DNA of 64,000 nt, taken from Ancylothrix sp. D3o. GTDB lineage: Bacteria; Cyanobacteriota; Cyanobacteriia; Cyanobacteriales; Oscillatoriaceae. Numbering within the stretch: position 1 is the stretch's first letter; each line of letters starts with the position of its first letter. The notes beneath the pieces were generated by a model. It ran no database searches. It saw only the letters and a program-made list of their open reading frames with translations, and was not told the DNA's origin. The position numbers and the translations under genes are program-made. Positions 1-64,000 of this stretch are shown here, one piece after another. The stretch lies in the NCBI RefSeq assembly GCF_025370775.1, contig NZ_JAMXEX010000013.1, positions 62,001-126,000 on the forward strand, written 5' to 3'.

Positions 1-147
1 CTGACCTACTTCTATTGCTAAAACCAAGGCCGCATCTTCTAAATCTCCTTCACAATCTTCTATCACATCCAAAGCTTTTAAAGCTTGTTCATAGGCCGCT
101 AATTGGGTTCGGAATTGAGCTATTTCTTCAAAAGTTACTTTTGTCAT
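1..147 (-). CDS. Hypothetical protein, N-terminal part (runs off window)
   Basis: The reverse strand reads an open frame of 49 codons from an ATG at 145-147 to the window edge, beginning MTKVTFEEIAQFRTQ. The protein is acidic and helical-looking, with several Ala/Leu/Glu-rich heptad-like turns. I do not recognise a family. The C-terminus lies outside the window, so length and stop are unknown. It lies 3' of the long repeat protein on the same strand, about 70 bp away, and may be co-transcribed with it. Confidence 0.55.
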   Translation of the reverse strand, partial: MTKVTFEEIAQFRTQLAAYEQALKALDVIEDCEGDLEDAALVLAIEVGQ

Positions 148-217
148 AGTTTTATATAAATAAAAGTCTTAGAAGCTTTGTTTTTTGAGAGCAAAACTTC
201 TAACACTTTCGGAAAAA

Positions 218-2425
218 TTAACGAGGGGTAGTAGGAGTTGATTGCGGTGCCGGTTCCGGTATCGGTGCCGGTGCAATTTGTCTTTGCCACAGTGTAATTT
301 GTACTTGAGCCGCCGAATAAGTGCCGGCATAAGAAGGAATTTTGCGAGCAATTTCAATTGCCCCTTGCGGATCATAACTTGCCTGTTGTTGAGCAAGCGA
401 TAAAATTTGATCGCTCCACTGATTAATCATGCTATCGGCTTCTGAACGCAAGCGGCTACTATCAGAAACTTGATTTGCTGCACGAATAGCAGAAGCCAGC
501 GTTTCCGGTGTTCCCATACCGGCATAACGATAAGCATCCTCAAGATTTTGCCGGCCACGAAGTTCCCCTTTCCAAGCTTGGATGGCATCTTGCGCTTCAC
601 CATACAAAGCACGTCCGCTGATAATTCTTTCCGCTCGGTTGATCGCATCGGAATATTGACCCATTGCCGCTAACTGACGGGCATTATCCATAATAGGCCG
701 GTCTTGTTGTTCTTGGATTTGCCGGTTCCATTCATCAATTTTTGCTTGCGCTTCCTCATAAAGCGCTCTACCACTGCCTATTTTTCGGGCTTGGCTAATA
801 GCAGCGTCTAAAGACTCAGGACGACCACCCCGCGCTAATTGATTTGCTATATCCAAAATAGGCCGGTCTTGTTGTTCTTGAATTTGCCGGCTCCACTGGT
901 CGATTTTTTCTTGCGCCGCCCCATAAAGCGCCCGATTTCTGCCAATAATTCCCGCTTGATTAATAGCAGCTTGCAGCGAATTTACATCCCCAGATCGGGC
1001 TAACATTTCTGCTCTTTCTAAATAAGGCCGGTCTTCTTGGGTTTCAATTTCTCCTCGCCAACGGTCGATTTCTGATTGCGCTTCCTCCCAGCGAGGTTTA
1101 GAGCGATCAATTTGTTCGGCTTGCGAAATTGCGGCTTTTAAATCATTAACACTGCCGGTGCGAGCCAAAGAGCGAGCTTTTTCTAAATACCCTAAATTTT
1201 GGATGCTGTCTTGCCACTCAGTAATCAAGCGTTTGGCTTTGCTATAAAGAGGCCGATTTGGGGCAATTTTTTGAGCCGCTGCTATGGCAGATTCTAAACC
1301 GCTGACGCTATCTTGCCAGGTTAAAGATTGGGCTCTGGCTAACTCAATAAAATCGGCAACTTCTTCTTTTAGTTTCGCTTCTTCTGGAATTTGACGGGCA
1401 ATTTCAACCGCTGCCGATAAGTCGCGTTTTTCTAGGCTTTCCTCTGCCAAATCCATCATTTTTTGACTAAATTCTTTGATGGCTTCGCGGGATTTTTCAT
1501 AAACGCGACTGTTTTTCTCGATGCTTTGAGCAACTTTAATTGCTTCGAGGAGTTTTTCTAAACCCCCTTGATCTGCAAGGCTATAAGCTTTGCCAAGTTT
1601 GCTGCCATCTTCGCGGGCAACTTTCATTATGTTGGTGATTTCTTCGTACTTTACCGTTGCCCAGTATTGGTTTTCAATATCCAGCAATTGTACAGCTTCT
1701 CGGAAGGCTTGCGGCCAGTTTTGTTTCCGCAGTTCGGCTTCTGCTTTGTTATAAATTTCCTCAGCTTTTGACCAGATAGACTGCCAATTATTTATGCGTT
1801 CTTCTACGAGGCTATAAACCGGCACATTGGCAGGAATTTTGCGTGCCATTCCAATAGCTTCTTCTAATTTACCGGCATTAAAAGTTTGGTCGCATAGCTG
1901 CAAAAGTTGTTCTGACCATTCTTCAATATTGCGGTTAATTTCGGGGCGCAGGGGGTGGTCTTTGGGGAGTTCATTAACCAGTTGAATTGCTGAGAGCAAA
2001 TCATCAACGGTGTCTTTATTGGCGGCAAGTTGAGCGCAATACATTCGCAAACTGGCGCTTGCCATCGGCCAAAAAATTGCCGGACAATTGGGCACTGCCG
2101 GCAACCGCAACAATAAGGCAGTGGCAATGGCACCGCTAGTGACAAAAACAACAGCCGACGAGCCGACCCAAAATTTCCAACTGTGCAGAAGTTTTTCTAA
2201 GCTTTCTATGGGGACGCGCAGGCGGGAGGAGGCCGAGCCAATGACAGAATCCGCTACGGTACGACCGTCTGGTTCCAGAGAGGCCGGTGGCACGCTTTGA
2301 GGCACTGACCCTCCAGACACCGGCGTGCCTGCTAAGGGTGGAAGCCCACTAAATTGGCTGTTGTTGATTGGTTTTAAAGACCGGTCAACGCGGCGCCGGT
2401 CTCTACCTCTGCGAACTCTTGTCAT
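218..2425 (-). CDS. Membrane-anchored helical-repeat protein (cyanobacterial, unknown function)
   Basis: About 735 aa. A basic, Pro/Ser-rich N-terminal tail of about 85 residues precedes one hydrophobic segment (about residues 86-110), then a Cys/Pro-rich patch (NCPAIFWP). The rest is a long Ala/Gln/Glu-rich helical region built from degenerate units of about 50-60 residues, each carrying a motif like ALYxxAQxxIxxW followed by IQEQQDRP. Such proteins are conserved in cyanobacteria and often loosely labelled chromosome-segregation ATPase-like, but no P-loop is visible here, so I do not assign that role. A GTG at 2434 is in frame; ATG 2425 (MTRVRRG) was preferred because the basic tail begins there. 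It is probably a single-pass protein with a large repeat domain on one side of the membrane. Confidence 0.8.
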   Translation of the reverse strand: MTRVRRGRDRRRVDRSLKPINNSQFSGLPPLAGTPVSGGSVPQSVPPASLEPDGRTVADSVIGSASSRLRVPIESLEKLLHSWKFWVGSSAVVFVTSGAIATALLLRLPAVPNCPAIFWPMASASLRMYCAQLAANKDTVDDLLSAIQLVNELPKDHPLRPEINRNIEEWSEQLLQLCDQTFNAGKLEEAIGMARKIPANVPVYSLVEERINNWQSIWSKAEEIYNKAEAELRKQNWPQAFREAVQLLDIENQYWATVKYEEITNIMKVAREDGSKLGKAYSLADQGGLEKLLEAIKVAQSIEKNSRVYEKSREAIKEFSQKMMDLAEESLEKRDLSAAVEIARQIPEEAKLKEEVADFIELARAQSLTWQDSVSGLESAIAAAQKIAPNRPLYSKAKRLITEWQDSIQNLGYLEKARSLARTGSVNDLKAAISQAEQIDRSKPRWEEAQSEIDRWRGEIETQEDRPYLERAEMLARSGDVNSLQAAINQAGIIGRNRALYGAAQEKIDQWSRQIQEQQDRPILDIANQLARGGRPESLDAAISQARKIGSGRALYEEAQAKIDEWNRQIQEQQDRPIMDNARQLAAMGQYSDAINRAERIISGRALYGEAQDAIQAWKGELRGRQNLEDAYRYAGMGTPETLASAIRAANQVSDSSRLRSEADSMINQWSDQILSLAQQQASYDPQGAIEIARKIPSYAGTYSAAQVQITLWQRQIAPAPIPEPAPQSTPTTPR

Positions 2426-2765
2426 ATCCCACACACCAACAGTAAATCTGTCATTTAAAATGCCCGCAAATAGCCATTTGATTATGTTATCGGCTACATA
2501 AGACTTATGAAATTTCCGTAAAGAACCGGAAGGTCTTTAAGAGATTTTTCGGCTTTGTACCAGCTTAATCTCAGGCTGGCTTTTTTTGCGGTTCAGCGTC
2601 GCCGTCTCGAAAAAAAAGCTTTTCTCTTGCTGATTTTCCTTGGGGCGCACGCTTCTTAGAAACTTTATCTACATCTTGCCGTTATTGTCAATGCAATGGC
2701 CGAAAAACAAAAAAAGTCAGGCTTAAATTTTTCCTGACTCTTGGGTTGGTTTAATTAAGCGTTCT
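2426..2765. other. Intergenic region with a plus-strand terminator-like hairpin
   Basis: 340 bp without a convincing gene. At 2560-2579 a 5-bp stem (CCAGC/GCTGG, 10-nt loop) is followed by a C and seven T residues on the plus strand. That looks like a weak intrinsic terminator, although no plus-strand gene ends here, so a short unannotated RNA starting near 2450-2520 is possible. A second palindromic stretch (TAAAGA...TCTTTA) lies at about 2519-2540. The hslO terminator occupies the right end. Confidence 0.4.
2705..2739 (-). terminator. Intrinsic terminator of hslO
   Basis: On the minus strand, a perfect 7-bp stem AGTCAGG/CCTGACT (plus positions 2715-2721 and 2733-2739) with an 11-nt A-rich loop is followed by a run of T residues. 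It begins about 27 bp past the hslO stop codon, as expected for a Rho-independent terminator. Confidence 0.75.
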
Positions 2766-3674
2766 CTAGTTTACCGTTGCAGTTTCGGCTCGAAGTCTGC
2801 CTATCAACTCGCTGAGATCGTCGCTGCTGGCGTGATAAACGTTGCCGCAAAAATGGCAGATAGCCTCGGCTCCGTTGTCTTTTTCGATCATGTCTTGCAG
2901 TTCAGCTTCTCCGAGCATTTTTAGCGCTCCTAAAAATCGGTCGCCGTTACAACCGCAATGGAAGCGCACGATCTGCCGTTCTGGTAAAATTTGCAGGCCC
3001 ATGTCTCCGAGTAAGTCTTGCATGATTTCTGGGAGGGTTTTGCCGGCTTGCAGCAGAGGTGTGAAGCCAGCTAAACCGGCGACACGAGATTCTAGGGTTT
3101 CAATGAGTTCTTCATCTATGGCGGCTTTGGGTAAGACTTGCAACAGTACGCCACCGGCTGCTGTGACACCTTCAGCCCCAACAAATACTCCCACGACTAG
3201 GGCTGAGGGGGTTTGTTCGGAGGTGACAAGGTAGTGGGCAATGTCATCGCCAATTTCGCCTGATACCAGTTCAACGGTGCTTGAGTAGGGGTAGCCGTAG
3301 CCAACATCTCGCACGACATAAATATAGCCACTGTTGCCAACGGCTCCGCCAACGTCGAGTTTTCCTTTACTATTTGGGGGTAGTTCGATTTCTGGGTTAT
3401 CGACGTATCCCCGCACTGTGCCGTCTAAACCGGCATCGACGAGAATTCCGCCTAATGGCCCGTTGCCCCTGATCCGGATATTTACTCTTGATTCTGGGCG
3501 TTTCATGTTAGAGACGAGTAACAGTCCTGATGTCATTGTCCGTCCCAGGGCGGCGGTGGCAACGTAGGAAAGTTTGTGTCGCTGCCTTGCTTCTTCTGTG
3601 AGGCGGGTGGTAATTACGCCTACTGCTCGTATGCCTCCGTCTGCTGCGGTTGCTCGAATTAATTGATCGGCCAT
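2766..3674 (-). CDS. hslO: Hsp33 redox-regulated molecular chaperone
   Basis: 302 aa, the normal length for Hsp33, a cytoplasmic holdase activated by oxidation and unfolding. The N-terminal domain is typical (MADQLIRATAADGGIRAVG). The C-terminal redox switch is complete: HCGCN (CxC) near residue 236 and CHFCG (CxxC) near residue 269, which would bind one zinc and form two disulfides on oxidative stress. It is followed by an intrinsic terminator and stands alone, divergent from the 131-aa gene starting at 3796. In a phototroph a role under photooxidative stress is plausible. Confidence 0.97.
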   Translation of the reverse strand: MADQLIRATAADGGIRAVGVITTRLTEEARQRHKLSYVATAALGRTMTSGLLLVSNMKRPESRVNIRIRGNGPLGGILVDAGLDGTVRGYVDNPEIELPPNSKGKLDVGGAVGNSGYIYVVRDVGYGYPYSSTVELVSGEIGDDIAHYLVTSEQTPSALVVGVFVGAEGVTAAGGVLLQVLPKAAIDEELIETLESRVAGLAGFTPLLQAGKTLPEIMQDLLGDMGLQILPERQIVRFHCGCNGDRFLGALKMLGEAELQDMIEKDNGAEAICHFCGNVYHASSDDLSELIGRLRAETATVN

Positions 3675-3795
3675 GATAAAACCTTACTTTTGCCACTCTT
3701 ACTATTTTAAAAGCCTTCTCCTCAACAAGCAGCGATTACGGCTCGACGTGGCTTTTGACATACTGAAAGGGAGAGTCTAGGAGGCGTTGTTTTTT

Positions 3796-4191
3796 ATGTT
3801 TGGTACGTTCCAGCAAAGTCATCTGCGAATTGAGGTCAATGCACCGGCTTCTATTATTCGTGATTGTCTTATGCGTCCGGCGGTGGCTGAGCGGTGGCTT
3901 TGGCCACAACGTTTTTCTGCCGGTCTGCCAGAAGAGTTTGAGGTGGGTTTATCTTTTACCAGTTCTATTGGGCCGGTGGTTATTCATCATGTTGTTGATG
4001 TGGCTCAGTCCAATTGCTTGCGCTGTTTATTAAGTCAAGGAATTGATGGTTATCACGAGTGGTATTGGGGCGATGGTTGGGTGCAGTCTCGTTTAGAGGG
4101 AATTTCTTTGTTGCCCTTAAATTTATCGCAAAGCGTTAGTTTATGGCGTCTGCGCGAGTTTGTAGCTTCGCGTCAACAAAAAACTGCTTAA
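3796..4191 (+). CDS. SRPBCC-like small protein
   Basis: 131 aa. The pattern of an N-terminal strand with bulky aromatics, a helix with RPAVAERWLWPQ, and later strands (GYHEWYWGDGWVQSRLEGISLLP) is that of START/SRPBCC-fold ligand-binding proteins of cyanobacteria, but there are no catalytic residues to name. A TTG lies in frame at 3787, only 2 nt after the Shine-Dalgarno AGGAGG at 3779-3784. ATG 3796 has an 11-nt spacing, so it is taken as the start. The gene is divergent from hslO and convergent with the NUDIX gene. Confidence 0.7.
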   Translation: MFGTFQQSHLRIEVNAPASIIRDCLMRPAVAERWLWPQRFSAGLPEEFEVGLSFTSSIGPVVIHHVVDVAQSNCLRCLLSQGIDGYHEWYWGDGWVQSRLEGISLLPLNLSQSVSLWRLREFVASRQQKTA

Positions 4192-4330
4192 AACTTTGTT
4201 CGCTGTCGGGTGGGCTCTGCCCACCACTGCCCGTTATCCTATTTTTACCTACAAAATTTTTCTCAATTTATTGCTCAAAATAAGGCTATATCTCATCCCC
4301 CTAGTTAGAAAATTATTCTCGCCATCAACC

Positions 4331-4897
4331 CTAAAAACTGTGGTTTTCCCCCCTTAAATTCATCGCCGTATTACCTTTCAAAATTAAAATCGAACTCGGC
4401 CCATGTGTAATAGAACTTTCCATCACGTTTTCTACAGCTTCCTCTAAACTCATTTTTACCGTTTTCATTGTTTCGGTTCCTTCCCGTTCTGTGGAAGTAA
4501 ATTTTAAATTTGTTGCCGTAAATAAAAATACAGGACAGTTAACAATCGATGTATCCATATCAAACATCCCTAAATCTGTCCATTCGGCTGCCTCAATTCC
4601 CAATTCTTCTTTTACTTCTCTTTTTGCTGCTTCTAAAGGTGGCTCATCTCCATCAATTGCCCCGCACACAACCTCTACACTTTCGCGTTTTAGTGCATAA
4701 CGAAATTGCTTAACTAAATAGACATTACCCTCATCATCCATCGGCAGCACAGCCACTCCTGCTTTCATTTTTACTGTGGCGTAACTTCCAGGTTTTCCGT
4801 CTGGTTGCACCACCTGGTCTTCCTGCACATCAATAAAAGAATTGTGATATTTTTTTTCGGTTTCTTCAATTGTCCAAGGGCCATTTTTTTCTGACAT
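4331..4897 (-). CDS. NUDIX hydrolase (ADP-ribose pyrophosphatase-like)
   Basis: 188 aa. The Nudix box is perfect: G79, E85, R93-E94, E97-E98 and G100 match Gx5Ex7REUxEExGU, giving the Mg-binding diphosphate-hydrolase site. The N-terminal beta-sheet region (MKAGVAVLPMDDEGNVYLVKQFRY) and the length resemble ADP-ribose or nucleoside-diphosphate-sugar pyrophosphatases. The exact substrate cannot be read from the sequence. It is a single-gene unit on the minus strand, convergent with the SRPBCC gene. Confidence 0.93.
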   Translation of the reverse strand: MSEKNGPWTIEETEKKYHNSFIDVQEDQVVQPDGKPGSYATVKMKAGVAVLPMDDEGNVYLVKQFRYALKRESVEVVCGAIDGDEPPLEAAKREVKEELGIEAAEWTDLGMFDMDTSIVNCPVFLFTATNLKFTSTEREGTETMKTVKMSLEEAVENVMESSITHGPSSILILKGNTAMNLRGENHSF

Positions 4898-5111
4898 AAG
4901 CTTAGGGGATGGGAGTTTCCTGCTTTCAGTTTATCCCGATTAGCTTATCAAAATCCTTGCTCAATCTCTGCCGAAAGTAAGATTTTTTTACCCTTCCCCA
5001 AGAAACAGTTTTTTTGAGCGCGTTCGGTTAAATATTTACCCCTAAAGATAGGCCAAATTTGCTAACAATTTTGTCTAAAATTCGGGTAATAAAATCATTG
5101 AGGAAAACCTT

Positions 5112-5297
5112 ATGCCCAGTGGAAATGCCAGCCATAAAAGCACTGCCATAAAACCTAACACAAATATGAATGGGGCAATCGAAGAAACTGATTCAACTGT
5201 TGAAATACCGGAAATTACTACCCAAGCAAGCCATGCCAGCAGAGTAGAAGAAGCGCCGGAAAATCAAGCGGCTACCGAACGCCCCAATAATCAATAG
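5112..5297 (+). CDS. Small polar hypothetical protein
   Basis: 61 aa, rich in Thr, Asn, Ser, Glu and Ala and lacking hydrophobic segments, so probably disordered. The main support is a good ribosome site (GAGG at about 5099-5102, 8 nt before the ATG). No family is recognised. It lies 40 bp upstream of the DUF72 gene on the same strand, separated by a small perfect hairpin. Confidence 0.45.
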   Translation: MPSGNASHKSTAIKPNTNMNGAIEETDSTVEIPEITTQASHASRVEEAPENQAATERPNNQ

Positions 5298-5305
5298 TAA
5301 TTTGT

Positions 5306-5322
5306 GCTGGGCATAGCCCAGC
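5306..5322. repeat. Perfect 7-bp palindrome, GCTGGGC-ata-GCCCAGC
   Basis: Stem GCTGGGC/GCCCAGC with a 3-nt loop lies just upstream of the DUF72 start. Nearly the same palindrome occurs at 51324-51340 (loop aaa), where a T-run makes it a terminator for acnB. Here there is no T-run of terminator strength directly after it, and it would lie in the leader of the downstream gene. Confidence 0.6.
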
Positions 5323-5336
5323 CTACTTTTAATAAA

Positions 5337-6068
5337 ATGGCTATTCATATTGGTACGTCTGGATGGAGTTATGACCACTGGCAGGGAGTGCTTTACCCTG
5401 ATAAATTACCCAGTGCAAAACGCTTAGATTATTATTTACAGCGCTATCAAACTGTAGAAGTAAATAGCAGTTATTATCACTGGCCAAGAGATACAACTTT
5501 TTCTAATTGGCGAGCGCGTCTGCCAGAGAATTTTTTAATGACTATCAAAGCGCCTCGTGGTTTAACTCACAGTTCGCGTCTTGCTTCGCCGGAAAAATGG
5601 TTAGCGCGAATTGAGCAGAGTTTACATTATTTAGGCGACAAATTAGGCGTATTTTTGGTACAATTACCGCCGGCTTTTGCCTGTGATATGGCACGCTTGG
5701 CTTATTTTTTAGAGCAAACTCCCCCTTGGATAAAACTAGCAGTAGAATTTCGGCATCCAAGCTGGCATACCGAAGAAGTTTTTAGTTTATTAGAAAATAA
5801 AAATGCTGCTTATTGTGTGATGAGTGGGGCAAATTTACCTTGTATTTTGAAAGCAACTGCATCTTTTGTTTATGTGCGAATGCACGGCCCAGACCATAAT
5901 TTTTTGTATGGTGGTTCCTATAGTGATGATGATTTGCGCTGGTGGGCCGGTCGTATCCGGGAATGGGAAGCGCAGGGAAAAAGTGTGTTTGTTTATTTTA
6001 ATAATGATGGTAACGGTAATGCTGTGAGAAATGCCGATACTTTGAAATATTTTTTAGGCGTTCAATAA
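5337..6068 (+). CDS. DUF72 family protein (YecE-like)
   Basis: 243 aa. It begins MAIHIGTSGWSYDHWQG, the classic first strand of DUF72 TIM-barrel proteins, and carries the later family signatures SSYYHWPR, PRGLTH, FLVQLPP, AVEFRHPSW, YVRMHG and YVYFNND-like (VFVYFNNDGNGNAV). The biochemical role of the family is not settled. An in-frame upstream GTG-type start at 5304 would run through the palindrome at 5306-5322, so the ATG at 5337 is used. Confidence 0.92.
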   Translation: MAIHIGTSGWSYDHWQGVLYPDKLPSAKRLDYYLQRYQTVEVNSSYYHWPRDTTFSNWRARLPENFLMTIKAPRGLTHSSRLASPEKWLARIEQSLHYLGDKLGVFLVQLPPAFACDMARLAYFLEQTPPWIKLAVEFRHPSWHTEEVFSLLENKNAAYCVMSGANLPCILKATASFVYVRMHGPDHNFLYGGSYSDDDLRWWAGRIREWEAQGKSVFVYFNNDGNGNAVRNADTLKYFLGVQ

Positions 6069-6392
6069 AAAATATTGTGAATTTTTCTAAAAAATTAGTG
6101 CAGTCGAGGGATTGACAAACACCTTAAAATGTGCATAATAAAAACGAGTATGAAATTAAACAATGCTACTCGACAAAAGCATTGGTAAATTGTTACAAAA
6201 ACTACTTCCTGAGTTGAGAGGAAATGTTAAAAGTTGTTGTTTAATGAGAATAGGCGAACTGACACACCCGCCAACTCTGACAAATGCCTCATTAGTCATT
6301 AAGTCATGCGTCAGGGAGGTTGCGTCTACCCTCTTACCAGGCGGGAGTCTGAGGCTGTACTGATCATTCGCAAATAATTTAACACAAAGACT
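6069..6392 (+). other. 324-bp leader with promoter and no convincing gene
   Basis: A good sigma70-type promoter (6112-6139) opens about 250 nt of transcribed leader before the ATG at 6393. A 66-codon frame starting at 6163 lacks a ribosome site and resembles no family. Within the leader, ACCCGCC near 6270 and GGCGGGA near 6340 are complementary, and GCGTCAG/CTGAC-type segments could also pair, so a structured 5' UTR or small RNA is possible. No known riboswitch class was recognised. Confidence 0.4.
6112..6139 (+). promoter_or_regulatory. Sigma70-type promoter
   Basis: A perfect -35 TTGACA at 6112-6117, a 16-bp spacer, and CATAAT at 6134-6139. It faces the hypothetical gene at 6393, leaving a leader of about 245 nt. 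Confidence 0.6.
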
Positions 6393-6986
6393 ATGTTTGA
6401 AAATCTTAAAGACTCGATAGTGAGTGATGAAGAGTTGCTTTTTATGATTGGTTACGAACGAGACATAATAAAAAGCTATTGCGAAGACGAAAAGCCGCAA
6501 AATATCCCGCCAATTATTAAAGTGCTGGATTCGGAAAACCGGCTCCAATTTATTCCCTTAGATGGTGGCAGAGATTTCAATCGATCTACCGAACGCCGGC
6601 AAATTCTGGTAGAAATTGGGGCTGCTTTTTACCGAGAATGGGGACGTGATGTATTTCCCTCTATTTTAATTATGACTTCTGAAGCGTGGATGAAATCTTT
6701 TGATGCTAAAGAAGTTCCCGATAAAGTCCGCGCACCAAGCGATTATCCTGATGCCGTTGATGCAATTGTGGTGCAAGCAATTACCCTGACAAAATCTTCG
6801 GCAGAAGAACCGGAACCTACACCCAGAGCCGGTTTAGCCGTGTTAGAAATTAAATCAAGAGAACCCTATTTAACCCTAGAAGAATTGGTGGAACCGAACC
6901 TAATGCCGGCAACACGAGAAACCACCGATTTACTCAACCACTTTTTTATGGGTTGGGTGAAACAAGGCGCAATTGAAAACAATTAA
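6393..6986 (+). CDS. Conserved hypothetical protein
   Basis: 197 aa, soluble and acidic, with no signal peptide or membrane segment. It contains the stretch FIPLDGGRDFNRSTERRQ followed by FYREWGRDVFPSILIMTSEAW, which looks like a compact alpha/beta domain, but no family with a known activity is recognised. Its stop is 5 bp from the start of the [2Fe-2S] ferredoxin-like gene, so the two are probably one operon driven from the promoter at 6112-6139. Confidence 0.75.
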   Translation: MFENLKDSIVSDEELLFMIGYERDIIKSYCEDEKPQNIPPIIKVLDSENRLQFIPLDGGRDFNRSTERRQILVEIGAAFYREWGRDVFPSILIMTSEAWMKSFDAKEVPDKVRAPSDYPDAVDAIVVQAITLTKSSAEEPEPTPRAGLAVLEIKSREPYLTLEELVEPNLMPATRETTDLLNHFFMGWVKQGAIENN

Positions 6987-6991
6987 ATTCT

Positions 6992-7225
6992 ATGGTTTCT
7001 GACAAAGAAATTTTAATCTGCCAAAACCGCACCTGTCGCAAACAAGGTAGCGCAAAAGTTATGGCAGCATTTCAAGTTAATGCTGTGCCAAATATTACCC
7101 TCACCGGCAGCGGTTGTCTGGGAAAATGCGGTAATGGGCCGATGGTCTTAATTTTGCCGGATCAGGTATGGTATTCTCATGTTCATCCTTCCGAAGCACC
7201 GGCCCTCATTAACCGCCATCTCTAG
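6992..7225 (+). CDS. Thioredoxin-like [2Fe-2S] ferredoxin domain protein
   Basis: 77 aa. Four cysteines are arranged as in the (2Fe-2S) ferredoxin domain: C10 and C15 (CQNRTC), then C42 and C46 (GCLGKCG). These should hold one [2Fe-2S] cluster in a thioredoxin fold, as in the NuoE/HoxE family and stand-alone cyanobacterial relatives. The partner is unknown. It follows the 197-aa protein with a 5-bp gap and is convergent with ygfZ. Confidence 0.88.
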   Translation: MVSDKEILICQNRTCRKQGSAKVMAAFQVNAVPNITLTGSGCLGKCGNGPMVLILPDQVWYSHVHPSEAPALINRHL

Positions 7226-7238
7226 CTACACCCACCGG

Positions 7239-8297
7239 CTACAAAAGCGGAGGAGTCAAAAAAGGCACTTCGACTACTTCCCCTTCTGTTTCACCCACCA
7301 AAACTTTTAACCCTACTCCACCGGCTTTTGAGCGAATATAAGCCAAACCAAAGGGCCCTTTTTCCGTTTCCGCATAACTTGTCAGCGTGCCGACTTTTTC
7401 CTCACCTATAAATATCGCACTCCCCGGAGTTGCCGGTGCATTTAAACGCACCCCCCAAAGAAATTGTTTCACGCCTTTATAAGTATTCAACCGCGCAATA
7501 GTTTCTTGCCCAATATAACAACCTTTACTAAAAGAAATCGTTTGCATCAAACGCACTTCTAAAGGATTATAATCTTCCGTCAATTCGCTATCTGGCAAAG
7601 GCCGGCCTTGTTCTATTCTTAAGGCATTCCAGCAATTTTCCCCCAGCGGAATAGCCCCAGCTTCGCTTAAAACAGTCCACAATTGAGGACTTTTTTCGAC
7701 ATCCACAATTAACGTATAACCGGCACTCGCCAACCCACTGCCAACACCGACGCGAACCTCGACACCGCCAACCTTAAAAACTTGATGATTTCCGTAGGGT
7801 TGACCGGCCATTTCTCCAGCCCCAATTTGTTGCAATAACTCATCACTTTTCGGGCCAATCAAACTAAAAGCAGCCGTTTGATTCGTGATATCAGTTAGTT
7901 TCACTTTATCGGCAAAAAAGATATAACGATCCAGCCATTGCACAACCTTTTCTCTCCGGTTAGGAGACACCAGCAATAACACCGAATCTTCTGTAAGATA
8001 AGCCGTTGCTAAATCAATTGTGCGAGCCGTAGAAGTCACAAAAACTGTATCGCAACCTTGACCGGCTTTAAGGCTATTAAAATCATTGGTACTTTGGTTG
8101 TGCAAAAAGCGAATTCTGTCATCATCAGAAACCAAAATTCGCCCCCAGTGCGAACGATTACAAAGCGCCACACTTTCTTGAACTGCCTTGAAAGCTTCGC
8201 TGTCGTTGCGATATGATACGGCCACTTTTACGCCGCTGCCAACTTCTTCTACAATTGCCCCGGCTTTTGCTTGAATTTCCTGTAATTGTTCAATCAT
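7239..8297 (-). CDS. ygfZ: YgfZ/GcvT-like folate-binding protein
   Basis: 352 aa, GcvT-fold. The diagnostic KGCYIGQE motif (about residue 259) is present; its cysteine is essential in YgfZ proteins, which use folate and assist assembly or repair of a subset of Fe-S enzymes. The N-terminal part (LCNRSHWGRILVSDDDRIRFLHNQSTNDF) and the C-terminal barrel (GVRLNAPATPGSAIF) also fit. It lacks the glycine-cleavage T-protein signatures. A neighbouring [2Fe-2S] protein gene is convergent, so co-regulation is not implied. Confidence 0.92.
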   Translation of the reverse strand: MIEQLQEIQAKAGAIVEEVGSGVKVAVSYRNDSEAFKAVQESVALCNRSHWGRILVSDDDRIRFLHNQSTNDFNSLKAGQGCDTVFVTSTARTIDLATAYLTEDSVLLLVSPNRREKVVQWLDRYIFFADKVKLTDITNQTAAFSLIGPKSDELLQQIGAGEMAGQPYGNHQVFKVGGVEVRVGVGSGLASAGYTLIVDVEKSPQLWTVLSEAGAIPLGENCWNALRIEQGRPLPDSELTEDYNPLEVRLMQTISFSKGCYIGQETIARLNTYKGVKQFLWGVRLNAPATPGSAIFIGEEKVGTLTSYAETEKGPFGLAYIRSKAGGVGLKVLVGETEGEVVEVPFLTPPLL

Positions 8298-8348
8298 TTT
8301 TCGCTAAAATTTTTGTGGATTTGTTGTCAAATTTTTTTCGGTTTTAAG

Positions 8349-8369
8349 AGGGTGGGATACGCCCACCCT
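8349..8369. repeat. Hairpin between two minus-strand genes
   Basis: AGGGTGGG and CCCACCCT form an 8-bp stem with a 5-nt loop, 5 bp beyond the stop of the 128-aa gene on the minus strand. The following bases are only moderately T-rich, so it may be a weak terminator or an RNA-stabilising hairpin. Confidence 0.45.
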
Positions 8370-8373
8370 GAAA

Positions 8374-8760
8374 TTAAACCACCGGCAACTCTGCAAAAAT
8401 TTTATCTACAACTTTTTTTGCTTTGCTATCAAGCCGGTTCCAGTCTACTTCGCCAGTTTCTTCCTCCAACAATTGATGGTCGATTTCCACTTCAAAAGTT
8501 TCTTCGGGGGCGTGGGTTGGTTGGTAATTGCTGAAACAAACTTGATAGCACAAATCCCAGATTTCCAATGTTATTTGATGCTCCTTGTTCTGCAAACAAA
8601 GCTGATAACCAGGGTAGGGATTTTGCACCTCTTGATAACTACCTTGCCATACTGACTCATCAAGATGTTTGCGGATGTTGTCAATCACGCGGATCAAGGC
8701 CGGTTGCATCAGCACATTAGCCTGCTCCCAGGCGAGTTGATCTTTAATAATAGGCTTCAT
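8374..8760 (-). CDS. Conserved cyanobacterial hypothetical protein
   Basis: 128 aa, soluble and acidic (notably EETFEVEIDHQLLEEETGEVDWNRLDSKAKKVVDKIFAELP at the C-terminal half, read as helix-strand-helix). No catalytic motif, signal peptide or membrane segment is seen. It lies upstream of ygfZ on the same strand, separated by a hairpin. No function is proposed. Confidence 0.75.
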   Translation of the reverse strand: MKPIIKDQLAWEQANVLMQPALIRVIDNIRKHLDESVWQGSYQEVQNPYPGYQLCLQNKEHQITLEIWDLCYQVCFSNYQPTHAPEETFEVEIDHQLLEEETGEVDWNRLDSKAKKVVDKIFAELPVV

Positions 8761-8805
8761 TGGATTTGGCTGGTGATTTTTTGCAGAAATTCACTTTCAT
8801 TGCCA

Positions 8806-9462
8806 TTACTTGATGCTTGGTAATGTCGATGGAGGTGGGTTGCTTTGCGAGTCGGTAGGTGGCGGCGGAATGGGTATCGGTGTCGCCCCCCGATTCGGTT
8901 CTGGTATTGGTTGCGTTTTGTCTATCGGCGGCGGCAAAATCGGATCAAGGCCCGCTTGAAAGAAGTAAACGCGGTCACAATAGCGAGAATCGCTGTTACA
9001 GATGGTTTCTATGGCAATATTGCTGACATTGGTGATAGGAAGCGATAGGTCGGCTTTTTGACCGGGCCCGATGGTTTGGTCGGCAGTTGCTTTGCCGTCG
9101 AGGTAAATTTTGACGGTGGCTGAGGGACTTTTCCAGTCGTTATCCCGCATTCCAAACTGCAAGGTGAGGGTTTGAAAGTTGTAATCGTTTGGCCCTGGGT
9201 TTTCTGGCCTAATGCGGCAAGTCAGGCCGGAGTATTGAGTTCCGGGGCCCATAAATAAAAGTGATGTGTACACTTGTCTGTTGACGGAAACATCTTCGGT
9301 AATTTTCCGCCACCGGCCCGGGCCGGTACTCACACAAACCGCATCCAATAACGAGATATCCTCAAGCTCCAAAGGTTGTGCTTGCACGTTTAGAGGCGAA
9401 AGACCGGCCCACAACATGACACCGGCCAGCAGTTGAGAAAGTTTTAATTTGTTTTTTTTCAT
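8806..9462 (-). CDS. Secreted proline-rich hypothetical protein
   Basis: 218 aa. A clear signal peptide (basic MKKNKLK, hydrophobic core LLAGVMLWAGL, likely cleavage after NVQAQ) precedes a domain with four cysteines that may form disulfides (CVSTGPGRW, TCRIRP, TICNSDSRYC). The C-terminal 45 residues are Pro/Ser/Thr-rich and probably disordered. The middle domain resembles NPCBM-like carbohydrate-binding folds only loosely (VKIYLDGKATAD), so I leave it unnamed. Confidence 0.75.
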   Translation of the reverse strand: MKKNKLKLSQLLAGVMLWAGLSPLNVQAQPLELEDISLLDAVCVSTGPGRWRKITEDVSVNRQVYTSLLFMGPGTQYSGLTCRIRPENPGPNDYNFQTLTLQFGMRDNDWKSPSATVKIYLDGKATADQTIGPGQKADLSLPITNVSNIAIETICNSDSRYCDRVYFFQAGLDPILPPPIDKTQPIPEPNRGATPIPIPPPPTDSQSNPPPSTLPSIK

Positions 9463-9492
9463 TGCAAGGGGATGAGCTTCATCTCAGATTGT

Positions 9493-9540
9493 CCTTTGTC
9501 ATTAGTCCTTAGTCCATAGTCATTTGACTAATGACAAAGG
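9493..9540. repeat. 13-bp inverted repeat (CCTTTGTCATTAG)
   Basis: CCTTTGTCATTAG at 9493-9505 and its perfect complement at 9528-9540 form a long hairpin in the promoter region of the secreted protein. Related GTCATTTGTC-type strings occur at 38937-39030, so this is a dispersed repeat family rather than a gene-specific operator. Confidence 0.7.
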
Positions 9541-9564
9541 AGAATTGACAAATGACTGATGTTT

Positions 9565-9678
9565 TCATTTTCGCAAGCCACTTGTCCAAATGTTGGTTAG
9601 CATCATAAAGACCCCACCAACAAAAATTAGGAGGGCCAGACCCCCAGCGAGGGCATCAAGTAAATTGGTGTTTTCCAT
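9565..9678 (-). CDS. 37-aa single-pass membrane protein (putative)
   Basis: The frame reads MENTNLLDALAGG, then a hydrophobic run LALLIFVGGVFMMLTNIW, then SGLRK. This topology (short polar N-terminus, one membrane span, basic end) is that of the tiny photosynthetic-complex or NDH-1 subunits of cyanobacteria, but it does not match any Psb, Pet, Psa or Ndh subunit I can recall. No strong ribosome site is seen upstream. It is divergent from the 124-aa membrane protein at 9734. A longer reading of that gene from 9590 would cover this frame. Confidence 0.5.
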   Translation of the reverse strand: MENTNLLDALAGGLALLIFVGGVFMMLTNIWTSGLRK

Positions 9679-9733
9679 CAGTTTGAAAGGATTTTCCGCT
9701 AAACTTACTGCCAGCTTACCTTATTTTTTTGAG

Positions 9734-10108
9734 ATGTTTGACTTTAATTTTCTGTTTGAGTTTTCCCGCGCTCATTGCATTGCGATTTGTGCTTTTCTGG
9801 TGCCTGCAAACCTCGTCTGCACCTTGCTGACGATGATTTTAACGGCACTCCACCGGCCCGCTGTTCAGGTTCGTTTTTCCGCAGCTTTTGCCTCTGTGCC
9901 CGCTTTGGTGATGGTGTTGCACGTTTTCACTTGGTTTATGGTTGGGGTGGTTATGCTTCCGACGTTTATTTTATTGACGTTGGCCACTGTTTGTCTGGCG
10001 ATGAATTTTTGGGCTGTGGTTCACCCCCAGAGTATGGCTCGCTTGTTGCGCTGGTTGTTTATGTGGGTGAGGGGCCGGTTGCCTTTTGGCGTAGCGACTG
10101 AAGGTTAA
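9734..10108 (+). CDS. Small multi-pass membrane protein
   Basis: 124 aa from ATG 9734 (MFDFNFLFEFSR). It has three probable membrane spans: ICAFLVPANLVCTLLTMIL, a Val/Met-rich middle span, and LPTFILLTLATVCLAMNFW. A basic C-terminal tail follows. No transporter or enzyme signature is present. An in-frame start at 9590 would add a non-hydrophobic Arg/Lys-rich leader antisense to the 37-aa protein, so it was not used. Confidence 0.7.
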   Translation: MFDFNFLFEFSRAHCIAICAFLVPANLVCTLLTMILTALHRPAVQVRFSAAFASVPALVMVLHVFTWFMVGVVMLPTFILLTLATVCLAMNFWAVVHPQSMARLLRWLFMWVRGRLPFGVATEG

Positions 10109-10141
10109 AATATTTTTGCTCTGTGTTGGGTTTTTGAAACA

Positions 10142-10384
10142 ATGAAAGAAAAGTTAATCAATGGGTTGAATTCGATTTTGGTTGCGGATGTTTTTTTTGT
10201 TTTGTTTAGTTTTTTTTGGTTCGTAATTGCACTGCTGGGACGCGGTGCTAAGGTAAATTTGGGGTTTGATTTGTGGTACAAACTCTGGGAGCCGGTTTTT
10301 ATGCCCGCTATTGGGATCTTGATGGCCGGTGCTATTCTCAGCGGTCTTATTAGCTGGGTTTCTAAAAAGTTGCAATCCAATTAA
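10142..10384 (+). CDS. Small two-span membrane protein
   Basis: 80 aa with two hydrophobic helices (VFFVLFSFFWFVIALLG and MPAIGILMAGAILSGLI) and a basic C-terminal end. No family is recognised. It lies 33 bp downstream of the 124-aa membrane protein and is closed by an intrinsic terminator, so the two likely form one operon. Confidence 0.7.
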   Translation: MKEKLINGLNSILVADVFFVLFSFFWFVIALLGRGAKVNLGFDLWYKLWEPVFMPAIGILMAGAILSGLISWVSKKLQSN

Positions 10385-10395
10385 TACTTTTTGTG

Positions 10396-10426
10396 GCGGT
10401 CGTTTGGTGACAGCGACCGCTTTTTT
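10396..10426 (+). terminator. Intrinsic terminator
   Basis: Perfect stem GCGGTCG/CGACCGC (10396-10402, 10414-10420) with an 11-nt loop, followed by TTTTTT. It ends the small-membrane-protein pair upstream. Confidence 0.9.
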
Positions 10427-10482
10427 ATTTATAATATTTATTCGGAAAAACTGTCAATTAAAACCGGCTTATTTTAACTAAT

Positions 10483-11262
10483 ATGGAACTCCTAAGTTTA
10501 TCTCAGGCTGTGGCAGAGGGTTTGTTTACAGAAATTTGTCTTGTAGCAACCGATATGGATGGTACGCTTACTCAGAAGGGTAAGTTTAATTCGGCTTTGC
10601 TATGGGCCCTAGAAAATTTAGCAAGCGCCGGTATCCAGGTTGTAATTGTTACGGGGCGGTCTGCCGGTTGGGTGAGTGGGATATCAAGTTTGATGCCGGT
10701 GGCGGGGGCAATTGCAGAAAATGGTGGGTTGTTTTTTCCCCAGGGTTCTGATGTGCCGGTGTGTTTATCTGCGATTGAAAATTTTACTTTACACCGGCAA
10801 CAATTAGCCACCGCCTTTGAAAGTCTGAAATCTCATTTTCCCAACATTCAAGAATCAGGAGATAATGTTTTTCGCCTCACAGATTGGACGTTTGATGTGG
10901 CGGGATTACGTCAAAATGATCTTGACAAATTGGCAAGCTTATGTTATCAAATAGGGTGGGGATTTACTTATAGCTCGGTGCAGTGTCATATCAAACCCCA
11001 AGTTCAGGATAAAGCCGCCGGTTTATTGAGAGTCTTGCGTGAGTTTTTCCCGCAAATACCGGCCCAAAAAGTGGTGACAGTGGGCGATAGTCCTAATGAT
11101 GAAAGTTTATTTAATTCTGCAAATTTTCCGGTTTCTGTCGGGGTAGCGAATGTATTGGAATATGCAGACAAGTTAATTTATAAGCCGGTTTGTGTGACAA
11201 CAGCGGCGGAGGGTGCAGGGTTTTGTGAATTGGCAAATCAGCTTTTAGGGTGCAAATCCTAG
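10483..11262 (+). CDS. HAD-superfamily hydrolase, subclass IIB
   Basis: 259 aa. The four HAD motifs are present: DMDGTLT (nucleophile Asp, about residue 24), VIVTGRS (motif II), the Lys region IKPQVQDKAAG (motif III), and GDSPNDESLF (motif IV). The large C2B cap between motifs II and III places it with Cof, sucrose-phosphatase and mannosylglycerate-phosphatase-like enzymes. The substrate is probably a sugar phosphate, but this cannot be decided here. It follows a strong terminator and is its own unit. Confidence 0.88.
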   Translation: MELLSLSQAVAEGLFTEICLVATDMDGTLTQKGKFNSALLWALENLASAGIQVVIVTGRSAGWVSGISSLMPVAGAIAENGGLFFPQGSDVPVCLSAIENFTLHRQQLATAFESLKSHFPNIQESGDNVFRLTDWTFDVAGLRQNDLDKLASLCYQIGWGFTYSSVQCHIKPQVQDKAAGLLRVLREFFPQIPAQKVVTVGDSPNDESLFNSANFPVSVGVANVLEYADKLIYKPVCVTTAAEGAGFCELANQLLGCKS

Positions 11263-11924
11263 TAATTGCCATTCCTTAACCTAAGCCCATAAAAATATCT
11301 TGCCATTTTGGTCAAGGACTTGTGATTATTTGCAACGATAAAGTTTAGGCTAGAACATCAAAAATGTCAAAACAAAGACTGCAACTATTTTTGCTATTAG
11401 GATAAGTAAGCAAACCTTTTAGGGGAAAATAAATCCCTCTTAGGAATTTTAAATATAAAGTCTGAAGCCTGGGAGGTAGCGGTAGAAGCATTGCAAACTT
11501 TTTTTGGTCACCGTTTGTTTTGGTGGGAAATTGGCAGTAACAACAAACCTCACCCCCTCCCCCTTACTCTACAAGGGAAGCGGGGCCAAGAATTAGTCCT
11601 CCTTCCCACCTCTGGCGAATTCTCCTCTTTGAGGCACCGGGGTAGGGGAGGAGAAATTTTTTTGCTTTCCTGAGGGTTGTGGAGGGTAGAATTATTGAGC
11701 CTCCGCCTTTATTCCTTTTTGTATAAATTGATAACTTTCTTCAAAAAAATCAACAAAACTTAACGGATTTTTCAAGCTTACGATAGATTTTTATATCACT
11801 TTTCACAAGGGGATGTCATCTGCCGATTGATAGAAATTGCGGGCAGGCAGCTTAATAATAATTCTAAATCAAACCAAAAAATATGAGCCATACTAAAAGT
11901 AGAAGATTTTGAGAGGTTGGGCAA
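11263..11924. other. 662-bp intergenic region with a C-rich dispersed repeat
   Basis: No credible gene. At about 11548-11655 lies a CACCCCCTCCCCC...GGGGTAGGGGAGGAG element whose C-rich and G-rich arms can pair; a related one is at about 37138-37260. The last 120 bp before 11925 should contain the promoter of the pentapeptide gene. The ribosome site is weak (GAGAGG, about 11910-11915). Confidence 0.5.
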
Positions 11925-12422
11925 ATGAAATCACTGATTTTAAAAGCCGCTGTGGTTGCCCTGACGACGCTTGGCGCAATGCCGGCACTCGCCGAAAATC
12001 CTGCCCATGTAAGGCAATTATTAGAAACAAACCAGTGTGCGGGTTGTAATTTGGCAGGCGCAAATTTAAAAGGCGCTCATATTATAGGAGCGGATCTGCG
12101 GGGAGCAAATTTGGCCGGTGCAAACCTGGAATATGCCAATTTAGAAGGCGCGGATCTGCGGGGAGCTTCTTTAGAAGGTGCGAATTTACGCAATAGTTAT
12201 TTAAACAGCGCTGAATTGACAAATGCTAATTTGAAACGCGCTAACTTGAGAAATGCCAATTTGGCTTTTAGTTTATTAAGTGGCTCAGATTTACGCGGCG
12301 CAAGTTTAGTGAATGCCAATTTATTGCGAGCCGATTTACGCCAAGCCGATGTAGTGCGAGAAACCTTGGCTGGAGCAAATTTAGAGCGGACAATGTTGCC
12401 AGCTTCATTGCGTTTGCAATAG
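11925..12422 (+). CDS. Secreted pentapeptide-repeat protein
   Basis: 165 aa. A signal peptide (MKSLILKAAVVALTTLGAMPALA) precedes VRQLLETNQCAGCNLAGANL, a Cys-x-x-Cys cap found in many cyanobacterial lumenal or periplasmic pentapeptide proteins. About 20 A(D/N)LxX pentapeptides then form a right-handed quadrilateral beta-helix. The role is unknown; family members are found in the thylakoid lumen and periplasm. It stands alone on the plus strand. Confidence 0.9.
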   Translation: MKSLILKAAVVALTTLGAMPALAENPAHVRQLLETNQCAGCNLAGANLKGAHIIGADLRGANLAGANLEYANLEGADLRGASLEGANLRNSYLNSAELTNANLKRANLRNANLAFSLLSGSDLRGASLVNANLLRADLRQADVVRETLAGANLERTMLPASLRLQ

Positions 12423-12791
12423 ACTACGCTTCTCAAACCAGAGGCGATGCGAAACTCAGATATAGATGTTTTGAGTAGTCTTAGGGGTGGCGGTTGATGC
12501 CGGTGCAGCCATGAAGCGCGGCGCTCAAATTTAGTGCCGGCTGATCTTAAAAAGCCTCCGGGGATACTTTCTCCTGCTCTTGGGTTTAGTTTACTGAGCC
12601 AAGAAACACAGCAGTAAACCGCTATCTCCTGCAAGGGGTAACGAAGCTTGCAAAATCCCGCCCCCAGGGCATCCCGCCCCTGACCGGCAAAAATGCTTAT
12701 TCCAAATAGATGAGAAAACCGCTATAAGATTGTAAAGAAACTTGGTAATCTCTTAAATAATTAATAAGCTGTGTCTGAGAGGGAAAAAATT
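12423..12791. other. Intergenic region upstream of psbU
   Basis: 369 bp with no gene I can support. An open frame on the minus strand across 12197-12634 is an antisense shadow of the pentapeptide repeats. The psbU promoter should lie in the last 80 bp, where a -10-like TATAAG occurs at 12723-12728. Confidence 0.4.
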
Positions 12792-13217
12792 ATGAGACGT
12801 GCAATCCGTCTGTTGAGCGTCCTGTGCCTGCTCGTCGGCTGCTGGGGCTGGTTAGGAGCGCCCCAAAACGCCTACGCTGCCAACTTAAACGGTGTAACAT
12901 TCAGCAATGCGCCGGTGTTGGCCGCCGAATTCCGCAACGCCATTGATGACAAACTCAGAACCGAGTACGGCAAGAAAATCGACCTCAACAACACAAACGT
13001 GCGAGCCTTCCGCCAATATCCGGGCTTATACCCCACCTTGGCAAGCAAAATTGTCCAAAACGCACCCTACGAAAAAGTTGAGGATGTCTTAAACCTCCCC
13101 GAACTCACAACTCGTCAAAAAGAACTTCTCCAAGCCAACCTGGATAAGTTCACCGTTACCGAAGTCGAACCCCACCTCGTAGAAGGCGACGACCGGTATA
13201 ACAACGGTCTCTACTAA
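12792..13217 (+). CDS. psbU: Photosystem II extrinsic protein PsbU (12 kDa)
   Basis: 141 aa. It has a lumen-targeting signal peptide ([21 protein letters not shown], cleavage near AYA-ANLNG). The mature domain has the tandem helix-hairpin-helix fold of PsbU ([38 protein letters not shown]). PsbU caps the oxygen-evolving cluster on the lumenal face of PSII. A GTG at 12771 is in frame, but GAGAGG at 12778-12783 sits about 8 nt before ATG 12792, which fixes the start. Confidence 0.97.
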
Positions 13218-13295
13218 AACCCACAGGGGCGGCTATCCCTCCACCTCCGCAATACACACCGGAGGGGCACAGGGGCACCGCCCCTACAAGACAAA

Positions 13296-13320
13296 ACACC
13301 CCCACACCTGCTGGGGGTGT
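13296..13320 (+). terminator. Hairpin downstream of psbU
   Basis: ACACCCCC/GGGGGTGT, an 8-bp stem with a 9-nt loop, lies 78 bp after the psbU stop. The T-run comes only about 15 nt later, so it may act as an RNA 3' end stabiliser as much as a terminator. Confidence 0.55.
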
Positions 13321-13417
13321 CCTGTATAGCGCATTTTTTAACATCGCTCTTGAAGTCGATTAAACTTTAAACTAAAACGACGAAATAACAACGATTACCC
13401 AGAGGGCGATAATTCAA

Positions 13418-15103
13418 TTGGTCACACATTCAAACAGCTATTCATCCGAGCAATTGAACCTGCCTAACCACTTTGACGTTGTGGTGATAGGCACCGGCGC
13501 CGCCGGCCTTTACGCAGCACTCAGCCTGCCACAACATTATAAAATCGCCCTACTCACTAAAGACAGCCTGCCAAAATCTGCAAGCGACTGGGCCCAAGGA
13601 GGTATCGCCGCCGCCATCTCTGCGGATGACTCGCCCCTCCTCCACATCGAAGACACCCTCAAAGCCGGGGCCGGTTTATGCGACACCAACGCTGTTAAAT
13701 TTTTAGCAGAACACGCCTCAGAATCTATCGCATCTCTTGTCGATCTCGGAGTTGGCTTTGATCGCCACAGTGGCCAACTCGCCCTCACCCTCGAAGCCGC
13801 CCACTCGCGCCGCCGCGTTCTCCACGCCGCAGATACCACCGGGCGAGCCGTCGTTAGCACCCTTACTGCTCAAATTCTCAAACGCAAAAATATCCGCGTC
13901 ATTGAACAAGCTTTTGCCCTCAACCTTTGGCTAAACCCAACTTCAGGCCGGTGTCAAGGTATCAGCCTCGCCTATGAAGGTAATGTTTACTGGATACAAG
14001 CCGATGCCGTTGTTTTAGCCACCGGCGGCGGCGGACAAGTCTTTGCCCAAACCACCAACCCCGCCGTTAATACCGGCGATGGTGTAGCAATGGCATGGCG
14101 AGCCGGTGCTATTTTAAGAGATTTAGAATTTGTTCAATTTCACCCCACCGCCCTCACCAAAGCCGGCGCCCCCAGATTTTTAATCAGCGAAGCAGTACGC
14201 GGCGAAGGAGCCCATTTAGTAGACGATCACGGCTATCGCTTTGCTTTTGACTATCATTCAGCCGGTGAACTCGCTCCCCGCGATATCGTCAGCCGAGCCA
14301 TCTTCAGCCACTTTCAACGCACCGGCTCCGATCCTGCTACCGCCAACGTTTGGTTAGATTTACGCCCCATCCCGCCCGAACGCATCCACCACCGCTTCCC
14401 AAATATTATCCAAGTTTGCCGAGATTGGGGCATTGATGTTTTCAGCCAACCCATCCCCGTTGCTCCCGCCGCCCATTATTGGATGGGAGGTATTTACACC
14501 GATCTCGCCAACCAAACCTCAATTCCAGGGTTATATGCCGTCGGCGAAACAGCCAGCACAGGAGTACACGGTGCCAACCGGCTCGCCAGTAACTCGCTTC
14601 TCGAATGTATAGTTTTTGGTGCCCAACTCGCCCACCTAGAACTTTTTACCCCAGAGCCCGTTTCATTATCTTCGGGGCGTACCTCCCCCTTCACCCACTC
14701 CCAAAACGAACAAAACAAAATCCACACCATCCGTCAAGAATTGCCGCGTCTCGTCTGGCAAAGTGCCGGTATTTGCCGCAATCAACCCACCCTGCAAACC
14801 GTCCTCAACCAAATTCAAACCTGGCAAACAGAATTTGCCGCCCTTCCTCTTAGCCAATATTTAACAAGCCTTACGCCTACCGAGCCGACATCTATTTCCC
14901 CTTTTGATCCTGACTTGCTGCGTACTTGGGGAGAAACTTGCAACTTATTAGATATCGCCTATTTAATTCTCAACAGTGCCTTATTTCGCACCGAAAGCAG
15001 AGGCGGACATTACCGTACTGATTTCCCAAATTTAGACCCCAACTGGCACACCCACACACTGATTCAACAGGCTAACTGGTGGAAAAATTCCATCCCAACC
15101 TAA
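13418..15103 (+). CDS. nadB: L-aspartate oxidase
   Basis: 561 aa, FAD enzyme that oxidises L-aspartate to iminoaspartate in NAD biosynthesis, feeding NadA. The dinucleotide motif GTGAAGLYAA is near residue 27. The flavin/active-site signatures KSASDWAQGGIAAA, ATGGGGQVF, FVQFHPTAL, RGEGAHLVD, HYWMGGIYTD and GETASTGVHGANRLASNS are all present, as expected for NadB rather than SdhA. The start appears to be TTG 13418, since no ATG or GTG precedes the Rossmann motif. The stop overlaps the convergent 79-aa gene by 4 bp. Confidence 0.95.
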   Translation: MVTHSNSYSSEQLNLPNHFDVVVIGTGAAGLYAALSLPQHYKIALLTKDSLPKSASDWAQGGIAAAISADDSPLLHIEDTLKAGAGLCDTNAVKFLAEHASESIASLVDLGVGFDRHSGQLALTLEAAHSRRRVLHAADTTGRAVVSTLTAQILKRKNIRVIEQAFALNLWLNPTSGRCQGISLAYEGNVYWIQADAVVLATGGGGQVFAQTTNPAVNTGDGVAMAWRAGAILRDLEFVQFHPTALTKAGAPRFLISEAVRGEGAHLVDDHGYRFAFDYHSAGELAPRDIVSRAIFSHFQRTGSDPATANVWLDLRPIPPERIHHRFPNIIQVCRDWGIDVFSQPIPVAPAAHYWMGGIYTDLANQTSIPGLYAVGETASTGVHGANRLASNSLLECIVFGAQLAHLELFTPEPVSLSSGRTSPFTHSQNEQNKIHTIRQELPRLVWQSAGICRNQPTLQTVLNQIQTWQTEFAALPLSQYLTSLTPTEPTSISPFDPDLLRTWGETCNLLDIAYLILNSALFRTESRGGHYRTDFPNLDPNWHTHTLIQQANWWKNSIPT

Positions 15104-15339
15104 GCCGGCCCACCTTTTACCTCTTGCCAAAAGTGAGTTCCCGCATCTTCCCCAGTTTTGGGCCCACCGTTGTCTTTCGGTTCATACTCGGCTATCAGCG
15201 TATTCTCGCTGTCGAGATTGCTCAAGCTAATTTTGCTTAACAAATTACTGTTGGCATAAGACGTTGCACTACCTGCTCCCATTAGGTGCAACCCAAGTGC
15301 CAGCGTGGTTGTAGTAGCCAATTTTAGGAAAGTACCCAT
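15100..15339 (-). CDS. Small secreted hypothetical protein
   Basis: 79 aa with a hydrophobic signal segment (FLKLATTTTLALGLHLMGAG, cleavage near SYA). The polar tail ends in EYEPKDNGGPKTGEDAGTHFW, a Gly/Pro-rich C-terminus found in several small cyanobacterial exported proteins. Function unknown. Its 3' end overlaps the nadB stop by 4 bp in the convergent arrangement. Confidence 0.65.
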   Translation of the reverse strand: MGTFLKLATTTTLALGLHLMGAGSATSYANSNLLSKISLSNLDSENTLIAEYEPKDNGGPKTGEDAGTHFWQEVKGGPA

Positions 15340-15716
15340 AACACCCTCACCCTAAAAACGGTTTGCAGTGTAGATGCCCCGCTTTCTTTTCCAGTATATC
15401 AGTATATTTACGGAGGTGTCTACAGTGTTCTATGAAGATTCCGTAAATTCACGGTTTTACACTGAGTTTTCAGAAAAGCTTTTATTGCAGTTCCTCTCAA
15501 ACCCAGCCATCCAGACGGGTGTACAAAAATTTTTTCTCACCCTGGACTAACTTTTTTTAGCCACAAAATAAATTTTCATATCTTAGGCCAATGAGTACCT
15601 ACATTCGCATAAATGCTTAGAATACCGTCATTTTTTGACGGTGTTTGCTTAATAAATGCAGCCAATAAAATCTTAAAACCGGCTCATTTAACGGTTAAAA
15701 TCTCAAATCTAAAACT
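15340..15716. other. 377-bp intergenic region with two inverted repeats
   Basis: Contains the promoter of the 79-aa gene. TTTACGGA (about 15408) and TCCGTAAA (about 15443) form an 8-bp inverted repeat. At 15624-15642 is a perfect palindrome ACCGTCA-ttttt-TGACGGT, about 75 bp past the stop of the minus-strand CHASE2 gene. On that strand it has no T-run, so terminator function is uncertain. Confidence 0.5.
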
Positions 15717-17888
15717 TCACTCAGCAGCTATCTCATATCTATTTTTTCCCGCTTCTTTCGCTGCGTACATAGCCGTGTCTGCTTGGTTAATCAACGTTTC
15801 TACATCGTGGCTATGGAGGGGATAAAGACTAATACCGATACTACTGGTCACTGAAATAGAATGATCTTGTAGCAAAAATGGTTCTGCCAAAGTCTTGAGA
15901 ATTTTTTGGGCAACTCGCACTGCATCAGGAATCCCAGGAATTGCCGTTAAAATTACCGTAAACTCATCGCCACCGAGCCGACATACAGTATCACTGCCTC
16001 GCAAGCACCTTGTCAACCGGCTTGCTACTGCTTTTAGCAGCAAATCACCAATATCATGTCCGTGCGTGTCATTGACTTGTTTAAAGCCATCGAGATCCAA
16101 AAACAATAATGCCACTTTTTGGTTATTCACAACAGCCCAATCTAAAGACTGACTCAAACGTTCTTGAAATAACTTTCGGTTCGGCAGGCCGGTTAGGGGG
16201 TCGTGATAAGCCAAATAGCGAAACTGATCTTTTGAGGTTTTTAATTCTTGATTTGAGCGAGCTAATTCTGATGCTGTTCGCTTCAATTCTTCTTCTATTT
16301 TTTTGCGTTCGGTAATATCCCGAATCACTCCTACTAAAAACAAATTTCCCGCCGCATCTTTATGCAGTGACCTTTTTGTTGCAATCAAATAGGTATTGCC
16401 TTTAGCATCCGTAAACTTTTCCTCTGATTCTTGCTCTACTCCTGTATGAAAAACCTGTTCATCTTGCTGCCGAAACCATAAAGCTTCCTCTGAACCAAAA
16501 AAATCTTGCTCAGACTTCTCAATTAACTTGTCATAGCCATATCCAATTAATTTACAATACGCCTGATTTAAAACAATCCAGCGGTGCTTTTGATCTTTAA
16601 CAAAAATTGGGTCGGGAATTGTATTAATGACGCTATATAAAAATTCTCGTGATTTTTTAAATTCTTCTTCCAGATAAGCAAAATAGCCGGTGATATAAAC
16701 TGCCGAAATCATCAATCCTAACAGGGGTGGAAATAGTCCCCACCACCAACCAAACAGAAATGCTAAATAACAAACTGCGGTGAGCATTGAACCGGCCAAA
16801 AATACCCCCAAAGCCGACCGGCCCGGAGAGCGAAACTTCCAACTAATGGCGGCTCCCAAACTTGACCAAACAAAAATCCATAGCCATTCAATTTTATCTG
16901 GCAAAACTTGAATTAAAGGCCGGTTATCCAAAACAGCGCTGAGAATTTGGCTGGTAAAATTGGCATGAACTTCTACCCCAAAAACCCGTTGTGGGGCACT
17001 GTAGGGAGTGGAAAATAAATCTTTCATGCTCGGTGCTGTGGAGCCAATTAAAACAATGCTATCTCGCAATACACCGGCATTAAAATGACCCGCCAAAACA
17101 TCACTTACAGACAAAGTGCGAAAACTACCAGCCGGCCCGCGAAAATTACCTAAAATTTGATAACCGCCGCTATCAGCCCCCACATAGCCACCATCATTAC
17201 TTTTAAATTGCCTAAACACAGTTTGTCCGAGTTGTAAATAGTCGGAATTTGTTTGAGCAGCTTGGGGAGTAATGCCTTCAGCTTTGAGATACATTAAGGC
17301 AATTTGCAAAGCAAAACTTCTGTGAGCTTTGCCCTCAAAATGCCAATACAATAAACTGCGGCGAACTTTGCCATCAATATCGATAACAACATTATTAAAG
17401 CCTACTTGCTTTTTTTGTTTTAGAGTGGCCGGTGCTGCGATGCCAACTTCATCATTTTTATAGGGGATTTTTTCAATAGCGATCAAATTAGGAATTTGAA
17501 CAAATGTTCGTTCTAACTCAATAGAACCTGGTGGAATTGGCCGGGAGCGATAAATATCAAGGCCAATAACTCGCGGCTTTTGAGCATAGATTTTTTGCAA
17601 TAATTCAGCCAAAACAGCATCCGACATTTGTGTGCCGAATTTTTGAATATCTTTTTCATTTACCCCCACAATCACAATACGCCGGTCTGTTCCAGGGTTG
17701 GGAGAAGCGCGAAAAAAACCGTCAAGTGTTATTAATTCTAGGGGTTGTAAGATTCCCAATATTTTGAGGAAAATTATGCCAATCGTAACTCCTGTTGAAG
17801 TTAATAAAATCCGACGATTGGCTGACAAAATTTTCAGGAAAAGTGCTAAAACAGTTTTAGATGAATAGGGAAAATTTGACCTTTTCAT
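15717..17888 (-). CDS. CHASE2-PAS-GGDEF diguanylate cyclase
   Basis: About 723 aa. An N-terminal membrane helix (residues about 25-50) is followed by an extracytoplasmic CHASE2 sensor domain (GLDIYRSRPIPPGSIELE, VNEKDIQKFGTQMSD, GSTAPSMKDLFSTPY). Three more spans, a PAS domain (EFLYSVINTIPDPIFVKDQKHRW) and a C-terminal GGDEF domain come next. The active site is RLGGDEF, and an RxxD inhibitory site (RGSD) lies 5 residues before it, so it should make c-di-GMP with product feedback. A GTG at 17951 is in frame; ATG 17888 (MKRSNFPYSS) was chosen because the region before it looks non-coding. Neither start has a strong ribosome site. Confidence 0.9.
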   Translation of the reverse strand: MKRSNFPYSSKTVLALFLKILSANRRILLTSTGVTIGIIFLKILGILQPLELITLDGFFRASPNPGTDRRIVIVGVNEKDIQKFGTQMSDAVLAELLQKIYAQKPRVIGLDIYRSRPIPPGSIELERTFVQIPNLIAIEKIPYKNDEVGIAAPATLKQKKQVGFNNVVIDIDGKVRRSLLYWHFEGKAHRSFALQIALMYLKAEGITPQAAQTNSDYLQLGQTVFRQFKSNDGGYVGADSGGYQILGNFRGPAGSFRTLSVSDVLAGHFNAGVLRDSIVLIGSTAPSMKDLFSTPYSAPQRVFGVEVHANFTSQILSAVLDNRPLIQVLPDKIEWLWIFVWSSLGAAISWKFRSPGRSALGVFLAGSMLTAVCYLAFLFGWWWGLFPPLLGLMISAVYITGYFAYLEEEFKKSREFLYSVINTIPDPIFVKDQKHRWIVLNQAYCKLIGYGYDKLIEKSEQDFFGSEEALWFRQQDEQVFHTGVEQESEEKFTDAKGNTYLIATKRSLHKDAAGNLFLVGVIRDITERKKIEEELKRTASELARSNQELKTSKDQFRYLAYHDPLTGLPNRKLFQERLSQSLDWAVVNNQKVALLFLDLDGFKQVNDTHGHDIGDLLLKAVASRLTRCLRGSDTVCRLGGDEFTVILTAIPGIPDAVRVAQKILKTLAEPFLLQDHSISVTSSIGISLYPLHSHDVETLINQADTAMYAAKEAGKNRYEIAAE

Positions 17889-18097
17889 GTTAGGGCCGGT
17901 TTTAAAGATTAATTTTACAGTCCTCCCAGAAACAACTGCCGGGTTTGACACTCAACCGGCTTAAACAGCAATCAGGTAGATTTTTGCAACAAAAGTGTAC
18001 TTAAAAAATTCAGCAGCCGGAAAAAAATTTTGACTGCTGAGTGGTTTTAAGAAATAGCGTGGTTTTGAATGCCTAACAGGGAAATGGAAAACTTTCT

Positions 18098-18382
18098 TTA
18101 CTGGGGTGGCTGAGAGGGGGTGCCGGTGATTTCGTTTTCCTCTGAGGCAGAATAATTAGCAAGGGCGAAAATATATACGGCGTGTACCAGCAAAATAAAT
18201 GCCCAAGTGCCGGTCAACCAAGGCAGGGATGCCCAATGCAACACCTGTATTTTAGTCAAAAACCACAACCCCGAATTAGACGCGGCAAAAATAGCGACGT
18301 GCAGGGCAAAATTCATTCTGTCGTCTAAACGGCGGTAGGCAGGATCGCGCCGGTCGGGTTTGCGGGGCCAACGAGGAGGCAT
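18098..18382 (-). CDS. 2TM domain protein
   Basis: 94 aa. The basic N-terminus MPPRWPRKPDRRDPAYRRLDDRM leads into two membrane helices (FALHVAIFAASNSGLWFL and LTGTWAFILLVHAVYIFAL) with a short Trp-containing loop. This is the layout of the 2TM domain family, small inner-membrane proteins sometimes fused to histidine kinases. No catalytic function is known. Confidence 0.8.
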   Translation of the reverse strand: MPPRWPRKPDRRDPAYRRLDDRMNFALHVAIFAASNSGLWFLTKIQVLHWASLPWLTGTWAFILLVHAVYIFALANYSASEENEITGTPSQPPQ

Positions 18383-18525
18383 AGATAACCTTTTATTGTA
18401 CGATTGATCGGTTTATCTCATTGTAAAGCTTTCCCAGATATAGAAACTCAGGTTTAGGCAGGCCCAGATTTTTTTAGTTAACTTGTGCTTCATATTTTGT
18501 CGCCAACCAGATATAGAGGTTAGAA

Positions 18526-19101
18526 TTGCGGAAAGACAAAAGAATTTTTCCCACCACCCAAAGAATTCATGTGAGCGCAACGCGATTTTTCCACAAAGCA
18601 TCCCCCAAGCGTCATACCTATTTGGCTATTGTGGCGCTTCCCGATGAGGCATCCGCTTTTAGTGCTTATCGGCTTTTACAATATCACGGCATCTCTCCTG
18701 AACATCTGGCTATCGTTGGCGAGGGCTATAGCTCTCCCGAAAGAGTCGGTTTGTTTGAGCCTATGCAAATTGCTTTTGCTAATGCTGGCCGGTTGGCTTT
18801 CCTCACCGGCACAGTCGGCGCGGCTGTGGCATTTGTCGGTGTGTTGATTTCTACTCTGGCTTTCAAAATTCCTTTCAATTTAAGTTTATTGTTGTTAATT
18901 CCTGTCGGTGCCCTGGTGGCCGGTTTCCTGGGTGCTGTGATCGGCGGGATATTAGGTCTTTTAGGTGAAGGTAGTACCGCTGGTATTTATCTCCACCACC
19001 TGCGTCAAGGTCATTATCTTTTGATGCTCGAAGGGCCCGAAAAACTTGTCCGTCAAGGTCAAGATATCCTCAAGCAATATTGTCTCCCTAAAGCTAGATA
19101 A
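18526..19101 (+). CDS. Membrane protein with glycine-rich spans (stress-protein-like)
   Basis: 191 aa. An N-terminal soluble part (YLAIVALPDEASAFSAYRLLQYHGISPEHLAIVGEG) resembles the small alpha/beta region of general-stress or DUF1269-type proteins. Two hydrophobic Gly/Ala-rich segments follow (AFLTGTVGAAVAFVGVLIS and LLLIPVGALVAGFLGAVIGG), then a terminal strand-helix. The start is unsure: TTG 18526 or GTG 18571, neither with a good ribosome site. The family name is tentative. Confidence 0.7.
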   Translation: MRKDKRIFPTTQRIHVSATRFFHKASPKRHTYLAIVALPDEASAFSAYRLLQYHGISPEHLAIVGEGYSSPERVGLFEPMQIAFANAGRLAFLTGTVGAAVAFVGVLISTLAFKIPFNLSLLLLIPVGALVAGFLGAVIGGILGLLGEGSTAGIYLHHLRQGHYLLMLEGPEKLVRQGQDILKQYCLPKAR

Positions 19102-19472
19102 AGAAATTTTTGCCTTTAAGAGATAATTTTCCAGCTTGTGAAATGCCCTTTGGCGGTTAGTTTTGGCGCGTAGTTTGTGGTGGCTAAACAGTCCTCGCCT
19201 CAATAGATGCGGCGAGATAACCCCCCCATTCCTCGCGGGATTTTTTTTTGGAGATTATCCCTGGTTATCCTCTACAATTTGATATCTTTTTAAGATTGAT
19301 GCTTTGAAAAGTTAAAGCGGGTTCGCAAAATTTGAGAAAATACCCGCCTTTGGCTATCTTTTTTAAGAGTTTTAGCTTCGCTTTTTTTCAGCTTTACCTG
19401 GTATTTGGTTAAGAAGCCTTTGAGTTTTTTATTCTCAATAAGATGGGCCGGTTTTTAAGAGCGAGAGCATGG
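19102..19472. other. 371-bp intergenic region between convergent genes
   Basis: No gene seen. An imperfect hairpin CTCGCC/GGCGAG (19194-19216) and a long T-run near 19241-19249 are the only structures. It separates the 191-aa membrane protein from moaC, which point toward each other. Confidence 0.4.
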
Positions 19473-19991
19473 CTACATACCAGCCATATAGTCCCCGGAT
19501 TTTCCGCCGGTTTTGCTTAACAGCCGAATTGATTCGATCTCAATGCCTTTTTCTAAGGCTTTGGCCATGTCGTAAAGCGTCAGAGCAGCCACCGTTACCG
19601 CTGTGAGTGCTTCCATTTCTACGCCGGTTTGGGCTGTGGTGACTACACGCGCTCGAATTTGATAGCCCGGTAATTGCTGATCAGCCTCGATTTCAACATC
19701 GATTTTTTGCAAGGGCAAGGGATGACACAAGGGAATCAGTTGGGCTGTTTGTTTGGCCGCCATAATCCCGGCTATTTTGGCCGTTCCTAAAACATCTCCT
19801 TTTGGGCTATCACCGGCCTGTATTGCCTCAAATGTTGCCAGCGACATCCGCACCCTCCCACCGGCAACGGCTTCTCTTTTTGTCGGCTTTTTCTCGGAAA
19901 CGTCCACCATCCGGGCTTCTCCGCTGCTGTCTAGGTGCGTGAGTTGGGCGTTTTGAACCGGCACAGAAAAATTTTCAGAAATCTCTTGCAT
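19473..19991 (-). CDS. moaC: Cyclic pyranopterin monophosphate synthase
   Basis: 172 aa. MoaC converts the MoaA product to cyclic pyranopterin monophosphate in molybdenum-cofactor biosynthesis. The family signatures are present: [40 protein letters not shown] (active-site His), and [19 protein letters not shown]. The frame stays open upstream to 20186, but that extension is antisense to tRNA-Arg, so the start is placed at ATG 19991 ([11 protein letters not shown]). Other moa genes are not in this window. Confidence 0.95.
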
Positions 19992-20060
19992 TTTTTTTTG
20001 AGGTTGTGCTACTATTGGAAATTGTGAGCGGTATTTAAAAAAACCGCTGCAAAAAGACAA

Positions 20061-20134
20061 GGGCTTGTAGCTTAGTGGATTAGAGCGTGTGGCTACGGAC
20101 CACAAGGTCGGGGGTTCGAGTCCCTCCAGGCCCG
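20061..20134 (+). tRNA. tRNA-Arg (anticodon ACG)
   Basis: A 74-nt cloverleaf. The acceptor stem is GGGCTTG/CAGGCCC with discriminator G. The D-arm contains AGCTTAGTGGATTAGAGC, the anticodon stem TGTGG/CCACA encloses loop CTACGGA (anticodon ACG, A34 expected to be inosine), and the T-arm is GGGGG TTCGAGT CCCTC. CCA is not encoded. It reads CGU, CGC and CGA arginine codons. Confidence 0.97.
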
Positions 20135-20148
20135 TTTCCAAGGGTTTT

Positions 20149-20200
20149 AAGGTTGAAACTTTGAGGTATTTTAACTCAGGTTTCAACCTTAAATTTTTTT
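20149..20200 (+). terminator. Terminator after tRNA-Arg
   Basis: AAGGTTGAAAC and GTTTCAACCTT form an 11-bp perfect stem (about 20149-20159 and 20180-20190), followed by AAATTTTTTT. It ends tRNA transcription and lies between the tRNA and the convergent MFS gene. Confidence 0.85.
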
Positions 20201-20217
20201 AACCGTAGTTAAAAAGA

Positions 20218-21462
20218 TTACTCCTTACCCAAAGCATAAATATCTTTAGTTCGCCCCATCGCAAAACGCAAGGAGGAGGGGATATTTTTACTGGAGAGCG
20301 TCGCGAAAGCAACCAAGCCAACCAAAGACAAACCGGCAGCAATGCCAAATAAATGTCTATAGCCAGTGTATTCGGCAATAAATCCCATTATCGGGCCGGC
20401 CATCACCATCCCAAAGTCTAAGCCACCTACCGATAAGGAGAAAAACTGGCCTCGTTGGTGAGGTAAGCAGCGATCTGACATTAAAGCAATCACCATCGGA
20501 AATATTGTACCGGAGGCTGAACCTTCAAGGACTGCGGCGATTAAAAATTCTGGGCCGGTGGTGGCTCTCCACAAAGTTAGCATGGCGATAATGTAGCAGA
20601 TCAGGCTGGCGGTGATGAAAATGCCTCGTCCGTAGCGGTCGGAGGCTCGCCCAATGAGGAGGCGAATGCTAAAGCTGGCAATGGCGGCGGCTGTGTAAAA
20701 GAGGCCGGCGTTTAAGTTGGCACCGCTTTCTTTGAGGTAGAGGGGAATGAAGGTGTGGAGGACTCCAAAAACAAAGCCGGTCATTAACATTACAAATGCC
20801 GGTATCCTCACCGCCGGACTCCATAATATCTGCCAGAATTGCTTTGTTTGGGCGGTTTTTGGAGGGGTGAGATTTTCTGTTTCTTTGGGCGGTTCTTGGA
20901 TAGGAATACAAGCAAGAAAAGCTAAAAATCCTACACCGGCTGCCATCAGAAATAAGGCAAAATAATTTTCTGTGGGTTGCAGAAACAATCCACCGAGGGC
21001 CGGCCCCAAGGCAACTCCTATCGGTTGAACTAAACTCATATAACCAAGTAATTCGCCGCGTTTTTCTGGTGGAGAAATGTCAGTGACGAGGGCGCTGTAG
21101 GCGGTGGTGAAAGCAGCAATGCTAATGCCATGAAAGGCTCGCAGAAAAAACAGGGCGGGGACGGTTTTTAATAATAAGTAACCCAAGGCTGCTATCGTTC
21201 CGACAATAGGGCCGATGATTAATACAATTTTGCGCCCCCGCCGGTCTGCCATTGGCCCTAACCAAGCGCGGGAGGGTAAAAGTCCGATGGCAAAGGCTCC
21301 CATGACGATGCCTATTTCTTGTTTACTCGCGCCGATGTGTTCGATATAGAGGGGTAAGGTGGGTAATAAGGAGGCCATACTGACCCAAAATAATAGGCCA
21401 GCAGCAAATAATACTAATAGGTTTTTGCGTTGGTTTGGTTGAAGGCCGGTGAGAAAGTTCAA
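20218..21462 (-). CDS. Major facilitator superfamily transporter
   Basis: 414 aa with 12 predicted spans. The loop 2-3 signature GPMADRRGRKIVL and the related mid-protein copy GRASDRYGRGIF are clear, as is the motif FHGISIAAFTTAYSALVTDISPPEKRGELLGY typical of the multidrug/sugar-efflux branch (DHA1-like). The substrate is not predictable. A linker of about 25 polar residues (EPPKETENLTPPKTAQTKQ) joins the two six-helix halves. Confidence 0.92.
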   Translation of the reverse strand: MNFLTGLQPNQRKNLLVLFAAGLLFWVSMASLLPTLPLYIEHIGASKQEIGIVMGAFAIGLLPSRAWLGPMADRRGRKIVLIIGPIVGTIAALGYLLLKTVPALFFLRAFHGISIAAFTTAYSALVTDISPPEKRGELLGYMSLVQPIGVALGPALGGLFLQPTENYFALFLMAAGVGFLAFLACIPIQEPPKETENLTPPKTAQTKQFWQILWSPAVRIPAFVMLMTGFVFGVLHTFIPLYLKESGANLNAGLFYTAAAIASFSIRLLIGRASDRYGRGIFITASLICYIIAMLTLWRATTGPEFLIAAVLEGSASGTIFPMVIALMSDRCLPHQRGQFFSLSVGGLDFGMVMAGPIMGFIAEYTGYRHLFGIAAGLSLVGLVAFATLSSKNIPSSLRFAMGRTKDIYALGKE

Positions 21463-21840
21463 GATGCTCCTTTTTTTGTGCCGGTTTTACTTAAAATTGC
21501 TATAGATTTTAATAAATATAACGTTTTTGGAAAATTTTGGTTATTTCTGAGTGTGTTCGCCAAAGAGCAGACATTTATGATATCTATTGCCTGAATATTT
21601 TGGCAAGCTGTACAGGATCAAGTAGAATCATCTGATGGTTTTTTAAGATATTTTTGGGGTAAGTTTTGCAATTAACAGTGTCCCAAGTTTTTGAGCCAGC
21701 CGGTATTTGTTAAAAACAGTTGGTTGGGTTGATAAGCATAGCTACAATTCTTTGCTGTCAATTTGTTTAAATTTTTTTGGAGGCGCTTGCAAAAGCCCGA
21801 TTTTTGCGATAATCTACACAGTCTGCAAATCTTTGATGTC
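21463..21840. other. Intergenic region upstream of the MFS gene
   Basis: 378 bp, AT-rich, without a convincing gene or RNA. It should hold the MFS promoter on the minus strand. The next 240 bp may encode a small protein (next entry). Confidence 0.35.
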
Positions 21841-22083
21841 CTAGGTGCGTGTTCCGACTATTGAGAGGTGCAACGCATTGACCGGCCTTTTAGTTTGCTT
21901 GGCTTTGATGCCGTAGGGCCATATTCCCACGATTTCATTTTCAATAATCTGCAAATCTTTTCCTAAGTTTGCGAAGAGTTTGGGAATTTTTGATGCCGTA
22001 GGAGTTTGTTTAGATTTTCGTAAGGAAACAGCAGTTTCATCCACCACACCCACCGACACCACAGCCGCACAGCAGAGGAGCAT
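21841..22083 (-). CDS. Possible 80-aa protein divergent from adk
   Basis: An open frame of 81 codons including the stop, from ATG 22083. Its C-terminal 50 residues (KIPKLFANLGKDLQIIENE, IVGIWPYGIKAKQTKRP, VNALHLSIVGTRT) look protein-like in composition, with balanced Lys/Leu/Ile. The first 20 residues are Val/Cys-rich. It would begin 6 bp from the adk GTG, leaving no room for separate promoters, which counts against it. A repeated CTACGGCATCAAA occurs twice within it. No family recognised. Confidence 0.3.
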   Translation of the reverse strand: MLLCCAAVVSVGVVDETAVSLRKSKQTPTASKIPKLFANLGKDLQIIENEIVGIWPYGIKAKQTKRPVNALHLSIVGTRT

Positions 22084-22088
22084 ATTTT

Positions 22089-22640
22089 GTGAGATTAATA
22101 ATTTTAGGAGGGCCAGGAGCAGGCAAAGGAACACAAGCACAAAAACTTTGCCAGCAGCTAAATATTCCTTTGATAGGCACCGGCGATATTTTGCGACAAG
22201 CGATTATTGCTCAAACTGAACTAGGCCAACAAGCCCAGCCTTTTGTGGAAAAAGGCGAACTTGTTCCCGACCCGACCATGATAGAGTTTATTCGAGCGCG
22301 GCTTTTGTTAGCAGATGCCGCTGCTGGTTGGCTGCTTGATGGTTATCCCCGTACCGCTTTTCAAGCAGAAGAGCTAGACTTTTTATTAGATGATTTGGGG
22401 CAAAGGCTCAACTGGGCCATCTGGTTAGAAGTTCCCGAACCTGTTTTAATGAGCCGGTCGCTTGCTCGTAAACGTCCTGATGATCAGCCAGAAATTGTCC
22501 AGCGGCGTATTGATTTGTTTTATCAATGCACGATTCCGATCATGGAATACTACGAACGCCGCAACCGCCTCTTGAAAATTAATGCGACTCAACCGCTTGA
22601 AAAAGTACAGCAAGAACTGCTGGAAAAGCTACACTCATAA
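22089..22640 (+). CDS. adk: Adenylate kinase
   Basis: 183 aa, the short form without a zinc-type LID insert, usual in cyanobacteria. Walker [10 protein letters not shown] is at residues 7-15, the AMP-binding LIGTGDILR and LLDGYPRT motifs are present, and the compact lid region reads [18 protein letters not shown]. It interconverts ATP+AMP and 2 ADP in the cytosol. The start is GTG at 22089. It is followed 20 bp later by rph, probably as one operon. Confidence 0.96.
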
Positions 22641-22660
22641 CAACCTATTTTTTATTTTTT

Positions 22661-23389
22661 ATGTCTTTCCAACGTCCTGATGGTCGCGGCGGCGATCAAA
22701 TGCGTCCGATTAGTTTTGAGCGAAATTTTACCAAGTTTTCCGCCGGCTCTGTGTTGGCAAAATGCGGTGATACGGTGGTGCTTTGTAGTGTTACAATACA
22801 GGCCGGTGTGCCAAAATTTTTGGAAAACACCGGCAAAGGTTGGCTCACGGCAGAATATCGAATGTTACCTGGCGCCACGCCGCAACGCCAAAATCGAGAA
22901 CTAATGCAGCTATCGGGAAGAACTCAAGAAATACAGCGTTTAATTGGTCGTAGTTTGCGGGCTTGTTTGGATTTAAAATTATTAGGAGAACGCACGATTA
23001 TTGTAGATGCTGATGTTTTACAAGCAGATGCGGGTACTCGTACTACTTCTATCACCGGCGGTTTTGTTGCGGTTGCAGATGCTTTGCAAAAATTGATTGA
23101 TAAAGGCGATTTAAAAGAAACTCCCATTCTTCATCAAGTTGCGGCGGTGTCGGTGGGATTATTAAAAGGTGAACCCATTCTTGATTTAAACTATCCCGAA
23201 GATGTGGCGGCGGATGTTGATTTTAATGTGGTGATGAATGACCAATTGGGAATTATTGAACTACAAGGAACGGCTGAGGAAGGAAGTTTTACCCGCACTC
23301 AAATGAATCAAATGATGGATTTTGCTGAGAAAGGAATTAGAGAATTATTAATAGCACAGCGGGAAGCTTTACAGGTTTTCAAATCCTGA
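22661..23389 (+). CDS. rph: Ribonuclease PH
   Basis: 242 aa, the normal size. It is a phosphorolytic 3'-5' exoribonuclease that trims tRNA 3' ends. Family signatures include [19 protein letters not shown] at the N-terminus, [50 protein letters not shown] (phosphate and metal region) and [16 protein letters not shown]. It follows adk closely and is convergent with the DUF29 gene, with only 10 bp between stops. Confidence 0.97.
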
Positions 23390-23399
23390 TTTTTTTCCT

Positions 23400-23897
23400 C
23401 TAATCTTTTAATAAACTGTATTCCTCCTCAAAGACTTCTTCCCAAGTTAGAGAAATTAACTCACATTTTTTACCCATTTCCATTTCCGCTTCTTTGAGCG
23501 CCCTTTGAAAACATTTATCCCAGACAGACTCAGCATAATTTCGATTCAAACTAGGCACTTCCTCTTGGATATCTTCTATTTCATTTCGAGCCGATGAAAT
23601 TGTTATTGCCCAACTCGTAGATCGCTGTTGTGGCTGACATTTCCATTTAATAACATGAGCCATGAGGCGAATTAACTGGCTTCTGTAAGCTAGTTTTTTA
23701 GATTTTCCCATAATTTCAATTAATTCGTAAAGACCTTGGCTTGCTTCCATAATTTTTCCCTCTTGTAAAAGCTGCTGAACTTCCACCGCAGTTAAATATT
23801 CTGAGCCGGCGGCTAACCATTCCCAATCTTGTTTTGTTCGCATGGCAAATTGCTTTTTATTATTTATGCTAATAGTATCATAAGCAATCGTGGCCAT
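23400..23897 (-). CDS. DUF29 domain protein
   Basis: 165 aa from ATG 23897 (MATIAYDTISINNKK). The core is the cyanobacterial DUF29 pattern: LYELIEIMGKSKK, SQLIRLMAHVIKWKCQPQQRSTSW, SSARNEIEDIQEEVPSL, then a C-terminal helix (NYAESVWDKCFQRALKEAE). Members are helical and of unknown role, often in several copies per genome. An upstream in-frame start at 23930 and an internal ATG at 23846 are alternatives. Confidence 0.8.
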   Translation of the reverse strand: MATIAYDTISINNKKQFAMRTKQDWEWLAAGSEYLTAVEVQQLLQEGKIMEASQGLYELIEIMGKSKKLAYRSQLIRLMAHVIKWKCQPQQRSTSWAITISSARNEIEDIQEEVPSLNRNYAESVWDKCFQRALKEAEMEMGKKCELISLTWEEVFEEEYSLLKD

Positions 23898-23973
23898 TTG
23901 GTTTTCGTTTGCCCAACCGAACCTAAGCATAGGTATTGCTCCCTAGCGAAACTCAGCAACAACCAAAAAATGT

Positions 23974-24046
23974 AAAGCTAGATGGCAAAAAATTAAGAAT
24001 GTTTACCCAGAAGTAACATTGATGTTGTTTTAATGCAAAGCTAGAT
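23974..24046. repeat. Direct repeat AAAGCTAGAT in the chlB upstream region
   Basis: The 10-mer AAAGCTAGAT occurs at 23974-23983 and again at 24037-24046 (63-bp period), upstream of chlB. It could be a paired regulator site; with only two copies, chance is not excluded. Confidence 0.35.
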
Positions 24047-24137
24047 TCCAGACTCAAAACAAGGCAAAGCCAGCAGTCTGAACAGAACAAATCAGATATT
24101 AACCATACTTCGCTTAGCAAAAAGGAGAAAAAGATAA

Positions 24138-25664
24138 ATGAAATTAGCTTACTGGATGTATGCCGGGCCCGCACACATTGGCACTCTCCGCGTTGCCAGT
24201 TCTTTTAAAAACGTTCATGCAATTATGCACGCCCCATTAGGGGATGATTATTTCAACGTCATGCGCTCAATGTTGGAACGCGAACGCGATTTTACGCCGG
24301 TGACTACCAGTATTGTTGACCGGCACGTTTTAGCACGCGGTTCGCAAGAGCGAGTTGTCGATAATATCACCCGCAAAGACAAAGAAGAACACCCTGATTT
24401 AATTGTTTTGACTCCCACTTGCACTTCAAGTATTTTACAAGAAGATTTGCAGAATTTTGTGGAACGCGCTCAAATTGAATCAAAGGGCGATGTTTTATTG
24501 GCAGATGTGAATCACTATCGAGTAAATGAATTGCAAGCTGCTGACCGCACCCTGCATCAAATTGTGCAATATTACATCGAAAAAGCCCGGAAAAAAGGCA
24601 ATCTTCCTGAAGGAAAAACCGAAAAGCCTTCGGTGAATATTATCGGAATTTCGACGCTTGGTTTCCACAATCACCATGACTGCACTGAGTTAAAACGGTT
24701 AATGGCAGATTTGGGAATTGAAATTAACGAAATTATCCCAGAAGGTGCTTGTGTTCACAACTTGAAAAACTTGCCGAAAGCGTGGTTTAATTTGGTTCCT
24801 TATCGGGAATTGGGGTTAATGACGGCGCGTTATTTAGAGCAAGAATTTGGCACACCTTTTGTGGATATTACGCCGATGGGTGTGGTAGAAACGGCGCGTT
24901 GCCTTCGCAAAATTCAGCAGGTTTTGAATGAGCAAGGTGCTGAGGTTGATTATGAAGAGTTTATTAATGAGCAAACTTTGCACGTTTCCCAAGCGGCTTG
25001 GTTTTCTCGGTCTATTGATTGTCAAAATTTAACCGGCAAAAAAGCAGTGGTATTTGGCGATGCTACTCATGCGGTGGCGATGACAAAAATTTTGGCACGG
25101 GAAATGGGAATTCATGTGGTATGCGCCGGCACTTATTGCAAGTATGATGCTGAGTGGTTCCGCGAACAAGTAAGCGAATATTGCGATGAAGTTTTAATCA
25201 GTGAGGATAATGCCGAAATTGGTAATATGATTGCGAGAATTGAGCCTTCGGCAATTTTTGGAACCCAAATGGAACGCCATGTTGGCAAGCGTTTAGATAT
25301 TCCTTGTGGGGTGATTGCGGCGCCGGTTCACATTCAAAATTTCCCGATTGGATATAAGCCATTTTTGGGTTATGAAGGAACAAATCAAATTACGGATTTG
25401 GTTTATAATTCGTTTACTTTGGGAATGGAAGATCATTTGCTGGAAATTTTCGGTGGTCACGATACAAAAGAAGTGATTACAAAGGGAGTTTCCGAAGCTT
25501 CTGATTTGAATTGGACGAAAGAAGCGCAGACAGAGTTAAATAAAATTCCGGGGTTTGTGCGGGGCAAAATTAAGCGGAATACAGAGAAGTTTGCGCGGGA
25601 ACGAAATATCAATCAAATTACGATTGAGGTGATGTACGCGGCGAAAGAAGCCGTCGGTGCGTAA
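24138..25664 (+). CDS. chlB: Light-independent protochlorophyllide reductase subunit B
   Basis: 508 aa, full length. ChlB with ChlN forms the nitrogenase-like component that reduces protochlorophyllide in the dark, receiving electrons from ChlL. The N-terminus [20 protein letters not shown], the cluster-ligand region [10 protein letters not shown] (Cys near residue 95), [12 protein letters not shown] and the C-terminal helix region ([17 protein letters not shown]) are characteristic. A strong ribosome site (AAGGAG, about 24122-24127) precedes it. chlL and chlN are not adjacent. Confidence 0.98.
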
Positions 25665-25806
25665 CATTTAATGGTGGGGCCGGCTTGCTGTTTGCGGGCC
25701 GGTTCTATTCAATTGGTATAATCAAGTCACGGGGTTTGCTGATAAACGCTAGGATTCGATTGTTATTGCTAGATAAAAGCGCTACCGCTTTGGAGAATTT
25801 TTGATT

Positions 25807-26097
25807 ATGGTCAATCATCAAATCACATTAACTGAGGCAAATGCAAATCTCAACGAACTGTGCGAACAAGTTGTTGCTGATCGAGATTTTGTGATTATTA
25901 CTCGACCTGATGGAGAAAATGTGGCCTTAATTGCGGCGGATGAATTAAATAGCTTGCTGGAGACAGTGCATTTGTTGCGTTCACCTAAAAACGCAGAGCG
26001 GTTGCTAAGTGCGATCAAAGAAGCAAAAGCCATAAGCTTGAAACCACAAACCTTAAAAGAAGTACGTCAGGAGTTAGGAATTGGCGAAGAAGGATAA
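25807..26097 (+). CDS. Type II antitoxin, Phd/YefM family
   Basis: 96 aa from ATG 25807, with GGAG about 11 nt upstream. The N-terminal DNA-binding part (QITLTEANANLNELCEQVVADRDFVIITRPDGENVALIAADEL) matches Phd/YefM proteins. The C-terminal half (NAERLLSAIKEAKA) is the toxin-neutralising helix. It overlaps the toxin gene by 17 bp, as is typical for an autoregulated TA operon. Confidence 0.92.
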   Translation: MVNHQITLTEANANLNELCEQVVADRDFVIITRPDGENVALIAADELNSLLETVHLLRSPKNAERLLSAIKEAKAISLKPQTLKEVRQELGIGEEG

Positions 26098-26380
26098 GCA
26101 GGAATCACAACAAACGCCAATTAGAGATGCTGTTTTTAGGGAAAAGTTTCGAGAAGATTTGGTTTATTGGATCGAGACAGACCGAAAAACTGCTCTGCGT
26201 GCTTTTAAAGTAATTGAGGCGATTATGCGTGACCCTTTTACAGGAATTGGTAAGCCGGAACCCCTTAAATATTTAGAGCCTGGTACATGGTCACGCCGGC
26301 TGACTCAAGAACACCGCATCGTTTATTTAGTTAGGGATGATCGCATTGATTTTTTGCAAGCTAGGTATCACTATGAATAA
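26081..26380 (+). CDS. yoeB: Type II toxin, YoeB/Txe family mRNA interferase
   Basis: 99 aa, TTG start within the antitoxin reading frame, preceded by GGAG. The RelE-fold catalytic set is visible: GKPEPLKY, WSRRLTQEHRIVYLV and the terminal RYHYE (the His-Tyr pair of YoeB). YoeB cleaves mRNA on the ribosome and is held inactive by its antitoxin. The N-terminal 15 residues are polar and longer than usual. Confidence 0.9.
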   Translation: MAKKDKQESQQTPIRDAVFREKFREDLVYWIETDRKTALRAFKVIEAIMRDPFTGIGKPEPLKYLEPGTWSRRLTQEHRIVYLVRDDRIDFLQARYHYE

Positions 26381-26460
26381 AATTATTACTGGCTTTTAAC
26401 ATCAGTCTCAAAGGTAGCTCTCAAACTCGTGGCATTTCATTCGTCATAGGGTAGGCTTTA

Positions 26461-26508
26461 CCGCCAAAAAACAAACCGGCATCCCGATAAACTTATCAAA
26501 AATGCCGG
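26461..26508 (-). terminator. Intrinsic terminator of the PRC-barrel gene
   Basis: On the minus strand, CCGGCAT/ATGCCGG (plus 26476-26482 and 26502-26508) with a 19-nt loop that itself can fold (GATAA...TTATC) is followed by a T-rich stretch. It lies about 26 bp past the PRC gene stop. Confidence 0.7.
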
Positions 26509-26533
26509 CCTATTTTCTTAAAAAAACCCTTTC

Positions 26534-27349
26534 TTAAAAATCCTCATCATCAATTTCTAACCGAGTAGGCGGAGGTGAAATTGTTTCTGGGGCTGCCGGC
26601 GGCGTTTCCTTCTTCAACTTAGAACGCGCCTCTGTTACCCGTCCCTTCGCCTGTTCTGCCACATCTTCCACCTTATCCTTCATCTCCTGAGCTCGTTCTT
26701 GCAACTCATCTGCAAGCTGCTGAGCTCCCCGTTTCAAACCTTCCGTACCCACTTGGGTGCGCTGCTTCAAATTTTCCCAATGATCCACCGTTTTCTCATA
26801 ATCTTTTTGAGCAAAATCAGCCGCCTTACCGATTTTATGGTGCAAACCTTCCTCATACAATTCTGGATTAAGCGCCGCAATTTCTGAGACTATAATCCGT
26901 TTTGTACCAAAACTTTGAATCGCCGCCGGTGACATTACATAAATGCCATCCAAAACCCCACGCCAGCCACTGGAACTAAACAAATAATTCAGCACCACGC
27001 CGCTTTGGGAAACCACCAAATAATCAACTAACTTACCCGCCTCCTTGCCGGCATCTGTACAAAGTTCGTGGCCCAAAACCGTCACCACATCTTCCGGCTT
27101 TGGGGCATCCGCCGTTTCTGGTATCGCATTGACGAGGATATTTTCGCCAATGCGCTCAATTTGTCCCCAAGTAAACGCCCGCTTATTTCGACCCAGTAAC
27201 CCCGCCTTGCAACTAAAGCCCACTACCTGGTGAGACTTAGGATCAAGCCAAAGCTGCTCTACAAAACCCACATCATCCGCCGAAACCCGATCAATCACCC
27301 GGCGGTTGATCAATTGGCTGCACTTCAAGACCTGTTCTTCTAAACTCAT
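26534..27349 (-). CDS. PRC-barrel domain protein with helical C-terminus
   Basis: 271 aa. Two PRC-barrel-like units fill the N-terminal 170 residues (INRRVIDRVSADDVGFVEQLWLDP; and GKEAGKLVDYLVVSQSGVVLNYLF). A charged coiled-coil or LEA-like stretch (ADELQERAQEMKDKVEDVAEQ) and a Pro-rich acidic tail follow. PRC barrels occur in RimM and photosynthetic reaction-centre H subunits; here the role is unknown, perhaps membrane-associated. Minus-strand AGGAG precedes ATG 27349, which fixes the start over an upstream one at 27367. Confidence 0.85.
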   Translation of the reverse strand: MSLEEQVLKCSQLINRRVIDRVSADDVGFVEQLWLDPKSHQVVGFSCKAGLLGRNKRAFTWGQIERIGENILVNAIPETADAPKPEDVVTVLGHELCTDAGKEAGKLVDYLVVSQSGVVLNYLFSSSGWRGVLDGIYVMSPAAIQSFGTKRIIVSEIAALNPELYEEGLHHKIGKAADFAQKDYEKTVDHWENLKQRTQVGTEGLKRGAQQLADELQERAQEMKDKVEDVAEQAKGRVTEARSKLKKETPPAAPETISPPPTRLEIDDEDF

Positions 27350-27501
27350 AAAAAAAGCTCCTGACAAAGAATAAAAACTTCCCTTGCCTTTACCTTCATT
27401 ATGAGATATTTACTCTTTACTCAGCCAGCAACTTACCACACCGGCATCGTCTTTGCCGCTTGTTCAGCCGTTTAATCATCATAACCGCCTCAAAAATCTA
27501 A

Positions 27502-27963
27502 CTAATGAGGGATTTGAGTTTGAGGTTGCAACTTCATATCATCCCCCACAGGAACCATCGTCTCGTCCTCGAAGGCTTGGTGCTTGACCGGCAAATCTGG
27601 CATCACTTGCTGAGCAATCGTTTCCTCTGCCGAGATCGCTGTCAGTTCTTCGAGAGCTTGATTGCCAAAGCGAATTTGAATTTTTGGCCCAGAACGTGCC
27701 AAATGAATAATCGTTCCGTTTGTAACCGTGATATTAGAAATAGATTTACCGTCTATATATGTTCCATTTGTGCCTAAATTGACGATTTCCCATTTTGAAC
27801 CGCGCCGGCGCAGTTCAACGTGGTAGCGGGACACTACAGCGCTGTATAGCACTACCTGATTATCAGTTGCTCGCCCAATCTTAATCGTTGAATCGTTTTC
27901 TTGAAAAGACCAGCTTTGAACCGGGACAGCCTGAAATGGATGCAGCAATATCAGTGTAATCAC
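27502..27963 (-). CDS. FHA domain protein
   Basis: 153 aa, GTG start. The forkhead-associated domain spans about residues 24-95, with the phosphothreonine-binding signature IGRATDNQVVL, SRYHVELRR and LGTNGTYIDGK. A short acidic tail follows. FHA domains bind phosphothreonine on partners of Ser/Thr kinases. It lies about 150 bp downstream of a second FHA protein on the same strand; the pair may be co-transcribed. Confidence 0.93.
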   Translation of the reverse strand: MITLILLHPFQAVPVQSWSFQENDSTIKIGRATDNQVVLYSAVVSRYHVELRRRGSKWEIVNLGTNGTYIDGKSISNITVTNGTIIHLARSGPKIQIRFGNQALEELTAISAEETIAQQVMPDLPVKHQAFEDETMVPVGDDMKLQPQTQIPH

Positions 27964-28112
27964 GGGAGAAACTCGCTTAATTTCGATACACCTGCTCGTC
28001 GCCTCTGATTTTGAGTTTTTTAATGAATGCCTCTCTCTCTAGGTATTTTGATATATTTACCCAGTAGAAAGGCATCCCTAAACTTACTCCACAGAAAAAT
28101 GCCCGGCAGTCC

Positions 28113-28910
28113 TCAAGACATTTGGAACAAAAATGTTACCAAATCACCTTTGCCCAAAGCGATGCGATCTCCTGGGCGTAAGCGGTGGCGGTTGCCGGCG
28201 GGCAAGGGGAAGTTATTTACATAAGTGCCATTTGCACTGCCGACATCTTCAATATAATAACCGTCCCCTTCGACTCGCACATCCGCATGAACGCGAGAGA
28301 CAATTTCTGAATTAGGAAATCCTGAGACATCAATATCTGGTGGAATTCGCTCATTGGGTTTGCCAATATGAACCACCGTTAAGGATGGCGGTAGTTCCAT
28401 TAAGGTATTGGTTTGGACGTGCAGCAGTTTCGCGTTTACCTGATTTTGTAATTGCGTTTTGGAGGTGTTTACTGCTGGTGCGGGTGCCGGTGCCGGTGCT
28501 GGTGCCGGTGGGGGTATAAATGCCTCCTCTTCCGCCGCTGGTGCAGGGGTATGGGGGGGGGCCGTTGCCTGTGTCGTTTCTGCTGCTGGCACCTCCACTC
28601 CAACTACAGGGGCCGGTTCTACCAAAGGCTCAGGCACATTTAACGGTGGCACCGCTACAGTTGGGGCCACCGCAGGGCCAGATATCATCGTAGGAGGCAG
28701 GGGTTGGCTGGATGCGCTACTGTTTGCTTCCCCGCCAGCTTTAGCCTCTGCTCGCAGATCAAAGCCACATTGTCCGCAAAAAGTCGCATCAGTTTGAACA
28801 GAGGTACCGCAATTTGGACAATTACTCATAGCAGGTAATGGGGTTAAGCAAGCTTCGCACTGGATCGCTCCATTCGGGTTTTGGTGGTTGCAATTTGGGC
28901 AGACTATCAT
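28113..28910 (-). CDS. Zinc-ribbon FHA domain protein
   Basis: 265 aa. Two zinc ribbons form the N-terminus (CPNCNHQNPNGAIQCEAC; CPNCGTSVQTDATFCGQCG), a Pro/Ala-rich linker of about 100 residues (with an APAPAPAPAP run) spans the middle, and a C-terminal FHA domain has the signature IGKPNERIPPDIDVSG, SRVHADVRV, SANGTYVNN. It likely reads Ser/Thr-kinase phosphorylation. The next gene downstream is another FHA protein. No kinase gene is in the window. Confidence 0.92.
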   Translation of the reverse strand: MIVCPNCNHQNPNGAIQCEACLTPLPAMSNCPNCGTSVQTDATFCGQCGFDLRAEAKAGGEANSSASSQPLPPTMISGPAVAPTVAVPPLNVPEPLVEPAPVVGVEVPAAETTQATAPPHTPAPAAEEEAFIPPPAPAPAPAPAPAVNTSKTQLQNQVNAKLLHVQTNTLMELPPSLTVVHIGKPNERIPPDIDVSGFPNSEIVSRVHADVRVEGDGYYIEDVGSANGTYVNNFPLPAGNRHRLRPGDRIALGKGDLVTFLFQMS

Positions 28911-28981
28911 CGCATTCTTTACTTGCCATCAAGTTGATCTTAGAGGAGTTTTATTAATCTCACGGTTTCCATATCCGGATC

Positions 28982-29710
28982 TTAATATTCGGATTTCAAT
29001 TTTTCCCCTGCTGATTCATCCAAAAGCCACCAAAGTTCCCCGGATGGCTGGATCAGTCGGGCTGGATATGTTTGGCTATCGGCTTTTTCTGCAAATATCT
29101 GCTCTAAGGCTGATATTTTGCCGGCACCGGCTACTAAAAACATAACGCAATCGGCTTGATTAATTAGCGGTACGCTAAAGGTAATCCTTGGTTGGCCGTC
29201 TTTTGAGCCGACGGTGACAAGCCTATCTCGCACGCTTAAGGCCGGTGTGTGGGGAAACAAACTGGCTGTGTGGGCATCATCGCCGATTCCCAACAAAATT
29301 AAATCAAATTTTGGCACCTCGGCGACCGGCACTTTAAAAAACTCTTGCAACTCGGCTTCGTGTTTGGCTGCATCAATGGCTGGATCACCGCTATTTGTGG
29401 GCATCGGGTGGATATTCTCGGCGGGAATAGGGACTTTATTTAGCCATGCTAATCTTGCCATGCGTTGGTTACTGTCGGGATGGTCTGGGGCCACATAACG
29501 CTCATCTCCCCAAAATACATGAATTTTTTCCCAGGGTAGGTTTTGTTGGCTGATCGCTTCGTAAAGCGGTTTTGGTGTGCTACCACCGGCTAGGGCTATC
29601 GTAAAGCGGTTGTGTTTTTCTATGCTGGTTTGGATTTTCTGGAGAACGATTTCTAAGCCTCTCTCGATTAGTGCTTCTAGGTTTGGTAATATTTCTACTT
29701 TTTTTTCCAT
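28982..29710 (-). CDS. pgl: 6-phosphogluconolactonase
   Basis: 242 aa. It hydrolyses 6-phosphogluconolactone in the oxidative pentose-phosphate pathway, the main dark carbohydrate route in cyanobacteria. DevB-type signatures include LAGGSTPKPLYEAI, FWGDERYVAPDHPDSN, LILLGIGDDAHTASLFP and the distal helix. An in-frame start 36 bp upstream exists; ATG 29710 (MEKKVEIL) is preferred. It is a single-gene unit here, apart from zwf and opcA. Confidence 0.95.
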   Translation of the reverse strand: MEKKVEILPNLEALIERGLEIVLQKIQTSIEKHNRFTIALAGGSTPKPLYEAISQQNLPWEKIHVFWGDERYVAPDHPDSNQRMARLAWLNKVPIPAENIHPMPTNSGDPAIDAAKHEAELQEFFKVPVAEVPKFDLILLGIGDDAHTASLFPHTPALSVRDRLVTVGSKDGQPRITFSVPLINQADCVMFLVAGAGKISALEQIFAEKADSQTYPARLIQPSGELWWLLDESAGEKLKSEY

Positions 29711-30110
29711 TGTTTTTTGCTTTTTTTTGTGGGCTATCCGGCCCAAATTATAAGCACAGATTTGGGCAATCAGCGCGTTTTTTAGGATTTATTTAAGGTT
29801 TACTAAAAGAATTTATTCTGCTTTGCTAATTAAGGTACAGGCTGCCCAGCCTCTAGGAAGGGGATATTTTTGTTGGGTTTTGAGTCGGGGTTTTTCTTGA
29901 TAGCTTTTTGGGGGAATTTTCGCGGCAATTAGGCGATTAAAAAGGCCGGTTTTGATGCTAGGAACGCCTCCTCAAAATTAGGCTATGGAGGTTTTTTTGT
30001 GGTGCCGGTTTTTTTTGAGGCCGGTGTTGTTATTTTTTCTGGGATTTTGTCTTTTCTGTTTTCCGCTTTTTCTTGGATCTTACTACTCAGATTTCTGGGA
30101 GATGTCCTAT
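29711..30110. other. Intergenic region upstream of pgl; possible gene remnant
   Basis: 400 bp. On the minus strand a frame ending at about 29811-29813 encodes a C-terminal-looking peptide (FNRLIAAKIPPKSYQEKPR, YPLPRGWAACTLISKAE) of about 50 codons with no start codon, preceded by a GAGGAGG at about 29966-29972. It may be a decayed gene end. Otherwise the region is T-rich on the plus strand and holds nothing recognised. Confidence 0.3.
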
Positions 30111-30280
30111 CCACCGGCGCCAAATTTTTTTTAGGTTGGGGGGTTGTATTTTGCCGCTTGACATGATATTATATTCATAATGGGATAGCGGCGTTTGTAA
30201 AAATTTGGCACGGATTTCTATTGTGATATAAATATACCCCGATGGCACGGAAAAGTCAACCCCCCAAACTCCTTTTTTTT
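30111..30280. mobile_element. MITE-like element, copy 1
   Basis: A roughly 170-bp element, about 80-85% identical by eye to the copy at 33649-33816 in the same orientation. Near-terminal inverted repeats are AGGTTGGGGGGTTG (30133-30146) and CAACCCCCCAAACT (30257-30270). A second inverted pair, GCCAAATTTTT (30119-30129) and AAAAATTTGGC (30199-30209), interleaves with the first. The centre has TTGACATGATAT and CATAATGGGAT, promoter-like and conserved in both copies. No coding capacity. It ends about 100 bp before the restriction-modification gene. Confidence 0.65.
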
Positions 30281-30383
30281 GGGAAAAAATCCTTAAAAAA
30301 ATTTAGAACCAAAAAAAGCCCCTCCGCCGTTCTGCGTGCTAACATTTAGCTAATTTCGCCTATACAAAAATCAAAATAAACTT

Positions 30384-33300
30384 ATGGCTACTCTCAACCT
30401 GAAACCCACCCACAAGCCGGTAGAGTTATATTACCAAACATTAAACAACTTTATTAAGTTGGGGGCAAAGAATGAAGGGGCGGTAAAAGTAGCTTTTGCG
30501 GATTTATTAAGCGCTTGTTGTCAGCAATTTAAGTGGACATTGGTACAAGAAAATAGCCTTAAGTTAACGGAAAAAAAACGGATTCAAGTTGATGGGTTAT
30601 TAGTTCGGGAAGATACCCTCAAACATGGCATCTGGGAAGCCAAAGATACGGATGATGATTTACCCAAGGAAGTACAAAAGAAATTTGCCAAAGGCTATCC
30701 CAAAGATAACATTATTTTTCAGTCTCCTAAACGAGTAATTATTTGGCAAGGCGGAAAGCAAGTTTATGATGGGGATATCACTAAACGGGAGGTTTTGGTA
30801 GAAAGTCTCAAGCTATTTTTTGAATATCGCCCACCCCAGATCGAAAATTGGGAGAAAGCAGCCGCAGAATTTGGAGACAGAGTTCGCAGTTTAGGAAAAA
30901 AGCTGGTTGAGTTAATTAAGGATCAACGGAAAACCAATAAAAAATTTATTGATGCTTTTGATGGCTTTAGTAATCTTTGCCGTCATTCGATTAATCCTAA
31001 TATTTCTGACGCCGCCGTAGAAGAGATGCTGATTCAGCATTTACTCACGGAACGGATTTTTCGCCAGATTTTTAATAACCCTGATTTTACTAACCGCAAT
31101 ATTATCGCGGTGGAAATTGAGAAGGTAATTAATGCTTTAACTTCTAAGTCGTTTAGCCGTGCTCATTTTTTACAAGATGTAGATTATTTTTATCGGGCAT
31201 TAGAAGAAGCCGCCGCGACAATTAAAGATTATAGCGATAAACAGCATTTTTTAAACACGGTTTATGAGAAGTTTTTCCAAGGGTTTGCAATTAAGGTGGC
31301 GGATACTCACGGGATTGTTTATACTCCGCAGCCAATTGTAGATTTTATGGTGAAAAGTGTTGATGAGATTCTGCAAAAAGAGTTTAATCAATCTTTGAGT
31401 GATAAAGGGGTGCATATTCTCGATCCGTTTGTGGGTACGGGTAATTTTCTGATGCGGGTGATGCGAGAAATTAGAAAAACTGCTTTATCTTATAAATATG
31501 AGCATGAGTTGCACTGCAATGAGGTGATGTTGTTACCTTATTATATTGCTTCGATGAATATTGAGCATGAATATTTGACGGCAACGGGGCAATATCAGCC
31601 TTTTGAAGGCATTTGTTTGGTAGATACTTTCTCGGATCAAGAATCGTTGCAACTGGATTTCTTTACTCCCGAAAATACCAAACGGGTGCAACGGCAGCAA
31701 AGTTCACCGATTTTTGTGGTTATTGGCAATCCTCCTTATAATACAGCGCAGGTTAATGAGAATGATAATAATAAAAACCAGAAATATAAGCAAAAGGGAG
31801 GGGTTGATCAGCGGGTAGCAGAAACTTATTCTAAAGACTCGAAAGCGACTTTAAGAAATAAGCTTTCCGATCCTTATGTAAAAGCATTTCGCTGGGCTGC
31901 GGATAGAATTAAAGAAGAGGGAATTGTTGCGTTGGTAACTAATAACAGCTTTATTGATAATATTGCCTTTGATGGGATGCGGCAGCATTTAGCCCAAGAT
32001 TTTGATGCGATTTATGTTTTAGATTTGGGTGGCAATGTGCGAACTAATCCCAAGTTATCGGGAACGACTCATAATGTTTTTGGGATTCAAGTAGGGGTGA
32101 GTATTAACCTGTTGATTAAAAAGAAGGAAGGTAAAAAATCTCAATGTCAAATTTACTATGCAGCAGTGGGTGAGTTTTGGCGGAAAGAGGAAAAATACGC
32201 TTATTTAGAAAAATCTCAGCATTGGGGTGAGGTTGACTGGCAAGAAATTAAACCAGACAAAAAAAATACCTGGTTAACGGCAGGGTTGCAGGCTGATTTT
32301 GAAACTTTTATACCTATGGGAACCAAGGAAACCAAAGCCGCAAAGGGAGAAGCAAGGGATGCTATTTTTAAGTTATTTAGCAATGGGGTGAATACCAGTC
32401 GAGATATTTGGGCTTATAATTTTAATGACGATGAATTAGCAGCCAATATTCAACGGATGATCGCCACTTATAATGAACAAGTCAGAAAATGGCAGGATCG
32501 TCACGATAAATCCGTTAACGTCGATGATTTTGTCACCTATGATGATACTAAAATTAGCTGGTCTCGCGATTTAAAAAAATATTTAAAGCGAGGGGTTATC
32601 GTAGAATATAACCAAAATTACATCCGAAAATCTCTCTATCGTCCTTTTACCGCTTCTTATTTATATTTTGCTGCTTACTTAAATGATGTACGCGGTAAAT
32701 TTCCCTACATATTCCCCACGCCAGAAACTGAGAAAGAGAATCGGGTAATTTGTGTAGTGAATGAAGCGCAAATACCATTTTCATCACAAATCACAAACTA
32801 TATTCCTTGTCTTCATTATGGTGGACGACAAACTCAATGTTTCCCCTTCTACACCTACGATGAAGATGGAACTAACCGCCAAGAAAATATCACTGATTGG
32901 GCTTTAGATGCTTTTCGCCAAGAATACCAAAACCCCGCTATCAGTAAATGGGATATCTTCTATTATACCTATGCCCTTTTACACCATCCCACCTATCGGG
33001 AAAAATACGCCGATAACCTGAAACGAGAATTACCTCGCATTCCCTACGTCTCAAACTTTGATGGTTTCGCCAATGCGGGAAAACGCCTGGCGGAAATTCA
33101 TATCAACTACGAACAACAACCGGAATATCGCCTCAATTTTATCGAAAATAATGAGGTTCCCTTAAATTGGCGAGTGGAAAAAATGAAACTCAGTAAAGAT
33201 AAAACCCAATTAATTTATAACGACTTTCTCACCTTAGCCGGTATTCCCCCCAAAACCTTTGAATATCGCCTGGGAAACCGTTCCGCCTTAGATTGGATTA

Positions 33301-33458
33301 TTGATCGCTATCAAGTAACCATTGATAAAAGGAGTGGGATTGAAAATGACCCCAACCGCTTAGATAATGAACAATATATTGTCCGGTTAATTGGTCAAGT
33401 AATTACCGTTAGTTTAGAGACAGTAGATATTGTTAATAATTTACCCCCCTTAGAGTAG
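30384..33458 (+). CDS. Single-chain restriction-modification enzyme (type ISP/IIG-like)
   Basis: 1024 aa. An N-terminal PD-(D/E)xK nuclease (D70, E85-A86-K87 in HGIWEAKD) is followed by a helical connector. A gamma-type N6-adenine methyltransferase has motif I DPFVGTGNF (347-355) and catalytic NPPY (449-452), and the long C-terminal region matches the type ISP specificity domain (FYYTYALLHHPTYREKYADNLKRELPRIP is family-typical). It would both methylate and cut. Unlike LlaBIII-type enzymes of about 1580 aa, there is no SF2 helicase between nuclease and methyltransferase. It stands alone, flanked by two MITE-like copies, and is probably acquired DNA. Confidence 0.9.
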   Translation: MATLNLKPTHKPVELYYQTLNNFIKLGAKNEGAVKVAFADLLSACCQQFKWTLVQENSLKLTEKKRIQVDGLLVREDTLKHGIWEAKDTDDDLPKEVQKKFAKGYPKDNIIFQSPKRVIIWQGGKQVYDGDITKREVLVESLKLFFEYRPPQIENWEKAAAEFGDRVRSLGKKLVELIKDQRKTNKKFIDAFDGFSNLCRHSINPNISDAAVEEMLIQHLLTERIFRQIFNNPDFTNRNIIAVEIEKVINALTSKSFSRAHFLQDVDYFYRALEEAAATIKDYSDKQHFLNTVYEKFFQGFAIKVADTHGIVYTPQPIVDFMVKSVDEILQKEFNQSLSDKGVHILDPFVGTGNFLMRVMREIRKTALSYKYEHELHCNEVMLLPYYIASMNIEHEYLTATGQYQPFEGICLVDTFSDQESLQLDFFTPENTKRVQRQQSSPIFVVIGNPPYNTAQVNENDNNKNQKYKQKGGVDQRVAETYSKDSKATLRNKLSDPYVKAFRWAADRIKEEGIVALVTNNSFIDNIAFDGMRQHLAQDFDAIYVLDLGGNVRTNPKLSGTTHNVFGIQVGVSINLLIKKKEGKKSQCQIYYAAVGEFWRKEEKYAYLEKSQHWGEVDWQEIKPDKKNTWLTAGLQADFETFIPMGTKETKAAKGEARDAIFKLFSNGVNTSRDIWAYNFNDDELAANIQRMIATYNEQVRKWQDRHDKSVNVDDFVTYDDTKISWSRDLKKYLKRGVIVEYNQNYIRKSLYRPFTASYLYFAAYLNDVRGKFPYIFPTPETEKENRVICVVNEAQIPFSSQITNYIPCLHYGGRQTQCFPFYTYDEDGTNRQENITDWALDAFRQEYQNPAISKWDIFYYTYALLHHPTYREKYADNLKRELPRIPYVSNFDGFANAGKRLAEIHINYEQQPEYRLNFIENNEVPLNWRVEKMKLSKDKTQLIYNDFLTLAGIPPKTFEYRLGNRSALDWIIDRYQVTIDKRSGIENDPNRLDNEQYIVRLIGQVITVSLETVDIVNNLPPLE

Positions 33459-33489
33459 AGACGTTCCGCTGGAACGTCTACAGCCTTCG

Positions 33490-33648
33490 TGGGGCAGGCA
33501 TCTTGCCTGCCTTAAATCTGCCTTAAATCTGCCTTAAATCTGCCTTAAATCTGTGGGGCAGGCATCTTGCCTGCCTATTTCTCAAATTCTAAACTCCACC
33601 TATTTCTCAAATTCTAAACTCCACCTATTTCTCAAATTCTAAACTCCG
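33490..33648. repeat. Short tandem arrays after the R-M gene
   Basis: A 22-bp palindromic unit TGGGGCAGGCATCTTGCC (plus TGCC) occurs at 33490-33511 and 33554-33575. Between them are four head-to-tail 11-mers GCCTTAAATCT (33509-33552). After them are three 25-bp units (beginning CCTATTTCTCAAATTC) at 33574-33648, abutting MITE-like copy 2. These are not CRISPR: there are no spacers. Confidence 0.85.
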
Positions 33649-33816
33649 CCGCCGGCGCCAATTTTTTTAAACTTAGGGGGTTGTATTTTACCGCTTGACA
33701 TGATATTCTTTTCATAATGGGATAGTTGCACTTTTAAAAATTTGGCACAGATTTCTATTATGATATAAACATACCCCGATGACAAAAAAAAGTCAACCCC
33801 CCAAACTTCTTTTTTC
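33649..33816. mobile_element. MITE-like element, copy 2
   Basis: Direct repeat of 30111-30280. It keeps the right inverted end CAACCCCCCAAAC (33794-33806), a diverged left end CTTAGGGGGTTG (33672-33683), the internal arm AAAAATTTGGC (33736-33746), and the central CGCTTGACATGATATT and TCATAATGGGATAG strings. Its right end is about 78 bp upstream of the next gene, so it may also affect that gene's transcription. Confidence 0.65.
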
Positions 33817-33893
33817 AAAAAAAATTTCCCAAAAATTCTAAAAATTCCGCAACACAAACCGGCAGCAAGACAAACAACCCTTAAGGGCGCATA

Positions 33894-34544
33894 ATGGCAG
33901 ACAAATTTAACAAAATCCCAGAAAAGCTAATAATATTTACCCGTTATCCAGAACCAGGAAAAACAAAAACACGATTAATACCGGCCCTAGGCGTTGAGGG
34001 TGCAGCCAAACTACACCGGCACCTAATTCAACATACCCTTAATCAAGTGGAAAACCTCATAAAAAATAGAGCGGTAGAAGTAGAAGTAAAATATGCCGGT
34101 GGAAGCCAAGAATTAATGCAGAAACTTATACCCCCGCCAATTAATTGCACTCCTCAAAGTCAAGGCGATCTGGGAGAAAAAATGAAAAACGCCTTAGCCG
34201 AAAATTTCGCCCAACAAAAGCAGCGCCTCCTAATTATAGGCACAGATTGTCCGGGGTTAGATAACCACCGGCTCAAACAAGCATTTGACCGGCTTTACAA
34301 TTATGATTTAGTCTTAGGGCCGGCCCTCGATGGCGGATACTATTTAATAGGAATGCGGCGAATGATACCCGAATTATTTGCAAAAATTGATTGGGGTACA
34401 GAAATCGTTATGCAGCAAACCCTAGCAATTGCTCAACATCTCAATTTAACCTACAGTTTATTAGATACTTTAGCCGATATTGACCGGCCAGAAGACTTAA
34501 CCCTATTCAATATTGAGGCAAAATTATCGCCAAACTTCCCCTAA
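33894..34544 (+). CDS. TIGR04282-family glycosyltransferase (arsenosugar type)
   Basis: 216 aa. Belongs to the DUF2064/TIGR04282 nucleotidyl- or glycosyltransferase-like family: LIIFTRYPEPGKTKTRLIPALG (nucleotide-binding start), IIGTDCPGLD and GPALDGGYYLIGMRR. Members sit with arsenosugar or phospholipid-sugar genes. Its stop is 8 bp before the TIGR04283 partner, so the two form an operon. No arsM or radical SAM arsS is nearby, so the arsenic link is by family only. Confidence 0.88.
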   Translation: MADKFNKIPEKLIIFTRYPEPGKTKTRLIPALGVEGAAKLHRHLIQHTLNQVENLIKNRAVEVEVKYAGGSQELMQKLIPPPINCTPQSQGDLGEKMKNALAENFAQQKQRLLIIGTDCPGLDNHRLKQAFDRLYNYDLVLGPALDGGYYLIGMRRMIPELFAKIDWGTEIVMQQTLAIAQHLNLTYSLLDTLADIDRPEDLTLFNIEAKLSPNFP

Positions 34545-34552
34545 AAAAATTC

Positions 34553-35242
34553 ATGCACTCAAGCAAAGCAAAAATTTCCATAATCATCCCCGTCCTCAAC
34601 GAAGCCGGTATAATTGCCAAAACCATCAACAGTACCCAAACCGGCCAAAATATAGAAATAATCGTTTCTGATGGTGGTTCCGCTGATAGTACCGCAGAAA
34701 TCGCCAAAAAAGCCGGCGCAAAAGTGATAAATTCACCAAAAGGACGCGCTTTACAAATGAATGCCGGTGTATCAATAGCCACAGGCGAAATTTTGCTATT
34801 TTTACACGCCGATACTGTTTTGAGTCCGGGGTATGACAGCATGATAAGACAGGCATTACAGCAAACCCAAACAGTAGCCGGTGCCTTTGAATTGCAAATT
34901 GATGGCTTACACCCCGGACTGCGGATGGTAGAAACTGCTGTAAATTGGAGATCGCGGTGGTTGCAAATGCCCTATGGCGATCAGGCAATTTTTATGCCAA
35001 CACAGCTATTTAAGCAACTTGGCGGTTTTCCAGAAATGCCAATAATGGAAGATTTTGCGATGATCCAAAAACTGCAACGCCAAGGAAAGATTAACATTGT
35101 AAAATTGCCGGTGCTAACATCGGATCGCCGGTGGCACAAAAACGGCATCCTGAAAACTACCGCCATCAACCAACTGGTGATCCTCGGTTATTTTTTGGGA
35201 GTCCCGCCGGCTTCGCTTGCTGACTGGTATCGTCACTTATAG
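34553..35242 (+). CDS. TIGR04283-family glycosyltransferase (GT2)
   Basis: 229 aa. GT-A fold: SIIIPVLNEAGIIAKTI, VSDGGSADST, and LFLHADTVL carrying the HAD metal-binding variant of DxD. MPYGDQAIFM and MEDFAMIQKL complete the family pattern. It pairs with the TIGR04282 protein just upstream, as in many cyanobacteria, where the pair is annotated as arsenosugar biosynthesis. The acceptor is unproven. Confidence 0.88.
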   Translation: MHSSKAKISIIIPVLNEAGIIAKTINSTQTGQNIEIIVSDGGSADSTAEIAKKAGAKVINSPKGRALQMNAGVSIATGEILLFLHADTVLSPGYDSMIRQALQQTQTVAGAFELQIDGLHPGLRMVETAVNWRSRWLQMPYGDQAIFMPTQLFKQLGGFPEMPIMEDFAMIQKLQRQGKINIVKLPVLTSDRRWHKNGILKTTAINQLVILGYFLGVPPASLADWYRHL

Positions 35243-35277
35243 AGTTGAATTAAACCAAACCGAACACCCAAAATTTT

Positions 35278-36105
35278 ATGATCGATCTCCGTCAACCCAC
35301 CGCCATCGCCGCTCGCACTCTCACCATTGTCGGGATAATTTTAATTATCTCATCCCTGATAGACTATGTAATGCTGCTCTATCCTGCCAACCCAACGCAA
35401 TCGCAATGGCGACTGGCAGTAATTACCCAACTCGTAGATCGCGGTATCCTGCCTATGGTGGGTTTAGCTTTTCTTTTTGCCGGTTATGGTTTTGAAGCCG
35501 CTGGGGGAAATGCAGCCTCACCCCGCAAAGCTTTAACGGATATCAAATTTTGGGGGCTTGTGCTTGCCAGCTTGCTAGGGTTGCTTTTTTTGCTGTTGTT
35601 TCCGCTTCACTTAAATAATATCCGTTTGGATAGAACCGAAAAAGTCAACGCCATTACCCAACAAGCCACCGTAGCAGAAGCCAGAGTCACAAGCCAAGTC
35701 AACAACCCAGAAATTGCCAAAGAAATTGAAAAACAACGCGATTTAGCCAAAAACCAACTAGCCGAACTCAGCAAAGACCCGGAAAAGTTAGAGCAAGCAA
35801 TTAATAGCCCCCAAATACCTGAGCCAATTAAGCAAGTTTTACAGCAGTCTAAAACAAATCCTCAAGTGCTGCAAGATTTCCTTAATAACCAACTTAATCC
35901 TCAAACGCTGGCAGATCGGGAGTTGCAACGCATTCGCAGCGAACGCCAAAACGCGGAAGAACAAACAAACCAGGCGGCTTTAAAATCAGGTATTCAAACC
36001 GGCTCCTCTGCTTTACTTTTGGCATTGGGTTATAGTCTGATTGGCTGGACTGGGTTAAAAAATTTGGGTTACGTTAAACTTGGCCGGCGTAAACAAGCCC
36101 GCTAG
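35278..36105 (+). CDS. hpsJ: HpsJ-family protein
   Basis: 275 aa. Two to three N-terminal membrane spans (TLTIVGIILIISSLIDYVMLL, GILPMVGLAFLFAGYGF, FWGLVLASLLGLLFLLLF) are followed by an extended polar helical region with Gln/Asn-rich segments, then a final span near residue 245. This matches cyanobacterial HpsJ proteins, needed for polysaccharide secretion and hormogonium gliding in Nostoc. Whether it belongs to a motility-polysaccharide pathway in this organism is inferred from the family and the adjacent glycosyltransferase. Confidence 0.8.
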   Translation: MIDLRQPTAIAARTLTIVGIILIISSLIDYVMLLYPANPTQSQWRLAVITQLVDRGILPMVGLAFLFAGYGFEAAGGNAASPRKALTDIKFWGLVLASLLGLLFLLLFPLHLNNIRLDRTEKVNAITQQATVAEARVTSQVNNPEIAKEIEKQRDLAKNQLAELSKDPEKLEQAINSPQIPEPIKQVLQQSKTNPQVLQDFLNNQLNPQTLADRELQRIRSERQNAEEQTNQAALKSGIQTGSSALLLALGYSLIGWTGLKNLGYVKLGRRKQAR

Positions 36106-36155
36106 GGGACTCTTGACTGGGGGAAGTCTTGGCACACCGTACAAAACCTCTGGCA

Positions 36156-36980
36156 ATGTTTTCTATTTATATTCTCACTTACAACGAAGAAATTGATATT
36201 GCCGCGTGTATAGAATCGGCTTTGCTGTCGGATGATATTATTGTTGTTGATTCCCTCAGCACTGACCGCACGGTTGACATTGCCCAAGGCTATCCGGTGC
36301 GCGTTGTTCAGCACGCTTTTGAAACGCACGGAAAACAACGCACTTGGATGCTGCAATCCATTGATACAAAGTATGAGTGGGTGTATATATTAGAAGCCGA
36401 CGAACGAATGACTCCTGAGTTGTTTGCAGAATGCTTGCAAGCTATGCAAAATGAGGAAATCAGCGGCTACTATGTGGCAGAACAAGTTATTTTTATGAAT
36501 ACATGGATACGCCACAGCACTCAATATCCTCGGTATCAAATGCGATTATTTCGCAAAAATCAAGTTTGGTTTACGGATTATGGCCACACAGAAAGAGAGG
36601 TATGTGAGGGAAAAACCGGCTTTTTAAAGGAAACTTACCCGCATTATACAAACAGTAAAGGATTGAGCCGGTGGATAGACAAACATAACCGCTATTCTAG
36701 TGATGAGGCCGCTGAGACTCTGCGCCAACTGGAAAAAGGCACCGTTAGCTGGCGGGAGTTAGTTTTTGGCCGGTCGGAAGTGGAACGCCGGCGAGCACTG
36801 AAGGATTTATCGTTGCGCGTTCCGTTTCGGCCTTTGTTGCGGTTTATTTATATGTATTTTTTTCTGTTGGGAATTTTAGATGGTAGGGCCGGTTTTGCTT
36901 GGTGTACCTTGCAGGCTTTTTATGAATATTTGATTTTGTTGAAAGTTTGGGAATTGAAAAACGACAAAAACCAAGCTTAA
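36156..36980 (+). CDS. Family 2 glycosyltransferase
   Basis: About 274 aa. GT-A signatures are MFSIYILTYNEEIDIAACI, DDIIVVDSLSTDRTVDIA and YILEADERMTPEL (acidic metal site). The C-terminal part (HYTNSKGLSRWIDKHNRYSS; FIYMYFFLLGILDGRAGF) is that of WaaE/KdtX-like beta-glucosyltransferases that build surface glycans. A TTG at 36129 extends the frame by nine residues; ATG 36156 begins directly at the first strand. It follows HpsJ by about 50 bp and is probably part of the same surface-polysaccharide unit. Confidence 0.88.
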   Translation: MFSIYILTYNEEIDIAACIESALLSDDIIVVDSLSTDRTVDIAQGYPVRVVQHAFETHGKQRTWMLQSIDTKYEWVYILEADERMTPELFAECLQAMQNEEISGYYVAEQVIFMNTWIRHSTQYPRYQMRLFRKNQVWFTDYGHTEREVCEGKTGFLKETYPHYTNSKGLSRWIDKHNRYSSDEAAETLRQLEKGTVSWRELVFGRSEVERRRALKDLSLRVPFRPLLRFIYMYFFLLGILDGRAGFAWCTLQAFYEYLILLKVWELKNDKNQA

Positions 36981-37424
36981 CTCCGACACCGGCCCAAAAG
37001 CCAAATTAATCTTTGATTCGGCCACCGCTATGGGAAGACCGCACCCCTTACCTGTGGCCGGTTTATAAAAATTAATGTTACATTTAATACAAATTATATT
37101 AAGCTTTGCACCAAGCTCAGGGAGAAACTTATCTCCCAAACCCCCTCCCCTAGTACGAGAGGGGGGAGAATAGGGGGATGGCGCTTGCTGTTTTCTCCCT
37201 CAAGCCGGTTTTATCGTCCTTCTCTACTAGGCCAGCACCCGGCTGGGGTGGAGGAGGTAAAAACAGCTTTTCTGTGAAGTTGAAATATTACTTTACAAAT
37301 CTGACAAAATATATACATAAATTGTTTAAGAGCCGCCGGTTAAAGTCTAGCCGATACGGCATCAAAAAAAGTCTTATAGACAGGCCAAAATTTCCACAGC
37401 CAGTTAAAGGAGAGTAGGGTATCC
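36981..37424. other. 444-bp intergenic region with a C/G-rich dispersed repeat
   Basis: No gene. At about 37138-37175, CCCCCTCCCC and GAGGGGGGAG can pair, and a further CCAGCACCCGGCTGGGGTGG segment follows; the set resembles 11548-11655. The promoter of the DUF502 gene and its AAGGAGAG ribosome site (about 37407-37414) are at the right end. Confidence 0.5.
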
Positions 37425-38171
37425 GTGACCAACCGCTTCATGCAGGACTTAAAAAATGACCTGATTGCCGGTCTGTTGGTGGTAATTCCTCTAGCTACCA
37501 CGATCTGGCTGACTTACACAGTCTCGACTTGGGTAATTGGATTTCTTACAAAAATTCCCAAACAAATCAATCCCTTTGATGGACTACACCCCATCCTCGT
37601 CAATGTACTTAACTTAGCCGTAGGGTTGGCCGTACCCCTAAGCTGTATCTTACTGATTGGCCTCATGGCCCGCAACTTCGTGGGCCGGTGGCTTCTTGAT
37701 GTTGGCGAACGGGTACTACAAGCCATTCCCTTTGCCGGTTCGGTGTATAAAACCCTTAAACAACTGCTCGAAACTCTCCTCAAAGACTCCAACGATAAAT
37801 TCCGCCGAGTCGTTTTGGTAGAGTACCCCCGAAAAGGTGTTTGGTCTGTTGGGTTCGTCACCGGCACAGTCACCGCCGATATTCAATCCCACCATATCAA
37901 TCCCATGATTGGCGTCTTTATCCCCACCACCCCTAACCCCACCACCGGCTGGTATGCAGTTATGGCAGAAGATGAAGTGGTCAACTTATCGATGTCCATA
38001 GAAGATGCCTTTAAAATTATCATCTCTGGTGGCATCGTCAGTCCCACTACGATCCCCCTCTCCCTCGCTAACACCGCAGAACGCCAACTCGAACCCTTAA
38101 TGATAGAAGGACATCGCAGCAGCAGACCGGCAGCCGATACTTCCGCAACAAGCGCCAGCGCCGTAGATTAA
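37425..38171 (+). CDS. DUF502 membrane protein
   Basis: 248 aa, GTG start with AAGGAG upstream. Two membrane spans (LIAGLLVVIPLATTIWLTYTV and LAVGLAVPLSCILLIGLMA) and the DUF502 pattern are visible: GRWLLDVGERVLQAIPFAGSVYKTLKQ, VVLVEYPRKGVWSVGFVTG, GVFIPTTPNPTTGWYAVM, and SMSIEDAFKIIISGGIV. Related plant proteins (LCV/COV1-like) are membrane proteins of unresolved function. It lies upstream of nusB, an arrangement common in cyanobacteria. Confidence 0.92.
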   Translation: MTNRFMQDLKNDLIAGLLVVIPLATTIWLTYTVSTWVIGFLTKIPKQINPFDGLHPILVNVLNLAVGLAVPLSCILLIGLMARNFVGRWLLDVGERVLQAIPFAGSVYKTLKQLLETLLKDSNDKFRRVVLVEYPRKGVWSVGFVTGTVTADIQSHHINPMIGVFIPTTPNPTTGWYAVMAEDEVVNLSMSIEDAFKIIISGGIVSPTTIPLSLANTAERQLEPLMIEGHRSSRPAADTSATSASAVD

Positions 38172-38299
38172 CCGGCCAAGGCTTCGCCGGTGTTTTTTCT
38201 GCCAAACAGTTGACCTAGATACAACAGATGAGAGATGATCAATGACCCCACCCGCCGGCAAGATCAAAATAGAACTAACCAAAGGCCGCACAAAACGCC

Positions 38300-38932
38300 A
38301 TGATGCTACCCCAACAAATTGCCAGAGAACTTGCTTTGCTCAGCCATAGTCAAGTTTCCTCTAACTCGGAAAAAATCTCTAGCTATCAACTCCAAGACCT
38401 CGTGCTGGCAGCAATTCGCACCCTCACTGCCGAAATTAACGATACCCTGGAAACCGCCGCTGCTGAACTAAAGCGAGCCAACGACCGCTTGCTCACCAGC
38501 GACACCCGTAGCGCCGATGTAGACAGCGCTAAAGTTATGCTCAAGGAAGGTATCGAACTTACCCAAACCTCGATCAATCGCGTGGGAATGTCTTTACAGC
38601 TTCCTGAATTTATCCAATTGTCTAATCAAAAAACAGTCCGAGAATACACTTTGTTGATTCTCAGCAAATTGAAAGAACACCGCGAAGAAATTGATGAACT
38701 TATTAGCAGTTCTTTGGTAAACTGGCAGTTAAACCGGCTTCCCAAAATTGATAGCGATATTTTGCGGATTGCTGTGGCAGAAATTCAGTATCTCGGTCAG
38801 CCGCATCAAGTGGCAATTAATGAAGCGGTAGAACTGGCCAAACGCTATAGCGGTGAAGACGGATACCGTTTTATAAATGGCGTTTTGCGCCGCGTCAGCG
38901 ACCAACTAAAAGGCGTCGTCAGGGGTGCTTAA
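38300..38932 (+). CDS. nusB: Transcription antitermination factor NusB
   Basis: 210 aa, longer than the enterobacterial protein (about 140) because of a cyanobacteria-typical helical insert after residue 40. [14 protein letters not shown]-like N-terminus ([10 protein letters not shown]), [51 protein letters not shown] are diagnostic. NusB with NusE/S10 binds boxA RNA for rRNA antitermination. Two adjacent ATGs (38300, 38303) are possible starts. It precedes ftsY on the same strand. Confidence 0.95.
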
Positions 38933-38936
38933 TCAT

Positions 38937-39030
38937 TTGGTCATTTGTCAATGGTCATTTGTCCTTTGTAAGAATGTTGTTTTTTGCTTTTAATTCTTGA
39001 CTATTGATAAATGACCGTTGATAAAAATAA
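38937..39030. repeat. GTCATTTGTC-type dispersed repeat
   Basis: Between nusB and ftsY, TCATTTGTC occurs in several partly inverted copies (TGGTCATTTGTCAATGGTCATT, read as two units, and GATAAATGACCG). Related to 9493-9540. Probably a common intergenic repeat of this genome. Confidence 0.6.
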
Positions 39031-39045
39031 TTACAGGTAAAAATT

Positions 39046-40629
39046 ATGGTATTTAATTGGTTCCGCCGGCAGTTTGATAAAACAGAAGAAACCCCAGAAC
39101 AACAGCCCCAAGCTGATTTAGTTCCAGAGCAAGTTACAGAAGAAACTTCCCCCCCAGAAGAACAAGCACCGGCGGTAGCGGAAGATTATTTAAGCTGGGC
39201 AAAAGCTGCTTATAAAAATATTCAAAAACAACAACAAACTACCCCAACTGAAGCAGAAACTCCTACCGAAGCAGAAACCCTAACCGAAGCAGAAACCCCA
39301 GAAGTCGCACCGGCTTTAGCCGCAGAAACTCAAGAAACTCAAGCCATTGTAGAGCCACCGGCCCCAACCGAAACCAGCGAATCAGAACCGGCCCCAACTG
39401 AAACCGCCGCCGTTAGCGAAGAGACACCGGCTTTAACTGCGGCGGAAGTTGAAGAAACTCAAACAGAAGAACCTGCCCCTGCTTTACCATTTTGGGCAAA
39501 AGCCGAAGCTGACCGGCTGGAAAGAATGGAACGCCTGAAAGCGGATGCGGTGGAAATAATCGAACCCGAAACGAACAAACCAGCACCGCAAATGCTCTCA
39601 GAAGAAGAACTGGCAATGCTGGCTTTTGATGAGGGCTTTTTGTGGTCTGCGGAAATTTTAGCAGCCCAAGGCCGGCGTCCCGATGACGTATCCATCGAAG
39701 AAATTACCTGGCTGAAAAAACTCCGCCAAGGCTTAGATAAAACCCGCCGCAACTTGATTAACCAATTGCGGGCTATTGTTGGACAGGGGCCCCTTAATCA
39801 AGCTGGGGTGATGGAAATTGAATCGCTGCTGCTCCAAGCGGATGTGGGAGTTGCGGCTACCGATTTTATTATTAATGCTTTGCAGACAAAACTCCGCGAA
39901 GAAGCTTTACCCCCAGAAAAAGCCATTGCTTATTTGAAGCAAATTTTGCGGGAAATGCTGGAACGTCCCACCGGCAAAGCTTTAAGTGTTACTTTTGCCC
40001 CCGTTAAAGAAGAGTTGAATATTTGGCTGATTGTGGGTGTTAATGGGGCCGGTAAAACTACTACGATAGGTAAAATTGCTCATTTAGCTGATAAATCTGG
40101 CTATCAAACTTTGATTGCTGCTGCTGACACCTTCCGGGCGGCGGCGGTGCAACAGGTGAAAGTGTGGGGCTCGCGCAGTAATGTAGAGGTGATTGCGAAC
40201 CCTGGACAAAATACTGATCCGGCGGCGGTGGTGTTTGATGCCATAGCAGCCGCCCAAGCAAGGGGAACAGAATTGCTGCTGGTGGATACGGCGGGCCGGT
40301 TGCAAAACAAGAAAAATTTGATGGACGAACTCAGCAAAGTCCGCAGAATTATTGAGAAAAAAGCCCCGAATGCTAAAGTCGAATCGCTGTTAGTTTTGGA
40401 TTCAACTTTGGGACAAAATGGCCTGAAACAAGCCGAAGTTTTTGGCGAGGCGGCGCAATTAAGCGGGGTGGTCTTGACAAAACTCGACGGAACTGCTAAA
40501 GGCGGTATTGCTTTGGCTGTGGTGCAGGAGTTGGGTTTGCCGGTCAGGTTTATTGGGGCCGGTGAGGGTATTGAAGACTTGCGCCCGTTTTCTAGCTATG
40601 AGTTTGTCGAAGCTTTGCTGAGTGATTAA
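39046..40629 (+). CDS. ftsY: Signal recognition particle receptor FtsY
   Basis: 527 aa. The acidic N-terminal A domain of about 200 residues carries tandem TEAET(P/L) repeats and variable Pro/Glu stretches. The NG domain follows, with GVNGAGKTTTIGKIAH (G1), ADTFRAAAVQQ (G2), LLVDTAGRLQNKKNLM (G3), LTKLDGTAKGG (G4) and FIGAGEGIEDLRPF (G5/closing). FtsY docks SRP-ribosome complexes at the membrane. Its start MVFNWFRRQF is the usual amphipathic membrane-targeting segment. Confidence 0.97.
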   Translation: MVFNWFRRQFDKTEETPEQQPQADLVPEQVTEETSPPEEQAPAVAEDYLSWAKAAYKNIQKQQQTTPTEAETPTEAETLTEAETPEVAPALAAETQETQAIVEPPAPTETSESEPAPTETAAVSEETPALTAAEVEETQTEEPAPALPFWAKAEADRLERMERLKADAVEIIEPETNKPAPQMLSEEELAMLAFDEGFLWSAEILAAQGRRPDDVSIEEITWLKKLRQGLDKTRRNLINQLRAIVGQGPLNQAGVMEIESLLLQADVGVAATDFIINALQTKLREEALPPEKAIAYLKQILREMLERPTGKALSVTFAPVKEELNIWLIVGVNGAGKTTTIGKIAHLADKSGYQTLIAAADTFRAAAVQQVKVWGSRSNVEVIANPGQNTDPAAVVFDAIAAAQARGTELLLVDTAGRLQNKKNLMDELSKVRRIIEKKAPNAKVESLLVLDSTLGQNGLKQAEVFGEAAQLSGVVLTKLDGTAKGGIALAVVQELGLPVRFIGAGEGIEDLRPFSSYEFVEALLSD

Positions 40630-40661
40630 TTGCTAAAAGCGGTTAAGAGAATTAATTATTT

Positions 40662-40679
40662 AGTCCGTAGGACTTTTTT
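40662..40679 (+). terminator. Intrinsic terminator of ftsY
   Basis: AGTCC-gta-GGACT followed by a T run (stem 40662-40666 and 40670-40674), about 33 bp past the ftsY stop. Confidence 0.75.
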
Positions 40680-40682
40680 CGT

Positions 40683-40890
40683 GTAGACGTCGGTTTTAAC
40701 CGGCGTTTTAGTTCGTTTAAGTAAGTCAACTTAATTAAACTCTGGGTGTAATGTAGGTTGGGTAGAGGAACGAAACCCAACACTCTCCAGGCTTTGATGG
40801 GTTTCGCTTACGCTCTACCCATCCTACAAATAATTAAGTGCTTCTACTTAGACGTCGGTTTTAACCGGCGGTTTAGTTCGTGTAGACTCT
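40683..40890. repeat. Two CGGTTTTAACCG units around a long inverted repeat
   Basis: TAGACGTCGGTTTTAACCGG occurs at about 40684-40703 and 40848-40868; these are reverse-orientation relatives of the elements at 46.0-46.8 kb. Between them, GTAGGTTGGGTAGAGG (40753 onward) and its near complement ending at 40827 form a stem of about 28 bp with a loop of about 20 nt. Confidence 0.75.
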
Positions 40891-41515
40891 GGCACGGCCT
40901 CTACAAGGGTATGTCTATTTGCAGTTTTTAGTTGACAAAAAAATGAAAGTATGATATACAGCCAGAAAAAAGAAAAAAGTCAATCACTGATGACCAATCA
41001 GTGTAAAACTATGTAAATTAGCTTGACAGTTTTAAGCGGAGTGCGTTAAAAGAATTCATCAGCTTATTTTTTTATGGTAAGCAACCAAGAAAACTGGTTA
41101 TTAGACCAGGGAGGTGCCGGCATCAATTTGGCACTAAATAGATAAGCTGTTTATCCTTAAATTGCAGATAATGCTTTGAAAAGCTGTGTTTGGTATTTTA
41201 AGGAGCCAAAACAGACTTTGGTTGAGAGGGGCGATGCTTTTGGTCGGAAGTTTTGACCGGCATCGAGAGATCAAAGACGCGCCATTAAAGGGACATCGAG
41301 CTTTTGGTAATGGTGTGGATTTCTCCCCAAAACGGCGGGAAAAATAATTTCTGAAATCGCCGTGACGAATTATGATGAACACATTTATGGAGTGTTTAAA
41401 AAAAGCCGGTTGGTACCCCCGCTCATCAGAACCATTCTGGACACAGAGAAGTTGCTTGAGCGAGTCCAAGCGTTGCACTCCAGCCCCTTATCCCACAAAC
41501 TATTCGCCACATTCC
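40691..41515. other. Long non-coding stretch upstream of the SpoIIE-type phosphatase
   Basis: About 825 bp. Apart from the repeats, it holds a promoter candidate at 40932-40960 and a perfect 7-bp palindrome CACTGAT-gacca-ATCAGTG at about 40986-41004. A second TTGACA occurs near 41022. From about 41160 to 41515 the plus-strand frame of the phosphatase is partly open, but its residues there do not look like protein. Confidence 0.4.
40932..40960 (+). promoter_or_regulatory. Promoter candidate with downstream palindrome
   Basis: TTGACA (40932-40937), 17-bp spacer, TATACA (40955-40960). The palindrome CACTGAT/ATCAGTG starts about 25 bp later, within the expected leader, and could be an operator or RNA hairpin for the SpoIIE-type phosphatase transcript. 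Confidence 0.5.
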
Positions 41516-43006
41516 ATGAGTGCTGTACCAATTCCTCGACATGGCCCGCAACCCTTGTACCCCGATGTTAATATGGGGGCGCCTTCCCATAAACCCATGC
41601 TTCCAACAAACAACTTTGGTGAACCGGCCCCAACAAGTGCTGATATGACTCCAGTTTTTGCCCTCAAAGAACTGGTAGCACGTTTGCAGCGCGAACAGCA
41701 TAAAATCCAAGATTTGCTCAGTTCGCTGGGTTTTGCACTTCGCAGTTTTAATAATTTGAATCAGTTTTTAGAGTTAATTCCTCTGGTAGCGTCACGGGTG
41801 ACGGATGCCGACGGGGGAGCGCTGGTTTTGTTTAAACCAAATGGTCAGGTGAGGTTGCAACGTTTACATTGTCAGGAGGGCCGGCAATGTCAGGATATCC
41901 GCCAAGCCATTGAGGCGGCGACTCGTCAGGTGACGGCTTCCTCCCTCGGTGGGCCGGCGCCGGTGATGCCAAATACGGCGACGCTGGATTATGAAGTTAG
42001 CCGGGTGTTGGGATCAGAGGTGCAGCTTTTTGGCACGGCTATTTTAATAAAAAATGTTGAGCGGGGCCGGTTGTATGTGTTCAGCCGCGATGCGGAATAT
42101 ACCTGGACGGAAACTCGCCAAAAGTTGGTGAGGTTGGTGGCGGATCAAACGGCGGTGGCGATAGAAAATGATGAGCTATCGGTGGAGTTGCGCCAAAAAG
42201 AACGGCTAGATCGGGAATTGGAAATTGGGGCAGAGATACAGTTGCGTTTGTTGCCTCGTCAGTGTCCACAAATTAAGGGCGTTGAATTGGCGGCCAAGTG
42301 TGAGACGGCGAATCGGGTGGGGGGAGATTATTATGATTTTATTCCCACGACGCCTGAATGTGCGGCGAGTACGTTGCGGGATCGCGGGGTGATAAAACAA
42401 GGGGCCGGTACAGATCGCTGGAGTGTAGTGATTGGCGATGTGATGGGTAAGGGTGTGCCGGCTGGTTTGATTATGACGATGACGCGGGGAATGTTGCGGG
42501 CGGAGGTGCTGAACCGGCATTCACCGGCCCGAATTTTGCAACATCTCAACCGGGTGATGTATGCGGATCTGGAAAATTCCCATCGGTTTGTGACGCTGTT
42601 TTATTCCGAGTATGACCCGCAAACGCGGATGCTGTATTACAGTAATGCAGCCCATCATCCGCCGTTGTTATGGCAAGCTTCGACGGGGAATCTTTTACGG
42701 TTGGATACTTTGGGGATGTTGATTGGTTTGGATGCGGAGACGACGTATGAAGAAGCGAGCATCCAACTTCAATCGGGAGATACGATTATTTATTACACGG
42801 ATGGGTTTACGGATGCTGCAAATCAAAGTGGTGAGAGGTTTGATGAGGATAATTTGAGTAAGGCGTTTGAGTGGGCGTGCCGGCACTGCGATACACCAGA
42901 GGCAATTTTAGATTATTTGTTTGAACGGGTGGAGCAGTTTATTGGCCCGGAAAATCGCAATAGTGATGATATGACTTTGGTGGTGATGAAAATTCTACCG
43001 GAATAA
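41516..43006 (+). CDS. SpoIIE/RsbU-type PP2C phosphatase with GAF domain
   Basis: About 496 aa from ATG 41516 (MSAVPIPRHGPQ). A coiled-coil (VARLQREQHKIQDLLSSLG) leads into a GAF-like domain with conserved helix FNNLNQFLELIPLVASRV. The C-terminal PP2C/SpoIIE domain has metal-site residues in NRVGGDYYDF, VVIGDVMGKGVPAGLIMTMTRG, YYTDGFTDAAN and NSDDMTLVVM. It likely dephosphorylates an anti-sigma-factor antagonist, as in the Synechocystis IcfG/Slr2031 type. The frame extends upstream to 41372, but that part lacks protein character. Confidence 0.9.
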   Translation: MSAVPIPRHGPQPLYPDVNMGAPSHKPMLPTNNFGEPAPTSADMTPVFALKELVARLQREQHKIQDLLSSLGFALRSFNNLNQFLELIPLVASRVTDADGGALVLFKPNGQVRLQRLHCQEGRQCQDIRQAIEAATRQVTASSLGGPAPVMPNTATLDYEVSRVLGSEVQLFGTAILIKNVERGRLYVFSRDAEYTWTETRQKLVRLVADQTAVAIENDELSVELRQKERLDRELEIGAEIQLRLLPRQCPQIKGVELAAKCETANRVGGDYYDFIPTTPECAASTLRDRGVIKQGAGTDRWSVVIGDVMGKGVPAGLIMTMTRGMLRAEVLNRHSPARILQHLNRVMYADLENSHRFVTLFYSEYDPQTRMLYYSNAAHHPPLLWQASTGNLLRLDTLGMLIGLDAETTYEEASIQLQSGDTIIYYTDGFTDAANQSGERFDEDNLSKAFEWACRHCDTPEAILDYLFERVEQFIGPENRNSDDMTLVVMKILPE

Positions 43007-43239
43007 GGGGATAGAATTTGAGGAAAGTCTTGCAGGGAAGTGGTTGTGAAAAGCCGGTTCGCTGCAAGGCTTTTTAACTTCCAGAAGATTTGCTGACAAA
43101 ATAAAAAAGATAGCCGGCTCTCCACAATTTGACAGTTTGTTCTATGATGGTTATGCCTTCTGGGTGAGATTGGTGTGGGGTTTGCAAGGGCAAACCGTTG
43201 CGCCACAGCCCAAGTTTTCTATTTTTTGATAAAAAAATC

Positions 43240-43443
43240 ATGGTTTTAGTTATGCAAATTACATCAGAGTTAGCCAACCTTCATTTACCGATAGTTGATT
43301 TGCTGGCGCAAAAAGTAAGTGATCCTGATTTTGGGGGTCAAGTTGTAAAAGCTTGGAATAATTTTGTCAGTACCGGCCAAATTTGGGCGCTGCTTATTGG
43401 TATTGTGGTGGGCTATGTTTTTCGTGGGTTGAATCGGTATTAA
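43240..43443 (+). CDS. Small single-pass membrane protein
   Basis: 67 aa from ATG 43240 (MVLVMQITSELANLHLP); an internal ATG at 43252 is equally possible. A C-terminal membrane helix (IWALLIGIVVGYVFRGL) ends in NRY. No family recognised. It is followed by a strong terminator and precedes argH, but as a separate unit. No clear ribosome site. Confidence 0.6.
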   Translation: MVLVMQITSELANLHLPIVDLLAQKVSDPDFGGQVVKAWNNFVSTGQIWALLIGIVVGYVFRGLNRY

Positions 43444-43477
43444 GGCCGGTTGATGAGGAAACAATAACATAATTAAG

Positions 43478-43505
43478 CCCGTTTTCAGTCAGAGAACGGG
43501 TTTTT
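43478..43505 (+). terminator. Intrinsic terminator
   Basis: CCCGTT/AACGGG stem (43478-43483, 43495-43500) with 11-nt loop and TTTTT, between the 67-aa membrane protein and argH. Confidence 0.85.
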
Positions 43506-43544
43506 AGTGATAATTTTAAGAGTGTAGAAATCGGGGCAATTACT

Positions 43545-44924
43545 ATGGCAGAGCAAAAAACGTGGAGTCAGCGGTTTGAAGGGGCATTACATCCGGCAAT
43601 TGTCCGGTTTAATGCGAGTATTGATTTTGATATTGAGCTTATTGAATATGATTTAACGGGTTCTTTAGCTCATGCAAAAATGCTGGCAAAAACCGGCATT
43701 ATTTCTGCTGAAGAAGGAGAAAAAATTGTTACTGGTTTAGAGCAAATTCGCAAAGAATATCAAGAGGGTTTGTTTAATCCGGGGGTGGATGCGGAGGATG
43801 TGCATTTTGCGGTGGAACGCCGGCTTACTGAAATTATCGGGGATACGGGGAAAAAATTACATACGGGCCGGTCACGCAATGACCAAGTAGGGACGGATAC
43901 ACGGCTTTATTTACGCGCTCAAATTGAACAAATACGGGCGCAAATCAAGGATTTTCAGGAAGTTTTGCTAAGTTTAGCCGAGCAAAATATTGAGACTTTA
44001 ATTCCCGGTTATACGCATTTACAAAGGGCGCAGCCTGTTAGTTTGGCGCATCATTTGTTAGCGTATTTTGAAATGACACAGCGCGACTGGGAACGGTTGG
44101 GAGATGTGTACAAACGAGTAGATATTTCGCCGCTGGGTTGTGGTGCTTTAGCGGGAACAACGTTTCCAATAGACCGGCATTATACGGCAGAATTATTAGG
44201 ATTTAGCAGCGTTTATTCTAATAGTTTAGATGGAGTAAGTGACCGAGATTTTGCGATTGAGTTTTTGAATGCAGCCAGTTTAATTATGGTGCATTTGAGC
44301 CGGCTTTCTGAGGAGGTGATTTTGTGGTCGTCGCAGGAATTTAATTTTGTGACATTGACAGATAGTTGTGCAACCGGCTCTAGTATTATGCCACAAAAGA
44401 AAAACCCAGATGTGCCGGAATTGGTACGAGGAAAAACGGGCCGGGTTTTCGGACATTTGCAGGGAATGTTAGTTTTGATGAAAGGCTTACCCCTAGCTTA
44501 TAACAAAGATTTGCAAGAAGATAAAGAAGCGCTTTTTGATGCTGTTAAAACCGTCAAAGCTTGTTTAGAAGCGATGACAATTTTGATGAGAGAAGGGATT
44601 GTCTTTCGCAAAGAACGTTTGGCGGAAGCGGTGGCAGAAGACTTCTCGAATGCGACGGATGTAGCTGATTATTTGGCTGCAAAAGGTGTGCCGTTCCGTG
44701 AAGCTTATAATTTGGTGGGTAAGGTTGTGAAAACTTGCTTGGCGGGGGGTAAGTTGTTAAAAGATTTAACCCTGGATGAGTGGAAAACTTTGCATCCAGC
44801 TTTTGAGCAAGATATTTATGAAGCCATTACTCCTAAACAGGTAGTTTCGGCGCGAAATAGTTTCGGGGGAACGGGTTTTGAGCAGGTGAAAAGGGGATTG
44901 GCTGAAGCGAAATCCAAGATATAA
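43545..44924 (+). CDS. argH: Argininosuccinate lyase
   Basis: 459 aa, last step of arginine biosynthesis: argininosuccinate to arginine and fumarate. The fumarase/aspartase superfamily signature [12 protein letters not shown] (catalytic Ser loop) is near residue 281, with [13 protein letters not shown] and [16 protein letters not shown] for substrate binding. WSQRFEG at the N-terminus is typical. It stands alone in this window. Confidence 0.97.
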
Positions 44925-44926
44925 AT

Positions 44927-45011
44927 TAACCGCAGATGAACGCATATACGCAGGCAAGATGCCTGCGCCACAGATAACCTATCCGCGTTTATCCGCGTTC
45001 ATCTGCGGTTA
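44927..45011. repeat. Nested palindromic element
   Basis: A perfect 17-bp inverted repeat, TAACCGCAGATGAACGC (44927-44943) and its complement (44995-45011), encloses a second hairpin GCAGGCA-aga-TGCCTGC (44950-44966). The inner motif is related to the palindrome at 33490 and 33554. It is a non-autonomous intergenic repeat by its look, and as RNA would form a two-level stem after argH. Confidence 0.85.
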
Positions 45012-45083
45012 AAAAATCTTAATCCGGGTGGTGATTGAGATGAAAACATTTATGATGAGAGATAGAGGTTTAGGGGGCGAAAA

Positions 45084-45992
45084 ATGTCTTCTCATCACGA
45101 TCATCATCACGAACCGGCTAATTATAATCGGGCTTTTATTGTTGGGTTTATTTTAAATATTTGTTTGGTTGGGGCTGAGATTGTTTATGGGTTTATGGCG
45201 CATTCGTTGGCGTTGTTGGCGGATGCGGGACATAATTTGAGTGATGTTTTGGCGTTGTTTTTGGCGTGGGGTGCGAGCCGGTTGAGTTTGCGGGCGCCGT
45301 CGGTTCGTTTTACTTATGGGTGGCGCCGGAGTTCGATTTTGGTGGCGTTGTTGAATGGGGTTTTTTTGTTGGTGGCGACGGGGGGGATCGCTTGGGAGGC
45401 GATTGGTAGGTTACAAGATCCGAAGCCGGTGGAGGGGGGTTTGGTGATTGGGGTGGCGTTGGTGGCGATTGTGGTTAATACGGCGACGGCGCTGATGTTT
45501 ATGTCGGGGAGTAAGGGGGATTTGAATATTAGGGCGGCGTTTTGGCACATGGCGGGGGATGCGCTGGTGTCGTTGGGGGTTGTGTTGGCGGGGGTGGTGA
45601 TTTTGGTGACGGGGTGGTTGTGGTGTGATCCGGTGATGAGTTTGGTGGTGGTGGTGGTGATTGTTTGGGGTACTTGGGGGTTGTTGCGGGATGCGGTGAT
45701 TTTGGCGTTGGATGGGGTGCCGGTTTCTGTTGAGCCTTTGGCGGTGCGGTTGTTTTTGTCGGAGTTACCGGGGGTGATTGAGGTGCATGATTTGCATATT
45801 TGGGGGATGAGTACGACGGAGATTGCGCTTACTGCTCACTTAGTGATGCCGGCTGGTTGTCCGGGGGATGATTTTTTATATATGGTGAGAGAGGAGTTGC
45901 ATCATAAGTTTGATATTGATCATGTGACGTTGCAAGTTGAGATTGGGGATGCTTGTTATCCTTGTGTTTTGGCGCCGGATCATGTGGTTTAA
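45084..45992 (+). CDS. Cation diffusion facilitator (Zn/Cd exporter, CzcD-like)
   Basis: 302 aa. A His-rich start (HHDHHHE) and six membrane spans are seen. The metal-site pairs are DAGHNLSD in span 2 and HMAGDALVS in span 5, the HxxxD pattern of Zn-type CDF antiporters. A cytoplasmic C-terminal domain (VIEVHDLHIWGMSTTEIALTAHL) senses metal. The gene is unusually G- and GT-rich on the coding strand, including a (GGT)-like run near residue 190. No regulator is adjacent. Confidence 0.95.
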   Translation: MSSHHDHHHEPANYNRAFIVGFILNICLVGAEIVYGFMAHSLALLADAGHNLSDVLALFLAWGASRLSLRAPSVRFTYGWRRSSILVALLNGVFLLVATGGIAWEAIGRLQDPKPVEGGLVIGVALVAIVVNTATALMFMSGSKGDLNIRAAFWHMAGDALVSLGVVLAGVVILVTGWLWCDPVMSLVVVVVIVWGTWGLLRDAVILALDGVPVSVEPLAVRLFLSELPGVIEVHDLHIWGMSTTEIALTAHLVMPAGCPGDDFLYMVREELHHKFDIDHVTLQVEIGDACYPCVLAPDHVV

Positions 45993-45996
45993 AGTT

Positions 45997-46146
45997 GAAA
46001 GCCGCCGGTTAAAACCGGCGTCTACAAGAAAAAAACCCCTTCGGGGTTGGAGATGTTTATTAGTTGGGTTGGGTGGTTGAAAGCCGCCAGTTGAAAGCCA
46101 CCGGTTAAAACCGGTGTCTACAGGAAAAAAACCCCTTCGGGGTTGG
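45997..46146. repeat. Two-hairpin dispersed repeat, copies I and II
   Basis: Each copy is CCGGTTAAAACCGG (hairpin 1), a GTCTACA spacer, seven or so A residues, then ACCCCTTCGGGGT (hairpin 2). Copy I is at 45997-46050 and copy II at 46093-46146, with a partial piece before copy II. On the minus strand hairpin 2 followed by T residues makes an intrinsic terminator, although both neighbouring genes are on the plus strand. Confidence 0.85.
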
Positions 46147-46278
46147 AGAGGTTAATTATTCGTGTTGGAATTATTGGAATTAAAATACGATTTTTTACGG
46201 AGATGGTGATGGGAAGGCCGGTGATATAAGTTATAATTGAAGGAAGTAAGGACTCCGACGTTTAAGTAGGAGGGAACT

Positions 46279-46722
46279 ATGCAAATTAAAAATAATTTAG
46301 AAATGGGAAAAGTTTTTGCGACTCTAACAATTATTAATCGAGCCGACCAAATTCGGGCAGAAGATGGGACAATTTCAGCAGACCAAGTTCGCTCAATAAC
46401 GCTCAAAAATGTTTTGGTGGATACGGGTGCGACGACTTTGTGTTTGCCGGCGGATGCTATCGCTAAATTAGGGCTGAAGCTTCTTAAGGAGGTGGATGTA
46501 GCAACGGCGATGGGTATTGGTAAGGCTCGGATTTTTCGGGATGCTACTATATCTATGTTTGAGCGTGAGGGAACGTTTGAGTGTTTGGAGTTACCGGGAG
46601 GTGGAGATGCACTTTTGGGGGTGATTCCTTTGGAGGCTTTGGGGTTAGAAATTGATTTAAAGAATCAAGTTTTGAAGCCTTTACCGATTAGTCCAACGGA
46701 AACTTATTTGACGATTTTGTAG
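46279..46722 (+). CDS. Retropepsin-like aspartic protease domain protein
   Basis: 147 aa. The half-pepsin fold is marked by LVDTGATTLCLP (catalytic Asp of the DTGA motif, about residue 52) and a second hydrophobic-Gly flap LLGVIPLEALGLEID. Stand-alone clan AA proteins of this size occur widely in cyanobacteria, and dimerise to form one active site. Substrates are unknown. A GGAGGG-type ribosome site lies about 7 nt upstream. Confidence 0.87.
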   Translation: MQIKNNLEMGKVFATLTIINRADQIRAEDGTISADQVRSITLKNVLVDTGATTLCLPADAIAKLGLKLLKEVDVATAMGIGKARIFRDATISMFEREGTFECLELPGGGDALLGVIPLEALGLEIDLKNQVLKPLPISPTETYLTIL

Positions 46723-47030
46723 AGAAAGGGTGCGGGTTTTTTTGAGGGGGTTAGGGTGTCAAGTTTGACGGGGTGAATGTATAGTCGCCACCGGTTAAAA
46801 CCGGCGTCTACAGGAAAAAAACCCCTCCGGGGTTGGAATAGTTAATTATTGGGCTAGAAACCGGCTTTATTACGAGTTTGTGGTGTTGAGAAAGGGGAAT
46901 TAAAAAAAGGAGTTATTTGAGGGATGTGATGTGTGGGGAATGGGGGCCGGTTTTTTTTGAGGTGTAAAGAGGTGTGATACGATAAATGTATTGTGTTAAT
47001 TAGGAAAATCGGCTATTTAGTAAAAAAGTT
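46723..47030. other. Intergenic region with two-hairpin repeat copy III
   Basis: 308 bp. Copy III of the dispersed repeat lies at 46784-46836 (hairpin 2 as ACCCCTCCGGGGT). The remaining 190 bp hold no gene I can support; the promoter of the antitoxin is expected near 46960-47010. Confidence 0.7.
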
Positions 47031-47297
47031 ATGGCAATAACGACTCTGAAGGAAATACTTAATCAGCTTGATAAGCTTGAAACACCAGAGCTTAAAGAGC
47101 TTAATCAAACTATTCAAAAATATCTAACACAGCGAGAAGAGTCTGTCAAGAAAGCCGGTTTTCACCAAGCTTTGATTGATTCGGGATTAGTTAAGCAAAT
47201 TAAGTATCCTATTAGCTATGAGGAGAGGGGTGAAAGGCAATTGATTGAGGTGGAAGGAAAGCCGGTTTCTGAAACGATTATTGAGGAACGGCGTTAA
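47031..47297 (+). CDS. VapB-like antitoxin (orphaned)
   Basis: 88 aa. Acidic/basic helical N-terminus and a C-terminal tail ending in EVEGKPVSETIIEERR, a form seen in small cyanobacterial proteins encoded directly before PIN-domain toxins. The next codons are ATGGCAATTTATTTTATAG (MAIYFI...), the start expected of such a toxin, but that gene is broken. The assignment rests on this context and on my recall of the tail. Confidence 0.7.
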   Translation: MAITTLKEILNQLDKLETPELKELNQTIQKYLTQREESVKKAGFHQALIDSGLVKQIKYPISYEERGERQLIEVEGKPVSETIIEERR

Positions 47298-47351
47298 ATG
47301 GCAATTTATTTTATAGATACTAGAATGACCACTTATCAAAAAAGTTTTTAA
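47298..47351 (+). pseudogene. Truncated PIN-domain toxin (vapC remnant)
   Basis: It starts 1 bp after the antitoxin stop with MAIYFIDT, the first strand and catalytic Asp of PIN/VapC toxins (normally followed by SALVKRY-like residues). From codon 9 the reading becomes RMTTYQKSF and stops. The break, about 47321, coincides with the stop codon of the minus-strand zinc-ribbon gene (47320-47322). The rest of the toxin, about 120 codons, is missing. Confidence 0.7.
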
Positions 47352-47748
47352 TAATTTCTTGAGCTTTTGATACTGTTATACCCAAAGCTTTTCCTATTTC
47401 ATAACTAATATCAAAAATCCATTCTTTAAATGAATTTTGTGATTTAGAAACAATACTTCTTTCATAACTGTCCATTTCGTTCAACTTTTGTAGTAAACGC
47501 TGCCTTAATAATTGAGTGGTTGAAAGAGCATCTTCTACTTCGGAAGGATAAAATTCATATCCACAATAACAGTAAAATTTACTATCAAGGATATACCACT
47601 GAGCGCTACAAGATTCACATTTAACTTGTCTTTGATAAGGTTCAACCAACAATTGGCCATTAAAAACACAATCTTTATGATAATTTTCCCCCCATTGTTT
47701 ACCACAACTGGGGCATTTAGGAAAAGGAAATGTTATCCATTCGCTCAT
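47320..47748 (-). CDS. Zinc-ribbon protein with shared C-terminal module
   Basis: 142 aa. The N-terminal 62 residues carry two or more Cys pairs (CPSC 12-15; C27; CESC 44-47; CYC 60-62), so a zinc-ribbon or double zinc finger. The C-terminal part, residues about 80-126 (RQRLLQKLNEM, VSKSQNSF, IFDISYEIGKALG), aligns without gaps to the 92-aa protein upstream, with 15 of 47 identities by eye. Third gene of the GTPase operon, behind a terminator-like hairpin. Function unknown. AT-rich compared with its neighbours. Confidence 0.75.
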   Translation of the reverse strand: MSEWITFPFPKCPSCGKQWGENYHKDCVFNGQLLVEPYQRQVKCESCSAQWYILDSKFYCYCGYEFYPSEVEDALSTTQLLRQRLLQKLNEMDSYERSIVSKSQNSFKEWIFDISYEIGKALGITVSKAQEIIKNFFDKWSF

Positions 47749-47778
47749 AATGATTACTTTTAAGGAAAAAAAACTTGA

Positions 47779-47807
47779 CCTCTACATACAAAACAATAAT
47801 GTAGAGG
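47779..47807 (-). terminator. Terminator or attenuator inside the GTPase operon
   Basis: On the minus strand, a perfect 9-bp stem CCTCTACAT/ATGTAGAGG with an 11-nt loop is followed by TCAAG and eight T residues. It sits between the 92-aa gene and the zinc-ribbon gene, so only a fraction of transcripts may reach the latter, or it has its own promoter. Confidence 0.75.
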
Positions 47808-47830
47808 TATTAAGATAATCAAAGCAGAGT

Positions 47831-48109
47831 TTAACGTAATCCAGCTTTCCAGCCTTCAGACCATCCGTCACCAATTGATTTGATTATATCTCTGCCAAAA
47901 CCAACTACTTCTCCCACAATATAGCCAAACAGTTTAGCAATAGACTTAAATAAATCGGCTACAAAAGCCCTTAAACTTGCTTCCGATTTTGCTGCTATCC
48001 TCAAGTCAGCATCGCTCATAGATTTGATTTCGTCCAATAATCTTTGTCTAATTTTATCTATATCTTCGCTGGGAATGTTAGTTTCATTAGGAACATTTCT
48101 CATTCTCAT
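47831..48109 (-). CDS. 92-aa partner protein of the GTPase
   Basis: Minus-strand AGGAG lies 8 nt before the ATG, a strong ribosome site. Residues about 19-65 (RQRLLDEIKSM, AAKSEASLRAFVADLFKSI, GYIVG) form the module also found at the end of the zinc-ribbon protein. The C-terminal half has a hydrophobic, possibly amphipathic or membrane-interacting helix (IAKLFGYIVGEVVGFGRDIIKSIG) and a Trp/Gly-rich end. It lies 50 bp after the GTPase. No known family. Confidence 0.72.
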   Translation of the reverse strand: MRMRNVPNETNIPSEDIDKIRQRLLDEIKSMSDADLRIAAKSEASLRAFVADLFKSIAKLFGYIVGEVVGFGRDIIKSIGDGWSEGWKAGLR

Positions 48110-48159
48110 TGCTAAATCTCCTTATTTTTTATTTAACTTCATTTTGACTAGATATTCTA

Positions 48160-49098
48160 TTAAAGTCCCTGTTTTTTTAGCCACGCTAAAAATGCTTTTT
48201 GATCTCCAGCAAATTTAGCAAACTCTTCCGGTGGCATTTTATCAACAATATCAGACATCTTTCCAGGTTGAAGTGGTTGGTTATTTGCTCTTTCTCGTCT
48301 TTTTTCTGGAGGTAATAGCTGAGGATCAACTAACTCCAGAAAATCAGCCAATGCTTTACGAGATGCAACAACCCATCTTCTTTTATTAGGGACAGCATCC
48401 ATCATGGCATCAAAAAGCTGGGGTAAATGGTACCGTTTATGCGCTGAATATCCTACAATTTTTCCTTTCCATGTGGGTAATACCTCACGAATTTTTCTTT
48501 TAACATCATGGATTCGTCCTTTAATGTTTTCTTCTTGTTCTTCGCTAGGTAAATTCGCTAAAGGATGCCAAGCATTTTCCCCCGGATACACTAGCTCTAC
48601 TTTATTTAAGGCAATGACCATCCGATCTAAAAGCCTAGGATCAATTGCTTTGAGTTCTCTTTCTAAATATTGCTGTACAGAAGCGATAGCCCGATTTTGT
48701 GCATCTAAAATCCATAAAGCAACATCTACATCTTTTAAGACTTTTTCGTAAAGTGCAATATGTTCTCTTTGTTTTAATTGACTTTCACCTAATCCAGGCA
48801 TATCATAAGCAACTAATGCTCCCTTAACTCCTTCTACTTTATTGAATGAGACTTCTACTCCTCGTACCTCTTGGGTGCAAGCCTCGATATGACTCACCTC
48901 AAAACCTGCATTAAAAAGTGCGTTGAGGGTAGAGGATTTTCCTACTCCCGTTTCACCAATAAAAGCAAAACGAGGAGGAGGTTCATTATCTACCTTTTCT
49001 TCAATCATCTGGTAGATTTTTTCAAAATCATCTTCAGATATCTTCTGATCGCCCAGAATGTCTCTTGCTAAACCTTGGACTAAACCTCGTAAATCCAT
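48160..49098 (-). CDS. Dynamin/Era-like GTPase
   Basis: 312 aa. P-loop GTPase: G1 GETGVGKSS (48-56), G2 Thr near residue 75, G3 DMPG (99-102), G4 NKVE (165-168, Asp of NKxD replaced by Glu), G5-like GYSAHK. A helical N-terminal segment of about 40 residues and a C-terminal extension of about 80 residues with a small terminal helical motif (MPPEEFAKFAGDQKAFLAWLKK) flank it. It resembles YjdA/YfjP-type or IRG-like GTPases. First gene of a three-gene operon and divergent from the STAND ATPase. Possible role in membrane or conflict systems is inference. Confidence 0.85.
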   Translation of the reverse strand: MDLRGLVQGLARDILGDQKISEDDFEKIYQMIEEKVDNEPPPRFAFIGETGVGKSSTLNALFNAGFEVSHIEACTQEVRGVEVSFNKVEGVKGALVAYDMPGLGESQLKQREHIALYEKVLKDVDVALWILDAQNRAIASVQQYLERELKAIDPRLLDRMVIALNKVELVYPGENAWHPLANLPSEEQEENIKGRIHDVKRKIREVLPTWKGKIVGYSAHKRYHLPQLFDAMMDAVPNKRRWVVASRKALADFLELVDPQLLPPEKRRERANNQPLQPGKMSDIVDKMPPEEFAKFAGDQKAFLAWLKKQGL

Positions 49099-49206
49099 AA
49101 TATTTTTCAGAACAGTAAAGCGGAATCTTCTCGAATGCTAAATCCTGCGTTCCCAACACTGCCACCCGAAAGGAACTTATATTCTGCCTTCTTTTGTAAC
49201 AAATTT

Positions 49207-49259
49207 TTAACCAAAAGCCTGAAAAAACTTGATTTTGTTGGTTAAATCTAAGCTATAAT
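49207..49259 (+). promoter_or_regulatory. Divergent promoter region with 8-bp inverted repeat
   Basis: Between the GTPase and the STAND gene (190 bp), TATAAT at 49254-49259 is a good -10 for the STAND gene, about 30 bp before its ATG. TTAACCAA (49207-49214) and TTGGTTAA (49238-49245) form a perfect inverted repeat at the -15 to -50 region and may be an operator shared by both directions. Confidence 0.5.
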
Positions 49260-49288
49260 AGCCGAAACTCCCACCCCGCCTTGAGCCT

Positions 49289-50665
49289 ATGACTATTCCA
49301 GATATTACAGAAGTTTTACAATTGGTAGATGAGTTAGTTCACAAACAAACAGGCGAACACTTAGACGATCTCCAAAAAAAAGTTATTAAAGGACTGTGGG
49401 AAGGAAAAAGTTACACAGCAATTGCAGATAAACATAAATATAAAAGTTCAAATTATATCGGAGATGTTAGTCGTAAGTTATATAAAATTTTGTCATCCCA
49501 GCTAGGAGAAGATGTTAGCCAATCTAATTTTTGTTGGACTATAGAAAGATTCATTAATAAATCTAAATCTAACTCAGTAAGTCAAGTTCAGCAAGGCTTG
49601 ATTAATAATAGCCATATCAGTTTATGTTCTAAGAAGACTCAAGATAATTCTGAAAATAATGAAGAGAATTATCCCAATAAATCCTACCACGATTTAACCC
49701 TAGCCCCAAAAATAACCCATTTCTACGGACGCGAAAAAGAACTCAAAACCCTATCTGATTTCCTGCTCCAACAAAACACCCGCCTCCTCTCAGTCTTAGG
49801 ATTACCCGGAATTGGCAAAACCACCCTCGTTAAACAATTTCTTGACCAAAACCGGCAACACTTTGATATCCTAATCTGGAAAAGCATCAAACTCAGCCCA
49901 TCCTTAGATACCATCATTAATGAAATTATCACCGCTACCAACCCCGACCCCCTGATAGCAGACAACCAATTAACGCAACTTTTAAAACTTTTCTCTCAGC
50001 AAAAATGTTTAATCGTCCTAGATGACGTGCAAGAAATATTCACCGGCCAACAATTCACCGGCCAATATAAAACGCAATATAAAGACTATAAAACCCTCTT
50101 CACAAGAACCACAGAAGTTGAACATCAAAGCAGCTTAATCTTAATTAGTCAAGAACAATGTCAAGAAATGCACGGCTTAGACGAAGACTTCTATCCTGTT
50201 AAATGCTTAGAACTAGAAGGCTTAGACAACACCGGTATCCTCAAAAATCAAGGCTTAAAAGATGAGGAAAATTGGCTAAAAATAATTGATTTATATGAAG
50301 GAAATCCCCGATACTTAAAAGATATTGCCGGTTTAATTAAAAATGTCTACTGTGGCAGAGTTTCCGAATTTTTAGCAGAAGATAGCCTGATTCTCACACA
50401 AAATATAAAATATTGTTTAAGTGAATTATTCCAGCGATTATCCCCCGGCGAACAAGAGATAACTTTAAAATTGAGCCAATCGAAAGAGCCGGTTTCTAGG
50501 GATGATTTAAGACAAAATTTAGAACTGTCTTCAAGCGATTTAATTAATGGATTATGCTCTTTAACCAGACGCTATTTACTCAAAAGAATCGAAGGGGAGA
50601 AAGTAGTATTTAATTTAGGGCCGGTTTTCAAAGAATATGTAAGGTTGTCAAAATTGAGAGATTAA
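49289..50665 (+). CDS. Compact NB-ARC STAND ATPase with VMAP-type HTH
   Basis: 458 aa. The N-terminal 85 residues (LQLVDELVHKQTGEHLDDLQ, GLWEGKSYTAIADKHKYKSSNYIGDVS) match the HTH found at the start of vWA-MoxR-associated (VMAP) and NB-ARC proteins of cyanobacteria. NB-ARC follows: FYGREKEL (145-152), Walker A GLPGIGKTT (171-179), Walker B CLIVLDDVQ (240-248), a sensor region (SSLILISQEQ), then winged-helix (LSPGEQEITLKLSQ...SRDDLRQNL). It stops there, with no WD40 or TPR repeats. STAND proteins switch by ATP-driven oligomerisation. Divergent from the GTPase. Confidence 0.88.
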   Translation: MTIPDITEVLQLVDELVHKQTGEHLDDLQKKVIKGLWEGKSYTAIADKHKYKSSNYIGDVSRKLYKILSSQLGEDVSQSNFCWTIERFINKSKSNSVSQVQQGLINNSHISLCSKKTQDNSENNEENYPNKSYHDLTLAPKITHFYGREKELKTLSDFLLQQNTRLLSVLGLPGIGKTTLVKQFLDQNRQHFDILIWKSIKLSPSLDTIINEIITATNPDPLIADNQLTQLLKLFSQQKCLIVLDDVQEIFTGQQFTGQYKTQYKDYKTLFTRTTEVEHQSSLILISQEQCQEMHGLDEDFYPVKCLELEGLDNTGILKNQGLKDEENWLKIIDLYEGNPRYLKDIAGLIKNVYCGRVSEFLAEDSLILTQNIKYCLSELFQRLSPGEQEITLKLSQSKEPVSRDDLRQNLELSSSDLINGLCSLTRRYLLKRIEGEKVVFNLGPVFKEYVRLSKLRD

Positions 50666-50725
50666 GCCGACGGAAACTTTGATAACCCTGTTGGCAATCC
50701 TGGGATATCTAAAATGCAAAATCTC

Positions 50726-50995
50726 TTAAGGAAAGTAATTATAAAATTCCTTACGATGTAGCACACGGAAAAAAATAACGACTTCGCCATCAAATGTTAA
50801 ACCAATGCGATAGTCACCTACCCGAATTCGATAAGCATTTTCATAGCCTTGTAATTTTTTTACTTGTCTTAATTCTTCAAAGTCTGGCGTATTCGGTATC
50901 TCTTCAAAGACAAGGGTTTTAATTGCTCCAAAAATCGGCGTACTTTTAAGAGATTTTAAGTCTTTGATAAAACTAGGGAGATACTCTGTATTCAC
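50726..50995 (-). CDS. Type II toxin, RelE/ParE superfamily
   Basis: 89 aa. RelE fold signatures are FIKDLKSL, the helix-strand switch VKKLQGYENAYRIRVGDYRIGLTFDGEVVIFFRVLHRKEFY, and a C-terminal Tyr. Its start overlaps the antitoxin stop by 4 bp (ATGA), as in co-translated TA pairs. Expected action is mRNA cleavage on the ribosome, but ParE-like activity cannot be excluded. Confidence 0.9.
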   Translation of the reverse strand: MNTEYLPSFIKDLKSLKSTPIFGAIKTLVFEEIPNTPDFEELRQVKKLQGYENAYRIRVGDYRIGLTFDGEVVIFFRVLHRKEFYNYFP

Positions 50996-51195
50996 TGTTT
51001 TTCAAGTTCTGTAAGGGCTGCTTCTAAGTTTAAAGGTGTTTCGTCTTTTACTTCCATCATCGCACGCACAAGTCCTTCATCTTCAATGGCTTCAACAAGA
51101 CGCTGATAATCATTGAAATCTATCACGACTTTACGAATATGTCCGTCGGTGTCTAGGATTAATTCTTGGGCAAAGGGGTAATTATCTGCTTTCAT
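50992..51195 (-). CDS. Antitoxin of the RelE-type toxin
   Basis: 67 aa, acidic. It begins with a strand pattern LILDTDGHIRKVVIDFNDYQRLVEAIED, typical of small Phd/RelB-like cyanobacterial antitoxins, and ends in an acidic helix that should wrap the toxin. First gene of the pair, overlapping the toxin by 4 bp. Confidence 0.85.
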   Translation of the reverse strand: MKADNYPFAQELILDTDGHIRKVVIDFNDYQRLVEAIEDEGLVRAMMEVKDETPLNLEAALTELEKQ

Positions 51196-51316
51196 TTGAG
51201 TTTTGCTGTTTTAGTTTTATGAATTTAATTTCAAAATAGGTATAAGTTGGAAGGTATTTCACGCAACCCAAAAAATCCATTTTTTATGGCTGGTGAAAAA
51301 CTAACACAATTATAAC

Positions 51317-51340
51317 AAAAAAAGCTGGGCAAAGCCCAGC
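51317..51340 (-). terminator. Intrinsic terminator of acnB
   Basis: On the minus strand, GCTGGGC-ttt-GCCCAGC (plus 51324-51340) is followed by TTTTTTTG, 9 bp beyond the acnB stop. The same palindrome core occurs at 5306-5322. Confidence 0.88.
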
Positions 51341-51348
51341 CTAAAAAA

Positions 51349-53979
51349 TTAACGAGAAGCCACCGGCATCCCTAAAATATCCTCAATCTTCGGCATATCC
51401 TCAAGCGGAATAACCCGCCCTTCATCCTCAAACCCAGCAATTTGATCAAAATTCAAATAACGATACAAATCACCGGCAAAAGGATCAATCTTCTTAGCCA
51501 CAATTTCCTGATATTCCTCTACCGTTGGAATACGCCCCAACAACGAACAAACCGCCGCCAACTCCGCAGAACCAAGATACACCCGCGCATCCTTACCCAT
51601 GCGATTATTAAAATTACGAGTTGACGTTGAAAACACCGTCACACCATCCTTAACACGCGCTTGATTCCCCATACACAAACTGCATCCCGGCATCTCAGTA
51701 CGCGCACCGGCAGCCCCAAAAGTACCGTACACACCCTCCTCTTTCAACTGATACTCATCCATCCGAGTTGGCGGACAAATCCACAATCGAGTTTGCACCG
51801 ATCCTGCACCTTCCAAAACCTTCGCAGTTGCCCGATAATGACCGATATTAGTCATACAAGAACCAACGAAAACCTCCTGCACAGCATCCCCCGCAACCTC
51901 CGACAATAACTTAACATTATCCGGGTCATTTGGAGCCGCCACAATTGGCTCTTTAATCTCATTCAAATCAATCTCAATTATCTCCGCATACTCCGCATCC
52001 GCATCCGCTTCCAACAAAACTGGATTCGCTAACCACTCCTCCATTTTTGCGACGCGGCGCATAATCGTGCGAGCATCTTGATAACCGCGCGCTGCCATAT
52101 TTTTCAGCAGCGCCACATTCGAGCGTAAATACTCCGAAACAGTCTCTACACTCAACTTAATTGTACAACCGGCACAAGACCTTTCTGCCGTCGCATCTGT
52201 CAATTCAAAAGCCTGCTCAACTTTCAAATCTGGCAAACCTTCAATCTCCATAATTCGCCCGGAAAAAACATTTTTCTTGTTTTGTTTTTCCACCGTCAGC
52301 AAATTTTTTTGAATCGCTATATAGGGAATTGCATTAACAATATCCCGCAGGGTTACACCCGGTTGCAATTCACCTTTAAACCGCACTAAAACTGACTCTG
52401 GCATATCCAACGGCATCACACCGAGTGCTGCGGCAAATGCTACCAACCCAGAACCGGCAGGGAAAGATATACCAAGAGGAAAACGAGTGTGAGAATCGCC
52501 ACCTGTTCCCACCGTATCCGGTAACAACATCCGATTTAACCACGAATGTATAATTCCATCCCCCGGACGCAAAGCCACACCGGCCCGTTGTGCGAAGAAA
52601 TCCGGCAAGTCTTTGTGAGTTTTGATATCCACCGGCTTCGGGTATGCCGCCGTGTGACAAAAACTCTGCATCACTAAATCTGCCGAGAAACCCAGACAAG
52701 CTAACTCTTTCAACTCATCCCGTGTCATTGGGCCGGTGGTATCTTGTGAGCCGACAGTGGTCATGCGTGGTTCGCACGATGTACCAGGGCGCACACCCGG
52801 TAATCCGCAGGCTTTGCCGACCATTTTTTGTGCGAGAGTATAGCCTTTGCCGGTTTCTGTGGGAACAGTGGGACGCACGAACAATGTGCTAGGTTCTAAA
52901 CCTAATGCTTCCCGTGTTCTGTCGGTGAGGGTGCGGCCAATTAATAGCGGAATCCGGCCACCGGCCCGCACTTCATCTAAAATCGTATCCGGTTTCAACG
53001 TAAAAGTAGATATCACTTCCCCGCTTTCGTTGGTAATCTCACCTTTGTAGGGGTGAATTGTAATTACCATGCCGGTTTCCAAGTTCGTCACATCACACTC
53101 AATAGGTAACGCCCCGGAATCTTCCGCAGTGTTAAAAAAGATAGGTGCAATGGCACTCCCCAAAATATAACCACCGTTGCGTTTATTCGGCACATAGGGG
53201 ATATCGTTACCAATGTGCCATAACACAGAGTTGATCGCTGATTTGCGAGAAGATCCTGTCCCAACCACATCGCCAACGTAAGCAACGGGATGACCTTTTT
53301 GCTTTAACTCTGCAATGGTTGCCAAGCCGCCAGGCATCCGTGATTCCAGCATGGCGAGGGCGTGGAGGGGGATATCTGGACGGGTGGTGGCGTGGGTGGC
53401 CGGTGAAAGATCATCGGTGTTGGTTTCGCCAGGGACTTTAAAAACCGTTACCGTGATGGTTTTGGGGAGTTTGGGGCGAGAAATAAACCACTCACCATTT
53501 GCCCAAGAGTCGATGACTTGTTTGGCGTAGGGGTTGACATCCGCCAAAGCCAGGACGTCGTTAAAGGCATCAAATACCAGGAGTGTTTTACTCAAAGCAG
53601 CAGCAGCGGCGCTGGCAATGGAGGGGTCGCGGTCTTGTAGCAAGCTCACCAATGATTGCACGTTGTAGCCGCCTACCATTGTACCCAAGAGGGTGACGGC
53701 CCACTGGGGTGCAATTAGCGGACATTCGATCTCACTTTTAGCGATGGCGGTTAAAAAGCCGGCCTTAACATAAGCGGCTTGATCAACTCCGGGGGGAACG
53801 CGATCTCGCAACAGTTCAATCAGGGTTTCTTCTTCGCCGGCTGGGGGGTTTTTCAGCAATTCGCAGAGTTCGGATGTTTGCTCGGCGTTGAGGGGCAGGG
53901 GCGGAATACCCAAGGCTGCCCGTTCGGCGGCGTGTTGGCGATAAGATTCAAGCATTCTGGCTCTCTCCACAGATGGCAC
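51349..53979 (-). CDS. acnB: Aconitate hydratase B
   Basis: 876 aa, typical of AcnB, which carries an N-terminal HEAT-like domain (residues 1-160, [15 protein letters not shown]...) and a swivel domain before the catalytic domains. Iron-sulfur ligands are visible in [11 protein letters not shown] and [12 protein letters not shown] near the C-terminus and [10 protein letters not shown]-type upstream region. It interconverts citrate and isocitrate, the entry to 2-oxoglutarate for nitrogen assimilation, and may handle 2-methylisocitrate. Single-gene unit with a strong terminator. Confidence 0.97.
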
Positions 53980-54627
53980 GAGTTAATATTTGTTACGGTA
54001 GGGGCTTTTATTTTACACCCTATGGGTTGAGCGTAATTCCAGCCTAGCTTGAGATAATGTTTCTGGTGAACGAATTATCGCTCTTGTTTTTTACTGTTTT
54101 GATTGAAATATTTTTGTGAGGTTCGGGTTGCCGGCTTGATTTTTATTTATATAAATTTTGATGGTGTAACATAAGTATGGTTGGAGTGATAGGTAATTGT
54201 GCTATTTTTTGCCAGCCGTTGACACCGGCCCGTCAACAAGCGGGCGAACCATCCAATTTTCTTGGCCCTACAGGTTTTTGGGTGCCAGTTCACAAAAATT
54301 TAAAACTTTTCCAGAGATTATTAATTTTTTTTAACAAATAGTTTGGAAATAGCCTAGGGAATATTCAATAATAACGATTAGATAGTCTAAGAGATATTGG
54401 GTGAGATGTCAGCGCGGCATCAGCGAGTAGAAATACTCATCACTTGGGTTCGGGCTACATTTTCCTGTGACCGCCTTTTTAGGTTCGCGCATGGCTTTCA
54501 TCCTTGTTTATCCTAGGGATTATTTATGTGAGAAAAGGTAAATTGTTGAGATTTTCCAAGCAAGCCCTGATAGCTTTAAAATATTTAATAAAAGTTAAAG
54601 TTAGCCAATTGACGGGGCAAAACAGTT
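53980..54627. other. 648-bp region between divergent acnB and the PAS-GGDEF-EAL gene
   Basis: Holds both promoters. A 54-codon frame at 54177-54341 has no ribosome site and no family resemblance. The part at about 54405-54490 has several G/C-rich segments that could fold (GATGTCAGCGCGGCATCAGC, GGGTTCGGGCTAC), but it is not a tRNA and no riboswitch class was recognised. Confidence 0.35.
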
Positions 54628-57600
54628 TTGCTAAGATCCACAGACGATTTTAAATACGAGCCAACCATCAGCGGGAAGCAACCGCCACAGGTGAGAGATA
54701 TCGTGCCAAAATCGGCAAAAACCCCAAAGAAAAGTCCTGAGATTGACGTTGCAGAATCAACCCTCTGCCAAGCCGTAGATTTAATGCCGGTGGCGGCTGT
54801 TGTGGCGCGGGTAGCCGGTGGAGAGATTTTGTATGCCAACGAACTTTTTTCGCAAAGTTTTGGACTTTCAAGCGAAAAATCTATCGAATATCGGCAATCA
54901 GATTTTTATGGTGATCCGGCGGAATATGAAAGACTGCTGGCGACATTTCCTCACAACAAAGTTATTTCTAACTATCCCCTAAAAGTCAAAAAAATTGACG
55001 GCACTTTATTTTCGGTTTCCCTGTCAATTCGCCGAGTAACCTTTAATGACGAACCGGCAATTTTGAGTAGTTTTTGTGAAGTAGCCGGTGCCACTTCCTA
55101 TAATACAAATTATGCTCAAAACGGACACACGCAGACAGAAACAGTTGCCAACTTAATTGATAAATTACAAATAACGCTGGATGCTGTGCCGGGAATTGTT
55201 TCTTGGATAGATTCAGATTTGCATTATATTAAAGTCAACCGGCATTTAGCAGATTTATTTGGATTGCACCCTAATGATTTTGTTGGCAAAGATATCGGTT
55301 TTCTCGGTGGCAGCCCCGACTTTAAAATGTTTATGGGCAAGTTTTTTGCAGGGAATGCCACAGAAGCCATGCAAGAATTTCCTACTAAAATTGGCGGGCA
55401 GATTCATAGTTGTTTAATTATTGCTAAAAAGTACAACCAAGGGCAGGCAGCGTTTATCGTCGGTATTGATATTACCGAACGAAAAGAAGCTGAAGCCGCT
55501 TTGAGAGAATCTGAAGCCAAATTAAAAGCTCTTTTAAACAGTAGCTTGCAATCGGTTTTATTAATAGATCGGCAGCGGAAAATTCAAGCATTCAATGAAA
55601 CGGCCAACGACGGTGCAAAACTATTTTTTGACAAATTTCTTCGTGAAGGAGCATTAATTGATGAATATATCAGCCGCGAAGACTTGAAACGGTTTAACTT
55701 GGATTTTCAAAAAGCCATCAAAGGAGGTTTTGTCAAAACCGAAATCCGCATTGAAAGAACCGATCAAGAACATTGGTTTGAAATTAATTATAATCCTGTT
55801 TTTGATGAAAAAGGACAAGTCACCGGCGTTTATTTTAGCGCCATAAACATTGATGCTCGAAAAAAAGCAATTGAAGCCCTAGCCAGAAGTGAAGAGCGCT
55901 TTCGCTCCCTGGTGCAAAACTCATCAGATATCATCACAATTTTAGAAACCGATGCTACTATCCGCTATCAAAGCCCTTCAATTCAAAGAATTTTAGGTTA
56001 TGAACCTAAAGAGTTAATCGGCAAACAAGCATTAGATTATGTTCATCCCGAAGATAAAAAAGCGATTGAAGAATTATTTTCTGAAGCAATAAAACGCCCC
56101 GGAAAAGTTGTAAAAGTTGAGTTTCGGTTTCGCCATGCCAGCGGCGATTGGGTATTTTTAGAAGCCATTGGTGCGAACCGCTTAGAAGATCAAGCAATTG
56201 GGGGTTTTGTTGTTAATTCTCGTGATATTTCTAAACGCAAACGTTCTGAAGAAAAACTGCGTTTATTTGAGCGAGCATTGCACAGTAGCATTAATGCAAT
56301 TGCCATTACTGATACCCAAGCGCCGGATAATCCAGTGGTTTATGTAAATCCCGCTTTTGAAAGCATGACCGGCTACTCCGAGCAAGAAGTTGTGGGGCAA
56401 AACTTGCGATTTTTACAAGGGCCAGAAATCGAGCAACCGTCTTTAAGAAAGTTAAGAAAAGCCCTTATCGAAGGAACAGAATGCAAAGTTATTTTGCGAA
56501 ACTATCACAAAAACGGACGGATGTTTTGGAATGAACTTTACGTCTCGCCGGTGCATAACCAAAAAGGAATCCTCACTCACTATATAGGAGTTCAAAGCGA
56601 CATCAGCGAGCGAAAAATTGCCGAAGAAAAATTAATTCATCATGCCTTTTATGATGCCCTCACCGGCCTGCCAAATCGGGCTTTTTTCACCGAACAACTA
56701 ACCAGGGCAATGATTCGTACCCAGCGGCATCCAAATTATTTATGTGCAGTTTTGTTTTTAGATTTAGACCGCTTTAAAGTAGTTAATGATAGCCTGGGTC
56801 ATTCTGCCGGTGATAGCGTACTCACAGAAATTGCCCACAGGCTGGAAAAATGCTTAACCCAATGCCAGTTAGCCCCCCTCTCTAACTCAGAGGTTCAAGC
56901 GCCAAACTTTGTGCCACCAAACGTTTTTGTAGCGCGTCTGGGAGGCGATCATTTTGTAATTTTACTTGAAGGCATCCGCAACATTCATCACTCCACCCAT
57001 ATTGCCGAAGAAATTCATAAATTATTTCTCCAACCTTTTCATATTAACGGACACGAAGTTTATATTAGCACAAGCATCGGAATTGCCTTGAGTTCCAGCA
57101 GTTATGACGGAAAACCAGACTTACTGCGCGATGCCGATATTGCCATGTATCATGCCAAAGCACAAGGCAAAGCGCGTTCGGCTTTATTTGATAAATTTAT
57201 GCACGATCAAGCCGTTGTTCGCTTACAGTTAGAAAATGATTTGCGACGAGCCATAGAACGCGAAGAATTTTTGTTACATTATCAACCGATTGTATGTTTA
57301 AAAACGGGAAAAATTAGCGGTTTTGAAGCATTAGTACGTTGGCAACATCCAGAGCGAGGCATGATTTCTCCGGCAGAATTTATCCCCATTGCCGAAGAAA
57401 CTGGCTTGATTTTACCTTTGGGTGCTTGGGTTTTGCGGGAAGCTTGCCGGCAAATGAAAGAATGGGAAAAATCCATACCTTTAACCATCAGTGTCAATCT
57501 TTCTGCCAAACAATTCTTGCAGCGCGATTTCGTCGAACAAGTTGATAAAATTTTATTAGAAACAAGCTTTAATAGCCAATTTCTCAAATTAGAACTTACC

Positions 57601-57987
57601 GAAACAGCCCTGATCGAAAATACCGAATTAACTACCGATATTTTGTGCCAACTACGCCAGCGTAACATTCAGCTATCTCTCGATGATTTTGGGATGGGAT
57701 ATTCATCTTTGAGCTATTTACACCGCTTCCCCATCAATACTTTAAAAATAGACCGTTCTTTTGTCAGCCGCACCGGCGCCGCTGACAAAAATACCCAAAT
57801 TGTCCGCGCTATCGTTAACCTCGCTCACAGTTTAGCAATGGATGTGGTGGCAGAAGGCGCCGAAACCGCCGAAAATCTCGCTTTATTAAGAGCTTTGGGT
57901 TGTGAATATGGGCAGGGATATTACTTCTCAAAACCCTTGCCGGTCGAGGCTGCTTTTGCTTTGTTGACTTCCTCTGCACAGTGGTAG
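54628..57987 (+). CDS. Multi-PAS GGDEF-EAL protein (probable c-di-GMP phosphodiesterase)
   Basis: Up to 1119 aa, soluble. About five PAS domains (for example VDLMPVAAVVARVAGGEILYA, LNSSLQSVLLIDRQRK, SIQRILGYEPKELIGK, and a LOV/PAS-like NPAFESMTGYSEQEVVGQNLRFLQG) precede a GGDEF domain whose motif is GGDHF (near residue 773), so not an active cyclase. The EAL domain (GFEALVRWQHP near residue 900) retains ELTET, DDFGMGYSS, LKIDRSF and AEGAET, consistent with c-di-GMP hydrolysis. Start TTG 54628 is weak and the first 30 residues may not be translated. Confidence 0.9.
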   Translation: MLRSTDDFKYEPTISGKQPPQVRDIVPKSAKTPKKSPEIDVAESTLCQAVDLMPVAAVVARVAGGEILYANELFSQSFGLSSEKSIEYRQSDFYGDPAEYERLLATFPHNKVISNYPLKVKKIDGTLFSVSLSIRRVTFNDEPAILSSFCEVAGATSYNTNYAQNGHTQTETVANLIDKLQITLDAVPGIVSWIDSDLHYIKVNRHLADLFGLHPNDFVGKDIGFLGGSPDFKMFMGKFFAGNATEAMQEFPTKIGGQIHSCLIIAKKYNQGQAAFIVGIDITERKEAEAALRESEAKLKALLNSSLQSVLLIDRQRKIQAFNETANDGAKLFFDKFLREGALIDEYISREDLKRFNLDFQKAIKGGFVKTEIRIERTDQEHWFEINYNPVFDEKGQVTGVYFSAINIDARKKAIEALARSEERFRSLVQNSSDIITILETDATIRYQSPSIQRILGYEPKELIGKQALDYVHPEDKKAIEELFSEAIKRPGKVVKVEFRFRHASGDWVFLEAIGANRLEDQAIGGFVVNSRDISKRKRSEEKLRLFERALHSSINAIAITDTQAPDNPVVYVNPAFESMTGYSEQEVVGQNLRFLQGPEIEQPSLRKLRKALIEGTECKVILRNYHKNGRMFWNELYVSPVHNQKGILTHYIGVQSDISERKIAEEKLIHHAFYDALTGLPNRAFFTEQLTRAMIRTQRHPNYLCAVLFLDLDRFKVVNDSLGHSAGDSVLTEIAHRLEKCLTQCQLAPLSNSEVQAPNFVPPNVFVARLGGDHFVILLEGIRNIHHSTHIAEEIHKLFLQPFHINGHEVYISTSIGIALSSSSYDGKPDLLRDADIAMYHAKAQGKARSALFDKFMHDQAVVRLQLENDLRRAIEREEFLLHYQPIVCLKTGKISGFEALVRWQHPERGMISPAEFIPIAEETGLILPLGAWVLREACRQMKEWEKSIPLTISVNLSAKQFLQRDFVEQVDKILLETSFNSQFLKLELTETALIENTELTTDILCQLRQRNIQLSLDDFGMGYSSLSYLHRFPINTLKIDRSFVSRTGAADKNTQIVRAIVNLAHSLAMDVVAEGAETAENLALLRALGCEYGQGYYFSKPLPVEAAFALLTSSAQW

Positions 57988-58067
57988 TAAACCACTCAAA
58001 CCGACCCCTTTCCCGCTTCCCTACTTTATGCTAAAATATAAGACAATAAATTTACCAACTTTAACTT

Positions 58068-58370
58068 ATGCGCCGGCCCCCCAACCGAGGAAAAATCATC
58101 CCCAAAATTAGCACAATGCCCCGCTGCAAAACGGAAGCATCTGCACATTTAGAAATGTATAAACTGCTCGTTGAAAAACAACGTTTGCAGCAAGAATTAG
58201 AAACGATTGCCCAACGTCAAATTCAAATTGATCAGCGGCTCACCGGCATTCAACAAGAAATTTCTCGTTTAGAAATTTCTCTGCCCGAACCGCCAAAAAA
58301 TTCGCCCCAAACCTCACCCCAAACCCCCCCGGCAACGCATAATTTTAAAACGTTTTTGCTGGAATATTAA
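58068..58370 (+). CDS. gvpV: Gas vesicle protein GvpV
   Basis: 100 aa. Basic Pro-rich start (RRPPNRGKIIPKISTMPRCKTEASAHLEMYKLL) followed by a coiled coil (LQQELETIAQRQIQIDQRL) and a Pro-rich end: the GvpV pattern of cyanobacterial clusters, by my recall of the family. It is encoded on the strand opposite to the rest of the gvp operon and overlaps the gvpG stop by 4 bp. Role in gas-vesicle assembly is not established. Confidence 0.65.
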   Translation: MRRPPNRGKIIPKISTMPRCKTEASAHLEMYKLLVEKQRLQQELETIAQRQIQIDQRLTGIQQEISRLEISLPEPPKNSPQTSPQTPPATHNFKTFLLEY

Positions 58371-58612
58371 TCCTCAGCGTTTTGTTCGTCTTGTAGCGCT
58401 TGCATTTCCAATAATAACTCCTCTTCTTGCACCTCAAAATCCTCCTCGGAAATATCCCCCATATCAAACGCCAATTGCAAAGCTAACAAGCGTTTACTGA
58501 GGTTTTCTTTGCTATCGAGTTCGCTGCTGGCGCGTTCTAAAATTTGCTCGCCAATCCACGCAACACCCTCAAGCGGGCCGGTAATCGGTAAAGTTAATAA
58601 TTGCCAAATCAT
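58367..58612 (-). CDS. gvpG: Gas vesicle protein GvpG
   Basis: 81 aa, the last gene of the minus-strand operon. The N-terminus MIWQLLTLPITGPLEGVAWI and acidic helical C-terminus (ISEEDFEVQEEELLLEMQAL) are those of GvpG, a minor accessory or assembly protein. Its start lies 2 bp after the gvpF stop, so translation is coupled. Confidence 0.93.
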   Translation of the reverse strand: MIWQLLTLPITGPLEGVAWIGEQILERASSELDSKENLSKRLLALQLAFDMGDISEEDFEVQEEELLLEMQALQDEQNAED

Positions 58613-58614
58613 AA

Positions 58615-59349
58615 TTAATTAAGTTGGGAAAAGTTATAAGGAGCCGTAAAATTATTATAGCGAATCAACAGCCGCGATTCAAACAAACGGTCAAGCTTTT
58701 CTACCCGTTCGCTAAAGGTTTGTTCAAGATCCCAAGGAATCAAATAAGCCGCGTTGTAAATCATTTTCTCGGTTAACAAATCATTTTCCACCATTTCCAC
58801 CGCTAAAGGATTTAATTCTGCCTGAAATACCTCAATAATTTCTTGCTTGCGGCCCTCCAAACCCCGCTCAATTTCTTGGCCAATTTCAATCACCTGATCC
58901 ATCCCTAAACGCTGACCTTCCAACCGATCTCTTTTAGCTTTTAAAATTTCGTTTTCTTCCACCATTTTCTGCAACTCCGCCTCATTTTCCCAAAAAACCT
59001 TAACTCCAACTTCCCGCCGGCCTTCTAACTTGTTAAACAGTATTTTTAAACTTTCCCCATAAGGTGCCGTTAACTGCTGATTCACACTTTCCCAATCTTC
59101 CACCGTCAAACCAAATTGCAGCGGTAATAGCATTCGATATCCCTGCTGCATCGCTTCTTCTAACACCTTTTCATGGCCTAATAAATTTCGCCGGCTTGCC
59201 AAATATCGCTCTTGTTTTGCTTCCGAATACAAAAAAGCAAACTCACCAATCAAATGATTTTGCACCGGCTGACCATCCAAGCCTTTTAGCTGTAGATTTT
59301 TCGGCCCCGGCGCCGGGAAAATTCCGTATAAATAAAGTCCGTATCCCAT
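58615..59349 (-). CDS. gvpF: Gas vesicle protein GvpF/GvpL
   Basis: 244 aa. It begins MGYGLYLYGIF, the conserved start of GvpL/GvpF, and includes RRNLLGHEKVLEEAM, LLPLQFGLTVEDW, GRREVGVKVFW and YNAAYLIPWDLEQTFSERVEKLD. GvpF binds GvpA and is thought to assist early nucleation of the vesicle wall. It lies between gvpK and gvpG, with no second F/L paralogue in the window. Confidence 0.94.
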   Translation of the reverse strand: MGYGLYLYGIFPAPGPKNLQLKGLDGQPVQNHLIGEFAFLYSEAKQERYLASRRNLLGHEKVLEEAMQQGYRMLLPLQFGLTVEDWESVNQQLTAPYGESLKILFNKLEGRREVGVKVFWENEAELQKMVEENEILKAKRDRLEGQRLGMDQVIEIGQEIERGLEGRKQEIIEVFQAELNPLAVEMVENDLLTEKMIYNAAYLIPWDLEQTFSERVEKLDRLFESRLLIRYNNFTAPYNFSQLN

Positions 59350-59470
59350 CTTTTTAATTTTAGATTTTAGCTTGTAATGATTGCAACTATTTTAAATTGA
59401 AATGAATTTATATATTAACATATTCACACAACAAACACCTCTTTTGTAACGCAAATTAATATTATAAAAA

Positions 59471-59914
59471 TTAGAGAGGTTGCGACGTTAAAATTAATCG
59501 CAATTTAGCATGAACTAAATTTAACTGAGCCAAACCCAAATCTACACTACCTTCCACCACAACCCCCGTATGCAGCAGCCGGTCAAGCAACTCTAAAATT
59601 GAAGCCTCCCCCGCAGTTTTCCCCGGATAGTATTCCTTTTTAGGAAGAAGCGATCCAAATTCAGCCAAATCAATATTTAAGTCAGCCGGATCAATTTCAA
59701 AAATCTCGCATAAATTGATCACTTGTTCTTCAAGCCGGCGTAAACTTTCCCCAGCACGATCCAAATCATCATCATCCAACAAACCGGCATCCATTCGCCG
59801 AATTACTTGCGCTTCCATCAACTGCCGAATCAACTCTACCAGCGTCAAAACCAAAGGCGCTAAACCGGCATCCTTCCCCGATTTTTTTGGCTCAAAAACA
59901 ATTTCATTACTCAT
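59471..59914 (-). CDS. gvpK: Gas vesicle protein GvpK
   Basis: 147 aa. GvpK signature LAPLVLTLVELIRQLMEAQVIRRMDAG and LDRAGESLRRLEEQV, with a C-terminal HTGVVVEGSVDLGLAQLNLVHAKLRLIL resembling the GvpA-type beta-turn-beta. It is an accessory protein in vesicle assembly. Placed between gvpJ and gvpF. The short N-terminal extension is Lys/Pro-rich. Confidence 0.95.
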   Translation of the reverse strand: MSNEIVFEPKKSGKDAGLAPLVLTLVELIRQLMEAQVIRRMDAGLLDDDDLDRAGESLRRLEEQVINLCEIFEIDPADLNIDLAEFGSLLPKKEYYPGKTAGEASILELLDRLLHTGVVVEGSVDLGLAQLNLVHAKLRLILTSQPL

Positions 59915-59966
59915 TTTTTTGCATAGTTTATAGTAAGTTTTCTAAATTCTTGCCGGTTCTAACAAA

Positions 59967-60332
59967 TCACTCTTTCACCTCCTCCCGACTTCCAGCCAGC
60001 ATTTTTAACGTCTCCACTTCTTCTTTTAAACTTTTCATTTCCTCTAATAATTGCTGATTGGCCTCCATTAAATTTCGAGCCTGCGAACTTAAATAAGGGT
60101 CACTTTCCCACCAATTTATCCCCATTTCCTTAGCCTTATCAACCGAAGCAATTAATAAACGAATCCGAATACTTAATAACTCCGTTGAACCAACCGAAAC
60201 CGAAATATCCCCAGCAATAACAATCCCTTTATCTAACACCCGCTCTAAAATATCCGCCAAAGTTGAGCCAGAAGTAGCACTGGCAATTCCCCGACTGGGG
60301 ACAGTTGAGCGAGGTTGCGGTGTCAAACTCAT
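59967..60332 (-). CDS. gvpJ: Gas vesicle protein GvpJ
   Basis: 121 aa. GvpA-related core (TLADILERVLDKGIVIAGDISVSVGSTELLSIRIRLLIASVDKA) with an extra C-terminal coiled coil (MEANQQLLEEMKSLKEEVETL) that identifies it as the J/M-type minor paralogue rather than the main wall protein. Likely part of the nucleating tip. Located between gvpN and gvpK. Confidence 0.93.
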   Translation of the reverse strand: MSLTPQPRSTVPSRGIASATSGSTLADILERVLDKGIVIAGDISVSVGSTELLSIRIRLLIASVDKAKEMGINWWESDPYLSSQARNLMEANQQLLEEMKSLKEEVETLKMLAGSREEVKE

Positions 60333-60373
60333 AAAATTAGGGATTATAAATTAAATAAACCGAGAGCAAAGTT

Positions 60374-61498
60374 TCAATTACCTCCCAGTATAACAAAACT
60401 GCGATCTTCGCGCTGCTTCACCACACCTTTTTTAATTAAAACCCTTAAAGCATCGGTCGTTTGAATACGGTTAATCCCTAACGCCATCTCAATTTCTGCA
60501 AGTTTTGCCCCCTGAGATTGTTGCAAAAAAGCATAAACTTTTTCATCAGAAATCACCGGCACCGAAATAGAAGCCGAACTAACCCTTACTTCAATCTCAC
60601 TGCTAACATTCCACACCGCCGAAAGATCATCTAAAACTTCATCAAGTAGCTTGCTTGCCACATCTACCGGCATCCCCGATCTCGACAGCAAAACATCACA
60701 GCAAATTTCCCGAAAATCAACATTTTCTGGCAACAGCGGCAAATTGTGTTCAAAACACACCTTAGCAATCATCAAACCGGCACGCAAACCCGAAAGTTTA
60801 TCACTTCCCGTCCGTTCTCGAAACACTTGCAACAACCGCACAATCTGACCAGCTTTTTCTCTTTCAATCCCCGTTTTTTGGACAATAATTTCTATCTGCG
60901 TTTCCCCTTCCGGTTCCGGCATATTAATAGTAACCAATCGGTCTAACAGCGCATCTTGAGTTGCATGAACCCCACAATATTCTTCTGGGTTCGAGGTAAA
61001 AATCGCTCGGAATTGGGGATGAACGCGAATATAATCAGACCGATTTCCATTTGGAGGCAAAATCAGCATTTTTTCTTCCAGAGCCGACAGCAAAACGTTA
61101 TTCACCTCTGGACGCGACCGATTAAACTCATCATAAACCAAAGTAAAGCCTTCTTTAGCAGCCATTGTCAAGCGAGAATCTGTCCAATTTTGCCGCAATT
61201 CATCTTCAACTTTGACCACACTGTGAATATAATTATCCACCACTTTTTTGCGAGTATAACCCGATTGATTGCCAATCAAATCGGAGCTTTTTAACTCATC
61301 ATCGCCAAAAATTAAAACAATAGGCCGGTTTAAAAGATCCGCCAAATGTAAAGCCAAAGTTGTTTTGCCGGTGCCGGCGGGCCCACGCAAATGCACAGAA
61401 AATCCTGATTGCAAATAACGCAGAGCCCTAGAAGCTGTTCGCTCAACGCTCGGTGTGTTGATAAAACCTCTCGCAGAGGCTCGCAGTACGGTTGTCAT
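60374..61498 (-). CDS. gvpN: Gas vesicle ATPase GvpN with C-terminal winged-helix-like module
   Basis: 374 aa. MoxR-type AAA+ ATPase with Walker [10 protein letters not shown] (39-47), Walker [12 protein letters not shown] and sensor [11 protein letters not shown]. It helps vesicle growth and works with GvpC in the literature. The last 58 residues (317-374: [40 protein letters not shown]) are beyond the usual AAA core and align to the C-terminus of GvpC encoded just upstream. A regulatory or interaction role is inferred. Confidence 0.95.
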
Positions 61499-61564
61499 CT
61501 TGTGTTTAGAGTTGAGATTTTAAAGTAGAAATTGCCTTATTTTTAGATTGCCCAATTCCGCTTT

Positions 61565-62641
61565 CTAATTTACAGGAATATAAAGGCGATCACGCTGGAC
61601 AATGAGATTTTTCTGCACCAAAGAACGCAGCGCATCAACTGCTTGAATTCGGTTAATCGCTAAAGCCGTTTCCAGTTCCAATAAACGCGCCCCTTTTTTT
61701 TGTAAAATATAGTGATAAACTTCCACCTCAAAAGCCACAGCGTTTGATTTCAAAATTGCTGCCGGTTCCGATTTTGGCTTTTCAATTTTTTTCGGCATCT
61801 CAACTTTCAGCGCTGCAACTGTTGCCGGTTTTTGCGGTTGCGGCTTTATTTCCTCTGCGTTGGTTCCCCAAACTTCTGCTTGCAAAGCATCTCGATATTC
61901 ATTTAATTGGCGGCGATATTCTGCAAACCGACTAAACAAAGCCTTCACCGCAGCCGTTCTATCACTCTGGCTTTTTTGCAAAAATCCTTGTAAATTTTCC
62001 GCTCTTTCCACGCGCTTTAACTCTAATTCTTGTAGGTAAGTTTGCACACCTGAGCGCAAATCTTCCCTAAAAATTGTTAACTTATCTGTCAATTCTGCCT
62101 TGGTTTCCAGCCTTTCTAAGTGCCGCACACTTAAAAATTCCTGAGTTTTTTCTTTAAGATTTTCTAACTCAATTTGCCTTTGCCGGCGCTGTTCACTCAC
62201 TGCCGCCAACGCCGCCTCAAACAAAGCTAAATCCTCATGCAGTTGGGCCGCTCTTTCTCGGCGATTTGTCGCCGTTTGCTCTAAAAATTCTCTCGTTCTT
62301 TCTTGAAGAAAACTCACATAACTCTCTAATTCTTCCGCCATTTTTTGCGCGCTAAGTTGACGATCCCTGGCACTATTCGTTAAAAAAATCTCCGTGTGCC
62401 GGTGCAGACTTTCGCAGAATTCTTGCCGTTTTGCAGCGCGTAAATTTTCTTCCTGCTGCCGGCTTTCTTCAGTAGTCGCCAAATTTTCTCTAAATACACT
62501 CAACTTTTCCCGCACCTGCACGGCTTTTGTTTGGCGCTGTTTTTGCAGTTCTGCCAAATTTGCTTGAATTTTTTGCTTTCGTGCTTGTACTTGGGCTTGG
62601 CGCTTTTTTGCTTCGAGTTCCCACTGCTCTTGAAAAGCCAT
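61565..62641 (-). CDS. gvpC: Gas vesicle outer protein GvpC with C-terminal extension
   Basis: 358 aa, larger than Anabaena GvpC (about 193). Residues about 18-260 are long helical repeats of about 33 residues (roughly seven), rich in Glu/Gln/Arg with Leu/Phe spacing, that bind the outside of the GvpA shell and strengthen it. A Lys/Pro linker (about 262-300) leads to a folded end, residues 304-358 (VYHYILQKKGARLLELETAL, AINRIQAVDALRSL), matching GvpN's tail with about 23 of 47 identities by eye. More repeats usually mean a stronger vesicle. Confidence 0.93.
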   Translation of the reverse strand: MAFQEQWELEAKKRQAQVQARKQKIQANLAELQKQRQTKAVQVREKLSVFRENLATTEESRQQEENLRAAKRQEFCESLHRHTEIFLTNSARDRQLSAQKMAEELESYVSFLQERTREFLEQTATNRRERAAQLHEDLALFEAALAAVSEQRRQRQIELENLKEKTQEFLSVRHLERLETKAELTDKLTIFREDLRSGVQTYLQELELKRVERAENLQGFLQKSQSDRTAAVKALFSRFAEYRRQLNEYRDALQAEVWGTNAEEIKPQPQKPATVAALKVEMPKKIEKPKSEPAAILKSNAVAFEVEVYHYILQKKGARLLELETALAINRIQAVDALRSLVQKNLIVQRDRLYIPVN

Positions 62642-62680
62642 TGTTTAATTTTCCTGCACGTTTTTGATAATTTTTAAAGT

Positions 62681-62721
62681 CAAAAGTCAAAAGAGTTAAA
62701 ACACAACCCCTTTGACTTTTG
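62681..62721 (-). terminator. Hairpin between gvpA and gvpC
   Basis: A perfect 11-bp inverted repeat, CAAAAGTCAAA and TTTGACTTTTG, with a 19-nt loop, in the 93-bp gap after gvpA. On the minus strand a partly T-rich stretch follows. It may partially terminate or stabilise the abundant gvpA message, giving more GvpA than GvpC. Confidence 0.65.
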
Positions 62722-62734
62722 AACATAGACTTAT

Positions 62735-62962
62735 CTACACCGCCGGAATAGTCGGGACGGCAGCTTGGGCTGTCAAACCAACAGCTTCGGCATATTTCAA
62801 ATAAGTTTCCACAGAAGCAATAACGATCCGCGCTTCAATGGCTAACAATTCAATCCCCACCAACGAAACCCGCACCCAAGCATCTACAACAATGCCTTTA
62901 TCAAGAATGCGGTCTACAACTTCTGCCAAACTCGAAGAAGAGTTTACTTTTTCAACGGCCAT
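62735..62962 (-). CDS. gvpA: Gas vesicle major structural protein GvpA
   Basis: 75 aa with the near-invariant sequence [23 protein letters not shown], then [39 protein letters not shown]. It polymerises into the ribbed gas-filled shell. A strong ribosome site GAGGAG (minus strand, plus 62971-62976) sits 8 nt before the ATG. Only one gvpA copy is present in this cluster, whereas several cyanobacteria have tandem copies. Confidence 0.98.
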
Positions 62963-63269
62963 TTTTGTATCTCCTCGTTTTTACTTGGGCTTTAGCCCTC
63001 AAGGTATGTAATTGGGCAAAAGCCCATCAAGTCCTGCCACAGGTTTGAAAATTTTTCCTTACTAAGGAAAAACTCCTAAAATTAAAACTTTTTACCCCTT
63101 TACCATCAAGCAATGGCCGATTTGTGGTAAAAAATTTTAACCTCATAATACGTTACACCGAATGGCGCGCAAAAAAAATGAGGAAAATACTTAACTTTTC
63201 TCCTTAACAAATATTTACAAAGAATCGCCACAAAAGAAACAAACGAACTCTAGGCAATTAATTAACAAC
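62963..63269. other. Divergent promoter region of gvpA and coaX
   Basis: 307 bp. Near the gvpA side are two successive small hairpins on the minus strand, GGGC-tttt-GCCC and GGGC-taaa-GCCC (about 62985-63030), in the expected gvpA 5' leader. The middle has AT-rich stretches for both promoters. No protein gene. Confidence 0.55.
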
Positions 63270-64000
63270 ATGAATCAAACAACCAAGGATAAGCATTACT
63301 GGCTGGCGTTAATGGTAGGAAACTCGCGGCTGCATTGGGCGTGTTTTTGTGACCGGCATCTTCTGGCATCTTGCGACACTCCCCACCCACCGGCACCGCA
63401 ATTATTTGCCACAGAATTCTCGTTTTCAGCGTGGCAACCCCAATTTAATACAGAAACAATCCCATCTTTTGCAACCAATTTAACCGATCAGCCGCCGGTT
63501 GTGGTGGCTTCAGTAGTCCCTGACTTATTAAAACCTTGGCAAAGTTATCCAAATGCCCGCATTTTAACCCTCGCAGATGTGCCAATGGTGGGGATTTATC
63601 CGACTCTAGGAATTGACAGGGCTTTGGCAGTTTGGGGGGCCGGCAATTTATTAGGCTGGCCGGTTTTAGTAATAGACACCGGCACCGCTTTAACCTTCAC
63701 CGCTGCTAATAGCAATAAAACCCTGAAGGGCGGCGCAATTTTACCCGGTCTTGGCTTACAATTTCAATCATTATCCCAAAAAACTGCCGCCCTTCCTTTA
63801 ATTGAAATTTCCTCAAACCCAACCTTACCTCCCCGTTGGGCCTTAAATACCGAAGATGCAATTTCCAGCGGAATTCTTTACACCCTTTTGGCCGGTATTC
63901 ACAACTTTATTACCGACTGGTTACAGCAATTTCCCAGCAGTTCTATCGCCCTCACCGGCGGAGATCGGCAGATTTTAGGCTATTATTTAAAACAATTATT
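63270..64000 (+). CDS. coaX: Type III pantothenate kinase, N-terminal part
   Basis: 243 codons seen; the gene runs off the window edge. Type III PanK phosphorylates pantothenate in coenzyme A biosynthesis. It begins MNQTTKDKHYWLALMVGNSRLHW (nucleotide-binding loop; the usual Asp-x-Gly-Asn-Thr is here MVGNSR). VVASVVPD, LGIDRALAVWGAGNL, VIDTGTALTFT and KGGAILPGLGLQF are diagnostic. The start is the first ATG after the gvp divergent region. The first loop departs from the consensus. Confidence 0.9.
   Translation, partial: MNQTTKDKHYWLALMVGNSRLHWACFCDRHLLASCDTPHPPAPQLFATEFSFSAWQPQFNTETIPSFATNLTDQPPVVVASVVPDLLKPWQSYPNARILTLADVPMVGIYPTLGIDRALAVWGAGNLLGWPVLVIDTGTALTFTAANSNKTLKGGAILPGLGLQFQSLSQKTAALPLIEISSNPTLPPRWALNTEDAISSGILYTLLAGIHNFITDWLQQFPSSSIALTGGDRQILGYYLKQL

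Follow-up and report, generated by a model that had tools for sequence, protein, structure and literature searches.

In DO-GTPase/GAP1 systems, a small helical adaptor domain (GAAD) is proposed to couple effectors, and the DO-GTPases have N-terminal zinc ribbons, according to the available portions of Kaur et al. 2020 (PMC7159879). In effector-associated-domain (EAD) systems and in bacterial Death-like-domain systems, several proteins encoded at the same locus carry copies of one small domain, together with STAND or GTPase switches, as stated in the available portions of PMC7159879 and PMC8195603.

In this study, we examine a locus in a window of 64,000 nucleotides, the whole stretch of DNA analysed, in which a first-pass annotation had described an operon for a GTPase, a 92-aa protein and a zinc-ribbon protein without a described counterpart. 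Among the Pfam, NCBIfam and PADLOC models searched, none describes this gene set, in line with that claim, and the PADLOC run that had been proposed as a check yielded a LeoA similarity limited to the G domain. None of the titles and abstract openings found in the literature describes the set either. It is undescribed in the sense that no description was found in the literature searched, including the accessible parts of PMC7159879, PMC8195603 and PMC11119718.

Gene order and recurrence

Three genes lie on the minus strand: the GTPase (48,160-49,098; an ORF of 312 aa), S92, a 92-aa helical protein (47,831-48,109), and Z142, a zinc-binding protein with a helical module (47,320-47,748). The first-pass annotation had these ORFs right, to the exact coordinate. 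Its composition of three genes needs extending, since in cyanobacteria the locus usually has four genes in divergent arrangement, the fourth encoding a STAND NTPase of a subfamily of its own (458 aa; 49,289-50,665, plus strand; NB-ARC, E 9.6e-13). All four are under purifying selection, with dN/dS in the pairs tested of 0.06-0.26 for the GTPase, 0.20-0.50 for S92, 0.09-0.33 for Z142 and 0.225-0.371 for the STAND. Beyond the STAND gene lies a ParE/RelB-like toxin-antitoxin pair (50,726-51,195; ParE E 8.5e-8, RelB-like E 9.8e-26), and a small ORF at 46,279-46,722 encodes a retropepsin-like aspartyl protease (gag-asp_proteas, E 1.5e-6). Toxin-antitoxin genes and a STAND ATPase had been taken as the surroundings of the operon; both do adjoin it, but the STAND is its fourth component, whereas the ParE/RelB-like pair merely flanks the window locus and is no common part of the set. 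Toxin-antitoxin-like genes, judged by eye, flank some other loci.

The operon is real, and its composition was compared across 17 distinct loci with a near-complete GTPase (the window, L021-L031, L052, L055, L057, L060 and L062), the 16 outside the window having GTPases of 39-87% identity; the GTPase fragments L032/L061 and L063 and the GTPase-less L064 were left out of this count. An S92 homologue lies directly downstream of the GTPase in 17/17 loci. Z142 is found in 12 of the 17 (missing from L021, L031, L055, L057 and L060), so that its place as an operon member holds in most loci but is optional. A divergent STAND gene is present in 13 of the 17, truncated in L031 and not found in L021, L025 and L060; the L062 GTPase begins at base 72 of its contig, leaving no room to see one. 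The order is kept even in a Lachnospiraceae contig. The annotation would have counted the operon as a chance association had homologues of the small proteins never been found beside the GTPase in other genomes. With S92 adjoining it in every locus, chance association is rejected.

GTPases of at least 70% identity occur in 12 of 291 genomes of the order (own genome included), spread over several families, and one more genome has a fragment. A scan of contigs returned 12 loci, six already in the set; the new ones are two from Nostoc, one from an Oscillatoriaceae MAG and a Kamptonema fragment, and, as distant single finds, gammaproteobacterial Thiosymbion (49% identity) and a Lachnospiraceae MAG (39%). 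One copy sits on a plasmid, next to an integrase gene. Because the Thiosymbion S92 was found by tblastn (E 5e-14) and the Lachnospiraceae S92 (E 1.5e-7, among 3,362 ORFs) by a profile lacking that sequence, these distant homologues are independent of models containing them; the Lachnospiraceae zinc-protein homologue has a tblastn E of 5e-13. A search starting from S92 in 386 genomes of the phylum gave a clear S92 in five, adjoining the GTPase in four and forming a remnant beside a STAND gene in the fifth (G058); small genomes gave five further matches, all weak (E 1.7e-4 to 0.0085), which were dropped as chance. In the groups of the two distant finds the system is rare. The GTPase had no match in 249 other Lachnospiraceae genomes at E<=1e-30 or in 298 of that phylum at E<=1e-25. 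At E<=1e-25, the class of Thiosymbion gave matches in two of 273 other genomes; both have no more than distant GTPases (E 2.9e-30 and 7.4e-29), and no S92 or Z142 match lies in the stretches examined around these.

Several copies are decayed. The GTPase gene of L025 (10001-10939) has an in-frame stop, L031 (9184-11444) has lost both N-termini and the divergent promoter, the GTPase of L032 (8671-12707) is truncated and carries what looks, by eye, like a transposase insertion, and L064 (8102-9622) is a remnant without the GTPase. L025 and L031 are counted among the 17 loci. A phage origin for the gene was considered and rejected: the GTPase has no match in 50,697 phage records, and no relative was found in the viral contigs searched, an absence that says little about function.

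The GTPase and the module shared by its small partners

The window GTPase matches both MMR_HSR1 (E 1.2e-13) and Dynamin_N (E 1.4e-7) above the Pfam cut-offs; of the two names in the label dynamin/Era-like, Era-like therefore suits at least equally well. It contains GETGVGKS, DMPG, NKVE and SA, which we take to be G1, G3, G4 and G5. The NKVE motif that had been pointed out is borne out by the alignment, where it is shared with L022, and the other nine of 11 aligned GTPases have NKVD. A profile of the family finds Era, NUG1, Grn1 and Irgb10, an immunity-related GTPase, among solved structures (seven sequences at E<=1e-5). Judged by these relationships, the protein has an Era-type G domain, and we call it Era/IRG-like.

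Z142 has eight invariant Cys/His residues in 12 sequences (C12, C15, H24, C27, C44, C47, C60 and C62), arranged as CxxC, HxxC, CxxC and CxC in a double zinc-site region (aa 12-62; 47,563-47,715, minus strand), which agrees with the zinc-ribbon claim for the third protein. Searches of Pfam, NCBIfam, PADLOC and PHROGs place it in no convincing family, and a Foldseek search with its predicted model (mean pLDDT 76.5) gave no match at E<=0.001. A plasmid-wide family was also considered for Z142 and rejected, searches with the window and Lachnospiraceae proteins giving no match; the Lachnospiraceae protein has a weak FYVE match (E 0.007). An alternative reading is a stress GTPase tied to the ribosome or to RNA, the Era-like enzyme having a zinc-ribbon RNA-binding partner. 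The presence of Era and NUG1 among the solved relatives speaks for it, as do very weak matches of Z142 to a zinc-ribbon family (E 0.035) and to Ribosomal_S27e (E 0.99). We nevertheless rate it very unlikely, given that the window GTPase has no KH match in Pfam, that Z142 is optional and that the constant partner is S92.

For S92, too, the searches of Pfam, NCBIfam, PADLOC and PHROGs gave no convincing family. It is modelled with helices at residues 14-30, 33-39, 43-60 and 71-90 (mean pLDDT 79). The model has no Foldseek match at E<=0.001, and the best VIA Z scores were 3.5 for S92 and 4.0 for Z142. The last predicted helix (aa 71-90; 47,840-47,899, minus strand) is amphipathic and glycine-rich. 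The annotation had suspected such a helix, and the last 30 residues reach a muH of 0.64 that only 2/300 shuffles of the tail equal, the maximum also being reached by 31/300 shuffles of the whole protein. The same region is amphipathic in 11/12 S92 homologues (muH 0.62-0.81; equalled by at most 7/300 tail shuffles and 0-31/300 whole-protein shuffles), the decayed L031 copy having a tail that is not amphipathic against shuffles. Small-xxx-small patterns at G62/G66/G70 and G82/G86/G90 resemble, in our estimation, glycine zippers. These features support membrane action as a predicted role for the tail. They would also suit an accessory membrane-remodelling or envelope-stress machine of cyanobacteria, with the GTPase on the membrane, S92 and Z142 as scaffolds and the STAND as stress regulator, as would the Era/dynamin/IRG-type G domain and the conserved intergenic region. 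We rate such a machine as unlikely. A housekeeping role fits poorly with the patchy spread, the decay in several genomes and the presence of the locus in other phyla.

By profile comparison, S92 and Z142 are homologous over one helical module (hhalign 96.5%, E 7.5e-10), as the first-pass annotation had noticed; it spans about aa 15-69 of S92 (47,903-48,067) and about aa 77-131 of Z142 (47,356-47,520), both on the minus strand. The tail of the GTPase (aa 280-309; 48,172-48,261, minus strand) is probably a third copy. Aligned with small proteins of a second locus type (type B, below; 14 rows), the GTPase tails reach 87% (0/150 shuffles), a value that falls to 50.6% once the Thiosymbion row is removed, against 75.6% for an unrelated STAND segment, and their match to the S92+Z142 profile (25.9%; 0/300 shuffles) is tied by a STAND segment; for these reasons the assignment is no more than probable. 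The whole GTPase profile gave negative results with S92 (3.4%) and Z142 (0.04%) and a weak one with type B (5.1%), and the Lachnospiraceae GTPase is without the tail. Type B proteins match Z142 at 80-84% and S92+Z142 at 71% (0/150 shuffles each) and S92 alone weakly (8.3%, equalled by 2/150 shuffles); the first, four-row type B profile had reached 14% with S92+Z142, and the S92+Z142 HMM ranks type B ORFs at E 0.8-6. When the 14-row type B HMM was searched against 3,362 ORFs (2,521 distinct) from the collected loci, the matches listed at E<=5 outside type B were Z142 modules (E 1.9e-4 to 0.0085; 2.3e-4 for the window copy, aa 82-118) and the Thiosymbion GTPase only (E 8.7e-4), with its best alignment in the C-terminal tail (aa 284-315).

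A shared module and a sporadic distribution could also mark a toxin-antitoxin-like addiction locus, in which S92 is a membrane toxin, Z142 an antagonist with the same module, and the GTPase and STAND regulate them; the flanking ParE/RelB-like pair, and the similar genes seen by eye near some other loci, lean the same way. Yet Z142 is missing from 5/17 loci that keep S92 and the GTPase and so is not an obligatory antidote, and Okeania (L032) keeps Z142 beside its truncated GTPase with S92 absent. We regard this explanation as quite unlikely.

The STAND partner and a second locus type

The locus STAND has its NB-ARC domain at aa 149-278. Its N-terminus (about aa 1-90) is presumably HTH-like, and the only matches there are weak ones of the sigma-factor type, to SigH at E 0.026 and, for the L037 relative, to Sigma70_r4_2 at E 0.15. 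It is among 23 STAND matches in its own genome, some of them partial. In a tree of 23 STANDs, one group (100/100) unites 14 from GTPase loci with C28, a copy from the own genome; the eight outside it are the L037 STAND of type B and seven other copies from the own genome. C28 belongs to the clade but sits beside other genes, and the 10-kb region fetched for it contains no GTPase cassette. Among other own-genome copies (L071-L080), L072 lies beside an AAA ATPase (E 7.7e-27) and small proteins, and L078 has small ORFs and, by eye, an HNH-like protein next to it. The STAND N-terminal region also recurs, with no NB-ARC and beside other GTPases, in L033:5677-6510 (E 4e-14, profile 1-98) and L038:169-1026 (E 4e-17, profile 18-106); the remainder of these proteins looks pentapeptide-like (in L038, E 0.0022 and below cut-off; in L033, no Pfam match).

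The divergent promoter region shared by GTPase and STAND (49,099-49,288, assigned to no strand), when aligned from 11 loci, is invariant in 33 of 205 columns, a figure that carries no chance control. A TATAAT lies ahead of the STAND gene in 12 of the 13 promoters that belong to this locus type, L030 being the exception and L064 being left out of the count since its STAND start is a guess. In the window, this likely -10 box falls within the exact 11-mer palindrome GCTATAATAGC (49,252-49,262, plus strand), which occurs in 4/13 promoters and once in the window against 0.02 expected. Direct repeats were sought in eight STAND promoter regions, with no shuffled control: spacings of 9 bp were found in L112, L072, L074 and L114 and of 10 bp in L078, and the window has none. 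The 9-bp-spaced repeats, resembling CGTACATTT or CGTACTTTT, lie immediately before the likely -10 of HTH-STAND genes from different genomes (L112:1781-1825, L074:6047-6085, L114:6027-6053, L072:5618-5654) and are candidate operators. These promoter features fit DNA binding by the putative HTH-like part of the STAND.

Loci of distant GTPases hold small ORFs with a module-like motif, and a profile of four such ORFs matched 12/291 genomes at E<=0.01. Eight of these are convincing, including the three genomes from which the profile was built; the other four (G005, G036, G078 and G226; E 0.005-0.0097) were dropped as chance. In the regions fetched from the eight genomes, GTPases adjoin the small ORFs, and the plan of this second, distant cyanobacterial type (type B) is an HTH-STAND facing two GTPases and one to three small proteins. 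A divergent STAND is present in all six loci long enough to show it (L037, L108, L109, L110, L112 and L114), L111 and L113 being cut by contig ends, and these STANDs match the STAND profile, which includes only L037 of them, over full length at E 1e-125 or better. Only three of 14 type B small-protein tails clearly beat shuffles for amphipathicity. The second type B GTPase is circularly permuted in 6/6 loci, G4 (NQVD) and G5 preceding G1 (GKxGVGKT) and G3 (DLPG) (L037:8396-9388, L108:5498-6478, L109:3523-4386, L110:5393-6259, L112:2552-3391, L114:4458-5297); HMM segments are swapped in the three permuted GTPases tested, and a relative in L033 has the ordinary order. By eye, the distant GTPase L035:7024-7902 has a hydrophobic C-terminal tail, and a small hydrophobic-tailed ORF (L082:585-800) lies downstream of another.

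Proposed mechanism and comparison with known systems

The reading that we favour, held tentatively and a little short of probable, is a GTPase switch under the control of the STAND, with small effectors borne by an adaptor. In this reading, the HTH-STAND would sense a cue and act at the shared divergent promoter, perhaps also directly on the GTPase. GTP binding would change the assembly state of the Era/IRG-like GTPase, which would gather S92, and Z142 where present, through the shared helical module of 30-55 residues, which is probably also present in its own C-terminal tail. The glycine-rich amphipathic C-terminal helix of S92 would then act at a membrane, and Z142 would bring a second, zinc-dependent output. 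The likeliest role would be in conflict (anti-phage or anti-mobile-element) or in stress-triggered growth arrest. The gene set, its order and its recurrence are observed, as are the homology of the S92 and Z142 modules and purifying selection; we infer that the module serves as a dock, that the STAND controls the promoter, that the set acts at a membrane and that it has a defence role.

In favour of the STAND-controlled switch are the recurrence of S92 (17/17), Z142 (12/17) and the STAND (13/17), the patchy spread with a plasmid copy, the separate STAND clade, the module matches, a second locus type of the same plan and the amphipathic tails. The NTPase-switch look that the first-pass annotation saw in the operon is also supported. 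Counting against this switch are the three loci without a STAND, the C28 STAND beside other genes, the Lachnospiraceae GTPase without a tail, the dependence of the tail match on the Thiosymbion row, the STAND segments that score as high or higher, the weak match of S92 alone to type B and the small number of type B tails that are clearly amphipathic. In Thiosymbion, two TIR genes follow S92 on the same strand after a gap of 339 bp (TIR_2, E 1.7e-12 and 8.4e-28); they agree with an exchangeable effector slot but may be separate from the locus.

Conceivably, though we lean towards doubt, both locus types represent a broad, undescribed class of immune-like systems, mainly from cyanobacteria. An HTH-STAND would face a single Era/IRG-like GTPase or a pair of them, the second being circularly permuted in one type, and the GTPases would recruit small proteins active at membranes. 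Recruitment would run through a homotypic helical module some 30 residues long, a pared-down bacterial equivalent of death-fold adaptors. The locus brings together STAND and GTPase, two switch types known from immunity, in a conserved divergent arrangement whose putative effectors are very small, and two distinct locus types are at hand for comparison. The idea of a tiny shared helix wiring GTPases to membrane effectors is directly testable with four short genes.

The GTPase resembles LeoA of LeoABC in its G domain (PADLOC, E 1.1e-9), but the match covers aa 19-168 of 312 and positions 36-174 of the 559-position profile rather than its full length. With Era and IRG proteins it shares the G domain, Era and Irgb10 being among its best solved sequence matches; unlike Era, it scores far below cut-off on the equivalog NF000908 (34.1 against 237 bits), besides having no KH match, whereas for IIGP the window protein scores below the cut-off of 24 bits (18.4) but the Lachnospiraceae homologue above it (28.6). 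MalT is a STAND transcription regulator, a STAND ATPase with an HTH-like part. The locus STAND combines the same two elements, but its HTH-like part is N-terminal and no repeat domain is among its Pfam matches.

Like DO-GTPase/GAP1 systems, insofar as the available text of PMC7159879 describes them, the locus sets a GTPase switch in a conserved neighbourhood with zinc ribbons and a small helical adaptor; the zinc ribbon is on a separate protein here and is an N-terminal part of the DO-GTPases there. The DO-GTPase model has no match to the window GTPase at E<=1 (PF19993 matches a different gene of the own genome, on C27), GAP1-M (PF20014) has none in the own genome at E<=0.001, and the locus proteins have no GAP1 match in Pfam. 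With EAD and Death-like-domain systems, as far as they are covered in the accessible parts of PMC7159879 and PMC8195603, the locus has in common a small domain repeated on more than one protein, here S92 and Z142, alongside STAND or GTPase switches. It differs in that the module is carried by small proteins that stand alone and, probably, by the tail of the GTPase, and Pfam gave no match of S92 or Z142 to such a domain at E<=1. The logic of the locus thus resembles that of GTPase-centric and EAD systems (Kaur et al. 2020 and its 2021 sequel, in their available portions). The gene set looks like a relative, in spirit, of bacterial immune switches, and we rate it as belonging with the NTPase-switch conflict systems, as a variant of them.
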